DNA of 64,000 bases, from contig CANMVX010000019.1 in assembly GCA_947501115.1 (NCBI GenBank), positions 1 to 64,000 of the forward strand, given 5' to 3'. Shown in pieces: positions 1 to 64,000 of this stretch (within the stretch, counting starts at the first letter, position 1; the number at the start of each line of letters is the position of its first letter). A model generated the notes under the pieces. That model made no database searches and was not told the DNA's origin. It worked only from the letters and a program-made list of their open reading frames with translations. The translations under genes and the position numbers were made by a program. This DNA comes from Haliscomenobacteraceae bacterium. GTDB lineage: Bacteria > Bacteroidota > Bacteroidia > Chitinophagales > Saprospiraceae.

Positions 1-187
1 AAGTTGTGCGAATACAAGAGATTCGATTGTATGGGAAGACGGAAAAGAATACCCATTAATTAAGCTTGAAATTTCTAACAATTCACACCCGTTCTTTACT
101 GGTAAGATGAAATTTGTTGACACGGCAGGTCGTATTGATAAATTCAATAAGAAATTCGGGAATACTAAGTTTAATAAAGAAATTTAA
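1..187 (+). CDS. rpmE2: 50S ribosomal protein L31 type B, C-terminal part (5' truncated by window edge)
   Basis: Frame starting at nt 2 reads [61 protein letters not shown], typical L31 type B. Confidence 0.9.
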
Positions 188-205
188 ATTTTTCTTCTAA
201 ACTTG

Positions 206-238
206 AAAGTCCCAATCTTACTCCGGTTGGGACTTTTT
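206..238 (+). terminator. Rho-independent terminator after rpmE2
   Basis: aaagtcccaa-loop-ttgggactttttt hairpin followed by T-run. Confidence 0.8.
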
Positions 239-267
239 GTGTATTTATTAATGCCAAAAAACAAGGT

Positions 268-1476
268 ATGGCGCAAGTAATTCTTTTCGATGGCGAAGCC
301 CGTGAGAATCTTTTACCTCTTACACACTTAAAGCCTGTCTGCGATTTGCGGATTGGTCTTTTAACGATTAGAGAAAAATGGTCTCACTACATGGGATTTC
401 CAGTGAGTGTGGTTACGCAAGACTATCTATCTGAATTATATCCGCTCGAATACGATACCGAGAATTATGTAATCAACGGCGCTGTATTACCTTCTGACGC
501 CTTAGTTGCATTGATTAGGCAAATGGATATTAATGAGGCCTTCCTTCATGAAGACCAATTGGTTGTGGCCAAACTTGATCAAAAACAACTGCGCAAATTA
601 ATCGACGATGAAGCCATTGAAGAGCTTGATGCTCAAGACCTTCAAGACACGCCATTTTTAAAAATAAGCTCACTTACCGACTTAATACTACTGAACGAAG
701 CCGCCATTATTGACGATTTTCGTTTACTTAGCAAAATGCGTAAGTCCATGCCCTTACCTCCGGGAAATACCCTTATCGGTCCCGCCGATAAGTTGTTTAT
801 AGAGGTAGGAGCCACCGTTCAGGGTTCGTACCTGAACACATCGACGGGGCCCATTTATCTATCACGAAATTCTTCTATTCTGGAAGGTTGTTTTATCCGG
901 GGTCCTTTTGCTTTGGGAGAAAATTCAATTTTACGAATGGGCACTAAAATTTATGGGCCTTTAGCTACAGGTCCCTTTTGTAAAATTGGTGGAGAGATAG
1001 AATCCTCTCTATTTCAAGGTTATAGTAACAAGTCTTACGAGGGTTACCTCGGTCACAGCATCATCGGAAATTGGTGTAATCTTGGGGCGGGAACGCAGGC
1101 AGCCAGTGTGCAACACACTTATGATGAAATAGAAATGTGGAATGAGGGAGATGAACAATTCATACCTACAGGTACACAATCTATGGGTGCTGTTTTAGGC
1201 GACCATACAAAAACGGCCAACGGAACCGTTTTCACTCCCGGTTCTGTAACGGGTATTTGTGCGAATACGTTAACTCCTGGTATTGCTCCTCGCTTTATCC
1301 CGTCTTTTGCCGCATCAGAAAGTGGACAGGTAGGAATCACTTTTTCTCCGGAAAATGCCTTTCGTGCTGCTGAACAAATGATGACAAGAAGACAGGCAGA
1401 TCTTACTTTTCAACAAAGATTACTTCTACTTAAAATTTTTGAGATTACCTCATACCAAAGACCTTGGGAGAAATAA
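268..1476 (+). CDS. GlmU-like putative sugar nucleotidyltransferase (left-handed beta-helix C-terminus)
   Basis: 402 aa; N-terminal MAQVILFDGEARENLLPLTHLKPVCDLRIG and hexapeptide-type GNWCNLGAGT region typical of Bacteroidota GlmU-like proteins. Confidence 0.8.
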   Translation: MAQVILFDGEARENLLPLTHLKPVCDLRIGLLTIREKWSHYMGFPVSVVTQDYLSELYPLEYDTENYVINGAVLPSDALVALIRQMDINEAFLHEDQLVVAKLDQKQLRKLIDDEAIEELDAQDLQDTPFLKISSLTDLILLNEAAIIDDFRLLSKMRKSMPLPPGNTLIGPADKLFIEVGATVQGSYLNTSTGPIYLSRNSSILEGCFIRGPFALGENSILRMGTKIYGPLATGPFCKIGGEIESSLFQGYSNKSYEGYLGHSIIGNWCNLGAGTQAASVQHTYDEIEMWNEGDEQFIPTGTQSMGAVLGDHTKTANGTVFTPGSVTGICANTLTPGIAPRFIPSFAASESGQVGITFSPENAFRAAEQMMTRRQADLTFQQRLLLLKIFEITSYQRPWEK

Positions 1477-2126
1477 ATAGATTTACGGTCCCCTTTTGGA
1501 AAAAAATACTTAGTTACCTGATTGAATTTCCACTGGAAACTATCTCGGGTCAAAATGATTTACCCCTGACCGTTTGCTTGCATAAAGGTCGTTTTCAATT
1601 GTATTCTGAACAGGCAATCTACTCTTGGGATGATCTCTATTCCCAATTCCGCGATGTGTTTATTCATCTGTCCCCTGAAATTAAGGATAAAAAAGAGGTA
1701 CTCTTATTAGGATTAGGACTGGGTAGTATCCCCTATTTGCTGGAAAAAAAAATGGATATTGATGCCTATTATACAGCTATCGAAATAGATGAAAACATCA
1801 TTTATCTCGCAGAAAAATATACCCTGCAATATTTAAATTCAGGCATTAGTGCTGTTCAGGCTGATGCCCTGGCTTTTCCGTTCTACACCGAGGAAAAATT
1901 TGACCTCATCTGCTTTGATGTTTTCAATGATAATGAAACGCCCTTAGATTTCTTTTCAACAGATTATTTCGAAGCCCTAAAAGAGTGTTTAGAGCCTAAC
2001 GGCTTGCTATTATTTAACGTTCTTAGAGCTCAACAGCCTCCCATAGAAAATATATTTAGCGTTTTTCCAAATGCAGTTCCATTTACATCAAATGAGAATG
2101 ATGTTTGGATAGCAAGGAATGTTTAG
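1464..2126 (+). CDS. Spermidine synthase-like / class I SAM-dependent methyltransferase
   Basis: LLLGLGLGSIPYLLEK motif I and IEIDENIIYLAEKY motif II; start overlaps the upstream gene. Confidence 0.6.
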   Translation: MGEINRFTVPFWKKILSYLIEFPLETISGQNDLPLTVCLHKGRFQLYSEQAIYSWDDLYSQFRDVFIHLSPEIKDKKEVLLLGLGLGSIPYLLEKKMDIDAYYTAIEIDENIIYLAEKYTLQYLNSGISAVQADALAFPFYTEEKFDLICFDVFNDNETPLDFFSTDYFEALKECLEPNGLLLFNVLRAQQPPIENIFSVFPNAVPFTSNENDVWIARNV

Positions 2127-2154
2127 AATTATTGAGACTAAATTCCACTTTTAA

Positions 2155-2676
2155 TCATTCATCAATGACATCAGTTGTTATTTTTTTAGTACTAATGAAC
2201 GAAAATAGTTTTTTCGCCTCATCCCAGGAATAGAAAGAATAATCCAAATCTACTTTATCATAATTTATCTCATTTGATTTAGATTTATAGCAAATGAATA
2301 AATCGCTATGCTTTTCATATAAAATATTTTTATTCTGATCATGGTAAGTGCCACGGTAACTGTTTTCATAGCTTAATGGCAGTTTATAAATTTTACCATT
2401 CAACACATCAACCATAACACCAAGTGATAGACCTGCACCAGCACCCCAGAGGACCACGATATAATGACCACCAAAATTTATTTGACCCTTATTATATTGT
2501 TCAGTGATAGCTGATTTATATTTTGACCCCAGCGGATGACTACTAAGGTTAACAGGTACTTTTTTTGTTGTTATCTCCCTTGCTGGAAAATCGTTAAAAG
2601 AAAATCCCTCGATATTCTGCCCAATTAAAGCTTGGGAAAATAGTATCATGGCAATAAAAAATATATTATTCATCAT
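2155..2676 (-). CDS. Hypothetical exported protein
   Basis: 173 aa with N-terminal signal-like segment; INFGGHYIVVLWGAGAG motif. Confidence 0.5.
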   Translation of the reverse strand: MMNNIFFIAMILFSQALIGQNIEGFSFNDFPAREITTKKVPVNLSSHPLGSKYKSAITEQYNKGQINFGGHYIVVLWGAGAGLSLGVMVDVLNGKIYKLPLSYENSYRGTYHDQNKNILYEKHSDLFICYKSKSNEINYDKVDLDYSFYSWDEAKKLFSFISTKKITTDVIDE

Positions 2677-2809
2677 ATATTCCTGATAAAAAAGGTTTGT
2701 GGAAATAAAATACCAATGTCAATATGATGCAGCATTTAGTGCTGCTTGGTGGAAAATATACCATCAAATGAGGTATCAATTTCTCTAAAACTTTAGTTGT
2801 AAGAAATTA

Positions 2810-3511
2810 TCAGGGCGTGGTAAAAGCCACAGGAATTTGTTTTCCATTAAAATATTGATGCCCGTTTAGTGCAAAATTAGATATAAAATCAGCCATTTTA
2901 TGAGCACTTATGGGTGCTTCGTAGCCTGGAAAAGCTTGCGATAACATTTCAGTTTGCACCGCTCCAAGCGCTAACGCATTGACAGAAATACCTTTGCCAC
3001 TAAATTCGACAGCTAAACATTCAGTCAAAGTTCCTAAAGCAGCTTTAGAAGCACTGTATGCACTCAATCCAGGAAATTTACTGCTTCCCTGAAATCCACC
3101 CATAGAGGTAATATTAACAATATGGGCATTCCCACTTAAAAGAAGCCAGGGATAAAGAAAACGAATCAACTTTGCCGGACTAAAAACATTCACTTCAAAT
3201 TGCTTTTGCCAATCTTCTTCCGATTGTTCCACAAAGGGTTTATTTACTAAAAAACCAGCATTATTGATGACAATATCCAGACCGTTCATCGCATTTAAAG
3301 TATTAGACAAGGTATGAAAATCATCCTTTACCAAATCTAATTCAAAAGGAAAAAGACGATGTTCCTTTATAGCCTGATTAAAAACAGGTATGGATTGATC
3401 CAGCGGTTTTCTTGCTATAGCTATTACCTCATGATTTTGGTCCAGGAGGAATTGACATAAAAGTTCAAAACCAATACCTTGGCTTGTACCTGTTATTAAA
3501 ATTTTAGACAT
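2810..3511 (-). CDS. SDR family oxidoreductase
   Basis: TGTSQGIGFELL Rossmann motif, NNAG, YSASK catalytic motif; start chosen at MSKILITG. Confidence 0.85.
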   Translation of the reverse strand: MSKILITGTSQGIGFELLCQFLLDQNHEVIAIARKPLDQSIPVFNQAIKEHRLFPFELDLVKDDFHTLSNTLNAMNGLDIVINNAGFLVNKPFVEQSEEDWQKQFEVNVFSPAKLIRFLYPWLLLSGNAHIVNITSMGGFQGSSKFPGLSAYSASKAALGTLTECLAVEFSGKGISVNALALGAVQTEMLSQAFPGYEAPISAHKMADFISNFALNGHQYFNGKQIPVAFTTP

Positions 3512-3512
3512 A

Positions 3513-4214
3513 TTATAAATCACCTTTTTGTGGACGAACAACTATTTCCTCTATCACGGTATTTCCAGGCATTTCCCAGGCATTCCAAACGGCATCGGCT
3601 ACAGCATCAGCTGATAAAATCCTATTTGCTTCTACGGGAATGCCGTCCCAGGAAGAGGTTAATGTTTGGCCTGGTAATACCGCTGTTACTTTAATTTCCC
3701 TCTCTAGAAACGATGCACGAAGCATTTTTGTCCAGGCTAACTGAGCTACTTTCGATATACTGTAAGCTGGACTATCGAAACGGGGTTCATTGGAAACAAC
3801 ACTGCAAATAGAAAAAATATGCGTTCCCTTTTTAAAAGAAGACTGCCATTTTTGGCATAAATAATGATTACTTAGCACATGCAATTGCATAAAATCATCT
3901 AGACTTGGACTATCCTCGGGGTTTAACAGTTCGCCCATAGCAAATAGGCCTGCATTGAGCACTAAAACATCGATTGAAGATAAGGTCGCAAGGGCAAACT
4001 GCGAAAGAGAGCTCAACTGAGATTTATCCATTAAGTCAATCGAAAAAGTAGTAAATCGCTGAGCAGGAAATCTTTGCTGTAATTCCCCACTTCTTGCCTG
4101 CAGTCCTTCGATATCCCGGGCAATCATCAACAAATCAAAACCATTTTCAGCAAATCTATTAGCTATTGACCAACCAATACCCTTAGAAGCGCCTGTAATT
4201 ATGGCAACTGGCAT
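3513..4214 (-). CDS. SDR family oxidoreductase
   Basis: TGASKGIGWSIA, LNAG, YSISK motifs. Confidence 0.85.
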   Translation of the reverse strand: MPVAIITGASKGIGWSIANRFAENGFDLLMIARDIEGLQARSGELQQRFPAQRFTTFSIDLMDKSQLSSLSQFALATLSSIDVLVLNAGLFAMGELLNPEDSPSLDDFMQLHVLSNHYLCQKWQSSFKKGTHIFSICSVVSNEPRFDSPAYSISKVAQLAWTKMLRASFLEREIKVTAVLPGQTLTSSWDGIPVEANRILSADAVADAVWNAWEMPGNTVIEEIVVRPQKGDL

Positions 4215-4304
4215 TATTTCTATTTATTTCTTAAACTGAATACGGGTTCTATTTGTTTTAATTAATTAATTTTAACTTTTAATTCGTCTTTAACAAAAAG
4301 GAAA

Positions 4305-5051
4305 GTGGTAATAACTAAATTATTAGATCATCTGGGAAAGTACCTTATTTTGATGGGAAACGCCTTTTCAAAGCCTGAAAAGACGTCCATGTACTACAGA
4401 GAGGTCATTCGACAGATGCATGACATTGGGGTAGGTTCCCTCATTATAGTTTTTATCATTTCTCTATTTATCGGGGCAGTTACCGCCATTCAGTTTGCTT
4501 ATCAGCTTGATGGTACTTTAGTGCCCGATTATTATATTGGTTACGTGGTAAGAGATATGACCATTATAGAATTGGCGCCAACCATTACTTGCTTGGTTTT
4601 AGCTGGAAAAGTTGGCTCGAACATGGCTTCTGAAATTGGGGGTATGCGTCAGAAAGAGCATATCGACGCCATGGAAATCATGGGTGTTAATACCGCTGCC
4701 TATCTAATAATGCCAAAAGTTTTAGCTGCCGTGATAATCATTCCCATTTTAGTAGCTATCGCGGCTTTTGTGAGTATTGGTGGCGGATTTATTGCATCGG
4801 TTCCCACAGGATTGCTTTCAGGACAAGAATTTGTCATGGGATTAAGGTCATTTTTTATGCCTTACAATGTTTTCATGATGTTTGTTAAATCATTGGTTTT
4901 TGCTTTTTTACTCACTTCTATTTCTTGTTATCAAGGTTACAACGTAAAAGGCGGTAGCATAGAATTGGGAAAGGCAAGCACTAATGCAGTAGTAATTAGT
5001 GATATCATGATTTTATTGGCTGATTATCTGATTGCCGTAGTTTTAATTTAA
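4305..5051 (+). CDS. MlaE/YrbE-family ABC transporter permease
   Basis: EIGGMRQKEHIDAMEIMGVN motif typical of MlaE permeases. Confidence 0.85.
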   Translation: MVITKLLDHLGKYLILMGNAFSKPEKTSMYYREVIRQMHDIGVGSLIIVFIISLFIGAVTAIQFAYQLDGTLVPDYYIGYVVRDMTIIELAPTITCLVLAGKVGSNMASEIGGMRQKEHIDAMEIMGVNTAAYLIMPKVLAAVIIIPILVAIAAFVSIGGGFIASVPTGLLSGQEFVMGLRSFFMPYNVFMMFVKSLVFAFLLTSISCYQGYNVKGGSIELGKASTNAVVISDIMILLADYLIAVVLI

Positions 5052-5069
5052 TTTTCTGTAAATAGACTT

Positions 5070-5843
5070 ATGATAAAAATTAGCGGAATTTATAAATCGT
5101 TCGGAAATACGCCTGTCTTAAAAAACATTTCGGCCGAGTTTCAACCTGGAAAGACCAATTTAATTATTGGAAAATCAGGGGCAGGAAAAACGGTGCTTTT
5201 AAAACTATTAGTTGGCTTAATCGCGCCAAATGAAGGGCAAATTTTTTACAACAAGGTAGATTTCCTACAATTAAAAAAGAAGGATTTAAGGACTTTAAGG
5301 ATGAAAGTAGGTATGCTTTTTCAAGGCTCAGCTTTATTTGACTCCCTAACGGTGGAGGAAAATATTCGGTTTCCACTGGATATGTTTACCGATTTGACGA
5401 AAAAAGAAAAATCTGACCGGGTTAATACCTGTTTAAATAGAGTTAGTTTAGATGGGATTAATGCAAAATTTCCATCGGAATTAAGTGGTGGTATGCAGAA
5501 AAGAGTAGGTATTGCGCGAGCCATTGTTTTAAACCCTTCTTATCTTTTTTGTGATGAACCCAATTCAGGACTTGACCCAAAAACTTCTTTAGTCATTGAC
5601 GAACTGATTAAAGACATTACCATTGAAAACAATATGACTACCATCATAAACACTCACGACATGAACTCTGTGATGGAAATTGGTGATAATGTGATACTTC
5701 TGCATGAAGGTGAAATATGTTGGCAAGGAAATAAGGATGAAATCATGTCAAGTGAAAATGAAATACTACATGATTTTATTTTTGCATCGCCCTTCCTGCA
5801 GAGATTGCGTAATGCGGCTATATCCAATGGGTTCCAGAAATAA
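5070..5843 (+). CDS. ABC transporter ATP-binding protein (MlaF-like)
   Basis: GKSGAGKTVLLK Walker A, LSGGMQKRVGIARA signature, FCDEPNSGLDP Walker B. Confidence 0.9.
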   Translation: MIKISGIYKSFGNTPVLKNISAEFQPGKTNLIIGKSGAGKTVLLKLLVGLIAPNEGQIFYNKVDFLQLKKKDLRTLRMKVGMLFQGSALFDSLTVEENIRFPLDMFTDLTKKEKSDRVNTCLNRVSLDGINAKFPSELSGGMQKRVGIARAIVLNPSYLFCDEPNSGLDPKTSLVIDELIKDITIENNMTTIINTHDMNSVMEIGDNVILLHEGEICWQGNKDEIMSSENEILHDFIFASPFLQRLRNAAISNGFQK

Positions 5844-5916
5844 TCAAAATAAAGAAAAGCAAATAGTGCTTTTATCCGTCTAATTATTTAATTTTGACTA
5901 TTGTTTTATTCCATCT

Positions 5917-6000
5917 GCCCAGGTGGTGAAATTGGTAGACATGCTACTTTGAGGTGGTAGTGCTCGTAAGGGTGTGCAGGTTCGAATCCTGTCCTGGGCA
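5917..6000 (+). tRNA. tRNA-Leu (anticodon GAG)
   Basis: Acceptor GCCCAGG/CCTGGGC, anticodon stem CTACT/GGTAG with loop TTGAGGT, variable arm, GGTTCGAATCC T-arm. Confidence 0.93.
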
Positions 6001-6008
6001 CAAAAAGG

Positions 6009-6037
6009 GGCGGTGTTACTATTTACACCGCCTTTTT
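6009..6037 (+). terminator. Terminator downstream of tRNA-Leu
   Basis: ggcggtgt-tactattt-acaccgcc-ttttt. Confidence 0.85.
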
Positions 6038-6057
6038 CTATTATAATTTAGCAAAAT

Positions 6058-6663
6058 ATGGATGCATCATTTTGGAATGAACGTTATGTTTCAAAGGAAT
6101 ACGTTTACGGTAAAGAACCTAATACATTTTTCAAAGATTTCATACATCAAAAATTACGCGTCCCCGGAAAATTACTGCTTCCTGCGGAAGGAGAAGGAAG
6201 AAATGCCGTCTTTGCGGCACTCAATGGCTATCAGGTAACCGCTTTTGATTTTAGTACAGATGCTAAAAATAAGGCACAGCTTTTAGCCAGCGAACAAAAT
6301 GTATCTATTGAATACCTGACTTCCGATATATCATCTTTCGATTTTACCCCTGAAACATTTGATGTTGCCGGTTTATTTTTTGTGCATCTGCCACCTGTTG
6401 AAAGAGCCTCTTTCCATGCTTCAGTCATTTCATCGCTTTTACCTGGAGGATTGATTTGTTTGGAAGCCTTCCATTCTGATCAGATAGAATTAAATTCGGG
6501 AGGCCCAAAAAACAAAGTTATGCTAATGGATGTTGATCAATTAGCAAATGATTTCAAATCAATGGATATTTTACACCTGACAAAAATAGAAAGAGTCCTT
6601 TATGAAGGTCCTTTCCATCAAGGTAAAGCTGCCTTAGTACAGCTAATAGCAAAAAAGAAGTAA
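6058..6663 (+). CDS. Class I SAM-dependent methyltransferase
   Basis: WNERYVSKEYVYGKEPN... LLPAEGEGRNAVFAA motifs. Confidence 0.75.
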   Translation: MDASFWNERYVSKEYVYGKEPNTFFKDFIHQKLRVPGKLLLPAEGEGRNAVFAALNGYQVTAFDFSTDAKNKAQLLASEQNVSIEYLTSDISSFDFTPETFDVAGLFFVHLPPVERASFHASVISSLLPGGLICLEAFHSDQIELNSGGPKNKVMLMDVDQLANDFKSMDILHLTKIERVLYEGPFHQGKAALVQLIAKKK

Positions 6664-6666
6664 ATT

Positions 6667-7050
6667 ATGACCGCAGCAAAAAAAGGTAACAAAGTTTATA
6701 CCACATTCGCGTTCAAGTGTCCAAAATGTGCGAAAGGTGATTTGTATCCAACGGGTACTTTTTCATTTTCACAACCCTTTGATATGAATGATACGTGTAG
6801 TGATTGTGGGCAGAAATTTTTTCCAGAGCCAGGTTTCTACTATGGTTCTATGTTCATTTCTTATATTTTTACTGGCTGGTTCTCCATTGCATTTGTTTTA
6901 CTCTTACATTGGATATTTAAATGGAGTACTACCGCCTCTTTTGCAGCATTAATTGCTGTTTTAGCTTTATTTTTCGTATATATCTTCAGATTGTCCAGGT
7001 CTATCTGGCTAAATCTAATGGTAAAATATGACCCGCCAACTGATAAATAA
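6667..7050 (+). CDS. DUF983 domain-containing protein
   Basis: CPKCAKGDLYPTGTF...CSDCGQKFFPEPGFYYGSMFISY. Confidence 0.85.
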   Translation: MTAAKKGNKVYTTFAFKCPKCAKGDLYPTGTFSFSQPFDMNDTCSDCGQKFFPEPGFYYGSMFISYIFTGWFSIAFVLLLHWIFKWSTTASFAALIAVLALFFVYIFRLSRSIWLNLMVKYDPPTDK

Positions 7051-7075
7051 TTTTTAAGCTTTTATTGGAATTAAA

Positions 7076-7723
7076 ATGGATAACGCTCTGATTTTAAACT
7101 ATATAAGGACAGAATACCCTCAATTGGCTGAAAAATCACTGCAAGATGAAATAGCCTCCGTTGGTAAGGTTGTTACTTTTAAAAATGGTGATATTATTCT
7201 TGATATTGGAAGCTACATTAAAAGTATGCCTTTAATCATTTCTGGTTTAATCAAGGCGGTAAGAGAGGATTCCGAAGGAAATGAGATTTTTCTATATTAT
7301 CTAGCTGGTGGGGAGACATGTAGTATGTCATTTACCTGTTGCCTGATGAATAAAAAAAGTGAAATTAGAACCATTGCCGAGGAGGATACGCTTCTAATTG
7401 CCATTCCTTCAAAATATATGGACGAATGGATGTCAAAATATGCAAGCTGGCGCAATTGGGTAATGAAAAGTTACGAACTTCGAATGAAGGAATTATTGAA
7501 AACCATTGACAGTATTGCTTTTCAAAAAATGGATGAACGCTTGCTCGCCTATCTACAAAATAAAGCGGAAAAATTGCATTCAAAAATATTGCACACCACA
7601 CATCAGGAAATAGCCTACGATTTGAATGCGTCCAGGGAAGCCGTATCCAGGTTACTAAAACAACTGGAAAATGATCATTATGTAGTCTTGGGGAGAAATA
7701 AAATTGAAATTCTAACCAAGTGA
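7076..7723 (+). CDS. Crp/Fnr family transcriptional regulator
   Basis: cNMP-binding fold plus C-terminal HTH (HQEIAYDLNASREAVSRLLKQLE). Confidence 0.85.
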   Translation: MDNALILNYIRTEYPQLAEKSLQDEIASVGKVVTFKNGDIILDIGSYIKSMPLIISGLIKAVREDSEGNEIFLYYLAGGETCSMSFTCCLMNKKSEIRTIAEEDTLLIAIPSKYMDEWMSKYASWRNWVMKSYELRMKELLKTIDSIAFQKMDERLLAYLQNKAEKLHSKILHTTHQEIAYDLNASREAVSRLLKQLENDHYVVLGRNKIEILTK

Positions 7724-7735
7724 GAAGAAAAGATT

Positions 7736-9913
7736 ATGCGATTTTATACACATAGTTTCTTAGTCCTTTTCTTTTCCCTATATTCCTTACCCATTTTTTC
7801 AGCGTGCCAGTTTAAATCCCAAAATTTAAATTATTTTCCTCTTATTCAGTCATTTATAGTAAATCCAACCTCTCCCGCTTCCCCTTATTTCACCTCCTTT
7901 AAAGATATATATTTAAAATTTGGGAAGCAAACCATCCTTCAACCCAATGAAAATATTAACGAGTGGTATGAGCGATTTTGCGAAGTAGCTCCTCTTTCAG
8001 ATATTGAATGGCTAATTTATCAATCTGACTTATCCGATATACAAGAATTAAAGAATGCCGTTATTCAAAACACAGGATTAATCACCTACCTAAGGACCAA
8101 TAAATTTGCCCGGCATTTAGTGAAAAACAAGTGCCTGGAAACTATTGAATATCTGCTATTTGCCAAGAAATGCGAACCATTTGTTACAGCAGATAAAGAT
8201 GTATGGCAAACTAAAAAACCAGATATTCAAAATATGGAAGCATTGATTCAAGAGGGTACAAAAGAATTTTTAACCATTGAATCTCACTATATCAGATTAA
8301 GAATGGCCTACCAAATCATACGATTAGCGCATTATTCGGGTCAATATAGTAAAGTAAAATACCTGTATAACTATTTTATACCTAAAATTAATCATGCGCC
8401 AAGCACCATTCAATATTGGATTGAGGGTCATTATGCGGGCGCACTTAAAGCATTGGGAGAAAGAGCAAAAGCTGCTTATTTCTACGCCAGAGTATTTCAT
8501 CATTGTCCCGCAAAAAGAGAATCTGCCTTTTTAAGCTTTGAAGTCAGAACAGATAATGACTGGCTAAGCGCTCTTTCTTTCTGTGAAAATGACCAGGAAC
8601 GCACGGCTTTGTATGCATTAAGGGCCAGTTTTAGAAATAGTAGAGCCGTCGATGAAATGATTGACATTTATAGTCTTCATCCAAAAAGTAACTATTTAGA
8701 ATCTATTCTCATTCAGGAGATAGAAAAACAAGAAAAAAAGCCAGTAGTTGAGTATATTAAAAAACTCGACACTTTTGTAAAACAAGTGATTGATGAAAAA
8801 AAAGTAGCCCATCCGGAAATCTGGCTCCTGGCATTAGGGTATTTAAAATACTTAAATAACGATTATTTTGAAGCCAAATTGGCTTTTAATGCAGTAGCAG
8901 AATATACCCAATCTAAAGCTCTTCAGGAACAAATAGCCATATTTAATATGGCCATTGAAATAAAAGAATGGGAAAAAATAAATGAGGAAGTTGCTCAACG
9001 TATCTGGGAGTTTCAATCTGAAAATGAAGTTTTTAATAGATACCCTACCCTTCAGTTATTATTATCAAAACAAGTTTTCCAAAATTTGAAAAATCATGGA
9101 AGTCCAGGACTTGCTGTGTTGTATAAGTTTGGACTTAATGCCGTAAAAGTTAACCCCAGTGAAGATGTTATCCGTGATATAAAAGAATTAGCGAAAAAAG
9201 AAATTATTAATCCTTTTGAAAAGAGCCTCATGGTTCTTTCAAAAAAGCAATTCAATACTGAAATTCAAGCACTTTATGCTACCTGGTTAATGACCTTAAA
9301 CGAATGGGAGGCAGCAGAAAAAGCCTGGGAAGAAATTCCCCTTGCTGATATCGAATTATTTGGAAAATCAAATCCATTTGTTGAAAGATTAAATGAATGC
9401 GTCCATTGTCCGGTAAAATCAAATGAAAGGCAATTAACGAAACCTCAAATTGTAGCTGAAATGTTAAAACTACAGTACGACATTAAAGCTAACAGATCCG
9501 AAAGTCCTCAATACTACTATAAAATGGGACTTGGTCTTTATAATATGTCCTATTTTGGTTATGCCTGGAACGTCGTCGATTATTTCCGGAGCGGTTCCAG
9601 TCTTAAGGCTGAAAGGTTAGAAAATGCTTCGGATAGGATGAAGCACCCTCTTTTCCCTAACGGGAATAGAGAAAACATTGATTTATCAAAAGCATTAGGC
9701 TACTTTGAAAAAGCCATTACCTTGAGTACGGATAAAGAATTAAGTGCCAGGGCTACCTTTATGGCTGCGCGTTGTGAACAAAAAATGTCTCATGTTACCA
9801 AAACAGCTAACAAAAGAAGGTATTTTGCCCTATTGAAAACAAAATACAAGGATACCCAATATTATGGTAAAGTCATTGAAAGCTGTAAATACTTCAAATA
9901 TTATGTCAACTAA
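7736..9913 (+). CDS. Hypothetical protein (725 aa, repeat-like helical)
   Basis: Long intact ORF with N-terminal signal-like segment; internal TPR-like stretches. Confidence 0.6.
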   Translation: MRFYTHSFLVLFFSLYSLPIFSACQFKSQNLNYFPLIQSFIVNPTSPASPYFTSFKDIYLKFGKQTILQPNENINEWYERFCEVAPLSDIEWLIYQSDLSDIQELKNAVIQNTGLITYLRTNKFARHLVKNKCLETIEYLLFAKKCEPFVTADKDVWQTKKPDIQNMEALIQEGTKEFLTIESHYIRLRMAYQIIRLAHYSGQYSKVKYLYNYFIPKINHAPSTIQYWIEGHYAGALKALGERAKAAYFYARVFHHCPAKRESAFLSFEVRTDNDWLSALSFCENDQERTALYALRASFRNSRAVDEMIDIYSLHPKSNYLESILIQEIEKQEKKPVVEYIKKLDTFVKQVIDEKKVAHPEIWLLALGYLKYLNNDYFEAKLAFNAVAEYTQSKALQEQIAIFNMAIEIKEWEKINEEVAQRIWEFQSENEVFNRYPTLQLLLSKQVFQNLKNHGSPGLAVLYKFGLNAVKVNPSEDVIRDIKELAKKEIINPFEKSLMVLSKKQFNTEIQALYATWLMTLNEWEAAEKAWEEIPLADIELFGKSNPFVERLNECVHCPVKSNERQLTKPQIVAEMLKLQYDIKANRSESPQYYYKMGLGLYNMSYFGYAWNVVDYFRSGSSLKAERLENASDRMKHPLFPNGNRENIDLSKALGYFEKAITLSTDKELSARATFMAARCEQKMSHVTKTANKRRYFALLKTKYKDTQYYGKVIESCKYFKYYVN

Positions 9914-10440
9914 CTAAAGTTTGTGTGCAAAGAGCGTGCAATCATTTTAGGTTCTTCATCAAATTTGGTGACTATATGTATATTAATCTGATATTCTAGT
10001 CAATTCCACCTTTTTCAGTAAAGTTTCCTGTTAATCTGAGTCCCTGTTCTTGCTGTTTTCTATTTTTTTTAGAAACCAAACATGACATTTCACCAAAATT
10101 GACGAGGTGCCTCATTTTGTTCCAATTATTCTGTTGCAATTATAAGCTATCCAATCATTGATATTTGAGTATCTACCATTTCGGATTTATTTTCAAGCAC
10201 ATATTGTCCTTAACCGATTTTCCTTCATTTAAATGTTAAATACCACCTAAATGGCCTGTAAATCAACTAAAAAATGCCGCTGTTCGGTTATTTATTATTT
10301 TATATTTAACCGCATTGGAAAACACATTTAGCCTATTAAAAGCATAGTGTTATGAACAAAAATAACTCTCCATTATAAACTTATTTAGTTGATTATCAAT
10401 TTATAGCAACTCATAAACTTCGAGAATATGTTCGAGTAGT

Positions 10441-12591
10441 TCAACTCACTTTATCTTTAATCATTAGATTTAACAGCGTACTGGCAGCATGGGCAATTTT
10501 AGTCCCAGGTCCGAATATGGCGCTTACCCCGGCTTGGTATAAAAAATCGTAATCGGTTGGAGGAATTACCCCCCCGACAATAACTTTAATATCAGATCGA
10601 CCGAATAAAGCAAGAGCTTCTATCGTATCAGGAACGAGTGTTTTATGCCCAGCGGCGAGAGATGAAATACCTAAAATATGAACATCATTTTCAACGGCTT
10701 GCCGGGCAGCTTCCTGTGGAGTTTGGAATAAAGGACCTAAATCGACATCGAAGCCAACGTCAGCGAAACTAGTGGCAATAATTTTTGCACCCCTATCGTG
10801 ACCATCCTGTCCCAATTTAGCAATCAGAATTCTTGGTCGTCGGCCATCCAATGCTTCCCATTGGTCAGAAAGCTCCATGGCATGAATAAAATCGGCATCC
10901 ATAGCGAGTTCTTTTCCATAAACACCAGAAATAGTATGATTTACGGGTTTATACCTACCAAAAACCTTTTCAAGGGCATAAGATATTTCACCTAAGGTAC
11001 CTCTAAGTCTGGCGACTTTAACGGCACCCTCCAATAAATTTCCATTTCCCGAAATGGCTATTTGTTCAAGTTCCTCTAACGCTATTTCAAGCGCTTGATT
11101 ATTCCTATTAGCTTTAACTTTATGAAGTCTTTCTATTTGAATATCACGAACTTTTTGGGTATCAACATCTAACAAATTGATTAACGGAACATTTTCAGAA
11201 GGAAAGATATTTACCCCAACGATTTTATCCTTGCCGGTATCAATTCTACCTTGTTTTTTAGCTGCCGCCTCTTCAATTCTCATTTTGGGTAAACCCTGGG
11301 CAATAGCTTTTGTCATTCCACCCAGCGCTTCAACTTCCTCAATTAAAGTTAGTGCTTTGACCACCAGATCATGAGTGAGAGATTCAACGTAATATGAACC
11401 AGCGAAAGGGTCAACGGCTTGAGTAATTCCCGCTTCCTTTTGGAGATAAATCTGAGTATCTCTGGCTATTTTAGCGGAAAACTCAGAAGGTAATGCCATT
11501 GCCTCATCCAAGGAATTGGTATGTAAAGACTGTGTTCCACCAAAAACAGCAGACAAAGCCTCTATGGTAGTTCTACAAACATTATTGAAGGGATCTTGTG
11601 CCGTTAGACTCCAACCCGACGTTTGGCAATGTGTTCTTAAAGATAAAGACTTAGAATTCTTCGGATTAAATTCACGCATTAACTTGGCCCAAAGCAATCT
11701 CCCTGCTCTCAATTTTGCGATTTCATTAAAATGCTGCATGCCAATGGCCCAAAAGAAAGAAAGTCGGGGTGCAAACTCATCGATTTCAAGACCGGCTTTT
11801 AGTCCTGCGCGGACATATTCCAAACCATCAGCTAGTGTGTAGGCAAGTTCCAATTCAGCGGGTGCCCCTGCTTCGTGTAAATGATAACCACTAATACTAA
11901 TAGAGTTATAGCGAGGCATATTCTTCGTTGTGTAGGCAAAAATATCTGAAATGATTCTAATAGAAGGCTCTGGCGGATAAATAAACGTATTTCGCACCAT
12001 AAACTCCTTTAGTATATCATTTTGAATGGTTCCTTGAAGTTTTTTCGATGCTACGCCCTGTTCTTCCGCAGCTACAATATAAAAGGCAAGAATGGGAATA
12101 ACCGCACCATTCATCGTCATAGAAACGGTCATTTCATCGAGAGGAATCTGATCAAATAAAATCTTCATATCCTCAACCGAATCAATGGCAACGCCTGCTT
12201 TACCAACATCTCCTTTTACTCGCTCATGATCGGAATCATAACCTCTATGCGTCGCTAAATCAAAGGCTACGGACAAGCCTTTTTGTCCCTGTGCCAAATT
12301 TCTCCGATAGAAGGCATTACTTTCCTCGGCGGTAGAAAATCCTGCATATTGTCTTATTGTCCAAGGCTTCTGAACATACATGGTTGCATGTGGACCACCC
12401 AAAAAAGGAGGTAGTCCAGCGCAAAACCCTACATGACTTACCTCTTTGAGATCATCATTGGTAAAAACCCTTTTATCGTTTTCTGATGTATCATTTGAGA
12501 TAGAAGAACCATTCTCAAACGAAGGAAGAGGATACTCTGCAACCAGGTCGAAATCTAAAATATGAGATTCAAAATCAGGAGGTAAAGACAT
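10441..12591 (-). CDS. Methylmalonyl-CoA mutase
   Basis: [47 protein letters not shown]12-binding [10 protein letters not shown]. Confidence 0.95.
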
Positions 12592-12605
12592 AGACGAAGA
12601 AATAA

Positions 12606-13400
12606 TTAAAAATCGGTATTTGGTTTCTTTATATCCATTCTTTCAATCCAGATATTTTTATAGAGGACATCATGTCCTTCGGCCTGTAATTTCAATCCAC
12701 CCGGAACATCTGTAATTCCCTTTCCCATATTATTTCCACCATCGATACCAGAATTTGGCCCACCCCATACTTGTTGAATAGGCCAGTTAACATGCACTTT
12801 TTTACCATTAAAATAGACAGTCACTAAAGCTTTTTCTGTTAAAACACCATTTTTAAATCTGGCGGCCCTAAAATTTATATCATAAGCGTTCCATTTCCCA
12901 ATACCCCTGTATTCTTTGTATGGCGAATCAGATTCATTTATAATGGCAGCCATGCCATGTTTTGTGGAATCTCCGTCCAGCACTTGAATTTCATATCTAT
13001 TTTGAAGATAAACGCCACTATTCCCACCTGGACGAACAATTAGAAATTCAATATGTAGTCTGAAATCACGATAAGCCTCCTTGGTAACTATATCTGCTGT
13101 TCCGTATTTTCCACCAGCGGCGGTAGGGTCGTTGGTATTTAAAACTTTACCAGACCCTTGTGGATCATCGACCAGAAACCATTTTATAGGAAGCGTGGCG
13201 GCTAATCTTGGCCCTTGCCAATAAGTCCATTTTTCATCAAGCATTTGCCTTGTCCCGTCAAAAAGAACGACTGCCTTGGATGAAGGTTTGGCACCTACGT
13301 CGAGAGAGACTTTCTTTTGCATCATTCCGTCCTGACCAAATAAGCCTATTTGAACCATTACCAAAACAGGTATTAGTAGAAAGCATTTATTTTTCAACAT
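12606..13400 (-). CDS. DUF1080 (3-keto-disaccharide hydrolase family) protein
   Basis: [43 protein letters not shown] motifs. Confidence 0.85.
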
Positions 13401-13461
13401 AATTATTTATTTATCGGAAAAATACAAAAATAAATCGAATAGCAGTGGCTAAAATCAATTA

Positions 13462-14238
13462 TTATGCGGAGGTTGCAAATAGCAATGCGTTCATTTTTTC
13501 AGTATCTATGGTAGGAGCAAACAAATGAGCTGAAACATTATCTTCATAGATAGAAATTTCCCATTCATCGGCAAAGTCTTTTGCTAAACCAGCCATTTTT
13601 GAGGCATAGAGAACCGATTTACCTTTGGACATTAAAAAGTCCATCACTGCAATACGAATTAACTCGTTAGGCTGCTGGCTCAAACATTTTTTCCTTACAT
13701 TTTCAGCTGTTTTTTTATTCCACTGCACAGATAATTTATGTGCTAAAGAAGCATGATTATTTATCATTGCCGTTCTATAATCTCCCCACTCCATAGTATT
13801 ATTCTGTCTTTCGAAATAAGCAAAATGCATTTTTTCTGCCAATTCCTGATAGGACGTTCTGGACATAATGCGGACTAATTGCAATATTTTTAATACCTCT
13901 TTTTCCTCTAAAATAACCGCTTCAGATTCATATTTCATTATTTTCCTGGCTATTTCCATCTTATTTTTTGCGCCGGAATGTAAAACAATTTGCCTGGCTA
14001 AAGGCAAAGAAAGAAAATAATCTGTAACACCTTTATGTTCTGCACGCAGCCTAACACTAAAATCTTTTAAAACGATAGGTCTTCTTATATCATTATCAAA
14101 TATGTAACTATCTTTTAACCATCGTTTTATATGAATTGTGAACATGCCAGGATTAAAATCCAACAGATCATGCAATTCTGAAGCTGTTATAGCATAAGAA
14201 CCTTTTCGGCTCTTATATAGGTTAAGTTCGTTTGCCAT
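13462..14238 (-). CDS. Putative AntA/AntB-like antirepressor-domain protein
   Basis: N-terminal KSRKGSYAITASELHDLLDFNPGMFTIHIKRWLKDSYIFDNDIRRP...DYFLSLPLARQIVLHSGAKNK resembles phage antirepressor ANT-type domain. Confidence 0.5.
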   Translation of the reverse strand: MANELNLYKSRKGSYAITASELHDLLDFNPGMFTIHIKRWLKDSYIFDNDIRRPIVLKDFSVRLRAEHKGVTDYFLSLPLARQIVLHSGAKNKMEIARKIMKYESEAVILEEKEVLKILQLVRIMSRTSYQELAEKMHFAYFERQNNTMEWGDYRTAMINNHASLAHKLSVQWNKKTAENVRKKCLSQQPNELIRIAVMDFLMSKGKSVLYASKMAGLAKDFADEWEISIYEDNVSAHLFAPTIDTEKMNALLFATSA

Positions 14239-14365
14239 TTCATTTAATTTGAAACAAATATATACAATTTGTTTTAATTACCAAAATATTTAAAACATTT
14301 TATTTAAAATAAGTGTAAATTTGAATTTTTAATAATATCCTTTGATATTGCATTAAAATTCCTTT

Positions 14366-16057
14366 ATGCTAAAATGCTACTTCAAAGGTTGTCTAAGAAT
14401 TTCTTTACTTCTGGGTTTGACATTACATGTGCTTCCCCTTTTCGCCCAAGGTTTGCCTGTTCCCTTAGATAATCCTGGGATTGAGTGGATTGAAAGACTA
14501 CAAATTAAGTCGGGCATTAAACTGTCATCCCATACCGCTTTAAAAAATTATCAGCGAAAAGCTATTTGGGATTTCACTAAACAATTAGATTCTCTATCCG
14601 ATTTGACCAAAGTAGATAGAGCTAATATTGCCTGGTTGAAAAATGACAATAATGATTGGGCAGATTCAACCTACACCAGCCCAGGTAAAGGCATTTTTTC
14701 CTGGTTTTACCCCAGAAAATATCATGCCTTTGAGGTGAATACCCCTGATTTATCCATTAGATTAAATCCCATTCTTTATTTACAAGCAGGGCCGATGGGA
14801 GAAAAATCATATTTCTTTAATCAAAGAGGCGTTGATTTTCGAGCCAACCTTGACCGTATTTACATTGCATTTACCTTGTTGGAAACGCAGGCGTTATTCC
14901 CTTCTTTCATAGACCGTTTATATAGTCAATACGAGACTATTCCCGGTGCTCACTGGGTTAAAACGGAAGCTTACCCTGAAATCATTGGGTTTCCTTATAG
15001 GTATGATTTTCTCAACGGGAAGGGTATCTGGGGTGCAAACATAGGTAAATTTTTAAACGTAGAAATGGGCTTTGGCAACCATAAAATTGGAAATGGTTAT
15101 CGTTCCCTTTTACTCTCAGACATAGCCACTTATTATCCATATCTGAAGTTAAACTGGCAAGTTTGGAAAATACATTTTCAAAATATTTATAGCCAGTTAT
15201 CGGCTTCCTCCTCTAATATTACCCGGGATAGACTCGTTCCCAGAAAATATTTTGCCTCTCATCACATAAGTATTGAGCTTCTGCCAGGCTTGGAAGCTGG
15301 TTTATTTGAGAGTATTATTTTTTCCCGAGCCAATGGATTTGAGCTCACTTATCTTAATCCTTTTGCTTTATATCGGGTAACCGAAGGCTCTTTGGGAAGT
15401 CCGGACAATATTCTCATAGGCGGCGATTTCCGATGGAATCTGTTCAAATCTTTACAACTTTATGGACAATTTATTTTTGACGAATTTAGATTTGGTGAGC
15501 TTTTTGTGGAAAGAAGGGGTTGGTGGGGAAATAAATGGGGACTTCAGGGTGGTTTGAAATACATAGATTTTCTTGGCATTAAGCAACTTGACTTCCAATA
15601 TGAATATAACGTTGTCAGACCTTATACTTATGCACAATATAGAGCTGACGACATTTCTTACACTCACCATGCTCAAATGTTGGCGCATCCATTGGGTGCA
15701 AATTTCAAGGAGTCTCTTTTCAGAATGCAATATCAACCACATAAAAGAGTTCACCTGGACGCTAAATATTTCCGTATCAATAAAGGCCTGGATGATCAAA
15801 ACCAGAATTATGGAGGAAACCCAATGGCCGATGGTAATAAAAGGCCGCAGGAGTTTAATCATTTCATCGGACAGGGTTTGAATACCGATATTAATATCAT
15901 CGCTTTAGATCTTCGCATTGCTTTAGGGCATCAGATATTTTGGGATTTCGGCTATTTTTCGAGAATTGAAAAACAAAAATCAAACCCATTACTTAAAGAC
16001 GCATATTGGAGAACAGGAATTAGAATGAATGTTGGTACCTGGAAAACGGAATATTGA
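14366..16057 (+). CDS. Wzi/RemB-like outer-membrane beta-barrel protein
   Basis: Signal peptide; ...FQYEYNVVRPYTYAQYRADDISYTHHAQMLAHPLGANFKE... typical of Wzi-like capsule assembly family. Confidence 0.6.
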   Translation: MLKCYFKGCLRISLLLGLTLHVLPLFAQGLPVPLDNPGIEWIERLQIKSGIKLSSHTALKNYQRKAIWDFTKQLDSLSDLTKVDRANIAWLKNDNNDWADSTYTSPGKGIFSWFYPRKYHAFEVNTPDLSIRLNPILYLQAGPMGEKSYFFNQRGVDFRANLDRIYIAFTLLETQALFPSFIDRLYSQYETIPGAHWVKTEAYPEIIGFPYRYDFLNGKGIWGANIGKFLNVEMGFGNHKIGNGYRSLLLSDIATYYPYLKLNWQVWKIHFQNIYSQLSASSSNITRDRLVPRKYFASHHISIELLPGLEAGLFESIIFSRANGFELTYLNPFALYRVTEGSLGSPDNILIGGDFRWNLFKSLQLYGQFIFDEFRFGELFVERRGWWGNKWGLQGGLKYIDFLGIKQLDFQYEYNVVRPYTYAQYRADDISYTHHAQMLAHPLGANFKESLFRMQYQPHKRVHLDAKYFRINKGLDDQNQNYGGNPMADGNKRPQEFNHFIGQGLNTDINIIALDLRIALGHQIFWDFGYFSRIEKQKSNPLLKDAYWRTGIRMNVGTWKTEY

Positions 16058-16109
16058 GCAAGAATTTATATCTTCGCCTTTGTATTAAAGAATATATCAA
16101 ACAAATAGT

Positions 16110-17735
16110 ATGTCTTCTAAAAAAAATCCAAATGTAGCCTATTTCTGCATGGAATATGGCATAGACCAACGTTTTAAAGCTTACGCGGGTGGCTTGGGAA
16201 TTTTGGCTGGTGATTATTTAAAAGGTGCTCACGATCACCAATACCCTATTATTGGTATTGGTATTCGTTGGAAACAAGGTTATACCGAACAAAAAATTGA
16301 TTCCTCAGGAAATGCTTATGATAGTTATCATAATTACAAATATGACTTTCTGGAAGATACCGGCATTACCGTTACTGTTGATATTCGTAAGGTTAAGGTT
16401 AACTGTAAAGTATGGAAGTTAACCCAGTTTGGAAATGCAGATTTATATTTATTAGATACGGATATCCCTGATAATCATGACTCATGGATTACAGGGCAGC
16501 TATATGGCTGGTTTGGAGAAGAGAGAATAGCACAAGAAATTGTGCTTGGAATTGGTGGTATAAAAGCCATTCGGGCGTTAGGTTTACCCATTGATATTTA
16601 TCATTTTAACGAAGGTCATGCCTTATTTGCAGGTTTTGAACTGTTAAGAGAAAAAATGGAAGATGAAGGACTTACTTTTGAAAAAGCCGTTGAGGTGGTA
16701 AAAAAGGAAGTTGTTTTTACCACACACACTCCTATAGTGCAAGGCAATGAATCGCACCCAATAGACAAAATTATCTACATGGGAGCTAATTTAAACTTAA
16801 CAAGAGCTCAATTAACCTTTCTAGGCGGCGGCGATCCGTTTAACATGACCATCGGTGCCCTCAGACTTTCAAAAATAGCCAACGGTGTAGCGCAATTACA
16901 TGGCGAAACATCTAACAAAATGTGGGCTGAAGTTGATAAAAGAGCAGAAATTCTGGCTATCACCAATGCCATTCATCTACCTACCTGGGTTGACAATGCG
17001 ATGATTCGTGCCGCAGAAGATGGTTCTGATCTTTGGGAACCTCACCTACAAAATAAAAGGGCGCTCATTGATTTTATTGAAGCAAAGAATGGCGTTCGTC
17101 TCGATGAGGAAAAATTAATTATTGGTTTCTCCCGTCGTGCCGCACCCTATAAGAGGTCTGATTTTATATTTTCAGATTTGTCTATCGTAGAACCTTTATT
17201 ACTTGAGAAAAAATTTCAGATAGTATTCTCGGGTAAAGCTCATCCACTGGATGATGTCGGCAAGTTAATCGTTAAAAATTTAGTGGCTATGTCCAGGAAA
17301 TACCCAAAAGCTGTGGTTTTTCTTGAAAATTATGACATGTCAATAGGTAGAATGCTTACCCGTGGTTCAGATATCTGGTTAAACAACCCAAGAAGACCTT
17401 TAGAAGCGAGTGGAACATCTGGAATGAAAGCATCTATGAATGGTGTATTAAATCTAAGTATTTTAGACGGATGGTGGCCGGAAGCCTGTGTGCACGGTGT
17501 AACTGGATGGCAGTTTGGAGATGGTTTTGAACATGAAGAAGAGGAGATTCAGGACGCGCACGATTTGAAAGCACTGTACAAAGTATTGTTGGAAGAAGTT
17601 ATTCCGACCTACTATGAAAATAAGTCAGCATGGATGGACATGATGCGTGAAAGCATTCTGCAGACAAAAGAACCCTTTGCTGTAAAAAGAATGTTAGAAG
17701 AATATTACGAATTGCTCTATAAATTTGAAGCTTAG
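16110..17735 (+). CDS. glgP: Alpha-glucan (glycogen/starch) phosphorylase family
   Basis: VAYFCMEYGIDQRFKAYAGGLGILAGDYLKGA; ASGTSGMKASMNGVLNLSILDGWW. Confidence 0.9.
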   Translation: MSSKKNPNVAYFCMEYGIDQRFKAYAGGLGILAGDYLKGAHDHQYPIIGIGIRWKQGYTEQKIDSSGNAYDSYHNYKYDFLEDTGITVTVDIRKVKVNCKVWKLTQFGNADLYLLDTDIPDNHDSWITGQLYGWFGEERIAQEIVLGIGGIKAIRALGLPIDIYHFNEGHALFAGFELLREKMEDEGLTFEKAVEVVKKEVVFTTHTPIVQGNESHPIDKIIYMGANLNLTRAQLTFLGGGDPFNMTIGALRLSKIANGVAQLHGETSNKMWAEVDKRAEILAITNAIHLPTWVDNAMIRAAEDGSDLWEPHLQNKRALIDFIEAKNGVRLDEEKLIIGFSRRAAPYKRSDFIFSDLSIVEPLLLEKKFQIVFSGKAHPLDDVGKLIVKNLVAMSRKYPKAVVFLENYDMSIGRMLTRGSDIWLNNPRRPLEASGTSGMKASMNGVLNLSILDGWWPEACVHGVTGWQFGDGFEHEEEEIQDAHDLKALYKVLLEEVIPTYYENKSAWMDMMRESILQTKEPFAVKRMLEEYYELLYKFEA

Positions 17736-17772
17736 ATATCGCATTTAAGCCCAAAAGGGTGAGCAAAAGCAG

Positions 17773-17804
17773 AAAGCCTTTACAGTACTGTAAGGGCTTT
17801 TTTA
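17773..17804 (+). terminator. Terminator after glgP
   Basis: AAAGCCtTTACAGTACTGTAAgGGCTTT followed by T-run. Confidence 0.85.
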
Positions 17805-17812
17805 TATATCAA

Positions 17813-17838
17813 GGCGTTAGGGTGGTTGCATCTTTTTG
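17813..17838 (+). repeat. Island intergenic repeat, site 1 (right-end variant)
   Basis: ggcgttagggtggttgcatctttttg; shares GTTAgggNNTTGCATCTTTTTG with the other sites. Confidence 0.5.
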
Positions 17839-17929
17839 TTTTTGGAGACATATATTTTTTAATAAGCTGCAACTTTATATATTTGTTATTATAGTTGGAT
17901 TTCTAAAAAATCAATTCACCCTTTTAAGT

Positions 17930-18457
17930 ATGACAAATTATTTAATTGTTCCCGGTTTGGGAAATTCAGGTCCAGAACATTGGCAAACCTATTTCCAAAA
18001 CTCCGCTCCCAATTTCTTCAGAATTGAACAAACCGATTGGGATACACCTACTTGTGAAGACTGGATTAAAAATATGGATGCTATGGCAACATCATTTGAC
18101 TTATCATCTGTCGTTTTAATTGGACATAGTTTAGGATGTTCAACCATAGCGCATTGGACAGCCAAGTATAAAAGAAATATTAAAGGGGCAATGCTTGTAG
18201 CTCCGAGTGACCTGGAAGCAACAAATTACACTTTCCCAACAAAAGGATTTTTACCCATTCCACTAGATAAATTAAATTTCAATTCTATTGTTGTAGCCAG
18301 TTCAAATGACATTTGGGTTTCTTTAGAGAGAGCAAAGTTTTTTGCAGAAAACTGGGGAAGTGAATTTATAAACATGGGTGATGCTGGGCACATAAATGCA
18401 TCTTCTGGCCATACTAATTGGGAAGAGGGATTGACGATTCTAAAAAAATTGGGATAA
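17930..18457 (+). CDS. RBBP9/YdeN family alpha/beta hydrolase
   Basis: MTNYLIVPGLGNSGPEHWQTYF, GHSLGCSTIAHW; start moved from the ORF track to the internal ATG. Confidence 0.85.
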   Translation: MTNYLIVPGLGNSGPEHWQTYFQNSAPNFFRIEQTDWDTPTCEDWIKNMDAMATSFDLSSVVLIGHSLGCSTIAHWTAKYKRNIKGAMLVAPSDLEATNYTFPTKGFLPIPLDKLNFNSIVVASSNDIWVSLERAKFFAENWGSEFINMGDAGHINASSGHTNWEEGLTILKKLG

Positions 18458-18470
18458 TTCAACCCTACAT

Positions 18471-18520
18471 TTTCCTGTTTGTCACATACTCAATCATCGC
18501 TTTATAGTTGCATCTTTTTG
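18471..18520 (+). repeat. Island intergenic repeat, site 2
   Basis: tttcctgtttgtcacatactcaatcatcgctttatagttgcatctttttg. Confidence 0.75.
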
Positions 18521-18560
18521 TATTTTCTTTAATTATCTTTAGAACAAATATCCCTTTTTT

Positions 18561-19376
18561 GTGATAAAGACCATTGCCCCAACTTCTCCAATGCTGAAAA
18601 AGTATATTGATTGCTTCTATATTTATGAAGGCAAGTCCAATTCCGTCTTCAATTATGTAGCATTCCCTCATTTTAACACAGGGCTTTCATTTTTCAAGGG
18701 AGCATCGGTTCATAGACAAAATTGGAATCTTCAAATTTCAGAAAATACCAATGTGGGAGTACATATTGAAATACTTGGAAAGTACACGACGCCCGTACTG
18801 GTAGAATATAAAGGACAATTAAGTGAAATATCTATGGTATTCAAACCATTAGGATTGAATCGATTTTTCAAGGACAATTATCTTTCCTTAGCGCCAAGAT
18901 TTTCACAAGAATTAACGAATGATGTCTGGAGTCAATTTGGAGAAAGTTTATTTTCAAGTAATGATGATATTAGTAAAATAGAATCATTTTTGCTTTCACA
19001 ATTTATTGATAATCAAAAATTATCCAGTATTGAAAATTCGTTGAAATTATTAGAAAATAGTAATGAGCAATTCCCTATATCTACTATTGCAAATAAGGTA
19101 GGACTTAATCTTAAAACATTTCAAAGGCATTTTCAGAAACATATTGGTTGTTGTCCAGTGGAATATCGGAGAATTTTCAGATTTAGAAGCTCATTATCTA
19201 ACAAATTAAATAATTCCCATTGGAAGAATTTAACCGAAATTACTTACGAAGAAGGTTATTACGACCAGTCTTATTTAATCAAGGAGTTTAGAAAAATTAC
19301 AAATCATAATCCTAAAGACTTTTTTAAGTCTGCGAGTAAAGTGGATGGCGATAAGATTATATGGGAAATTAAGTAG
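18561..19376 (+). CDS. AraC-family helix-turn-helix transcriptional regulator
   Basis: LNLKTFQRHFQKHIGCCPVEYRRIFRFRSSL...GYYDQSYLIKEFRKITNHNPKDFF. Confidence 0.85.
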   Translation: MIKTIAPTSPMLKKYIDCFYIYEGKSNSVFNYVAFPHFNTGLSFFKGASVHRQNWNLQISENTNVGVHIEILGKYTTPVLVEYKGQLSEISMVFKPLGLNRFFKDNYLSLAPRFSQELTNDVWSQFGESLFSSNDDISKIESFLLSQFIDNQKLSSIENSLKLLENSNEQFPISTIANKVGLNLKTFQRHFQKHIGCCPVEYRRIFRFRSSLSNKLNNSHWKNLTEITYEEGYYDQSYLIKEFRKITNHNPKDFFKSASKVDGDKIIWEIK

Positions 19377-19443
19377 TGTCTTAAAAGTACAATTTTGAGT
19401 AATGCCTATGATTTAATTTTGAAATAAATTAAACGACAACTCA

Positions 19444-19686
19444 ATGAAAACACCATTTAACAAATTCCTTTACATTGGATTTTTACTCTTAGGACTGTTT
19501 CAAGCATTATTTTCTAAAGATTACATTCAAGCAGCTTCCTCACTTGGGATTGGCTTGGCTTTTGACCCTTTTGACACGGAACAAAAGTGGAATGACAGAC
19601 CAACCTGGCAAAAGGCAGTTTTGATTATTCACCTGGCCCTGGTCGCAGCAATGTTTGGATTTGGTATTGGTTTGAATGACAAATAG
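19444..19686 (+). CDS. Small hypothetical membrane protein
   Basis: 80 aa ORF, two hydrophobic segments, intact. Confidence 0.6.
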   Translation: MKTPFNKFLYIGFLLLGLFQALFSKDYIQAASSLGIGLAFDPFDTEQKWNDRPTWQKAVLIIHLALVAAMFGFGIGLNDK

Positions 19687-19721
19687 ACTTTCTGCAAACT
19701 TGCATAAAGGTTAATTATTTA

Positions 19722-19772
19722 ATTTCCTGATAGTTACATACTCTGTCATCGAGTTATAGTTGCATCTTTCTT
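19722..19772 (+). repeat. Island intergenic repeat, site 3
   Basis: atttcctgatagttacatactctgtcatcgagttatagttgcatctttcttg. Confidence 0.75.
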
Positions 19773-19861
19773 GAAAAAGGGGAGCCACACTGGACAAGCC
19801 ATTAGCAATGATGTCTTTTTCTTTGTCTAAAGGTGTGTTAGGGGATTTACGTCAATTATTT

Positions 19862-19945
19862 TCCAAAATGGGGTCTTTCAAAAAAGATGTTCTTATAAAT
19901 CTTTGTTGAATGTAATTCACTCAACAATGGACATATTGTACCAAA
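19862..19945 (+). repeat. Direct repeat copy A: orphan copy of the crp-type leader and first codons
   Basis: About 5 mismatches over 84 nt, counted by eye, against 22364-22447; includes ATGGACATATTGTACCAAA then breaks. Confidence 0.9.
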
Positions 19946-19990
19946 CTGGATAATCAATTCACACCATAAATTACCGGAATATGCAGCGCT

Positions 19991-20237
19991 GTGGAACCGA
20001 TTTTAAGAGATAAAAGTTATTCGCTTGCCATTGTTATAACAAATTTAACGGAGAATTTGCAAGCAGAGGAGAAAGAATAAGTACTTAGGTAACAGGCTTT
20101 GCGTTCAGGCGCTCCAATTGGAGCTTAAATTTGTGAGGCAGAATATTGCATTGAAAGAAGTCAACGAAACAGAATACTGGCTTTGTATTTTGAAGGCTAC
20201 CAATTATATTTTGGCAAATTTATTTGTCAGTTTGTAA
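19991..20237 (+). pseudogene. Four-helix-bundle protein (23S rRNA IVP family) pseudogene
   Basis: VEPILRDKSYSLAIVITNLTENLQAEEKE*VLR*QALRSGAPIGA*ICEAEY, then shifted frame LKEVNETEYWLCILKATNYILANLFVSL. Confidence 0.75.
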
Positions 20238-20273
20238 TAATGAACTACATTTATCTCTATTCGCTTTCAAAAT

Positions 20274-22058
20274 ATGAATTATACAGCAGAAGAATTATTT
20301 GAAATACTGAATGATACAGATGAATGTCCATGGATAGGAGCCAAAGGCATAAGTGATACAACAACTTCTATAATGGTAACAGTGTGTTCTTATGCTAATG
20401 AACCCGGTTTAGGTGGCGGTTATATTTTAATGAGCATTAGTGCAGATGAATCTGAAACAGCAGAGGCTCATTAAAAGATTGACCAGATGCCTGATCCTGA
20501 TAAGTTACAAAGCGACATTGCAACACAATGTGCCAGCATGTTTAATATGCCAGTTCGTCCGCAAATGGTTATAGAAAAAATCAATGGATTACCGGTGTTG
20601 AAAATTTGGGTAGATGAACTGCCTGCCAAACAAAAACCAATCTACTTTACCAAAAAAGGATTACCTAGTGGAGCTTTACGTAGAATAGGTAGCACCGATC
20701 AGCACTGTACCGATGATGATATGCACGTGTTTTATCAGGATACAGGCAGCTACGACCAAACACCTGTGAAAGGAACAACCATTGCCGATGTGGATGAAAA
20801 TGCATTGAAGCGTTATCGGGTTTTGCGTGAAAAAGTAAATCCCGCTGCTGAAGAATTAACCTACAACGACTGTGAATTGTTGGAATCATTAGGTTGTGTG
20901 AATAAAGAAAACCCAAATGAATTGAATATTGCCGGACTGTTGCTGTTTGGTAGTTCAAAAATACAACGCAGCACTTTCCCAATGCTTCGTGCCGATTACA
21001 TTCGTGTGCAAGGTAACACATGGGTTGAAAATCCAGATGACCATTTTATTACTATCGATATGAGAGGTTCTCTCATTTTAGTATTATATCGTTTAATAGA
21101 TGCCATCAATGCCGATTTACCAAAAGGATTTTTACTGCCGGAAGATGATGTACAAGCCACTCCAACAGGTCTGCCTATGAAGGCACTTCGAGAGGCTATC
21201 GTAAATGCTTTAATGCACCGTTCTTATCGTGAACATCGCCCAACACAAATTATTCGCTATGACAATCGTATTGAGATAACAAATCCAGGGTTCTCTTTAA
21301 AATCAGAAGAAAAATTAGGACAACCGGGAAGTGAAACCAGAAACCCTTTTATTGCCGCTGTATTTCACGATACCAATTTGGCGGAAACAAAAGGTTCAGG
21401 TATCAGAGCCATGCGCAGGCTGATGGAAAAAGCCCATTTGGTTCCTCCAACATTTGAATCTAGCCGTGATAATAATGAATTTACATCCCGTTTGCTTTTA
21501 CATCATTTTTTAAATGCGAATGACTTATATTGGCTCAGACAGTTTAAAAATTTTGACCTGTCAGATAGTCAAAAACAAGCAATCATTTTTGTAAGGGAAG
21601 TCGGTGCCATAGATAACACTACCTACCGCCAAATGGCTGATTGTGACACCCTTAAAGCTAGCAACGACTTACGATTTTTAAAAACACAAAACTTATTTAT
21701 TTCCAGAGGAAAAGGAAAGGCGACTTATTATATAGCGGGCATTGATTTAAACACACCACCTCCGGATTTAAACACACCACCTCTGAATTTAAGCACACCA
21801 CCTCTTGAGATTTTGGATAGAATAAAAGCACTAAATAAAAGGGAGCATGACAAGGGCAAGATAGAGACCATTATCTTGGATTTATGCAATTTAAGGGCAA
21901 TGAAAGCTTCTGAGATTGCAGGATATTTTCAAAAAGAGGAATCTTACTTCAAAAGAAAATATTTAAGCAATCTTATTTCAGAAAAAAGATTAAAATATCT
22001 GCATCCAGAAATGATTAATCATCCAGAGCAGGCATACCTAACCAATAATCGGGCTTAA
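20274..22058 (+). pseudogene. AlbA_2/ATP-binding (RecG-related) protein interrupted by one in-frame TAA
   Basis: ORFs 20274-20474 and 20487-22058 are in the same frame; ...SADESETAEAH*KIDQMPDPDKLQSDIATQC reads through a homologous domain with a single TAA. Confidence 0.8.
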
Positions 22059-22060
22059 TT

Positions 22061-22190
22061 ATGACAGAATATATCAATGTAGAGAAAACTTTTTGTAGTT
22101 AAACTGCAATAAAAACCTTTAAAGAAAGTATTAAGGCCATAAACAATACTGCCGATAGCGGGGAATGGTTAACCGATTACAAATTCCACT
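22061..22190 (+). pseudogene. Remnant of type I restriction enzyme HsdR N-terminus
   Basis: ATG 3 nt after the AlbA_2 stop: MTEYINVEKTFCS*, then FKESIKAINNTADSGEWLTD, resembling HsdR starts of the MTEYINVEKPF...AIKAINTT...WLTD type (from memory). Confidence 0.45.
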
Positions 22191-22363
22191 TTGCTCCAGA
22201 TTACATGTACAATTTCACTGTTTTTCGTCAATTTTGGTGAAATTTCATATTTGCTAACTAATAAGAAAAATATAAATGACCAAGAACCGGGACAAATATT
22301 AATAGGGAACTTTATTGAAAAGGGGGTGATTGACAAGATTATGAACTTACAATATATGCAATT

Positions 22364-22447
22364 TCCATAATGGGGTCTTTCAACAAAGATGTACTTATAT
22401 ATCTTTGTTGAATGTAATTCACTCAACAATGGACATTTTGTACCAAA
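22364..22447 (+). repeat. Direct repeat copy B: leader and start of intact crp-type gene
   Basis: Matches 19862-19945. Confidence 0.9.
22379..22432 (+). promoter_or_regulatory. Leader with alternative hairpins / operator-like inverted repeats upstream of crp-type gene
   Basis: TTCAACAAAGAT(22379-22390) N10 ATCTTTGTTGAA(22401-22412) perfect 12 bp inverted repeat; TCAACAA(22423-22429) can also pair with TTGTTGA and overlaps the ATG. Confidence 0.6.
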
Positions 22448-22998
22448 GGTTTATAGACCATTATTCCGGTAGTCAACAACTAACCGACCATACGAAAGCA
22501 GAAATTTGCAATCATTTGTCAATCTTACATTTGAATAAAAAGCATGTACTTATTAAAGAAAACCAACAGCACGATTTTGCTTATTTTGTCATAAAAGGGG
22601 CAGTGAGAAGTTATTTCCTGAAGGATGGTATTGAAGTGAATACCTGGTTTGCTTTAGAAAATGATATGGTTGGGTCATTGCAAAATTTTAATGACAAGCC
22701 TTCGAAAGAAACCATTGAGCTGGTTGAAAATAGTACCCTTATTTCAATCAATTTAAAAAAGTTAAAACCTTTAATGTTTTCAAATATTCAAATTTCCAAT
22801 TTTATAAATGCCGTAATTGAAGAGTACGCCCTATTTTTGGAGGAAAAGATTTACTTTTCTCAAATGATGCATTCAATTGATAAATATCTCATTCTATTAG
22901 ACAAAGAACCGCAACTTTTCCAACGAATACCATTAACATATATCGCTTCCTTTCTTGGCATTACCAGAGAAACATTGAGTCGATTGCGAGCAAAATGA
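22429..22998 (+). CDS. Crp/Fnr family transcriptional regulator
   Basis: MDILYQRFIDHYSGSQQLTDHTKAEICNHL...FLGITRETLSRLRAK. Confidence 0.85.
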   Translation: MDILYQRFIDHYSGSQQLTDHTKAEICNHLSILHLNKKHVLIKENQQHDFAYFVIKGAVRSYFLKDGIEVNTWFALENDMVGSLQNFNDKPSKETIELVENSTLISINLKKLKPLMFSNIQISNFINAVIEEYALFLEEKIYFSQMMHSIDKYLILLDKEPQLFQRIPLTYIASFLGITRETLSRLRAK

Positions 22999-23057
22999 TT
23001 TTGTGACATATATCAAATGAAATCATTTTTCAGCATCCCATTTTTGCAGTCTAAAAA

Positions 23058-24158
23058 ATGATACAAAAGATGAATGTAACCACGCAAACCAACCGACTTC
23101 TATCTATTGACCTGGCCAGAGGCATGGCCGTATTTTTTATGATCGCGGTACATACGCTTGAAGTTTTTGCAAACCCGGAAGTAAAAAATTCTATATTTGG
23201 ACAGATCATAGAATTTCTGGGAGGGCCACCAGCTGCACCTGTATTTATGACTTTGATGGGATTTTCATTTATCTACTCAAGAAAATCAGAATTAAAACCT
23301 AAACTTTTACGTGGGTTTAAAATATTTTTAACCGGATATATTTTAAATATCATAAGGGGGGTCATTCCATTTACCCTTTCTACTTATCTTAATATGGATA
23401 TTGCAAAAACATTTCAGATAGAGCCACTGAATGCGTACACCATTTTCACCATAGTAGATATTTTACAATTTGCTGGAATTGCCCTAATGATAATGGCAAT
23501 CATTCAAGCGCTTAACATCAATAAGTACCTTGTTTTATTATCCGCATTTGTAATGAGTATGATTTCACCAATTCTCTGGGGAATAAAGTTAGATATACCA
23601 ATAATAGACCAGGCATTAGAACTGATTTGGGGGGACCAGCCAATAGAATGTAGCTTTATTGCAAATAAAATCGCGTTTCCTATTTTCCCCTGGCTCACAT
23701 TTCCTCTATTAGGGATGTTTCTTGGAGAAACGGTAAAAAATTCAAATGATTCCAATAGAATATTTAAACACTTTGGTCTTGCCGGAATATTAGTTATATT
23801 ACTTAGCGTGGCCATTTCTTATCAAAATTTTGCATATCATTTCAATGACTATTATCATAGCCGTCAAGGTGCTATGTTATTTATGTGTGGGTTTGTACTA
23901 TTTTGGCTATATCTCAATACATTAATTGTAGACAATTTACCTGAGAATAGACTTTTTAAATTACTATTTAAATGGAGCAAAGGCGTGACAAATATTTACT
24001 TTGTTCAATGGATAATTATTATTTGGAGCATTGCCTTTTTTGGCATTAATAGTAGCTCATTTGCCACTACTATTTTATTAATTTTGGTCTTCACGGCAGT
24101 ATCACATTTTACCAACGAATATATCATTTACATTAAAAAAAGATTCGTAAAGCAGTAG
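23058..24158 (+). CDS. DUF1624/heparan-alpha-glucosaminide N-acetyltransferase-like membrane protein
   Basis: RLLSIDLARGMAVFFMIAVHTLE...GGPPAAPVFMTLMGFSF. Confidence 0.75.
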   Translation: MIQKMNVTTQTNRLLSIDLARGMAVFFMIAVHTLEVFANPEVKNSIFGQIIEFLGGPPAAPVFMTLMGFSFIYSRKSELKPKLLRGFKIFLTGYILNIIRGVIPFTLSTYLNMDIAKTFQIEPLNAYTIFTIVDILQFAGIALMIMAIIQALNINKYLVLLSAFVMSMISPILWGIKLDIPIIDQALELIWGDQPIECSFIANKIAFPIFPWLTFPLLGMFLGETVKNSNDSNRIFKHFGLAGILVILLSVAISYQNFAYHFNDYYHSRQGAMLFMCGFVLFWLYLNTLIVDNLPENRLFKLLFKWSKGVTNIYFVQWIIIIWSIAFFGINSSSFATTILLILVFTAVSHFTNEYIIYIKKRFVKQ

Positions 24159-24228
24159 AATGAAAAATAGCATAATGCCAAGGACTTTGAAGTTTTAATG
24201 GTAAACCTGGAAAAAGTTTAATCCTTTA

Positions 24229-24283
24229 AATTCCTGATAGTTACAAAATAAACCATTGCCTTATGTTTACAGCTTTTTTTCTA
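24229..24283 (+). repeat. Island intergenic repeat, site 4 (diverged)
   Basis: aaattcctgatagttacaaaataaaccattgccttatgtttacagctttttttc. Confidence 0.5.
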
Positions 24284-24305
24284 AGGAAAGTAAATATTAA
24301 GCATT

Positions 24306-24488
24306 TTGAACTTTATTTCTAACTTCAACTCATTAAAAATGAATACAATGTTATTCCCCAAAATATCGCTGGCACTTAATATTCTTGTGTTCATTCCTGT
24401 TTACTCAGGAATACTACTTAAGGCCAACTTGGCTGTTGATTCGTATGGAATTGAAACGCCAGCACGAGGCATTTTGCTTTCTTTATGA
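24306..24488 (+). pseudogene. Truncated small membrane protein
   Basis: MNTMLFPKISLALNILVFIPVYSGILLKANLAVDSYGIETPARGILLSL*, looks like an N-terminal fragment ending abruptly. Confidence 0.4.
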
Positions 24489-24645
24489 AAATTACAGATA
24501 CATCTTTTAAATCTCAAATAAACTCCCTTTTTTAACTTTTTTTTTCACAATCTATATGTAATATTGCTTTGGACAAAGCTTCATGTCGTCCAAATGACGC
24601 CTATTTGTCCATAATTTATCCATTTACTCATGTCATATTTGCAAT

Positions 24646-25026
24646 ATGGAATTTGGAGCAAGACTAAAAGAGATTAGAACAAGTTTGAACATCTCTCAAA
24701 AAGAACTTTCAGAACAGACAGGTTTAACCCTTAGAACGATTCAAAGAATTGAGAATAAGGAGGTAAAGCCAAGTCTTTACTCATTAAAAGTTATTGGAGA
24801 GGTATTGAAAACCGACTTGTCTGAATTTGTTAAACCATCCAATACCAAACCCTATGAATTTAATTTAACCCTTAAAATTACAGATATGAATCAATTTCTA
24901 AATGACTTAAAAGCCTTAGTAATTAACCACTCTAAAACAATTTTCATTATTTTTTTAGTAGTTTATCTATTCACAAGTTATGCTGATATTAAATCGGGCA
25001 TAATGGATGCCTGGAATGGTAAGTAG
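24646..25026 (+). CDS. XRE-family helix-turn-helix protein with C-terminal TM segment
   Basis: LKEIRTSLNISQKELSEQTGLTLRTIQRIENKEVKPSLYSLKVIGEVL. Confidence 0.85.
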   Translation: MEFGARLKEIRTSLNISQKELSEQTGLTLRTIQRIENKEVKPSLYSLKVIGEVLKTDLSEFVKPSNTKPYEFNLTLKITDMNQFLNDLKALVINHSKTIFIIFLVVYLFTSYADIKSGIMDAWNGK

Positions 25027-25091
25027 CATCTTGAAAAATCAATAAATATGAAAACCAATCTTAATTTAACAATATATTATTAAATTAATTT

Positions 25092-25616
25092 ATGCGAAAG
25101 TTATTTATCATTTACTTTTTATTCGTTTTGTTTCCAATGACGGGTATGTCACAGGAAACAAAAGTACAGGTAACCGAAAAAGTTTCCATCAGCTTCCCTG
25201 GAAAACCCGATGTTCAAAATATACAGATTGGAAGTACGCTTTATGTGGTAAAATTAGCCGATGGAACTGCTAATTTTAATGTTGTCGTTCAGAACTTATT
25301 GGACATTGGACAAACTACAAAACAGATTAAGTCACAACAGTTAAATCCTGGTTTCTGGGAACAGATGGAACTTTCTCTTATTGCACCGTATGGCTCTGAA
25401 ACGAAGGTTTTAGCAAGAGAAATCAAAAAGATTGGCAGTAAAGAAGTTTTAAGCCTTGCATTTAGTGCAGTGATTAATGGTATGAACAGAGAGATAAACT
25501 CTTATTTCTTCATAGAAGGTGTTCATAGTATTAATATCGTGCACTACAAGAGAGCTGATAGTGCTTCAATCGAATTAAAAAACAATTTTTTTAATTCGAT
25601 TAAGATATTGGATTAA
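25092..25616 (+). CDS. Hypothetical exported protein
   Basis: Signal peptide (MRKLFIIYFLFVLFPMTGMSQ), 174 aa. Confidence 0.6.
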   Translation: MRKLFIIYFLFVLFPMTGMSQETKVQVTEKVSISFPGKPDVQNIQIGSTLYVVKLADGTANFNVVVQNLLDIGQTTKQIKSQQLNPGFWEQMELSLIAPYGSETKVLAREIKKIGSKEVLSLAFSAVINGMNREINSYFFIEGVHSINIVHYKRADSASIELKNNFFNSIKILD

Positions 25617-25651
25617 AACTTCAAAATTTGATTTTAAGAAGTATATCCCCT

Positions 25652-25707
25652 TGATTTTTTCATAATTACATGCTCTATCATCGTATTATGGTTTCATCTT
25701 TCGTTTG
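25652..25707 (+). repeat. Island intergenic repeat, site 5
   Basis: tgattttttcataattacatgctctatcatcgtattatggtttcatctttcgtttg. Confidence 0.7.
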
Positions 25708-25714
25708 TTAATGG

Positions 25715-25800
25715 AGCTACCCCAGGCAATCCATCCCTCAGCTAACGGATGGATTTTTCTTTGTCTATCAGCGAGTTAGAATTACTGCATCTTTTGACTA
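25715..25800 (+). repeat. Right half of composite repeat, site 6, including hairpin and GTTAG...TGCATCTTTTG end
   Basis: aatccatccctcagctaacggatggatttttctttgtctatcagcgagttagaattactgcatcttttg; parallels 19770-19850. Confidence 0.5.
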
Positions 25801-26014
25801 TTTCAGGTGGACATTTTCTACATTTTAACAACTATTCATTGTTTCATTTTTCGATTTAATATCCAGTTGCTTATAAAATTATATCTGAAAAATCATTTCA
25901 GATTAGGTATATATCATTTCACACGATTTTCAACGGAGTTCATCAATATAATTATTACTACTATTATTTCTTGTAGAAGTTTGTAGTGTTCAATCATATT
26001 TTAACTTTTACAAC

Positions 26015-26329
26015 ATGAAAAAAGTAATTTTATTTATTGCATTCTTAACGACTAGCCTTGCAGCTAATGCGCAGAGTACAGAAAAATATTACTCAACAAA
26101 AAGCAAATTTTATTACTCATTTGCATGGGGGCTTTTAACGTCCAAAAATTTCCCAAAGGACAAATCAGCAGTATTTGAATTTGAAAAATCTAAGGATTCA
26201 AATTCATTATCAGAGCCGCCCTCTAATAGCACAAAATATGAGCAAAAAAGTATTCTTTGGGGAGCTATCCAATGGACAGAAAAGAAAAATAATGTTTCAT
26301 CAACTACATCCGAAAGCAATGGAAAATAA
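26015..26329 (+). CDS. Small secreted protein, unknown function
   Basis: Sec signal MKKVILFIAFLTTSLAANAQ; overlaps next gene by 11 nt. Confidence 0.55.
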   Translation: MKKVILFIAFLTTSLAANAQSTEKYYSTKSKFYYSFAWGLLTSKNFPKDKSAVFEFEKSKDSNSLSEPPSNSTKYEQKSILWGAIQWTEKKNNVSSTTSESNGK

Positions 26330-27149
26330 TTTTATTCATTCCGCCAGTTTAGGGAAGAATGAATGGTGGCGTTATATATTGACTATTTTGACCACTGTAT
26401 TTACCATCGTCCTAACTAATTTATTGATCCGTAAATTACTGCCAACCATAAAAAAATTATTTCCTGATAGTGATTTTGGTAAAGATTTGGGCACTTACAG
26501 TCTTGTTTTATTGGTATTCGGTATGGCTCTTTTCGCATTTCTGGTTGCCGCAAGGAAATTCCATCATAGACCAATAATGTCTTTTATTAGCGAGGATCGT
26601 AAATTCAGATTCAAATACTACTTTTTAGGATTCATTTCGTGGGCATCCCTACTATTTATTGGAAATTTAATTACAGATTTTGGAAGTTTTAAAGCCTTCA
26701 TCCAAAATTTCAACCTCGCAGAATTTTCATTTCTACTTTTAATTGGCTTTATTTCCATAGGTATTCAGTCCTTTTTTGAGGAAATTGTCATTCGTGGATA
26801 TTTTTTACAAGGTCTTCACCTGTGTATCAGGAATATTTTAATTCTCATACTTTTAAATGCGTTAATTTTTGCTATTTTACACTTGGGCTATGGCATAGGA
26901 AGTTTTCTTTCTTCCTGGCTATTTGGGATTGCGTTTACCATAATTGTAATTCTGCAAAAAAGAATAGAATTTGTATCGGGCGCACATAATGCCAATAATT
27001 TATTATTAGCCCTTGTGTTTTTGGATTTATCTGATGTAAGTAAAGAAGAATTTAGCTGGTCAATTAATTGGACTGAATTTAGCTTACACATTGCTGCTTT
27101 ATTACTGCTAATTGGATTGGTTTATAGGTTTTTAAGCAAAAAAGAATGA
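26319..27149 (+). CDS. CPBP-family intramembrane metalloprotease
   Basis: FFEEIVIRGYFLQG...ILHLGYGIGSF...GAHNANN (EExxxR, HxxxG, HxxxN motifs); start chosen at MENNFIHS. Confidence 0.8.
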   Translation: MENNFIHSASLGKNEWWRYILTILTTVFTIVLTNLLIRKLLPTIKKLFPDSDFGKDLGTYSLVLLVFGMALFAFLVAARKFHHRPIMSFISEDRKFRFKYYFLGFISWASLLFIGNLITDFGSFKAFIQNFNLAEFSFLLLIGFISIGIQSFFEEIVIRGYFLQGLHLCIRNILILILLNALIFAILHLGYGIGSFLSSWLFGIAFTIIVILQKRIEFVSGAHNANNLLLALVFLDLSDVSKEEFSWSINWTEFSLHIAALLLLIGLVYRFLSKKE

Positions 27150-28117
27150 GGATAAGAGTAATATATCACCTTGCATTTTGGGGATTCTTTACTTTTCTTT
27201 TTTATCAGCAGAACCAGGGAGCGAATGCACTTGAGTACCTTAAATGGCTTACCGTTCTTGGAATTTCTGCCATAATTGTTTATGTAAATCTTTATATACT
27301 TTTTCCAAATTATTTTTTCAGGAAAAGATATTTGATTTATTCATTATTTCTAATTCTTCTTATTGGCTTAGGTGCTTTTTCTCTAAGATTAATTTTTAAC
27401 ACAGGACATTCTACTTTTGCAACAACTTTTTTTCAACATGGTATAAATCTATTTTTCTTTATTATCATCACAAGTTCTTTTAAATTTTTTAGAGAATATA
27501 AACGTAAACAAGCGTTGTTAATATTGGCTGAAAACGAACAACTCAAAATGGAGCTTTCTTTATTAAAGTCCCAGGTGAACCCGCATTTTTTATTTAATAC
27601 ACTGAATAACTTATATGGGTTAATCATACAAAATCAAAACATAAAAGCTTCAGAAATTACGCTAAGGCTTTCTGATTTAATGCGTTATATACTAAAAAGC
27701 AGTAAAGAAACAAAAGTAAACCTGCAAGATGAGATCAAATTTATTGAAGATTATTTGACTATAGAAAAAATTCGGCTAACAAATAATGTTGAAATTAAAT
27801 TTGAATTTTCCGGAATAGATAAAGATGTTTTAATCGCCCCTTTGTTATTCAATCCAATGGTGGAAAATGCTTTCAAGCACGGATTGCAGAATATTTCACT
27901 GGATAATTACGCACACTTTTTTTTATCCATACAAGGAAATGAGGTATTTTTTGAGGTTGAAAATTCAATTGGAAGAAAAACAGATAAACAAACCAACAGT
28001 GGAACAGGCTTAATTAATCTTCGAAAAAGATTGCAACTAATCTACCCTCAAAAACATCAATTAGAAATAAATAAAACAGAAACTAATTTTAAAGCGATTC
28101 TATACGTGGAATTATGA
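27146..28117 (+). CDS. LytS-like sensor histidine kinase
   Basis: LSLLKSQVNPHFLFNTLNNLYGLI His_kinase motif; ENAFKHG N-box. Confidence 0.9.
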   Translation: MRIRVIYHLAFWGFFTFLFYQQNQGANALEYLKWLTVLGISAIIVYVNLYILFPNYFFRKRYLIYSLFLILLIGLGAFSLRLIFNTGHSTFATTFFQHGINLFFFIIITSSFKFFREYKRKQALLILAENEQLKMELSLLKSQVNPHFLFNTLNNLYGLIIQNQNIKASEITLRLSDLMRYILKSSKETKVNLQDEIKFIEDYLTIEKIRLTNNVEIKFEFSGIDKDVLIAPLLFNPMVENAFKHGLQNISLDNYAHFFLSIQGNEVFFEVENSIGRKTDKQTNSGTGLINLRKRLQLIYPQKHQLEINKTETNFKAILYVEL

Positions 28118-28839
28118 AATATCAATGTTTAATAGTGGATGACGAGCCAGTTGCTCAACAAATATTGGAAAAATATATCAATCAAATTGAAGCACTTCAT
28201 TTAATAGCAAAATGCAGTAATGCTTTTGAAGCAATGAATATTTTGCATCAGGAAAAAGTTGACATCTTATTTCTGGACATTAAAATGCCTTCACTTTCCG
28301 GGATAGAAATGCTTAAAACCATACAAAATCAGCCTAAAGTAATTTTAACAACGGCCTTTTCAGAATTTGCTGTTGAAAGTTATGAATATGGCGTTATTGA
28401 TTACCTACTCAAACCCATTGCTTTTGAACGTTTTTTGAAAACAGTAAATAAAATCCTGCTACCCCAAAATATAGATTTTAATAATGGCAAGGCTGACGAA
28501 AAGCTTACTATACAACCCACTTTTATTTTCTTTAAGGCAAACAAAAAAATCTTTAAGTATTATTTAGTTGATATACTTTTTATTGAAGGAAGTGGCAATT
28601 ACATTAAAGTCCATACCCAGAACGATAAGCCTCTTATGGTTTTAGATAAATTAACGGATTTACTGGAGAAATTACCTCCCAGACAATTTTTAAGAGTGCA
28701 TAAATCATTTATTATTAATATTTCACACATTATAAAGATAGAAGGGAATGTCCTATTTATCAGAGATAGAGAAATTCCAATTTCAAATACATTTAGGAAA
28801 GATTTAGATGAGGTGATACAGCGTAATCTCCGCCTATAG
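28114..28839 (+). CDS. LytTR family response regulator
   Basis: CLIVDDEPVAQQILEKYI...DILFLDIKMPSLSGIE; C-terminal LytTR domain. Confidence 0.93.
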   Translation: MKYQCLIVDDEPVAQQILEKYINQIEALHLIAKCSNAFEAMNILHQEKVDILFLDIKMPSLSGIEMLKTIQNQPKVILTTAFSEFAVESYEYGVIDYLLKPIAFERFLKTVNKILLPQNIDFNNGKADEKLTIQPTFIFFKANKKIFKYYLVDILFIEGSGNYIKVHTQNDKPLMVLDKLTDLLEKLPPRQFLRVHKSFIINISHIIKIEGNVLFIRDREIPISNTFRKDLDEVIQRNLRL

Positions 28840-28869
28840 ATTGACATAAAGTTTAAACCTTAATACCCT

Positions 28870-28915
28870 ATTATCCGAATACTTAATCAACGTATTATAG
28901 TTGCATTTTTTTTTA
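28870..28915 (+). repeat. Island intergenic repeat, site 7
   Basis: ttatccgaatacttaatcaacgtattatagttgcatttttttttac. Confidence 0.65.
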
Positions 28916-28932
28916 CATTGTAACCTTTTTAT

Positions 28933-29187
28933 ATGAATGACCTCAGAGAATTAAAAAACTTCGGGCCATATATGGTCAAAATATTGAATTTGATTGGAAT
29001 ATATTCTAGAGCAGACCTAATGGCATCAGATTTCAAAAAAATCAAAAATGAATTGGTAAAGGTTGGCATCAAACCGCATCTTAATATTTTTTACTCCATT
29101 GAAATGGGATTGCAAAATAAACCCTGGAATAAAATTTCTTCTGAGGAAAAATATGAAATCAAGAGAATTTTAAGTGATTTGAATTGA
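28933..29187 (+). CDS. TfoX C-terminal / helix-hairpin-helix domain protein
   Basis: LRELKNFGPYMVKILNLIGIYSRADL... Confidence 0.65.
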   Translation: MNDLRELKNFGPYMVKILNLIGIYSRADLMASDFKKIKNELVKVGIKPHLNIFYSIEMGLQNKPWNKISSEEKYEIKRILSDLN

Positions 29188-29255
29188 TTTTAAGGAAAAT
29201 GCAAGGAAGATTTCTGAAGGTATCGAAACAATCCTTACATACCATAAAATATCAT

Positions 29256-31184
29256 TTAAGGCTCTAAACGTTCAATGAGCCTTGCGGAAATTCGGAGAAA
29301 ATCCATTTCCGTTATGATACCTATCAGTTCTCCATCCGTAACCACTGGTAGGCAGCCAATTTTCTTTTCGCGCATGATATGAAGCGCTTCTATGATTGAT
29401 TTTCCAGGCTCAATAACAATCGGGGAACTAATCATGATATCTTCAACCGTTTGCTGTTTGTTTCCCTCTTTTATGGAAATACCTTTTTGGCTATAAAACC
29501 TAAGGAGTAACCTGGAAGTTATTAATCCACAAATATTACCCTTTTGATCTTCCACGGGCATATATCTGATCTTTCTCCAATCCATTAATTTTGCTACCAA
29601 CTCAATGAGGTCATCTTTCGAGACAGTAAAAAGATCTGTTTGCATAAATTCCTCGACCCTCAAATTCCCCGGTCTATAATCCAGCAAATCTTTCAATTCC
29701 GGTAATTCCCAGGTATGGACAGGTTTACCCAAATTCTGATTTTCATAAATGGCGCTAGTCATTACAGTAACTGCCTCGTCCATACTTGTTTCTTTTTTCA
29801 GCTTGGTAAAAGCGCGAAGCTGCCATCTTGCACCATTCAAATTTAATTTTGCTCGTTGAGAAATAATATCCATATAAAAATCAATATCACCTGCATTTAT
29901 CCCCTGAGCGGCAAGGCCTTCTTTTGCCAAAGGTATAAGCTCTTCATTTACAAGATCGGTTACGGTAATTTTCTTATCTTTAAACCAGGTAAATTTCGAG
30001 TCAATTCCAAAACGAGCTGCTTTCTCAAAATTATCTCTTACATCCTCCCAGCTCATTTTTTTTCTGATATCTCCCCATTCTTTCGCACAGCCAACAACTG
30101 CGCCCAACCAAAGTGCCGCATTTGCTATTTCATCAACTACGGTAGGACCTGCGGGTAATACTCTGTTTTCTATTCGAAGATGAGGTTTTCCGGTATCACT
30201 AATACCATAACATGGTCTATTCCATCTGTAAACTGTAGAATTATGTATTTGCAACGCACTTAATTTGGGTATTTTTCCTTCCAGGACAGCTTCCATAGAA
30301 TTTTCATACGTCTCAGGATAAATTAAAGACCTGAAGCGAGCAATGTCTTCCCGATAAATATCAAGAATGGAATTATGAACCCAATCGGAACCAAAATTAA
30401 CTCTTGGACTTCTTTCCCGCATGTGTTCATTAGTAGTTCTTACGTCTAATGCCTGTTGAAATAGCGCAATTCTGGATTCATGCCATAAACGACGACCGAA
30501 AACAATGGGAGAATTAGCCGAAATACCCAAAACAGGAGCAGTTAATGCTTGAGCTATGTTATAATAAGGGACAAAATTTTCCGGATCAACTTGCAAATGA
30601 ACTTGAAAACTTGTATTTGCCGCTTCCAAAAGAGGGGTATGACTTCTAAGTAATAATTCATCAATGCCTTGAATTCTTAATTCAAAAGCTTGTCCCAATA
30701 ATTGGGCACTAAGTGATTCCACCAATAATTTATACCTTTCCCGGGGTGTTAAATTATGAGACTCCAGATCATTTTTATGTAGTGTTGGTAAAATACCCGT
30801 AAGTAATATATCTGATTGAAATGGAGACAATGCCCTTTTAATAATGTCTAACTTATCTTTTGTTTCTACCTCCATATCCTTAAGGGCTGAGCCTGTAAAG
30901 ATGCGTGGATCAAGATTTATTTCCAGATTAAATTTTGCCAATTCCGTATCTAACCAGGGCATATCTTTAAGTAAATCAATAATTTCCAACGCGATAGGCG
31001 CTGCCTTAAAAGATTTTTTTTGAATAATGCACATTTCTTGTTCAGCACCTATTCTGGTTACCCCTTTTTCAAAAATGGAATTATGTAACATATACTCCAA
31101 TGCTTGCATATCCTGCAATAGATTGGAAACGAATTGTTGCCTGCCCGGTTCTCCTTTTGCTTTTTTGAATTTTTTCTCACCCAT
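29256..31184 (-). CDS. Glutamate-cysteine ligase-family protein with C-terminal CBS pair
   Basis: IGAEQEMCIIQ...NLEINLDPRIF; C-terminal VKDDLIELVAKLMDWRKIRYMPVED...MREKKIGCLPVVTDGELIGIITEMDFL. Confidence 0.85.
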   Translation of the reverse strand: MGEKKFKKAKGEPGRQQFVSNLLQDMQALEYMLHNSIFEKGVTRIGAEQEMCIIQKKSFKAAPIALEIIDLLKDMPWLDTELAKFNLEINLDPRIFTGSALKDMEVETKDKLDIIKRALSPFQSDILLTGILPTLHKNDLESHNLTPRERYKLLVESLSAQLLGQAFELRIQGIDELLLRSHTPLLEAANTSFQVHLQVDPENFVPYYNIAQALTAPVLGISANSPIVFGRRLWHESRIALFQQALDVRTTNEHMRERSPRVNFGSDWVHNSILDIYREDIARFRSLIYPETYENSMEAVLEGKIPKLSALQIHNSTVYRWNRPCYGISDTGKPHLRIENRVLPAGPTVVDEIANAALWLGAVVGCAKEWGDIRKKMSWEDVRDNFEKAARFGIDSKFTWFKDKKITVTDLVNEELIPLAKEGLAAQGINAGDIDFYMDIISQRAKLNLNGARWQLRAFTKLKKETSMDEAVTVMTSAIYENQNLGKPVHTWELPELKDLLDYRPGNLRVEEFMQTDLFTVSKDDLIELVAKLMDWRKIRYMPVEDQKGNICGLITSRLLLRFYSQKGISIKEGNKQQTVEDIMISSPIVIEPGKSIIEALHIMREKKIGCLPVVTDGELIGIITEMDFLRISARLIERLEP

Positions 31185-31290
31185 TATAAAAATATTATTC
31201 CCTAATATAACTAAATTTAAAAATCAGTACGCATTCAAAATCATAATTTTTAAATTATTATTGCGTTCATTTCAAATAAAACAAAGTATA

Positions 31291-31815
31291 GTGCGGATTT
31301 TTGTATTATTTTTTTGCTTACTAACCGTTTTTTCCTGTCGCAGTGACCGACGTTTGGTTTCTTTTTTCATGTACTACCCTAATATTCGGCTAAATATCCC
31401 CTCAGGTTTAAGTGGTATTTTACCCAGGGTGTATTCATTGGATCTGGTTCCATCAAACATAAAAAACTTTTTACCCGCAGGGCTTGATACCGCATTAATA
31501 ACAAGAATTGAACCTGTTTCAGCGCGTCTGGTTACTTTGGACGAAAGCATCTCCTTTTATTGGCTAAGAGAATTATCAATTAGAATATGTCAGGATAAAT
31601 CACTTACCTGCCAAACTGCGGAAGAAGTTTTTTATCAAAACGAACTAGCCTTAAGAAGACCAGCTTTAGAGATTGATTTATTTCCAACGCTCATCAACGC
31701 AAGAAAACATCTAGTAAAAAATTCGTTCAAACTGGAGGTATGGTTTTATTTACAAGACATAACGCCAAGAGAAATTCCAGCCCGTTTAGAAATGGAATTT
31801 GCCGCTTACCAATAA
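31291..31815 (+). CDS. Hypothetical lipoprotein
   Basis: GTG start at 31291 gives VRIFVLFFCLLTVFSCRSD lipobox; the listed 31027 start runs antisense into the neighbour. Confidence 0.55.
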   Translation: MRIFVLFFCLLTVFSCRSDRRLVSFFMYYPNIRLNIPSGLSGILPRVYSLDLVPSNIKNFLPAGLDTALITRIEPVSARLVTLDESISFYWLRELSIRICQDKSLTCQTAEEVFYQNELALRRPALEIDLFPTLINARKHLVKNSFKLEVWFYLQDITPREIPARLEMEFAAYQ

Positions 31816-31838
31816 GTTCGAATATGGACGGGTCACCT

Positions 31839-32177
31839 TTACAAATCAAATACGATTTTTAAAGATTCTTTTATTTTCTGAAAGTCAATTTCATCCATTT
31901 CACCTAATTTACTAACAAATCTGTTTGTTGATAAAGATTTTACCTGAAAACAATCTGCTGTTGAATCTTTACCCAGTTTATTCAGCGTCGTTGGTTTAAT
32001 TTTCACCATCCAGTCTGCAGTAATATATCTCTCATTCCAATCTGTAATCGGAACAATAATCCGAAGCGGTAAAATACCGATGGCATCATCATTAACAATA
32101 ATTGCATGTCGTTTTTTATTTATCTCCGCGCCAACACTTGGATTAAAAGTTACCTACCATATTTCCTTAGTATTCAT
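31839..32177 (-). pseudogene. MazF/PemK-like toxin with in-frame TAG at codon 8
   Basis: Translated by hand: MNTKEIW*VTFNPSVGAEINKKRHAIIVNDDAIGILPLRIIVPITDWNERYITADWMVKIKPTTLNKLGKDSTADCFQVKSLSTNRFVSKLGEMDEIDFQKIKESLKIVFDL*. Confidence 0.85.
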
Positions 32178-32688
32178 AAATATCCTCAGCATCAACGTTA
32201 GAGGAATCAGTTAATTCATTATCATATATATAGTCAATGAGTAAAAACCTTGCAGCTTCTTTTCTTTCCTTTTTTTCATCTTTTAGTAATTCATTATCAA
32301 TTACTTGAGATTTACCATAAGTATCCAACCAAGGAGATTCTTCGTGAGTTAATTCCATCATTTTTACTGGAGAGAATTGACGAAAATATCCATAAACTTT
32401 ATTAATAAATTTTTTCTGTTTATCACTTAAATAATCAAAGGAGTGGTTAGTTTCAGGAACAATGATTGAATTATTTCCATAAACTTTAAATGTATAGTAC
32501 TCTTTAGAAACCACCGGGCCATATTTCCATGCCTCTATTTCTTCTTCGAATAAGACTTCATTAAAAAGTGCCAAATGGAATCCTTGCAAATAATATAAAA
32601 TTTTTTGCAACTTCATATTCGTCAGGTTTTCCTCGGGGTTGTTCTGAGCCAGGCTAATAATGTAATTTGAAATTTGATTTGCTTTCAT
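32167..32688 (-). CDS. Panacea-domain (SocA/DUF4065-like) antitoxin
   Basis: ANQISNYIISLAQ...LTNMKLQKILYYLQGFHLALFNEVLFEEEIEAWKYGPVVSKEYY; start could also be 32727. Confidence 0.85.
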   Translation of the reverse strand: MKANQISNYIISLAQNNPEENLTNMKLQKILYYLQGFHLALFNEVLFEEEIEAWKYGPVVSKEYYTFKVYGNNSIIVPETNHSFDYLSDKQKKFINKVYGYFRQFSPVKMMELTHEESPWLDTYGKSQVIDNELLKDEKKERKEAARFLLIDYIYDNELTDSSNVDAEDIYEY

Positions 32689-32808
32689 TACCATTTTACT
32701 TTGTGATATATTAGCCCTAATCTTCAAAAATAAGTAATTTTCACATAAATTACAATTAAAAATCAGCCTTCATTTGTTTGACTCGTTTTTAAAAAAGAGG
32801 TCACCTTT

Positions 32809-34065
32809 TTAGTCCGCTGCCCCATTTGTTTTCAACAAAAGGCTACTATCTCCAAAGCTCAAGAACCGAAATTTATTTTCTAAAGCGTACTTATAAATTT
32901 TTTTCCAGTCCTCTCCTACCCAAGCTGCGATGAGGAACAACAGGGTACTTTTCGGCTGGTGAAAATTTGTAATAATGCCAGAAATAACTTTAAAATGATA
33001 GCCGGGTACTATCATCAGTTTAGTTTCCCCCTCTAACCAACTCAGATTATATTGTTCCATAAGGTGAATTATTTGCCGAAGAGCCTCTTGCAATGATAAA
33101 CTTTTTTGACTGAGGTAAGGCTCCCACTGCGAAACCGAAAGAAAAGCTTCTGATTTTTCAGTTAGATTGTTACCATACCAGTAAATGCTTTCGAGGCTTC
33201 TCAAACTAGTAGTACCTACGGCGATGATAGGTTGTTGATTAAGGCTGGCTGAAGCTAATGTTTCAAGACTTTTTCGTGAAACCCGAATCTGTTCTTTATG
33301 CATGACGTGCTCCGAAATATGCTCAACTTTGATGGGTTTAAATGTACCCGCACCAACGTGGAGGGTAAGAAACACAAAAGTTACCCCTTTTTCCCTGAGC
33401 CCTTTCAACACATCTTCTGTAAAGTGTAAACCAGCCGTTGGCGCTGCCACTGAACCTTCTGCTTTTGCATAAATGGTCTGATAATCCGTTTCATCGTCAA
33501 ACTCGACCTCTCTATTCAAATAGGGTGGAATAGGAATTTGCCCAATGGCATCTAATAAATCTCCAAAAACCAAATCGGACTGACTCTTCCATGAGAAACG
33601 AACGAGAAAAGAATCATCCACCTGTTCCAATTTTTCTGCAAACAGCGTTACCGGAGACTCATTTATAGCCATATCGATAGACATTGGATTATCTTTCCAG
33701 CGTTTATTATTGCCGATCAAACATTTCCACACCACCTCATTTTTAGCATTTAAATTATCAAAATGAAGGGCAGGTAAAAAAGGATCTAAACAGAATATTT
33801 CTATTTTCGCACCCATTGGCGTTAAAAAAAATAGTCTGGCATGAATAACTTTCGTTTCATTAAAAACAAGCACAGCATTTGCAGGAATTACGTCAGGCAA
33901 ATGGGTAAACTGAAAATCAGACATATCCCCATTATTATAGTACAATAATTGGGAATGATCACGAGGTGAAACAGGATGTAAGGCTATAAAATCATTAGGT
34001 AAATTATAATCCAATAATTCTAAATGATCCAACCATTTAAGATCCATAACCATATTTTTAGGCAC
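32809..34065 (-). CDS. queA: S-adenosylmethionine:tRNA ribosyltransferase-isomerase
   Basis: PRDHSQLL, VLVFNETKVIHARL, AEGSVAAPTAGLHFT, NFHQPKSTLL motifs. Confidence 0.93.
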   Translation of the reverse strand: MPKNMVMDLKWLDHLELLDYNLPNDFIALHPVSPRDHSQLLYYNNGDMSDFQFTHLPDVIPANAVLVFNETKVIHARLFFLTPMGAKIEIFCLDPFLPALHFDNLNAKNEVVWKCLIGNNKRWKDNPMSIDMAINESPVTLFAEKLEQVDDSFLVRFSWKSQSDLVFGDLLDAIGQIPIPPYLNREVEFDDETDYQTIYAKAEGSVAAPTAGLHFTEDVLKGLREKGVTFVFLTLHVGAGTFKPIKVEHISEHVMHKEQIRVSRKSLETLASASLNQQPIIAVGTTSLRSLESIYWYGNNLTEKSEAFLSVSQWEPYLSQKSLSLQEALRQIIHLMEQYNLSWLEGETKLMIVPGYHFKVISGIITNFHQPKSTLLFLIAAWVGEDWKKIYKYALENKFRFLSFGDSSLLLKTNGAAD

Positions 34066-34159
34066 GAAATAAATAAATTTATAAATTCATTACAAATAAC
34101 TATATTTTAGATTAAACCTTTCCCATTCAAAGCTATCAAAAGTAGTAAATGATTTAATA

Positions 34160-34717
34160 ATGAACATAAACTACTCCGATGAGCAACTTTGCAAAATGGC
34201 TAAGAACCCAAAGGAAAAAGAATGGGCATTCAAAATGATTTTAAAAATATATCAGGAACGCCTGTATGCCCTCATAAGAAGGATGGTTGGTACACATGAA
34301 GATACGGATGATATTTTACAAAACACCTTTTTAAAAGTCTATAAATACATCCATACTTTTGAAAATAAAAGTAGTTTATACACCTGGATTTATAAGATTG
34401 CCCTAAATGAAACCTTTCGTTTTTTAGAACAACAAAAAATTCAAAAACGAATACATGAATCAGCCATCAGACATGCTAGTGAATCTTATTCATTTGATAT
34501 ACAGTCATTTGAGGAAGAAAAAATATGGATATTGCTAAACGAAGGTATTGAATTACTACCCACACGCCAAAAATTAGTATTCAAATTGAGATATTTTGAA
34601 AAAATGACCTACGCTGAAATGGCGGGTATTTTGAAAGTAACGGAAGGATCATTAAAAGCATCCTTTCATCATGCATTAGGCAAATTAAACGAATTTATTA
34701 AAAAGAAAGCCTTATGA
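34160..34717 (+). CDS. RNA polymerase ECF sigma factor
   Basis: RRMVGTHEDTDDILQNTFLKVYKYIHTFENKSSLYTWIYKIALNETFRFLE; C-terminal region 4. Confidence 0.92.
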   Translation: MNINYSDEQLCKMAKNPKEKEWAFKMILKIYQERLYALIRRMVGTHEDTDDILQNTFLKVYKYIHTFENKSSLYTWIYKIALNETFRFLEQQKIQKRIHESAIRHASESYSFDIQSFEEEKIWILLNEGIELLPTRQKLVFKLRYFEKMTYAEMAGILKVTEGSLKASFHHALGKLNEFIKKKAL

Positions 34718-35127
34718 AAGAGGAAGATAAAGAATGGGAAAAAGAGATAAGCGAAATTGCCCCATGGATACCGTTAAAGGTTTCCACGCTACCTGGCGTT
34801 GAGGCTCCTAATGGATATTATGACAGTCTTGAAAAATCATTAGCTGAAAAAATAGACAAAATTAGTCCGACAAACCGGCGAAGAAAATATATCCGACCAC
34901 TATTAGCCTCAGCGGCGGCATTTTTATTGCTCTTCTCATTGGTAAAATTCTTTTGGATAAATCAGCGTGTTGATAAAAAGCAGACAGAATATACCATTTA
35001 TTCGCTTTCAACGGAGGAAGCGGCGCTATGGCTAGGTGAAGAAGCAGTCATTTCAGAGCTTGATATTCAATTATTTGCAGAAGAAATGACTTTAAACTCT
35101 ATAGAAATAAAAACTAAAAACAAATAA
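34714..35127 (+). CDS. Hypothetical membrane protein (putative anti-sigma partner)
   Basis: Overlaps sigma gene by 4 nt; one TM segment. Confidence 0.55.
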   Translation: MKEEDKEWEKEISEIAPWIPLKVSTLPGVEAPNGYYDSLEKSLAEKIDKISPTNRRRKYIRPLLASAAAFLLLFSLVKFFWINQRVDKKQTEYTIYSLSTEEAALWLGEEAVISELDIQLFAEEMTLNSIEIKTKNK

Positions 35128-35128
35128 A

Positions 35129-35596
35129 ATGAAATTTAAAAACCGAATGTCCATTTTACTGATATTCACGATGTGTCTATCTCTAACATTATCTGCTCAG
35201 AGACCAAATCCTTCCAGAAACTATCAACAACGGCCCAATGCAGAAAGGGTGAAGGCCGTCAGAGTTGCCGTCCTTACGCAGAAAATGAGTCTAAGTACAG
35301 AAGAGGCTGAAAAATTTTGGCCCGTTTACAACGACTATGAAAATGAACAAAAAAAGATTAGGGAAAAATTTCAACCCAATAAAAACATCATGATCTTAGA
35401 TGATGCTGCTGTTGAAAAACACCTGATGGGCTTACTTGATATGGAGGAAGAATTGGTGAAAATGAAGAAAAAATATTTTCAACAATTCAGTAAAATTATT
35501 GGCTATCGAAAAGTCGCTATTTTAGCAAAAAGTGATCGTGAATTTTATCTGGCCATGATAGAAAGACTGAAAAATCAACCTAAAAGAGATAATTAA
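35129..35596 (+). CDS. Hypothetical periplasmic protein (Spy/sensor-of-ECF-like)
   Basis: Signal peptide; AVLTQKMSLSTEEAEKFWPVYNDYENEQKKIREKF. Confidence 0.65.
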   Translation: MKFKNRMSILLIFTMCLSLTLSAQRPNPSRNYQQRPNAERVKAVRVAVLTQKMSLSTEEAEKFWPVYNDYENEQKKIREKFQPNKNIMILDDAAVEKHLMGLLDMEEELVKMKKKYFQQFSKIIGYRKVAILAKSDREFYLAMIERLKNQPKRDN

Positions 35597-35606
35597 ATGC
35601 TAGAAT

Positions 35607-35633
35607 AGAGCGGTAGAAATATCGCTCTTTTTT
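35607..35633 (+). terminator. Terminator after sigma operon
   Basis: AGAGCG-gtagaaatat-CGCTCTTTTTT. Confidence 0.8.
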
Positions 35634-35992
35634 ATTCAAATCTATTGAATTAGAACGTATTTAAATATAATCAAAAAAATAATAATGATCAAAAGATAAT
35701 ATAAACACAAAACATATAATGATTTTTTATATACCACTATTTCACATATTTTTTTTTATAACATAATATAAAACAGTCACTTAGATTTTTTCCGCTTTCT
35801 AATAAAAACATACCGTTTCGTTAATCGCTTCATTTTTTTTCATACATTCGTTCGAGATTTGGTTACAATATGCTTACATTTAACGAGCAATTTGCAGCAC
35901 GTAGCTGATTGGGAGGCAATTTAGCTTTTAAATCCTTTGGTTTAATAATAAGTGGAGGTTCGAAAGAACTACTCACTGCATTTGCGTAACCT

Positions 35993-37393
35993 ATGAACGA
36001 CAAAGAAAAAATTAGTATTGAGCATTTAGTACAGGCTTATGACGCCTATGTTGAATGCGGCACGTCAAAAATGTGGGAAGAGAAAGAATTATTTTTACTC
36101 ATGGATTATTTCGCTGTAGAGCGACAATATGAAAGAAGTTTAGAAATATGTGAAGAGGGAATTAATTATTTCCCTTATTCACTCACTTTTTATCTTAAAA
36201 AAGTAATTTATCTGCTTGAACTGAACAAAGTAGATGAAGTAAATGATGTATTAGAACATGTAAATGCTTTGTCCCCTGACAACGAAATGGTGACTTTACT
36301 CCATGCCAGGTTACTATTTAAAACACATAATAACGAAGAAGCACTGAACTTAATTTCTACTTTAGAGGGTAAGTTAGATGAGATAAGAACTTGCGAAATG
36401 CTTCTTTTGAAGGCTAATATTCTGGAGGAAGAAGGGCAAGTTGATGGCATTTTTCATATTTTATCTCAAGCCGTATTATTAGACCCAGCAAACGAGGAAG
36501 CTATCGAATATTTTTGGGCATGGATAGAATCGTACAAAAAATATGAAGAGGGTATTTTAGTATTTAGTAAAATACTTGATTTAAATTCTTACAACGGATT
36601 GTCCTGGTATTACCTGGGATTATCTCAAGCTTATTTAGGAAATTACGACGAAGCGTTAGAAGCATTGGAGTTTGCCTATTTATCTACCCCTACTTTGGAG
36701 ATTGCTTACAGAGAATATGGCAATTTGTGTTTTGAATTAAAAAAGTTTCAAAAGGCTTTAGAAGCTTATGAAGAAATGATAGCCTTGTTTATATCTGATT
36801 CTGAGGTTTTAATGATGTGTGGGCAATGCTGTTTAGAACTTAATCAGGCACAAAAGTCATTGGCTTACTTCCGAAAAGCGTTGCAATCTGACCCCATGAA
36901 TGACGAGGTATTATACCATATTGGGGAGGTTTTCTTACAACATAAAGATTGGAAAAAGGCTATTTTATATTATAAAAGAGCTATTAATATTGAAGATCAA
37001 CGGGAAGAATACTATTCTTCTATGGGCATTGCTTATCAGCAAATGGGTGATGAGGAAAAAGCTGAGTTCTGCTTTCAGGAGGCCGTAAATTTAGCTCCTT
37101 GTGAGAGTAAGTATTGGTTGTATTATCTGTCTTTTTTAATTCATGCCGATAGGAAACAAGAAGCTATTGAGCTGGCTAAAGCGGGTGAATTAGAAACAGA
37201 AGGTTCCACCATGATTTTTGCTCATATTGCCTGTCTATTAGCTGCCGGGCAAAGAAAGGAGGCTTTAATGATGCTTGGTGTAGCTTTAGAGGAAGATTAT
37301 TCCACTCATACTGTATTATTCACCCTTTTACCCGACGTGGAAACTGACCCTGAAGTATCGGAAATGTTACAATATTATAGACCAGAATCTTAA
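35993..37393 (+). CDS. Tetratricopeptide repeat protein
   Basis: Multiple TPR units, e.g. WYYLGLSQAYLGNYDEALEALEFAYLSTP. Confidence 0.85.
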   Translation: MNDKEKISIEHLVQAYDAYVECGTSKMWEEKELFLLMDYFAVERQYERSLEICEEGINYFPYSLTFYLKKVIYLLELNKVDEVNDVLEHVNALSPDNEMVTLLHARLLFKTHNNEEALNLISTLEGKLDEIRTCEMLLLKANILEEEGQVDGIFHILSQAVLLDPANEEAIEYFWAWIESYKKYEEGILVFSKILDLNSYNGLSWYYLGLSQAYLGNYDEALEALEFAYLSTPTLEIAYREYGNLCFELKKFQKALEAYEEMIALFISDSEVLMMCGQCCLELNQAQKSLAYFRKALQSDPMNDEVLYHIGEVFLQHKDWKKAILYYKRAINIEDQREEYYSSMGIAYQQMGDEEKAEFCFQEAVNLAPCESKYWLYYLSFLIHADRKQEAIELAKAGELETEGSTMIFAHIACLLAAGQRKEALMMLGVALEEDYSTHTVLFTLLPDVETDPEVSEMLQYYRPES

Positions 37394-37395
37394 AT

Positions 37396-37434
37396 AAAAA
37401 AAGGGTTAAAGAAAAAATCTTTAACCCTTTTTTT
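37396..37434 (+). terminator. Terminator after TPR gene
   Basis: aaaaaagggttaaag-aaaaaat-ctttaacccttttttt. Confidence 0.85.
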
Positions 37435-37479
37435 ATTTAAAAATTCCTCTATTGAGAAAACTTTTGCGCGCTAAGAAAA

Positions 37480-38226
37480 TCAATCTAAGTGCGCGAAGCA
37501 AGCGGCACCGATGATACCCGCGTTATTTCTCAGTTTTGCTGGTTTAAGTTTTGTTTTCACATTTAAAAAGGGGCTAAAGAGGTCAAAGTGTTTACTAATG
37601 CCGCCACCCAGGAAAATTTGATCTGGGTTTACTAACAAATCCATATAATTCAGGTACTCATCGAATCGTTTCCCCCACTCTTCCCAATCCAGATTAAGTT
37701 CTTTTCGAATACGGCTGGAGGCATAATGTTCGGCAATCATACCATGCATACGAACATGACCGAACTCAGTATTTGGCAACAACTTACCGTCCAGAAACAG
37801 AGCGCTACCCAATCCGGAACCAATGGTAATAAGAAGAACCACGCCTAACATATCTTTTCCGTGTCCATAATTCATCTCAGCTAAACCTGCTGCATCGGCG
37901 TCATTGATGACACGAACCGGAAGCTCAGTTGATTTTTCAAGAAATTTTTTGACATTTAGGCCATTCCAATTTTTGTCAATATTTGCAGCGGAATAAGCGG
38001 TTCCCTTTTTAATAATACTGGGAAAGCCAACCCCTATCCGTTTTTTCCATTTAAAAGCCTTTACTAACTCCTTAAATGTTTCTGCTACAGCTTCGGGAGT
38101 AGCGGGATTTGGCGTTTCAAGTCTAATTCGATCTGAAACAAGAATTCCTTTAGTACTATCAACGAGCGCCCCTTTAATGCCAGAGGCTCCTACGTCAACA
38201 CCTAATATAATATCAGCATTAGGCAT
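37480..38226 (-). CDS. ppgK: ROK-family polyphosphate glucokinase
   Basis: ILGVDVGASGIKGALVD; INDADAAGLAEMNYG; LITIGSGLGSALF. Confidence 0.85.
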   Translation of the reverse strand: MPNADIILGVDVGASGIKGALVDSTKGILVSDRIRLETPNPATPEAVAETFKELVKAFKWKKRIGVGFPSIIKKGTAYSAANIDKNWNGLNVKKFLEKSTELPVRVINDADAAGLAEMNYGHGKDMLGVVLLITIGSGLGSALFLDGKLLPNTEFGHVRMHGMIAEHYASSRIRKELNLDWEEWGKRFDEYLNYMDLLVNPDQIFLGGGISKHFDLFSPFLNVKTKLKPAKLRNNAGIIGAACFAHLD

Positions 38227-38233
38227 AAGCTGG

Positions 38234-39121
38234 CTATTTAATCAATTTTAAAGTCATCAACACATCTGAGACGGGTCTATCTGCCCCATCCTTTTGAACT
38301 TTTGCTATTTTATCAATAACATCGAGTCCCTCTATTACCCTTCCAAAAACGGTATAATTATTGTCTAATTGAGGTGTTCCCCCCAGAGCAAGATATTCTT
38401 CTTTTTGTTTATCACCATATTTGAAACCATTACGAGACTCCATTATTTTCAATGAATTCTCACTTACTGGAGCACCATGAACGATATAAAACTGAGAGCC
38501 TGAAGATCTCATCTCAGGATTTGAAGGTCCACCGGTTCTAGCCGCTGCAAGAGCACCTTTCACATGTATCAGTTGATCATTAAATTCAGCTGGAACGGTA
38601 TAACCTGGACCACCCATACCTAAACGAGCACCTTTTGCCGCATTTCTTGATTGAGGATCTCCCCCTTGAATCATAAAACCGTCAATGACCCTGTGAAAAA
38701 GAAGACTATCGAAGTAAGCCTCTTCAACCAGTTTCATGAAATTATCGCGGTGTGCTGGCGTTTCGTCATATAATTTAATAACCATATCACCTAATGAGGT
38801 TGATAGATGAATCAAACAATCTTCGGGAGCTTTAATCGTAATATTTTCCATACTTATTCGTTTTTTCTTTCCATTAAGCGCTGTCAGGCGGACCACAAAA
38901 CTACCTGATGAATAAAATCTATGTAAAGGCATTGAATCAACTGATATACTTCCATCACCAAAATCCCAAAGGAAATCAGTTGCCTTTTTAGAGTCATTTT
39001 TGAAATGTATAGCTCCTGGAGCCACAGTATTTCCCTCCCAACTAAATCTTGAAACAGGCCTGTTACAAGCAAAAGATGTTATCAACAGAAGAACCAGAAA
39101 AAAAACTGAAACATTATTCAT
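38234..39121 (-). CDS. PKD domain-cyclophilin-type peptidylprolyl isomerase lipoprotein
   Basis: SFACNRP lipobox; DFLWDFGDGSISVDSMPLHRFYSSGSFVVRLTA (PKD) then FHRVIDGFMIQGGDPQS...SSGSQFYIVHG (cyclophilin). Confidence 0.88.
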   Translation of the reverse strand: MNNVSVFFLVLLLITSFACNRPVSRFSWEGNTVAPGAIHFKNDSKKATDFLWDFGDGSISVDSMPLHRFYSSGSFVVRLTALNGKKKRISMENITIKAPEDCLIHLSTSLGDMVIKLYDETPAHRDNFMKLVEEAYFDSLLFHRVIDGFMIQGGDPQSRNAAKGARLGMGGPGYTVPAEFNDQLIHVKGALAAARTGGPSNPEMRSSGSQFYIVHGAPVSENSLKIMESRNGFKYGDKQKEEYLALGGTPQLDNNYTVFGRVIEGLDVIDKIAKVQKDGADRPVSDVLMTLKLIK

Positions 39122-39284
39122 TTGGAGCGGAGTATAAAAAAAGAACTCAAAGGTAATATAATCTATAGGAAAACAAATACTAAAAGGAGGCTAGGTTAAA
39201 AAATGATGTAGGTATTTGGTGATCAGAGATGCAGCATTTCCACCTCCGTAATAATCATTTATTTTTTCGAATTACACTCAATTT

Positions 39285-40025
39285 TTAAAATGGTTTAACG
39301 GGGAGCGAGGGAAACACGCGGTAAATAAGTTGATTATTCGGTATAAATATAGCTAATCCGGTAAGTAATAAAATCATAAAATCGACATAAAAGGTTTGAT
39401 TTTCCAGATACCAAAGTTCAAGTTCTCCTTTATGAGGAGCTATCTTTTGTTTGTACAAACTTATGGGTGAAACGGTTGGGTCGGACAAAATTTTATCTTC
39501 ATTTCTAAAAACGATAGAACCAACCCCAGTTATACCAGGCTTAACGGTATAGATTATATCTTTAATATGTTGTGGATAACAATCGAACTCAGATTTATCT
39601 AAAGGTCTGGGACCTACAAAGCTCATATTCCCTATGAATACATTCCAAAGTTGGGGTAACTCATCAATTTTAAACTTCCTTAAAATTCTACCAATGGGTG
39701 TAATACGAGGATCATTTCCAATAGTCATGGTACCATAGGTCATATTATGGCTATTGGGAATCATCGTTACAAATTTCAAAATGGTAAAAGGCTTTTGATT
39801 AAAACCAATCCTGGTCTTTGAGTACAAAACCTGTCCATTCAATACAAACAGAAGGAGCACGGTAAAAAGCAACAAAGGGAACAAAAGAACGAGTAAAAAA
39901 GCAGCAAAAAAGGTATCAAGCACCCATTTTCTTCTTGAATAAGAAGAATTATTGTCAGTACGAGGAAATGTATGAAAATCCTTTTGGTTAAAATCTGGAA
40001 GATTACTATTCACGGGGAACGGCAC
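39285..40025 (-). CDS. Sugar transferase (undecaprenyl-phosphate priming glycosyltransferase)
   Basis: KIDELPQLWNVFIGNMSFVGPRPLDKSEF...VKPGITGVGSI. Confidence 0.92.
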   Translation of the reverse strand: MPFPVNSNLPDFNQKDFHTFPRTDNNSSYSRRKWVLDTFFAAFLLVLLFPLLLFTVLLLFVLNGQVLYSKTRIGFNQKPFTILKFVTMIPNSHNMTYGTMTIGNDPRITPIGRILRKFKIDELPQLWNVFIGNMSFVGPRPLDKSEFDCYPQHIKDIIYTVKPGITGVGSIVFRNEDKILSDPTVSPISLYKQKIAPHKGELELWYLENQTFYVDFMILLLTGLAIFIPNNQLIYRVFPSLPVKPF

Positions 40026-40042
40026 TGTAATAAATTAAACCA

Positions 40043-41179
40043 TTATTTCCCTGCGAGCAAATGCTCATACACCTCAAATGTTTTTTCCACAACCAACTCT
40101 TCAGAAAACTCATTTTGAACAATTTCGCGACCATTTTCACCTAATTGCCTGGCGAATTCAGGATTATCAAGTAATCGTCGAATCGCTTCAGCCAAAGCCA
40201 CTTCATCTTTAGGAGGAATAAGAAGCCCGTTCACCTCATGTCTCACTATTTCTTTACAGCCAGGAACATTCGTTGAAATAATAGGTTTACTACAAGCGGC
40301 TGCTTCGAGAAGAACCTTGGGTAAACCCTCCCTGTAGGAAGGTAAAACAACCATAGATGCCATATTCAGGACTTCATCCATATTTCTTTTATAACCCCAC
40401 CATTCGATTAAGCCAGCCAATTCCCATGCTCTAAGCTGTTTTGTAGGAATGAGTGCAGGATTACCATCGTCGGATCGACCTACGAGAATAAATTTTACCT
40501 TTGGGTAATCAGCTTTTAAGAGCGTAACGGCATTTACAAACTCATAAATACCTTTATCAAAAAGCATTCTTGCCGGTAACATCACTATTACGTCTCCGAT
40601 TTTCGCAGGCGTAGGAGAAAAAACAGAACAATTTACACCAGAACCAAGAATAAGTCTAGTTTTAGATTTTTCAATCATCCCCTCTTGAATAAAAAGATTC
40701 AAGTCGTCAGGATTTTGAAAAATAGTTTTGCTATTGGATCTATTCAGCGCCAATTTATATAAAAAAGTAGTGATTAGCCTAACAATATTATTTTTAGGTA
40801 ACGAGGTAAACACATATCCAAGTCCACTAATTGCGTTGACAACGAAAGATTTATTTAAAAGAGCCGCAACAATAGAACCATAAATAATAGGTTTTACGGT
40901 AACATGATGGACTATTTGGGGAGATAATTCTTTGTAAATCCTCCAAAACTTAACCATTGTATTAAGTTCCCTTAAAGGATTTAGGCCCTTTCTGGACATC
41001 TCCAACGTGATATGATTTAACCCGGCAGCTTTAATAAGATGAGCATCGCCAGTATCAGGTGTAGCTACAAAGACCTCCCATCCTAATTTCACAGCCTCTA
41101 AAGCTATAGGCAACCTATACGCTAAAAACCCCCAATCGGTGTTGACAACAATAAGAATTCTCCTTCTAGACCTCTCCAA
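40043..41179 (-). CDS. Glycosyltransferase family 4
   Basis: LPSYREGLPKVLLEAAACSKPIISTNVPGCKEIV. Confidence 0.92.
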   Translation of the reverse strand: MERSRRRILIVVNTDWGFLAYRLPIALEAVKLGWEVFVATPDTGDAHLIKAAGLNHITLEMSRKGLNPLRELNTMVKFWRIYKELSPQIVHHVTVKPIIYGSIVAALLNKSFVVNAISGLGYVFTSLPKNNIVRLITTFLYKLALNRSNSKTIFQNPDDLNLFIQEGMIEKSKTRLILGSGVNCSVFSPTPAKIGDVIVMLPARMLFDKGIYEFVNAVTLLKADYPKVKFILVGRSDDGNPALIPTKQLRAWELAGLIEWWGYKRNMDEVLNMASMVVLPSYREGLPKVLLEAAACSKPIISTNVPGCKEIVRHEVNGLLIPPKDEVALAEAIRRLLDNPEFARQLGENGREIVQNEFSEELVVEKTFEVYEHLLAGK

Positions 41180-41196
41180 GTTAAAAATAATTAAAG

Positions 41197-42435
41197 TTAC
41201 TCATTAGGTTTTGGAACCTCTGATTTCTTTGTCAAAGTGATTTTTGGAACGTAAATTGTTGAGATTGCAATAAATACAGGTATGAATTTAGATCTATGTC
41301 TTAATGCGGTCCCAAAATTTCCGACTCCCCAGGAGTAAGTTATAAGTAAAGGTAATAAAATTATACATAAAATGGTTACGGTTTTGTTTTGTTTTTTGAC
41401 AACCAATCCTTTTATGATGAAATAAAACAATATTAAAACCAATAATGCATCAACGAACCCCAGCAAGTGATTTATTGCTTTAATATCCCATAGAAATGGA
41501 GAAAAGAGAAAATATATTAATCTTGGGATGATTAAAAGAAAGAGAGCAGATGTAGAGTCAGGAGAAAGCCAATTTGGATACACTGAGCCCCCAAAGTTAG
41601 TGACTTTATTTTGATATAAAATTCTCGCTATTGTAAGGGCATCGGGTAACTTTCCAAGATAAGGTATATTAAAGTTAATTATTATGGTGTACAAAACAAC
41701 GAAAGTTATGAAGGTCGTAGTAATTAAAAAAAAATGTGGTATTCTAATAATTCTATTCTTAAATCTATCAATAAATCCTAAAGTAGTTGTAATTAATATA
41801 GTTATAAAAATTACAAATGCACCTAAAATATGAACTCCATGTAAAAAATAAAGAGGAATAAAAAAAAGTAATGACATAAATCCATCTGAAAAATGATAAA
41901 ATTTGAACCATTTAACAAAGTATATTAATGCCAAAAGTAAAAACATCATAACATAAACCTCCCTTAATATAATAGCACTATACAAAATGACAGTTGGAAA
42001 TAGAGCTACAATTAGTGAAGTTTGCTTAGCTTTTAGTTTATCATTTGCTATTAGAAAGGAGAGCTTGTATGAAAATATTACAGACAATACACCTGCAAAT
42101 ACGCTTACAGATTGAAGAAGAAGTGAACTTCTTCCAAATATTCTATAAAGGAAAGAAAGTATCCAAGTAAAAAAAAATGCATTAGAATCACCACCAAAAC
42201 TATTCAAATAATTAATAAAAGGTAATTGGGAAATTTCCCAAGTACTTATTTCGAAACGCAAGGCATCTGCTGCTCCATCTGGTAAAGGGAATATATAAAA
42301 ATGTACCAATGCAGTAAAAGTTCTTAATAAAAAAGCAAGCCATAATATATTTTTTAACAAAGGCCACTTAATTGTAAATAAGTAAGTACTTAATACTATC
42401 AATAAAAAAGAATTAATACCCAGCAAACCCTCCAA
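41197..42435 (-). CDS. Polytopic membrane protein, candidate polysaccharide polymerase (Wzy-like)
   Basis: About 10 hydrophobic segments, located in capsule locus. Confidence 0.55.
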   Translation of the reverse strand: MEGLLGINSFLLIVLSTYLFTIKWPLLKNILWLAFLLRTFTALVHFYIFPLPDGAADALRFEISTWEISQLPFINYLNSFGGDSNAFFFTWILSFLYRIFGRSSLLLQSVSVFAGVLSVIFSYKLSFLIANDKLKAKQTSLIVALFPTVILYSAIILREVYVMMFLLLALIYFVKWFKFYHFSDGFMSLLFFIPLYFLHGVHILGAFVIFITILITTTLGFIDRFKNRIIRIPHFFLITTTFITFVVLYTIIINFNIPYLGKLPDALTIARILYQNKVTNFGGSVYPNWLSPDSTSALFLLIIPRLIYFLFSPFLWDIKAINHLLGFVDALLVLILFYFIIKGLVVKKQNKTVTILCIILLPLLITYSWGVGNFGTALRHRSKFIPVFIAISTIYVPKITLTKKSEVPKPNE

Positions 42436-42484
42436 ATTATAGATTATTTTTTATCATTTTTGAAAATAAATTTTATATCAAATA

Positions 42485-42876
42485 ACTAAAGTATCGAAGT
42501 TGCTAAAAAGCTAATTATCAGCAAAATAAAATAATAAAAAAGTTGCATTTTTTAACATAACTTGTTGAATTTTAATTGGTTAAAAGCAAATTTCCAAATC
42601 GGTCAAAAATGCAACAGAACAAATTTATTAAAAATATCTCTGAAGCGGGTGAATATTCATCAGATTCAAATATTCATTAAAAACCGCTAAAAAACCACAT
42701 TGAGTCAAATAACTCAGCAAGGTTATTATTTTCTTGAATTTAACCCTAGTTGAGAAGTAACTTAGGTCAACCGGATAGAAAATGAGATAAACAAATGAAA
42801 AAATGGTTTGAAATTCATTTTACCAGCATTAAATATCCTTAGAAAATGTTATTATAATTTGCTCCGAAACTTTAGT
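42485..42876 (+). mobile_element. MITE-like internally deleted IS derivative 1 (392 bp)
   Basis: Ends ACTAAAGtatCGaAG.../...GCTCCGAAACTTTAGT; flanked by AAATA on both sides; carries start of transposase (ATGCAACAGAACAAATTTATTAAAAATATCTCTGAAG). Confidence 0.88.
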
Positions 42877-42941
42877 AAATAACTCATATTTAAATAAAAT
42901 AATCAAATAATATTCTCGAAATAAATTCATTAATTACAGAG

Positions 42942-44936
42942 TCAATTGGAAACATTCTTATTTTCATGTAATTCCAACCAAGATTGAAACATTAAAATAG
43001 CCCAGATTTTATTGGCATGATCTCTTTGGTCACTCTGATGTTCATTCCATAATTGGCGAACTGCAGAAGGTTGAAAAAAACCTTGCTTTTCTAGGCTAGA
43101 TTCCTCTAATAAGGATTCGGCCCAATTTTTTAAGGGTCCACACAACCATTTACCAATTGGAATAGCGAATCCAGTTTTAGGTCTATCAATCAATTTTTGA
43201 GGAACATACTGATAAAGTAAACTCCTTAATATCTGCTTTCCATTCTGACCATTTATTTTGAAATTTATTGGAATCTGCCAGGCATACTCGAAAACTCGGT
43301 GATCTAAAAAAGGACAACGAGTCTCTAAACTTGATGACATTGCTGCTCTATCTATTTTACAAAGAATATCATCCGGCAGGTAGGTCATTGTATCAAAATA
43401 CATCATTTTCTCAATAGCGGAAATATTTTGTGGAATGAGTAGATTTTTATCAAATAAATACTGGTTTATTGCCATTTTATCTAAATCAGATAAAATCAGA
43501 AATTTATCTATATTTGTAAATTCTGTAGTTAAACTCCAGTATAATGAATCTAAATCGGAGACATGCTCAAGTCTGTATGCAAGTTTCCATGCTTTATCCC
43601 CTAGTCTTGAAATACCAAAATGTTTACTTAATTGGTTCCATTCATCTATTGAAACCGACTGGATAAGTTTTCCAAGTTTATGTTTGAATTTAAAAGGAAT
43701 CCAAGAAACTTTATTCCATATTCGTGTGCTCCAAAAGTACCTATTATAACCTCCAAAAAGTTCATCGCCTCCATCACCACTTAAAGCAACAGTTACCATT
43801 TCTTTTGCAGCTTTACAAAGAATATAGGTTGGAATTTGAGAAGAATCAGCAAATGGTTCATCATAAATGCTAGGTAATGAATTGATAATATCCAATGTAG
43901 ATGACGAAGAAACATTTAATTCATAATGTTCAGTACCTAAATGTTTAGAAACTGCTTTTGCAAAAGGTGCTTCATTAAAACCAGATTCTTCAAACCCAAT
44001 GGTAAAAGTTTTTATTTTTGTAGAGGCATTTTTTTGCATTAAAGCCACAATTATTGAAGAATCAATTCCACCTGACAAAAATGCACCAATAGGAACGTCA
44101 GTTAAAGATTGAGATTGAATGGCCGTTACTAGCTTCCTTTCTAAAATTTTAATTGCTTCTTTTTCATTATTAACTAAGGTTCTTTTTGATTTATCAATTT
44201 TTTCGGATACAATCCACCATCGCTTTAATATCAACCCAGCTAAATCAAAATCGGCTTTAGGTGCATGGGCTGGAATTTCATTATAAGATTGAGAACTTAA
44301 AACTAATATGCAACCAGGTTCTAATTTGAAAATATTTTTATAGATACTTAATGGAGCTGGAATGTACATAAAGTGCAAATATTCTGATAACGCTATTTTA
44401 CAGATTGGATTATTAAATTCAGGATATGCTTTTATAGCTTTTAGCTCAGATGAAAATAAAAATGCCCCATTGGACCAACCATAATAAAGCGGCTTTTCAC
44501 CAAAACGATCTCTAGCCAGATAAATCTTCTGCTCTTTTGAATCCCATAAACCAAAGGCAAACATTCCCACAACTCTATTCAATGTTTTTTCAATTCCCCA
44601 GATAGAAAAAGCCGTCAGTAAGGTTTCCGTATCAGATTGTCCTTTCCAAATGGGAGCAAGATTTCCCAATAACAGACGCAGATCTAGATGATTATATATT
44701 TCACCATTAAATGTTAAAATATATCGGCCACAATATGAAACCATCGGTTGTGAACCGGCAGAGGATAAATCTAAGATAGAAAGACGGCGATGGCCTATAG
44801 CTACACCCAAGTAATAATCCATCCAGATACCTCCATAATCAGGACCTCTATGAGATAAAGAATGGGTCATTAATTCAATGCTTATTTTTAAATTAGCTTT
44901 TGAATCATACTTAATAATCCCAGTTATTCCACACAT
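42942..44936 (-). CDS. asnB: Asparagine synthase (glutamine-hydrolysing)
   Basis: MCGITGIIKYDS; LSGGIDSSIIVALM; SGDGGDELFGGYNRY. Confidence 0.95.
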   Translation of the reverse strand: MCGITGIIKYDSKANLKISIELMTHSLSHRGPDYGGIWMDYYLGVAIGHRRLSILDLSSAGSQPMVSYCGRYILTFNGEIYNHLDLRLLLGNLAPIWKGQSDTETLLTAFSIWGIEKTLNRVVGMFAFGLWDSKEQKIYLARDRFGEKPLYYGWSNGAFLFSSELKAIKAYPEFNNPICKIALSEYLHFMYIPAPLSIYKNIFKLEPGCILVLSSQSYNEIPAHAPKADFDLAGLILKRWWIVSEKIDKSKRTLVNNEKEAIKILERKLVTAIQSQSLTDVPIGAFLSGGIDSSIIVALMQKNASTKIKTFTIGFEESGFNEAPFAKAVSKHLGTEHYELNVSSSSTLDIINSLPSIYDEPFADSSQIPTYILCKAAKEMVTVALSGDGGDELFGGYNRYFWSTRIWNKVSWIPFKFKHKLGKLIQSVSIDEWNQLSKHFGISRLGDKAWKLAYRLEHVSDLDSLYWSLTTEFTNIDKFLILSDLDKMAINQYLFDKNLLIPQNISAIEKMMYFDTMTYLPDDILCKIDRAAMSSSLETRCPFLDHRVFEYAWQIPINFKINGQNGKQILRSLLYQYVPQKLIDRPKTGFAIPIGKWLCGPLKNWAESLLEESSLEKQGFFQPSAVRQLWNEHQSDQRDHANKIWAILMFQSWLELHENKNVSN

Positions 44937-44974
44937 TTCTCTTTTTTTATAAAATCAATCATTAAACTACATTT

Positions 44975-45393
44975 TTTAAAACATTATTATAAAAGCTAGA
45001 GCAACTAAGTATTTTTCAAAGAGTGCAAACATAATTTAAAAACAATCAAATGTCAAACAAGTGATTTTGATACATATATCGCTCGGATAACCTTAAGGTT
45101 TATAAGGTATATGATTCATGTACTTTACTTTTCCAGAGATTCGATGATTACGAGGCAATAGAGGAGATTTCAAAGATTTAAAAATGAATTATTAGAAAAT
45201 TACTTGTTTGAAAAGTTTTGACAAATCATTACATTAGTTTATTAGAAAATATTTACTGAAAAGGGAAAGGAATAGAAAATATTCCTGAATAAGCTGGTTG
45301 AAAATTAAATAAACATTGAAAAATTGATAACAATTGAATTCGAATTCTTGAAATTTCCAAATAAAAAGGACGCTTAATTTTACTCCAAAAATG
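44975..45393 (+). mobile_element. Truncated IS remnant (C-terminal transposase part, decayed)
   Basis: tatttttcaaagagtgcaaacataatttaaa..., gagattcgatgattacgaggcaat...aaaaatgaattattagaaa and tttccaaataaaaaggacgcttaattt match the reverse complement of the 47.5-49.0 kb IS in order. Confidence 0.85.
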
Positions 45394-45396
45394 TAA

Positions 45397-46299
45397 TTAT
45401 CTGATTAGTCTAAAAGATAAATTATTATTAATACCATCTTGGATTGCTCTAAAAAATAGTTTAGAATTGTATCCAATTAATAATGAAATAAAATCTTTGA
45501 AGGAATTACGTTTTAAAACCCTATATAATATCACTGAAATAGTTAAAAAATTTCTTAAAATCACAAAATTGAAGTATCTCTTATGAACTATTATTGAATT
45601 TCTAATTAAAAAATAAAGCATGTTAATATTAAGAGGTCGATTAGAAACATCTGGATGAAAATGAATGGCGTCAAAAACAGTTATTACGGAACCCATACTT
45701 CTCAATCGGAAAAAATAGTCTACTTCGTCACCATAGATAAATAAAGAACAATCAATACCTCCAATTTGCTTTATTGTTTTTGAGCAAATTAATGCACCGT
45801 TAAAAAAATATGCAAATGGATACGAATTAGATTTAACATAAGATTTTAATTTATGTAGCTTAGAAAATTTTCTTGGAAAGCCAAATATTTTAGGAAATCC
45901 TTTTGAATCTAATAGCGTAAATTGAAATACAAAATTTTCAGGATTTTCCACCTGTAAAACTACTGCCGAAGCACATACTACATCAGATTTTAATGATTTT
46001 TCCAAAATATCTAATGAATTTTCTTCAGGAAATCCATCGTCATCCATTAACCAAACTGCATCAAATTCTTTTTCTAATGCATATTCCAATCCTCTTTGAA
46101 AACCACCAGCACCACCTACATTATTTTGATTAATATGAAGAATATTTCTCTCAACAAGAACTGATTCTGTATCATCTGTACTTCCATTATTAATCACAAG
46201 TATTTCATCTGGTTTACGTTTTTGTTTTAATATATAATCTATGCATCGGGAAAGGAGAACTTCTTTGTTAAAAGTCACAATTACAGCAAGAATTTTCAT
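45397..46299 (-). CDS. Glycosyltransferase family 2
   Basis: AVIVTFNKEVLLSRCIDYILKQKRKPDEILVINNGSTDDT; VWLMDDDG. Confidence 0.92.
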   Translation of the reverse strand: MKILAVIVTFNKEVLLSRCIDYILKQKRKPDEILVINNGSTDDTESVLVERNILHINQNNVGGAGGFQRGLEYALEKEFDAVWLMDDDGFPEENSLDILEKSLKSDVVCASAVVLQVENPENFVFQFTLLDSKGFPKIFGFPRKFSKLHKLKSYVKSNSYPFAYFFNGALICSKTIKQIGGIDCSLFIYGDEVDYFFRLRSMGSVITVFDAIHFHPDVSNRPLNINMLYFLIRNSIIVHKRYFNFVILRNFLTISVILYRVLKRNSFKDFISLLIGYNSKLFFRAIQDGINNNLSFRLIR

Positions 46300-47408
46300 T
46301 ATGAATATTTACTCAAAAACTTATTTGCTAAACTTAATGCCTCCAATATTGTGGAATCCATATCTAAATACCTATATGTACCTAATCTCCCCATAAAGCT
46401 AACATTTTTTTCTAGTTTTGCTAATTTTAAATATGCCTCCAAATTAGCTTTATCCTTGACTAATCTAACTGGGTAAAAAGGTATATCATTAGTTTCACAA
46501 TTCCTGCTAAATTCCTTAAAGCATATAGTCTTAATTTGCTTTTCCCAAGGAGCGAAGTGTTTGTGTTCAGTAATTCGAGTAAATGGTATATTTTCATCGC
46601 AATAATTTATTACAGCTGTGCCTTGAAAATCTCCATCTTCTCGAATAGTTTCGAAATCTAAAGTTCTATAGGCTAATTTTCCAAAGGAATAATTAAACCA
46701 TTGGTCAATTGGTCCTGAATAAAAAGTATAATCAAAATTGTTTCTATCACTCTTATCAAATTTTTGGTTTAGAAAAATTTGAATGTTGTTTGATTCTAGG
46801 ATTTTATTTATTACCGCAGTATAACCATGTTTTGGCATTCCTTGAAATTGATGACTAAAATAGTTGTCATCATAATTAAATCTTATGGGTAATCTTTTTA
46901 ATACACTTGCTGGAATATCATTAGGATCTATACCCCACTGCTTTTTTGTATACCCTTTTAAAAAGGCTTCATATAAGTCTTTTCCAACAGTTGATAATGC
47001 TTGACTTTCAAAAGAAATTGGAGTATCGATATATTTAACTGTTAAATTCTCAAGAAAAATTTTTGCATCTTTAGGATTAAAATTTTTTCCAAAAAATTGA
47101 TTAATAGTTAATAGATTGATAGGTAAAGTATATACATTACCATTTACTACAGCTTTAACTTTATTAGTGTAAGGTATAAACTCGTCAAATTGATTAATAA
47201 AATTCCAAACTTCAAAATTATCTGTGTGAAAAATATGAGGTCCATATTTATGAACCAAAACACCCGATTCTTGATCTCTGTAGGTGTAGCAATTGCCACC
47301 TATGTGATTTCTACTTTCAAACACAGTAACTTTATAACCTTTATCTGCCAATTTTCTCGCAACTACCGCACCAGAAAAACCGGAACCGACTACAGCAATA
47401 GATTTCAT
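46299..47408 (-). CDS. glf: UDP-galactopyranose mutase
   Basis: VVGSGFSGAVVARKLADKGYKVTVFESRNHIGGNCYTYRD; YTKKQWGIDP. Confidence 0.96.
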   Translation of the reverse strand: MKSIAVVGSGFSGAVVARKLADKGYKVTVFESRNHIGGNCYTYRDQESGVLVHKYGPHIFHTDNFEVWNFINQFDEFIPYTNKVKAVVNGNVYTLPINLLTINQFFGKNFNPKDAKIFLENLTVKYIDTPISFESQALSTVGKDLYEAFLKGYTKKQWGIDPNDIPASVLKRLPIRFNYDDNYFSHQFQGMPKHGYTAVINKILESNNIQIFLNQKFDKSDRNNFDYTFYSGPIDQWFNYSFGKLAYRTLDFETIREDGDFQGTAVINYCDENIPFTRITEHKHFAPWEKQIKTICFKEFSRNCETNDIPFYPVRLVKDKANLEAYLKLAKLEKNVSFMGRLGTYRYLDMDSTILEALSLANKFLSKYS

Positions 47409-47496
47409 AATAAAATTTTTTTAACAAATTAATTAACTTAATTTGTAATAAAAATAAAAAAAGCTTTTAAAAAAGTAAGCTTCAATTCAAATAATA

Positions 47497-49042
47497 ACTA
47501 AAGTTTCGGAGCAAATTAAGCGGCATTTTTATTTGGACATTTTAAAAATTCAAATTGAGTCTGTACCAATTTTTCAATGCTAAGTTCATTTTCGGCTAGT
47601 TTGTCAAGGAATATTTCCCAGTCAACACCTAGTTCAGCTAATATTTCCTGAAAGAGTATTTCAATGATTTGCCACAGCTTTTCTACCAACGTGATTTCTA
47701 ATAATTCATTTTTAAAATCTCTGAAAACTTCGCCCATTGTCTCGTAATCATCGAATCTCTTACGAAGGGAAAGCATCATATAGCTGATGAGACTTAAGGT
47801 TAACCAAGCGATGTGTGCATCAAAATCAGTTGATTGACACTTATTTATATTTAAATTTTGTTTACACTCTTTGAAAAATACCTCAATGCTCCAGCGTATC
47901 TGATAGTATTTCATAGCATTGGTGAAGGTAATGTCGGTGTCCGTACTGACTAACATTTTCCAGGTTTCGCTTCCCTTGGTCTTTACCCAAAATGCCTTTA
48001 GCTTATTACCTTTGTATTCTATCCTGATAGCCAGATAATTACATTTGTGTTTTTTACAAAATCTGATGTCTTTTTGCTTATAAACTGGCACCAAACTTGC
48101 CGTCTTTGTTATACCATTAATCACGATATATCTGTTGGTTTTCATGAGACCGATGACATGTAGCTTTTTTGCATATCTGATTTTAATCTTCTGTATTTCA
48201 GACACAAAGGTATCACACATAAACCAAGAGTCGGCTAACACATAAGCTGGTTCAAAACCCGTTTTGATGGCATCTTTTACCATCTGAATGGCCATTGAAA
48301 TTTTATCGGTACTTAACTGCTTTACCCGTTGAAAACCAGGACTGTCAGCGTCTCTTTCCTTATAGAATTGGTTAGCTAACTCCTTATTTTTCATGCCTCT
48401 ATTTCTATTTTTACCAGGCTCGTTATGAAGAGAAAAAGCAGTTGGAATAAAACTTTTTCCGTCCCAAAAGCCGCAAACCAAGACTCTCATTCCCAGTTGA
48501 TAGATTCGGGAACAATGGTCAAATACTTTTCCAATATGTTAAATGGTTTTACCCGTTTTGCAAAGCAAAGTATCATCTATAATCAAGCATTTAGGACTGG
48601 AAATATCCGTCGAATCTCCTTTGGTTTTGGTAATTTTTAGGAATTGCCTGGAAAAATGAGTTAGAATTTTACCCCAATCAACCCATTCGTTCTTAAGGAA
48701 ATCATAAAGCACATCCTTACCATAATTAAGTTTTGTTCCATAGTCAGAATGCATCAACTGACTAATATTTTTAAGGTTTTAGCTTTATTTAGCCATTTAT
48801 TGACCTGTGTGAGACGGAACTGTCCGATGATGTTTTCAAACGTTTTTAATAAAATATTTGAATCTGATGAATATTCACGTACTTCAGAGATATTTTTAAT
48901 AAATTTGTTCTGTTGCATTTTTGACTGATTTGGAAATTTGCTTTTAACTCACTCAAAATTAACAAGTTATGTTCAAAAATGCAACTTATTTATCATTTTA
49001 TTTTGCTGATAATCAGCTTTTTAGTAACTCCGAAACTTTAGT
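47497..49042 (-). mobile_element. IS4-like insertion sequence, near full length
   Basis: Terminal inverted repeats ACTAAAGTTTCGGAG / CTCCGAAACTTTAGT bound a DDE transposase gene; flanks taata/taatt. Confidence 0.9.
47516..48918 (-). pseudogene. IS4-family transposase, frameshifted and nonsense-mutated
   Basis: MQQNKFIKNISEVREYSSD...NKAKTLK then 1-nt frameshift near 48771; ...CKTGKTI*HIGKVFDHCSR in-frame TAA near 48537; remainder open to 47516. Confidence 0.85.
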
Positions 49043-49057
49043 TAATTTTTAAGATTT

Positions 49058-50320
49058 TCAATTCAGAATGCCTTTAAAAATATCATTTTTTATTTTCTGG
49101 TAAATCTTTTCATACCTTTCATTTGCTACATGAACATCCAATAAAGGATACGCAGCATTTCTAATTTTCTCGTGATCTAATATTTTTAAATTATCTATTT
49201 TATCTAAAAGAAACTCAAAATTATAGTCTTTATCTAAATCTACAACATATCCGGAATCCAATAGATTAATTTGTTTATCAACATCCCCTATTCCATAGTT
49301 ACAAATTAAAGGAATACCCATAGCCAACGCTTCCGCGTTTTTTGTTGGTGAACAAGCTAGACGAGCGTAGGAAGGTTTTATAAAACTAACCAATATATCC
49401 ATTGCCGCTAATAACTGAGGTATTTCATCTCTTGTCCCCGATAAAATTTTAATTCTTTCGTTCAAATTAGATGGTACGAGTAAATCTACTAAATCTTTTG
49501 CTTCATTTACATCCTGTGTTACTATTAAAGCAAATACATCTTTTCTTTTAATAGCTAAAAAATTAAAAAACTTTAAAAAAGCATCAATCATATACATTTT
49601 ACCTATTGAGCCTAAATAACCAATTATTATTCCATGTTCTTGAAAACCAAGTAGATTCCTTGAATTAATTTTTTGTTTAATACCTGGAAGTTTGAAGTGG
49701 TTAAAATCAGCACAACATGGAATAACTGTTATTTTATCCTTTTGTGTTGTACCTAATTTAATTAATTCATTAACAACTGCCTCAGTTAAAACAATTATAT
49801 AATCTGCGTTTTTAAATAAACTTCTTTCCCTTTTTTTAAAGTATTTATACTGTAACCTGGGAATTAACCTATTCAAATCCCAACTCCCTTTATCAACACG
49901 CTCATCCACCCATAAACCACGGCAATCAAAGACAAATTTCACATTTAAAAAGCGCTTTAGGAATAAAGCAACCCAACTTGCAACATGACTCCTTGCATGG
50001 ACAATTTTAATTTCATATTTTACTGAAATAAACCAAGCAAATAAATACATCCTAAAAAAATCCCAAATTTTTTTAAACCCTCCAAAATATCCCTTATTTC
50101 TAGAAAAAATTAAAGGGTGCCAAATTATGCCCCTCGATATAAACTCTAATTTTAAATTATTTTTTTCTTCCGAAAAACGTTCAAGTTTCTCAAAACTTAA
50201 AATATGAATTGGACTAGAATGAATTGATATACCATAAATATAAGGAATTATCTGACTCCTCCCTAACGGATCAAGTAAGCCGTCATAAGTTATATAAAGA
50301 ATTGGAAAACTATTTTTCAT
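49058..50320 (-). CDS. Glycosyltransferase family 4
   Basis: HARSHVASWVALFLKRFLNVKFVFDCRGLWVDERVDKG; AEALAMGIPLICN. Confidence 0.88.
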   Translation of the reverse strand: MKNSFPILYITYDGLLDPLGRSQIIPYIYGISIHSSPIHILSFEKLERFSEEKNNLKLEFISRGIIWHPLIFSRNKGYFGGFKKIWDFFRMYLFAWFISVKYEIKIVHARSHVASWVALFLKRFLNVKFVFDCRGLWVDERVDKGSWDLNRLIPRLQYKYFKKRERSLFKNADYIIVLTEAVVNELIKLGTTQKDKITVIPCCADFNHFKLPGIKQKINSRNLLGFQEHGIIIGYLGSIGKMYMIDAFLKFFNFLAIKRKDVFALIVTQDVNEAKDLVDLLVPSNLNERIKILSGTRDEIPQLLAAMDILVSFIKPSYARLACSPTKNAEALAMGIPLICNYGIGDVDKQINLLDSGYVVDLDKDYNFEFLLDKIDNLKILDHEKIRNAAYPLLDVHVANERYEKIYQKIKNDIFKGILN

Positions 50321-50899
50321 TTAATTTAAAAAAATATACAAAAAAATCCATTAGCAATAGAAAAGCAATCTTTCCTTATCCAGTATTTACACTTACCACT
50401 CCCTTAAAAGTTAATTCAGCACTATTTCGTTGAAACATTTTCAAAGCGTATTTAAATTTTGGGGGTCTATCGTACTTTAGACAGTAGATATCGAAAGTAT
50501 CTAATAGTGTCTATTCACGCATTTGAATTTTACATAAACTTTTACAAAAAACATGCAAATTCACAAAAGCAAAAAATATTGTTAAACAACTTAACACTAG
50601 ATAATAAATCCAAAAAAAAATACCATCAACAAATTAACATTGCTAATAATATTCACCCTTAATATATCAAAGTTTAAGCAGCTTGTAAAAAAATCAGAAA
50701 AAATATTTCACCTGAAGTATAGTCTATAACCATTAATTCTAAAAAAATAAACAAGAAATTCCAATTTAGGATTTGCTTTCGAAACTAGTGATGATAAGAA
50801 TTCCTCAAAGTCAATTCAATATTGTAATAATACCATAGCAAATAACTTTGTCAAATGAAATATCAGAAAATGGAATCTCTTACATTTAAAGTAGAAAAA

Positions 50900-51290
50900 T
50901 TATAAACTGCCCATTTCAACATATTCATTGTTTTTTTGAATGGTTAGATCTGCATCTGAATAATCAAAACTATATAAATTGGCAAGTATTTCAGAAGGAA
51001 TAATACTAGAAAATCTCCCCACACCAGAACCAAACCCTAAAATATTTATCACTTTAATATTTAATTTTTTTTCATATATTTTGAGCAAAAAAAACGGTCT
51101 TAACTCAAACTGGAACTGTTGGAATCATGAAGAAAATATATGTGAGTTTTAGCAAAAGTATTGCTTTGAAATCCAAAATTATCAGCATGGCTGAAAGTAC
51201 ATGTGAACCAAGTAATACTATCTAAATAGTAAGATTTTTCTCCATTTTCATATTTAAATCTACCAACATAATATTGAAGTTTATTTTTCA
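50900..51290 (-). pseudogene. Decayed gene remnant in capsule locus, family unknown
   Basis: Adjacent protein-like stretches in different frames: YYVGRFKYENGEKSYYLDSITWFTCTFSHADNFGFQSNTFAKTHIYFLHDSNSSSLS and LRPFFLLKIYEKKLNIKVINILGFGSGVGRFSSIIPSEILANLYSFDYSDADLTIQKNNEYVEMGSL. Confidence 0.45.
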
Positions 51291-51462
51291 GCTACGAGAC
51301 CATAAACTCTAACAAAATATAGATTAAAATCTAATCAAGTGAATATTAACTTTTTTATTTTACCATAGCAAACAACATTTTCTTTCTTATTTCGTAAGCT
51401 ATTTGTTCAACCAACCTAAATTTTGGTTTTTTTTAAAATTTAAAAAGGAAATACTAAATTTA

Positions 51463-52557
51463 TCATATTAGTAGATCTAAATATTTTTGAGCCATTTTAT
51501 CGACTGAAAAATCAAGTGATCTATTTATTAAGAATTCCTTATCAAATTCTTTATATAAATTTAACTTTATTGCCTCAGCTAAGCTTTCAGCGTCCTCTAT
51601 TGGCACTAAAGTACCAAATTTACCTCTATCTAATATTTCTGAGGGACCACTTGGACAATCGGTACTCACAACAGGAACCCCATAACTTAATGCCTCTACA
51701 ATTACATTCCCAAATCCTTCAACATTTGAGGAAAGCACAAATAAGTCTGCATGAATGAAAAAAGGTTCAGCATCCAATACAAAACCGGGCATATGAATAT
51801 GATTTTCTAAACCTAAATTTTTAACAAATTCTTTAGTTTCTCTGTACAAAGATCCATCTCCTAAAATAATAAGCTTTGCACCTATATTTGTTTTATTTAA
51901 AATTTGAAAAGCTTTAATTAAAAGTTTATGATTTTTTTCTTGTGTAAAACGACCAATAGACAATATTTTAAAGCTACTATCTTCCCAAAAAAAAGGATTT
52001 TTTTTGGGGAAGTACACTCGATTTTTAATAGTAAGTGGATTATAAATATAAATTGCTTTATCTTTATGTAATTGACCTAAACTACTAATATCGTTAATTA
52101 CCCCTTTTGAAACTCCTATCACCTTGTTCGCTAAAGGATAAGTAATCATAATAGATAATTTTAAAACCAACTTCTTATAGAATTTTACATTCAAAATGGA
52201 ATGAGATAAGATAGAATGCTCCACTAAAAAAAGCTTTCCTTTTCTTCCAGCTAATACCCATGACAATACAGCAATTGTGGTCAATGGCCACATATTAACA
52301 AAAATAAATTGAGGATTATTTTTTTTAAAATAAGAAGCTAAAGGAAAAATTGAATCCCTAAATCTAATTTTATTGATACAAAAAATTTTAATATTTTCAG
52401 GAATTATCCTGAGAAATTCCCCTTTTTTTTGCAACAAAATAAAATGTACTGTAAATCCATTTTGAATAAGAAATTTTGATAGATTAATACTTACCTTTTC
52501 AGCTCCACCGCCACCAAGATTTGGAAGTAAAATTGCAACTATTTTATTTTCAGCCAA
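51463..52557 (-). CDS. Glycosyltransferase family 4
   Basis: LLPNLGGGGAEKVSINLS; SSNVEGFGNVIVEALSYGVPVVSTDCPSGPSEIL. Confidence 0.93.
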   Translation of the reverse strand: MAENKIVAILLPNLGGGGAEKVSINLSKFLIQNGFTVHFILLQKKGEFLRIIPENIKIFCINKIRFRDSIFPLASYFKKNNPQFIFVNMWPLTTIAVLSWVLAGRKGKLFLVEHSILSHSILNVKFYKKLVLKLSIMITYPLANKVIGVSKGVINDISSLGQLHKDKAIYIYNPLTIKNRVYFPKKNPFFWEDSSFKILSIGRFTQEKNHKLLIKAFQILNKTNIGAKLIILGDGSLYRETKEFVKNLGLENHIHMPGFVLDAEPFFIHADLFVLSSNVEGFGNVIVEALSYGVPVVSTDCPSGPSEILDRGKFGTLVPIEDAESLAEAIKLNLYKEFDKEFLINRSLDFSVDKMAQKYLDLLI

Positions 52558-52566
52558 AATATAATA

Positions 52567-52957
52567 ACTAAAGTTTCGGAGTTAATAAAAAGCTGATTAT
52601 CAGCTAAATAAAATTATAAAAAAAATGTATTTTTAGGTATAACCTATTGATTTTATATTAGTTAAAAGCAAATTTACAAATCAGCCAAAAATGCAACCTC
52701 ACAAAATTATTAATAATATCTCTGGAATAGTTGGATATTTATTCGTTTCAATTTTTTGCTGAAAACTTCTAAAAAATATCATTGATTCAAATAAATTCAA
52801 GGGTTAATACTTTCTTGGATTTAATGCTAGTTGGGAAGTATATAAGTTCAAATGAATTGAAAATAAGATAAACACTTGAAAAAAATGTTGTGAATTCATT
52901 TTGCCAACTTTTAATATCTTCACAAAATATAAGGACAAATTGTTCCGAAACTTTAAT
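52567..52957 (+). mobile_element. MITE-like internally deleted IS derivative 2 (~391 bp)
   Basis: ACTAAAGTTTCGGAG.../...TTCCGAAACTTTAAT ends; collinear with element at 42485-42876. Confidence 0.85.
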
Positions 52958-52984
52958 AACTGACTTAAATATAATTTAAACCTC

Positions 52985-54271
52985 TTAATAAACATTTCTT
53001 AAACCTTCAATCCAAGTCTCTTTTACAACTGCTAACCAAATAAATATTAATGGAACAATAACATTAAAATGTCTCGGATATGCAGAAACCAATAATTGTA
53101 TTGAAAGATAAGACAAAACAAAAATGATGATAATCAAAACAGAATTAGGAAGTTTTTTATAATTCATTAAGGAATATATTATTCCAAGTACCATAAATAC
53201 AAAAACAAATGAATTGGGTATAATCCTTAAAATAGTTTGTTCCCTCTGGTAAAAGTAACTGTTGGGAATATTAAATAACATTCGACTAAAATTATTTATA
53301 TAATTTTTTAGATACTTTATTGGATGAGCTAATATATTTTGAATCGACCTTTTTTTGAATTCTTCATCAGCAGCTATTGGGTCAAGCTTTTTTAAATATT
53401 CAAAAAACCTTGAATGATTTTTCTTGAATTTTTCAGCATTACATGGAACATCTATGTTGTATCCACAATTTACCGTAAATGTAGTATTGTTCCATTCTCC
53501 AAATTCACCTAAATATGGACTCGTCATGAAATATAAAGAACTACCCCCTGAATTTGCAAAGTAATAAATTTTTCCGGTAAGATTATATGTATAAAGTTGG
53601 TATGGAATTGTTACTGAAAAGGCAATTATCCATACGAATATAAATTGCCTAAATAAATTTCGACTTAACTTAAATAAATAAAAGACTATCAATAAAAATA
53701 ACAGCAAAATAAGAACATAACAAAATATCACTTTCGTTAATACGAGATAACCTAATAGTATCCCTGAAAATAAGCCGGCTATTTTTCTGCAATTATGAAC
53801 ATATTTTGTGATAAAATATGCAAAACTTATTAATAATAGCGTAGTAAATGGCTCTGTTAAAACTGTAAAAATTTCTTGATAATGTGGGTAATATAAACTC
53901 CAAATTAAACTAACTATCAATGCTTTAGATTGAGAAAGAAATAGAATTGCCGTTTTAAACATTACTATTATTACCCCTATACTTATCAATACATTTAAAA
54001 GTATTAACATACTTCTATCTGCATGTAATGATACTAAAGGCATTAGAAGTATTGGAAATCCAGGCCCCGACCATAGATTTATATTTGGTGAAGGTGGCGA
54101 ATAGAATCCATTTAGCAAATTTTCAGCAAATGATATATACCGACATTCATCTGCAATGCAAAATGGCGAAAACCTATTGGTATATAACATGAATATATAA
54201 ATGGAAATATAGCCCATAGTAACTATTCCAAAGAAATATGCTGGTAAATATTTATGATTTAAAACTTTCAT
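52985..54271 (-). CDS. Glycosyltransferase family 39-like (ArnT-like) membrane protein
   Basis: DECRYISFAENLLNGFYSPPSPNINLWSGPGFPILLMPL; polytopic. Confidence 0.7.
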   Translation of the reverse strand: MKVLNHKYLPAYFFGIVTMGYISIYIFMLYTNRFSPFCIADECRYISFAENLLNGFYSPPSPNINLWSGPGFPILLMPLVSLHADRSMLILLNVLISIGVIIVMFKTAILFLSQSKALIVSLIWSLYYPHYQEIFTVLTEPFTTLLLISFAYFITKYVHNCRKIAGLFSGILLGYLVLTKVIFCYVLILLLFLLIVFYLFKLSRNLFRQFIFVWIIAFSVTIPYQLYTYNLTGKIYYFANSGGSSLYFMTSPYLGEFGEWNNTTFTVNCGYNIDVPCNAEKFKKNHSRFFEYLKKLDPIAADEEFKKRSIQNILAHPIKYLKNYINNFSRMLFNIPNSYFYQREQTILRIIPNSFVFVFMVLGIIYSLMNYKKLPNSVLIIIIFVLSYLSIQLLVSAYPRHFNVIVPLIFIWLAVVKETWIEGLRNVY

Positions 54272-54353
54272 ATATAGTATAATTTTAATTTTTTAATAAG
54301 ACAATTTTCCACTCCTTCTGAAGGATATATTTTAGGTAAAACAATTAAAGCCC

Positions 54354-55379
54354 TCATCCCCTGACCCCAAAATAAATTACTCCAATCAGAAAACCCAAAA
54401 TAAACAAGGCCCAAAACCACCGCATCGCTGGTTGAACTTCTTTAATTAAAGGATATTCCACTCCTTCGATGATGGTAAAAAGGGGAGTTTGTTGTCGAAG
54501 TTCACTCCTTACAATTTCCAGACTGGCAATAGATTCTGAATATAATTTACCAATAAATTCACCTTCATTACTAAGTAATTGCCCCTCTACCATCGACGCA
54601 CTATAGGCAGGATTCAAATCAATAGATTGTACAGATTGATTTGCAATACGCTTTGACTTATTTATCAACAACCTCAGCAAACTATCTTTCCGTTGTTCTA
54701 TCCGGCTAATGTTATTTTTAATTTCTTTCGTTTTTCCCTCTACATAAAATTGTAAAGTATATTGTAACAATGCTTCCGTAAAATATTTTGCAAATTCCTC
54801 GTTTTCAAATCTTCCTGAAAATTGAGTGAAATTAGTTCCATCTCCGGCTGGTTTAATTGATAAAAGGGGTTTAATTCTGTCCGCTAAGCTCCTTAAAATA
54901 CTTACTTGTTCTTTATTCAATGCTTCATAAGGAACTGATTTCAATGGAAAACCAGCTACCTTTACTCCTTCTAAAGCTAAAAACTTTGATGCGAAAGATA
55001 GTGCTTCATTGCCTTTATAAGGTAATAGCAAGGTTTCTCTAATCATTTTTCCATGCGTCAAAAGTCCCAAAAAATTTTGAACGGTGTAAAGTCCATTTTC
55101 ACTATTATCCTTCTGGCCTAATCCTAATTGCTGTGCAATGATATTATTCTGACTTGGTTGTTGGTTCCCAGAACTTAAGATGAACAAAATATTAGCCGCA
55201 TAATAGGATGGCAATTGTCTTGCGTAGAACCAGCCACCAGCACCTAAAAGCAAAGCAAATACTGAAATAAATATCCAATATTTTTTAATCTGATTAAACT
55301 TTATCCGTATTTTCTCCTTGAATTCAGGAATACTGATTTCACCAGGATATAGATCGTCGTCCTTAGCTTTATTCGTCAT
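54354..55379 (-). CDS. Wzz-type chain length determinant protein
   Basis: N- and C-terminal TM segments, KKYWIFISVFALLLGAGGWFYARQLPSYYAANILFILSSG. Confidence 0.75.
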   Translation of the reverse strand: MTNKAKDDDLYPGEISIPEFKEKIRIKFNQIKKYWIFISVFALLLGAGGWFYARQLPSYYAANILFILSSGNQQPSQNNIIAQQLGLGQKDNSENGLYTVQNFLGLLTHGKMIRETLLLPYKGNEALSFASKFLALEGVKVAGFPLKSVPYEALNKEQVSILRSLADRIKPLLSIKPAGDGTNFTQFSGRFENEEFAKYFTEALLQYTLQFYVEGKTKEIKNNISRIEQRKDSLLRLLINKSKRIANQSVQSIDLNPAYSASMVEGQLLSNEGEFIGKLYSESIASLEIVRSELRQQTPLFTIIEGVEYPLIKEVQPAMRWFWALFILGFLIGVIYFGVRG

Positions 55380-55381
55380 TC

Positions 55382-58093
55382 TTATTTTAGTAATTGAACT
55401 ATACCCAATATAAAAGTAGAAATACCCGCAATAGTAGAAGAGGCTAAGGCTAAATCAGTAATACTCAGTGGCCTTTTCGTTTTATTGTCCACATAAACTT
55501 TAGGCACCATAACCGTCGCTCCCGGTTCAATTTTAGGATAAGAGTTAACTAGTCCTAAAATTTTTCTGGTGGCCAAGGCTCTTCCATCAGGATAAATAAT
55601 ATAGGTCTTATCCTTTTCAGCGCCATTCTTGAATCCACCCGCCTGATTAACATAATATTTGGTTCCTTTACCTCCTATAAAATTAATACCAATGGGCTGA
55701 TAAACCTCTCCATCAATAAGAATTAGCTTATTTACTTTGGGGATTATTAATTTATCTCCATTTTCAAGGAAAATATCAGCATTTGAACCAGGATTTTTTA
55801 AAGCCTGTCTAAGATTAATAGCAACGTCAATTTCCGTTTTATTTAAATTTAACTTTATCTGATCCTCTTTTAATTTTTCATCATCAACAATTTTATCAAT
55901 ATCTACTTCAATCTCATCCAAAACCTTAATATTATTTAACTTTCTAACCAATTTTGCTCTGTCTAAATTGGCTTCTAGTAATCCTCCCCCAGCCCTGAGG
56001 AATAAACTACTAATTCTATCATCTCTGCGTTGCAAGGCATATTCTCCGGGAAATAAAACTTCTCCCTCTATTTTAACAAATGCCTGTTCCCTGATTTGTG
56101 GATTTCGACGAACAGTTATTACATCATAAGCTCTTAATGACAAGTCACTTGTTTTACCATTTAAGAGCATTGAAAGATCTACATTAATGCTTTTTGTCAA
56201 CTCACTATTTGTCGAAAATAAATCGATACTATCAAGCCTTCTAACTATTTCAATATTAGAAACTGATGCAAATTCGGTTAAGCCCTCCGATAAAACAATC
56301 ACATCCTGAAGTGATAAACTATCCGCAAAAGGTATAATTCCCGGTTTTTTAACTTCTCCCAATATCGTAACATATCCAATGTCACTCATTTTCTCTTGAG
56401 ACTGAACATAAATGATATCCCCTGCATTTAAATATATATCCTCTTTGTTCTGATTTGTCAAAGATAGAGATATAGATATAGATTCCATTTTCTGATTCAA
56501 GCCCTTCCTGTAGATTATAATTCTCTCTTTATAAGCGTCGGAGCTTAATCCACCTGCTAAAAATAAAAGGTCTTCGAGTTTAATACCCTCCCTAAAAGGG
56601 AACGAACCAGGATTTTGAACCGAACCATTTATGGTAACTGACGTCTCTTCTTCTAACTCAAAAATACTTTTTATAACCAACTCATCATCTGATTGTAGTA
56701 AAATATCCTCACTCTCACCCTCTAAAACGGATTTTAAATTCAATTTTATCACAGACTTCCTGTCATTTGCCTCTAAACGAAATAACAAGGCTCTTTCCTG
56801 GTAAGCGTCAGGTTTCAATCCTGAGGCCAACTTAATTAAATCCTTTATTGATTTTGTAGTTTCCAAAGAATATGCGCCGGGCCTATAAACAGATCCTGAA
56901 ACGGTAACTTTATTATTAAATCTATCTAAAACGAAGCCAACAGACACTTTATCACCAGAAAAAAGGGAACAATTTGAAAAATTTTCGTTAGTAATATCCA
57001 TTACAATTTTCTCTTTATCTGTAAATCTCTCTATTTGAACTTGAGATTTATAAGCACCCTCTTTAAAACCTCCCGCATTTTGAATCAAATCGGCCAATTT
57101 TTCTCCCTCTGAAAATTCATACATCATTGGCTTTTTGACTGCTCCACTAATATTCACTATGTTTTCAGCCATTGGAATTCTAATAATATCCCGTTCTTCC
57201 AATCTATAATCTTTAGGTAAAATTCCTTTGGTAAGAAAAGGATAAAGATCAATGGTGTCTAAAATTTTATTCCCTCTAATCAGTTCAATATTCCTGAAAG
57301 AACCTACATCAGATGGACCTCCACAATCATACAAAACATTTAAGACAGTGGACAAGGAAGAAACATTATAATGCCCAGGTTTTATGGCTTCTCCTGTTAC
57401 TAATACTTGAATAGATCTAAATCGAGATAAATAAAGCGAAATTTTAGTCGAGCCAGATATAACCTGAGGATATATTTTAGCAAATAATGATTTAATCTTG
57501 AATTTGGCTTCACTCAAACTTAATCCAGAAACAAAAACGGGACCAATGAGAGCTATTCTTACAAAACCCTCTATTGAAACAAGTAACTCTTGTTGCCTGT
57601 CCTGAACGCCACTTAAATCTAACATTAACCTATCACCGGAACCAAGAATATAATTATCCGGACTTGGCATTCTTATTTCTGGTGTAAAGGAAATTTGATT
57701 TTGCAAAAATATTTCTCTTCCAAAAACATTTGATTTAACTGTAAGTTTGCCACTTAACAATTTTGATTTATCCGTTTTATCATTTTGGGGTAATGAATCT
57801 GCACCTTCAGAGAGAACCTCTTCCTCCTCCTCTTTTAATTTTAATTTTTCCCTTCTTTTGGTTAATATTTTTCCGTTCAAGGCTGATAATTCACTATCCC
57901 CCAGTCCTCTTTTTCTTAATTCATCGGTTATTTGAAAATCACTCAGTCCATTATCAATTCCTTTCTCTATCACGTAGTTAATTTCCTTCTCGGGCAAGAC
58001 AGGTACTTCAACCTGGGCAATACCCCAAACTGGAAGCAATAGGATTAAAAAGCAAAAAATATAGTATTGGAAAATGAAATTCTTATTTATCAT
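55382..58093 (-). CDS. SLBB-domain polysaccharide export protein (Wza-like)
   Basis: Poly_export motif YILGSGDRLMLDLSGVQ and multiple SLBB repeats (VTVSGSVYRPGAYSLE...). Confidence 0.92.
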   Translation of the reverse strand: MINKNFIFQYYIFCFLILLLPVWGIAQVEVPVLPEKEINYVIEKGIDNGLSDFQITDELRKRGLGDSELSALNGKILTKRREKLKLKEEEEEVLSEGADSLPQNDKTDKSKLLSGKLTVKSNVFGREIFLQNQISFTPEIRMPSPDNYILGSGDRLMLDLSGVQDRQQELLVSIEGFVRIALIGPVFVSGLSLSEAKFKIKSLFAKIYPQVISGSTKISLYLSRFRSIQVLVTGEAIKPGHYNVSSLSTVLNVLYDCGGPSDVGSFRNIELIRGNKILDTIDLYPFLTKGILPKDYRLEERDIIRIPMAENIVNISGAVKKPMMYEFSEGEKLADLIQNAGGFKEGAYKSQVQIERFTDKEKIVMDITNENFSNCSLFSGDKVSVGFVLDRFNNKVTVSGSVYRPGAYSLETTKSIKDLIKLASGLKPDAYQERALLFRLEANDRKSVIKLNLKSVLEGESEDILLQSDDELVIKSIFELEEETSVTINGSVQNPGSFPFREGIKLEDLLFLAGGLSSDAYKERIIIYRKGLNQKMESISISLSLTNQNKEDIYLNAGDIIYVQSQEKMSDIGYVTILGEVKKPGIIPFADSLSLQDVIVLSEGLTEFASVSNIEIVRRLDSIDLFSTNSELTKSINVDLSMLLNGKTSDLSLRAYDVITVRRNPQIREQAFVKIEGEVLFPGEYALQRRDDRISSLFLRAGGGLLEANLDRAKLVRKLNNIKVLDEIEVDIDKIVDDEKLKEDQIKLNLNKTEIDVAINLRQALKNPGSNADIFLENGDKLIIPKVNKLILIDGEVYQPIGINFIGGKGTKYYVNQAGGFKNGAEKDKTYIIYPDGRALATRKILGLVNSYPKIEPGATVMVPKVYVDNKTKRPLSITDLALASSTIAGISTFILGIVQLLK

Positions 58094-58274
58094 TTAAGGA
58101 TGGTATTCATTAAAAAAAATTAAGGCTTCGCCTTTCATAAGTCGCAAACAAATTATGAAAATAGAATATCTTATTGTTAACCAAATGTTTAACGCCAAAA
58201 TCAACCTTTAAAAAATAATAATTAATTGACGCTAAAGTACTATTATTTTATGAATTAATTCAGAAAGTTCAGAA

Positions 58275-59060
58275 TCAAAGTAAAAACCGCCGAAAATAAC
58301 CCAGTACCGGTAGTAACACGCCCAATAATTTGGGGAGGTACCGCCACAATAATTGTCCTGGAAAAATTTTTACGTTATTTTCCTGACAAGCCAGTAAACA
58401 TTCCTGATTGATTACCCTCAGGTTTTTTAATGAAAATTTACTCTTACCCCCGGACCTCATGAAGATAAGTGGTCTATTAAGCAGATAAAATTGCCAGTTA
58501 CCTTTAATAAATCCTCTTAATAAAAATTCAAAATCTCCCGCTATTTCATAATGCTCCTTGTACAATCCAATTTCCAAATATTTCTTTTTTAACAAGAAAA
58601 ATCCTGGATGGGGAGGCTGAATACCCCATTTAAAATGATTTGGCACCCAAAATTTTGTGGAATATTTCCTTATAATTTTATCTCCTGTCTGATGTGGAAC
58701 ATACCAAACATCACCGAGCACTGCTTCCTTCCCTCGTTGAAATAAAGCCATTACCTGGTTCAATACCTGGTTGTTCGCATAATAATCATCACCATGCAAT
58801 ATTCCAATCACCTGACCCTTCGCCTGAAGAATTCCCTTATTTATTGCTGCATAAATACCCGTATCAGAACCTCTGATGATTATCCCATTAAAATAATCCG
58901 CTGATAATTTCTGTATAGTGCCATCTGTGGAATTTCCGTCCACAATGATATGTTCCACGAATTTATATTCTTGATTCTTTACCGCATTTACGCAGGCCAA
59001 AATAGTTTTTTCACAATTCAATGTCGGCGTTATGATACTTATCCAGGCAGTTTCATGCAT
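58275..59060 (-). CDS. Glycosyltransferase family 2
   Basis: ISIITPTLNCEKTILACVNAVKNQEYKFVEHIIVDGNSTDGT; GDDYYAN. Confidence 0.92.
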   Translation of the reverse strand: MHETAWISIITPTLNCEKTILACVNAVKNQEYKFVEHIIVDGNSTDGTIQKLSADYFNGIIIRGSDTGIYAAINKGILQAKGQVIGILHGDDYYANNQVLNQVMALFQRGKEAVLGDVWYVPHQTGDKIIRKYSTKFWVPNHFKWGIQPPHPGFFLLKKKYLEIGLYKEHYEIAGDFEFLLRGFIKGNWQFYLLNRPLIFMRSGGKSKFSLKNLRVINQECLLACQENNVKIFPGQLLWRYLPKLLGVLLPVLGYFRRFLL

Positions 59061-59067
59061 TTCATTC

Positions 59068-60768
59068 TTATTTTTTAATTAAAATTTTTCCCATTATTAA
59101 ATAATCCAGTTCCGTTCGCTGAAAACATCTGATAGCCTCCAGTGGAGAATTTATAATGGGCTCATTTTCATTAAATGAGGTGTTTAAAAGGGCAGGAATT
59201 CCCGAAATTTTATAAAATGACCTTATTAGTTGATAGAAAAGATCATTATCTTCTTTTCTAACCGATTGAATACGAACACTTTGATCAATATGTAAAAGGG
59301 ATTCGATTTGATTCAATGCTTTTCCTTCAGGAATTATAACCTGCTCCATGAAAGGTAGAAAATCGTCACATCCAATAAAATTTTGTTGACATTCCGCTAA
59401 CACGGATAACGCGAAAGGGCGAAATTTTTCTCTGTTTTTTATAACTCCATTCAGCTTATCTCTAATGTCCGGAACAGAAGGATTTGCCAGAATCGATCTG
59501 TTTCCTAATGCCCTGGGGCCGAATTCTGCGCTACCTTGAAACCATCCTATGATACCTCCCGACATCAATATGTCTGACACTTTTTGAATAATTTCCTCCA
59601 TACTATGCTCCTGAAAAATCAATTTCTGCTGGATACAAATAGCCTTTATTTCGTCCTCGTCATAAGAAATTCCCTTAAAAGAATGATAAATGGGTTCTTT
59701 TCTCCTTCCATTTTCACGCTGGAAATGTACCCATTGTGCCGCACCTAAAGAAAGTCCGGCATCGTTGGAGGCGCAGGGAATGTATATGTTTCTATAAGGT
59801 GTGAACTCTTTAATCTTACCCATGGCTACAGAATTTTGCATGGATCCTCCAGCTAAACAAAGATTTCTTGTATCGCATTTCTCTGCCAAATAATTTAACC
59901 TATTCATTAGAATATACTCGAAAACCTTTTGAGTAGATGCCGCAAAATCGGCATTAAAAGAAGAAGTTTCTTCTCCCAAAATTTTCGGAATCCCCCATTT
60001 TGAAGCCCATAATGCTGTATAAAATAGCGGAATCCCCGGATAACCGTTAGCATTATTCTCTTTAACCAATGGATTATGCCATTTAAAATAAAGGGCACTC
60101 AAGGTAAAAGTACCATCCTTTTTAAGTTGAAACATCTTTAATATGTCGTCAAAAAAAACAGGCTTTCCATACGCTGCCAATCCCATCACCTTATATTCAT
60201 CGCCAACTTCATGGAAACCTAAATACTGGCTTGCCGCGGTATAAAACAAACCTAAGGAATGAGGAAAACAGGTATTTCCCATGATTTTAATCTTATTTCC
60301 CTTTCCAATACCCCACATGGAAGTTGAAAAATCACCCGAACCATCCACTGAATAAATCATAGCCTCTTCAAAAGGCGAACTATAAAAAGCGGAGGCCAGG
60401 TGAGCGCGGTGATGCTCTACAAAGCGAAGTTTATCTGCCAGAAGCCAATCCGGAAAGTGTCGATCCCATTCCTTTGAAAAACCTCCAAATACCTTCTTAG
60501 TTTTTTTAAGGTGATTTGGATGTTGCCATAAAAAAAGTATTTTTCTAAAAAAATTAGACCTAACATCCCCGGCCACAGCAATAAAATCTAATTGCTCAAA
60601 GGAAATATTAGTACTATTCAAGCAAAACAAAACAGATTCCGATGGGAATCCCTCCCAATGTTTGACCCGTTTAAATCTTTCTTCCTCGGAACCCACTAAC
60701 CATTCGCCCTCCTTTAATAAAATAGCCGCTGCGTCAGGATGACCAAAGTTTATTCCTAAAATATTCAT
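59068..60768 (-). CDS. Carbamoyltransferase (NodU/CmcH family)
   Basis: MNILGINFGHPDAAAILL; EHHRAHLASAFY; GWFQGSAEFGPRALGNRSILA. Confidence 0.95.
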   Translation of the reverse strand: MNILGINFGHPDAAAILLKEGEWLVGSEEERFKRVKHWEGFPSESVLFCLNSTNISFEQLDFIAVAGDVRSNFFRKILFLWQHPNHLKKTKKVFGGFSKEWDRHFPDWLLADKLRFVEHHRAHLASAFYSSPFEEAMIYSVDGSGDFSTSMWGIGKGNKIKIMGNTCFPHSLGLFYTAASQYLGFHEVGDEYKVMGLAAYGKPVFFDDILKMFQLKKDGTFTLSALYFKWHNPLVKENNANGYPGIPLFYTALWASKWGIPKILGEETSSFNADFAASTQKVFEYILMNRLNYLAEKCDTRNLCLAGGSMQNSVAMGKIKEFTPYRNIYIPCASNDAGLSLGAAQWVHFQRENGRRKEPIYHSFKGISYDEDEIKAICIQQKLIFQEHSMEEIIQKVSDILMSGGIIGWFQGSAEFGPRALGNRSILANPSVPDIRDKLNGVIKNREKFRPFALSVLAECQQNFIGCDDFLPFMEQVIIPEGKALNQIESLLHIDQSVRIQSVRKEDNDLFYQLIRSFYKISGIPALLNTSFNENEPIINSPLEAIRCFQRTELDYLIMGKILIKK

Positions 60769-60789
60769 TGTTGTATTGTGAGGAGATGA

Positions 60790-61785
60790 TTAAATAGATG
60801 AAAACAGGGAATCATGCTTTGCCAAAATAAAATGACTACCGTATTTATGTGTATTATTAAAGCCCTCATCAATACATAATGCTCTTAATGAATTATTATG
60901 AATAATAGATATCAGACCATCATGTATAGATTCAACGGAAAGTGGATTCACTAATAATGCACCTTTACCTGCAATTTCAGCCATCGCTCCCCTATTGGAA
61001 GTAATTACGGCGCGACCTACCGTTTGAGCTTCAAGAATAGGTAAACCAAAACCTTCTGCCAGGGAGGCAAATAAAAGAATGTCGCAGGAATGATATAAAG
61101 ACAAGATCTCATTATCTGTGAGATGGACTACATTTTCAAAATCAATACCAGCATTAATTAACTCAAGTCTATGGTTTTCAGATAGCTTTCCTACTATTCT
61201 TAATAAGCAAGGAATACCTTTAACTGCCTGAATATGATTACTTAAATTTTTATTCCATGCCGTACCTATGTGTAAAATAACTGGGTAATGAAAATTAAAA
61301 TCTTTGGGTGAATAAGTAAAATGCGGTGAAATTAAGCAAGGTATCACCTCTATTTTTTTTGCAATACAACCTGTATATCGAATGATTTCATTTTTCGTAT
61401 GATTAGAAATAGCAATAATTGACTTTGCTTTTAAGACGGGTAAATAAACCCAGAAAAACCAAAGTATCAACCAGGATATTCCCTTTTTAGGGTATAGAAA
61501 CAAGACATCATGAATGGTTATAACCAATGATTTTCCTGGTAATAAAAAGGCTATGAAATAAATATCGCCAATGATATGATTCATTTCATGTTTATGGAAC
61601 CACGCAAAAAAAATTAATTTGAGCCGGGGTATAAATCCCTTACTATACCATGGCATTTCAATCCAGTCAATTTCCCATTTACCAGATTTTAACAATCCTG
61701 CCCTCACCTCATTTAAGGTGTTTTCAATACTGAAATGGAAGCCCTGAATAGGCTTACGAGTGAAGAAAGCGATTCTTTTGCTCAT
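60790..61785 (-). CDS. Glycosyltransferase family 4
   Basis: Start at MSKRIAFFTRKPIQG; FASLAEGFGLPILEAQTVGRAVITSNRGAMAE. Confidence 0.9.
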   Translation of the reverse strand: MSKRIAFFTRKPIQGFHFSIENTLNEVRAGLLKSGKWEIDWIEMPWYSKGFIPRLKLIFFAWFHKHEMNHIIGDIYFIAFLLPGKSLVITIHDVLFLYPKKGISWLILWFFWVYLPVLKAKSIIAISNHTKNEIIRYTGCIAKKIEVIPCLISPHFTYSPKDFNFHYPVILHIGTAWNKNLSNHIQAVKGIPCLLRIVGKLSENHRLELINAGIDFENVVHLTDNEILSLYHSCDILLFASLAEGFGLPILEAQTVGRAVITSNRGAMAEIAGKGALLVNPLSVESIHDGLISIIHNNSLRALCIDEGFNNTHKYGSHFILAKHDSLFSSI

Positions 61786-62998
61786 ATTGAAAGGACAATG
61801 AAATGATTCCCCACAGAAAAAAGAATGAATTATAGGTATTAGAAACGAGCGGAAAATATCCAAAAATCAGTAAAAATATCAGACTACTCAAGCCCTTGGG
61901 GATGCTACTTAGAACGATAAAAAGTAGTGCAAAAGAAACTTTTAACAATAACAAAAACCAGCCACCTTCTATTAAAATTCTTTCCAGTTCTTCTTCAAAA
62001 TAACCATATTTAAGAATACCCAGTGAAATACCCCAAATTTCGTTAGCCCCCTGGTAAGTGCATCCAAGACCATAACCGAACCATTCATTTTCACTGGAAA
62101 AGAAAAACATATTTTTCCAGGGAGTAATAAATCTACTGGTCTGCTCGCCTGAATCAACATTGGTGGTTACCCTATCCGTTAAGTTAAAAATAGGTTCTAA
62201 AATCCATTCTTTGAAGTCTGGCAGCAGCATGAGAAGTATAAAAAGAAGGCATGAAAATAGCCCGTAAATGAGATAACCTGATGTTGATCTCTCCCCGGCA
62301 AATCTTGAGGCTATCAGTATTAAAATAAAGGCGAAAGTAACAGCCCGACTACCATTTAGCGTAGCTAAAATAGCCAGACAAACCTCATGAAAAAACATAA
62401 CTAATTGATTTACTTTATATTGAATATTAACAAACCATAATTGAAAACTCATAAATAGAATATATGCACCAAAACCACTGACGTAACTAAAAGTACCCGT
62501 AACCCTGGCGCTTTCACCCATTAAAGCAATATCACCAATAGCATTAAAATTGGCATATTGATTTATTAAATGGTGAGGAGGCAGCACATATTGAAAAACG
62601 GCTAAAATAGTTTCAATAGAAAGAATGAGCAACAAAACAGGATAAAAACGCCCCCAATTTACCTTGTTACTATTCGCTAAAAAAACAAATAAAGAGGTCC
62701 AAAACCCACCGTGTAGCAGGAATCCTGACAATGAATGAAAAAAGCCACATCCTCCGGGAAGCAGGGCCAAGACAAATAAAAAGGATAAATGAGCAAATAA
62801 AAATGGATAAATTTTACTTTGATTCCATGGATAAAATCCAATACAGAATATCCAGGGAATAAGCAGTTGAAAAGCTAATAAGCCATGATTAACAACATCG
62901 GGAAGTAACAACCACTTACGGATTGCACCCGAAAAAACAGAAAACAGTAAAAGGAATAAAAAGAAAAATTCCCTCTTTGAAAATCCTGTTAACAACAT
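61754..62998 (-). CDS. O-antigen ligase/polymerase-like membrane protein
   Basis: Polytopic; GESARVTGTFSYVSGFGAYILFM; overlaps downstream GT. Confidence 0.65.
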   Translation of the reverse strand: MLLTGFSKREFFFLFLLLFSVFSGAIRKWLLLPDVVNHGLLAFQLLIPWIFCIGFYPWNQSKIYPFLFAHLSFLFVLALLPGGCGFFHSLSGFLLHGGFWTSLFVFLANSNKVNWGRFYPVLLLILSIETILAVFQYVLPPHHLINQYANFNAIGDIALMGESARVTGTFSYVSGFGAYILFMSFQLWFVNIQYKVNQLVMFFHEVCLAILATLNGSRAVTFAFILILIASRFAGERSTSGYLIYGLFSCLLFILLMLLPDFKEWILEPIFNLTDRVTTNVDSGEQTSRFITPWKNMFFFSSENEWFGYGLGCTYQGANEIWGISLGILKYGYFEEELERILIEGGWFLLLLKVSFALLFIVLSSIPKGLSSLIFLLIFGYFPLVSNTYNSFFFLWGIISLSFQYEQKNRFLHS

Positions 62999-64000
62999 GA
63001 AAATAGTGTATGATAGTCCTCTTCAGTTTTGTTATTAGAAATGTAAGATGCTGCGCATTGTAAAGCTCCATCGCAATATAACTGGTATTGCACGTCATCT
63101 AAATGAATCAATTGATTTAACAAAAGAGACATTTTGCTAAAATCATCTAAAATAAAACCTCCCCTATTTTCTCCAATATTCCCCCAAGGTGTATGGCTAC
63201 TAATAATCACAGGCATACCCCTTGCCAAACATTCAAAAATAGCAAAAGAAAAATTTTCACCAGCAGATGGTAAAATCATAAAATGTTCCTCATTTACATT
63301 TAAATAGTCATCTAAAGAAGGTACACATCCTTTATAACATACCCTATCACCAAGTAAATTAATAGTGGGTAAACAATAATTTTCCCAATAAAACAGATCT
63401 TCCATTGGCCCGACAATAGATAATAAAACAGATGGATGGCTACGTAACAGACAGTCAAGAACAAGATGTAGATTTTTCTTAGGAGATATTCTACTGTAAA
63501 AAAACAGACGAAGTGACCCAGCCCTTTTTTGAATAAAATGAAGCCTATTCTTTAGAGGAGGAACAGTTAATTGAGTGCTAACTATGGATGCTTTTTGACC
63601 GAAAATATGTTGAATCTGACTAAATTCATGGTTTGAAGTAGCCTGCCATCTAATTTTATTATGCAGGCCGAGCCCTATAAAAACTTTTAGATAAAGCCAT
63701 TTTTTAAAATATTTTTGGTTGAGAGACCCTTTATCCAACATACCATGTGGACAAATAATAATTGGACATTTACAAAGTAACGCCCAAAAGAGGGGTATTA
63801 AAAAAAAATAGAAACCATAAATACCCTGCAAATAGATCCAGTCAGGTGTAAAGGAAAAAAAATGTCTATACATTTTAGCAGAAATAAATCCTTTATTTGC
63901 ATACCAAACGGGAAAAAATCTTTCCCCAAATTTTCTATTTGTCCATTTATCAGGAAAAATATCTTTGTAAGGAGTTACTTTATTTAAATCGACATTGGAA
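62989..64000 (-). CDS. Glycosyltransferase family 4 (5' end beyond window)
   Basis: Frame stays open upstream of 63873 to the window edge (SNVDLNKVTPYKDIFPDKWTNRKFGERFFPVWYANKGFISAK); SAGENFSFAIFECLARGMPVIISSHTPWGNI. Confidence 0.88.
   Translation of the reverse strand, partial: SNVDLNKVTPYKDIFPDKWTNRKFGERFFPVWYANKGFISAKMYRHFFSFTPDWIYLQGIYGFYFFLIPLFWALLCKCPIIICPHGMLDKGSLNQKYFKKWLYLKVFIGLGLHNKIRWQATSNHEFSQIQHIFGQKASIVSTQLTVPPLKNRLHFIQKRAGSLRLFFYSRISPKKNLHLVLDCLLRSHPSVLLSIVGPMEDLFYWENYCLPTINLLGDRVCYKGCVPSLDDYLNVNEEHFMILPSAGENFSFAIFECLARGMPVIISSHTPWGNIGENRGGFILDDFSKMSLLLNQLIHLDDVQYQLYCDGALQCAASYISNNKTEEDYHTLFSCC

Follow-up and report, generated by a model that had tools for sequence, protein, structure and literature searches.

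How could small gene modules come to be stacked on one strand behind a conserved gene? The window, by which we mean the whole 64,000-nt stretch of contig CANMVX010000019.1 from a Haliscomenobacteraceae bacterium, raises this question at the glgP locus, where an initial annotation had noticed a short motif at five sites in one orientation. It had proposed a cassette-array-like structure, with gene modules added between copies of the repeat, and had suggested that the repeat might be attC-like or another substrate of recombination or replicative slippage. Here we ask what the units are, where they end, and how they might have been added.

Results

Five plus-strand copies of a repeat of about 64-78 nt punctuate the window between 17.8 and 29.2 kb, bearing out the sites first seen by eye. 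In a 77-nt register they start at 18444, 19696, 24203, 25628 and 28837, they are 61-73% identical to the copy at 19696, and a sequence-only model of the repeat recovers all five with E-values from 3e-18 to 1e-13. The right-end variants originally noted at two sites map to 17816-17838 and 25776-25795, with a third at about 19837, and the intact genes from 17.9 to 29.2 kb are indeed all on the plus strand. A short version of the motif has no diagnostic value by itself, because the 12-base piece TTGCATCTTTTT, with one mismatch allowed, occurs eight times in the window versus 2.4 expected. A scan of the rest of the 4.7-Mb genome recovered two further strong copies outside the island, both on contig C101; with five clustered copies and only two more genome-wide, the motif is therefore neither randomly distributed nor a genome-wide signal. 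The first site does lie behind glgP, but the terminator there, initially assigned to glgP, is itself part of the cassette system. The array comprises the following features:

17746..17764, plus strand: putative host-side insertion site behind glgP, TTAAGCCCAAAAGGGTGAGC, a look-alike of the tRNA-Asn 3' end (equivalent glgP-side site in other congeners, TTCAAGCCCGAAAGGGGGAGC)
17765..17838, plus strand: leader of cassette 1, with an intrinsic terminator at 17774-17803 and the tail GTTAGGGTGGTTGCATCTTTTTG at 17816-17838
17933..18457, plus strand: gene of cassette 1, a serine hydrolase (PF06821)
18457..18518, plus strand: shortened copy 1 of the repeat, which seems to have lost GGGGAGC and the terminator between two TTGCATCTTT repeats
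18591..19376, plus strand: gene of cassette 2, an AraC-family regulator
19444..19686, plus strand: 80-aa membrane protein of cassette 2, recurrent in the common gene pool
19708..19770, plus strand: repeat copy 2 (core)
19779..19785, plus strand: unit boundary GGGGAGC
19797..19850, plus strand: terminator hairpin and leader tail GTTAGGGGATTTACG of the Crp cassette
19860..19945, plus strand: 86-nt duplicate of the start of the Crp gene, 94% identical to 22362-22447
20487..22058, plus strand: RecG-C-terminal-like ATPase gene (PF13749), within an insertion of about 2.4 kb
22405..22998, plus strand: Crp-family regulator
23058..24158, plus strand: acyltransferase
24215..24277, plus strand: repeat copy 3, degenerate
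24646..25026, plus strand: XRE regulator, with similar proteins in other arrays (L257, L263)
25092..25616, plus strand: 174-aa protein without a Pfam match
25640..25703, plus strand: repeat copy 4
25713..25795, plus strand: boundary GGAGC (25713), terminator and leader tail GTTAGAATTACTGCATC
26175..28839, plus strand: cassette of a CPBP protease (PF02517), a LytS-like kinase and a LytTR regulator (the last two names follow the initial annotation)
28850..28911, plus strand: repeat copy 5, shortened
28933..29187, plus strand: TfoX-C-like gene, the last cassette

Only the copies at 19708 and 25640 retain the continuation GGGGAGC or GGAGC together with a terminator; the other three, at 18457, 24215 and 28850, are shortened forms whose cores run straight into the next unit. 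Copy 1 looks like the product of a deletion that ran from the TTGCATCTTT in the core to the one in the following leader and took GGGGAGC and the terminator with it, and copy 5 looks, less clearly, like another; the bases at 28914-28930 resemble the 3' arm that would remain of a leader terminator. Replicative slippage between these direct repeats plausibly explains the shortened copies, but not the array. A related and still long leader is found on contig C59 of congener G005, before sequence resembling the AraC leader. The duplicates at 19860..19945 and 22362-22447 bracket the insertion of about 2.4 kb, and its ATPase gene is missing from the arrays of G001, G005 and G006. Among such arrays, that in the window is an old one in decay.

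A scan of relatives with a seven-copy model, a check proposed at the outset, found clustered copies in all six congeners and few, weak hits otherwise among 120 relatives. Where both sides are assembled in congeners, the island lies between glgP and the gene at 29256-31184; at this locus module content differs in five, with one (G003) almost empty. G006 lacks the hydrolase and AraC units and has the same GTTAGGGGATTTACG tail and Crp directly behind glgP, G005 lacks everything from XRE to LytTR, G001 has additional GNAT and other units, and next to glgP lie HxlR in G002 and a glycosyltransferase in G004. The serine hydrolase cassette is present in G001 and G005 and missing from G006 and G003, and the AraC cassette recurs in G001, G002 and G005, with a homologue in Aquirufa antheringensis. 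Congeners have the left side in common up to GGGGAGC behind glgP, followed by several different leaders; in the near-empty G003, glgP ...TTCAAGCCTGAAAGGGGAGC (GGGGAGC) joins a leader terminator and a TfoX remnant directly. Modules are thus present or absent as units, as the proposed cassette array would have it. Some differences are plain decay: The TfoX-C-like gene has an internal deletion in G001 and G006 and is a remnant in G003 and G005, and of the 123-aa gene found in G005 the window retains a stub. Such remnants, which record deletions at the glgP locus, are what one would expect of a gene cluster ancestral to the genus that has since differed by deletions only, while its repeat decayed. 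That reading is scarcely credible, given the genome-specific cassettes (GNAT, HxlR, glycosyltransferase) and the same cassettes at other loci in other orders, and the congeners' different modules at the same locus contradict an ancestral, unshuffled island. A separate observation counts against the cassette model: G000, G004 and G006 have one common leader behind glgP and different genes after it, so some changes took place inside the leader, not at GGGAGC.

An exact search of 84,980 species genomes for 21 fixed bases of the core matched 105 stretches, where uniform base composition predicts about 0.1 by chance. Among the matches listed, 79 of 80 hosts are compatible with Bacteroidota (two labels say only "uncultured bacterium") and one genome is labelled Bacilli; listed hosts include Aquirufa, Sandaracinomonas, Pedobacter, Sediminibacterium, Flavobacterium, Saprospiraceae and others. 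Copies lie on the same strand in 36/36 loci with at least two copies. Fourteen array genomes hold 1-10 copies each, mostly as one or two clusters in unrelated places; one array genome has opposite-strand copies 14 kb apart, and Pedobacter puniceum has a single cassette. Arrays of different orders have genes in common, named here from sequence resemblance by eye and not from profile searches: a 193-aa protein, a 251-aa protein, NTF2-like, AraC with the 80-aa protein, and TfoX-C, further TfoX-N with a DUF1059-like protein, XRE, SDR, VOC and GNAT, and a HigBA-like toxin-antitoxin pair in reverse orientation. This sharing across orders suggests that cassettes moved between genera.

We then compared neighbors across 160 non-redundant copies. 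Pairs of copies shared the upstream gene only in 169 cases, the downstream gene only in 111 and both in 12; these pairs are not independent, and their pattern reads as free reassortment from one shuffled gene pool. In similarity profiles, the flank left of the core tracks the upstream gene, sequence right of GGGGAGC tracks the downstream gene, and the middle of the core tracks neither; right after GGGGAGC upstream linkage ends and downstream linkage begins (positions 26-29: about 0 versus about 0.2). Pairs at least 97% identical in the upstream gene still differ by about 20% in the left half of the core, and L256:7587 and L151:3942, 98.8% identical upstream, differ by about 15% in the core. 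Profiles and high-identity pairs together place the unit border at GGGGAGC and point to homologous exchange within the core. Units have a median length of 1,054 nt, and a terminator follows 101/115 core boundaries and 23/23 tRNA boundaries, versus 170/1410 random positions (12%).

That nearly every copy is followed by a terminator would also suit an ordinary regulatory or terminator element (a leader RNA, sRNA or promoter) in front of unrelated genes, and TATAGTTG resembles the Bacteroidetes -7 element, TAnnTTTG. As a Bacteroidetes promoter the repeat fails, with neither spacing nor -33 conserved. Regulatory elements in general we regard as highly improbable here: The repeat forms one or two same-strand arrays of 1-10 copies per genome, its neighbor genes reassort, it has no Rfam match, and it is rare in the phylum, its model matching one other genome of 396 drawn evenly.

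Where GGGAGC has no core before it, the ends of tRNA-Asn(GTT) genes were found in front. ARAGORN identified 15 complete tRNA-Asn(gtt) genes before distinct arrays and no other tRNA there, and the first units of at least 15 arrays directly follow an intact tRNA-Asn(GTT) that itself ends in this (G)GGAGC. Acceptor stems remain those of the respective hosts (Pedobacter ...TTCGGGAGC, L216 ...CTCAGGAGC, L174 ...TTGGGGAGC), and the junction is therefore at the very end of the tRNA. For 25 junctions on the host or tRNA side, the same cassette also follows a core elsewhere, and the two sequences agree starting at GGGAGC or just a few bases downstream; the tRNA-Asn junction of L254 and the core junction of L258, for example, are 97% identical over 220 nt from base 1. 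The look-alike sites read TTCAAGCCCGAAAG then GGGGAGC at glgP and TTCAAGGTCATCTAT then GGGAGC on G000 contig C101, compared with TTCAAGTCCTGAAG then GGGGAGC for the tRNA. An array start at a tRNA 3' end is thus found for the family, whereas the window locus has only a look-alike; the main tRNA-Asn of the genus ends in CTGAGGCGC and is unoccupied. Another locus, at DUF3536, was rejected as a candidate for a clean empty site, its flanks being rearranged. Identity between the tRNA and the unit end spans 5-7 nt only, GGGAGC, a shortness that we count against the cassette model; classical tRNA-integrating elements copy a longer piece of the tRNA. The terminator carried by each unit would fit a need to leave the tRNA gene with a working 3' end and a terminator.

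The main rival is homologous recombination alone, with the core as a portable homology arm and double crossovers swapping modules after natural transformation. The core is near linkage equilibrium with both neighbors, breakpoints occur within it as well as at its left edge and on its right side, and no recombinase is linked to the arrays. Homologous exchange clearly acts, as upstream-identical pairs with differing cores attest, and could be the whole story; we count that core divergence against the cassette model. Recombination of this kind accounts for the mosaic core but fails on the tRNA anchoring: Array starts at the GGGAGC of tRNA-Asn in unrelated genera, the look-alike sites, and the lone cassette of Pedobacter puniceum, a genome with no other core, go unexplained. 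As a sole account we hold it unlikely.

The initial annotation had also considered attC-like sites, and the repeats could belong to an integrase-less Bacteroidota integron cluster moved by an IntI-type enzyme. The same-strand array of units of about 1 kb, typical cassette genes (GNAT, NTF2, VOC, TfoX, HigBA-like), the RYYYAAC-like GTTYAAC in most cores, and an integron-type integrase in the genus all speak for it. However, the core folds no better than shuffles (z of -0.16 and -0.15 on the two strands; -0.47 and +1.06 for two window copies), and the junction is GGGGAGC at the element tail, common with the tRNA-Asn 3' end, instead of G^TTRRRY. A long (G^TTAGGG) and a short (G^TTGCATC) attC form were both ruled out by folding, linkage and absent L''/L' covariation, and pairing of the core with leader tails gave no convincing covariation. 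The genus integrase, which lacks positions 181-238 of the integron-integrase model, adjoins other attC-like sites; its locus has an attI-like junction, GGTAG^TT, followed by differing first cassettes and long imperfect inverted repeats, and no copy of the window repeat was found near it. An integron origin is accordingly very unlikely. With an unfolded core, no adjacent integrase and a junction other than G^TTRRRY, the island is a cassette array, but not an integron.

No integrase or recombinase adjoins the arrays, either in the window, as first stated, or at the other array loci. The search elsewhere that had been advised did yield the integron-type integrase just described, at a locus apart from the repeat; as mover this XerA/integron-type enzyme (contig C16) was rejected, being missing or broken in most array genomes. 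A 404-aa integrase beside tRNA-Asn in G002 has matches in 5/49 genomes, four at only 29-34% identity, and a 410-aa enzyme of L258 and L152 lies outside the array, beside a partial tRNA-Asn that starts from the anticodon loop; neither was retained. Three core patterns gave 0 hits in viral contigs, which discounts a viral helper, and Xer/dif-like sites showed no match by eye.

Discussion

Comparison across genomes shows the unit structure, the GGGAGC borders, the tRNA-Asn anchoring, presence and absence of modules, and a gene pool that crosses orders. The island is probably an array of small integrative gene cassettes, themselves without integrase, inserted at the 3' end of tRNA-Asn or at look-alikes. 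A unit reads (G)GGGAGC, intrinsic terminator, in some cases a promoter, one or a few genes, and a core of 64-78 nt ending ...TTGCATCTTTCGTCTGTAA, followed by (G)GGGAGC. Units would insert at the tRNA-Asn(GTT) 3' end (acceptor stem, G73, C) or at look-alikes such as that behind glgP, and every new unit would regenerate GGGAGC and a terminator, allowing tandem stacking in one orientation. Movement may proceed through a cassette in circular form, with another element supplying a site-specific recombinase, probably of the tyrosine type, in trans. Cores would then swap segments by homologous recombination, and slippage at TTGCATCTTT repeats would delete GGGGAGC and terminator, as seemingly happened in the window.

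A bolder reading, to which we give somewhat less than even credence, is that these arrays form an integron-analogue class: a phylum-wide pool of cassettes of about 1 kb moved by a dedicated, trans-acting, predicted recombinase. The predicted enzyme would recognize the conserved core together with the extreme end of tRNA-Asn, and the tRNA would stay functional thanks to the terminator that each cassette brings.

Tandem integrative elements and satellites in tRNA genes likewise accrete at the tRNA 3' end, with a helper recombinase presumed in trans. The closest known kind is the "additive" tRNA-repeat genomic island, described as flexible islands with tRNA direct repeats in Actinomarinales (PMC7771536) and as fGI-2 at tRNA-Lys in 'Ca. 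Methylopumilus' (PMC10872708). There too, small cassettes are added at a tRNA, in aquatic bacteria, with intergenus exchange and variable cassettes gained or lost among close relatives. A piece of the tRNA is repeated at the insertions of those islands; the stretch common with the tRNA is here only (G)GGAGC, with a conserved core of 64-78 nt before it and a terminator after it; one tRNA species (Asn-GTT) is used, units are about 1 kb, non-tRNA look-alikes serve as sites, and one gene pool spans several orders. Tycheposons are also tRNA-anchored cargo elements (PMC10872708), but span 4-200 kb and have their own tyrosine recombinases, unlike these recombinase-less units of about 1 kb. Integron cassettes and CALINs (PMC8618304, PMC9668308) similarly consist of short same-strand units that end in a conserved site and draw on a common pool, and most of their clusters lack an integrase; unlike them, our arrays have no folded attC, G^TT junction, IntI or attI, and have their own terminators and a tRNA target. 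In the open-access papers searched, which leave out most subscription journals, we came across no account of this Bacteroidota system.

Freshwater Bacteroidota thus gain a visible cassette-exchange system with a layout comparable to that of integrons, whose signature of core, GGGGAGC and terminator is directly searchable. Cassette movement without a linked integrase becomes testable, and the tie between a hypervariable locus and the end of a tRNA predicts that similarly short contacts may be found at other tRNA islands.

Variation within and around the cassette arrays

An insertion of about 2.4 kb in the window array, which carries a gene for a RecG-C-like ATPase and is missing in three congeners, is flanked by a direct repeat of 86 nt (94% identity), the left copy of which is a truncated start of Crp:

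19860-19945, left copy
22362-22447, right copy

Because the draft genome of congener G003 contains two versions of a near-empty glgP locus (C281, L291; C359, L292), this draft appears to be a strain mixture.

The repeat core that closes each cassette, and its border, occur in further types:

L216:7488, L253:5130, L258:4632 and L261:16838, second type of core, GGCTGCAACATTCCACCTATTAAGGGAGC, whose left arm differs and whose border and terminator are unchanged
L156:2627, L166:7626 and L089:8846, third type of border, TTGGTTCGAGAATAGACCACCTTGGGGAGC, similar to a T-arm with an acceptor end

The core is also present in a genome labelled Bacilli (L202, JALRKT010000035.1), probably as a mis-binned contig.

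Recombinases and an integron-like locus

Tyrosine recombinases were found near tRNA-Asn genes:

L258:7171-9456 and L152:3694-6805, 410-aa recombinase close to a partial tRNA-Asn, of which just the 3' half, starting at the anticodon loop, is present
L303 (G002:C168), 404-aa recombinase immediately after the terminator of a second tRNA-Asn, which is of the type common in Bacteroidota

At the former two loci, an integrative element probably inserted into the same tRNA and split it, on the upstream side of the cassette array; L303 could be a contaminant contig.

The genus also has a chromosomal integron-like locus, at which contigs frequently break:

G000:C16:1-3700 (L042), G006:C50 (L119), G004:C9 (L120), G000:C151 (L044)

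Remnants occur in G001, G002 and G005. The integrase of the locus matches NF040815 (222 bits); the part corresponding to positions 181-238 in the model for integron integrases is missing. Long attC-like inverted repeats are present, as is a conserved attI-like ..TATATGGTAG^TT, behind which the first cassettes differ.
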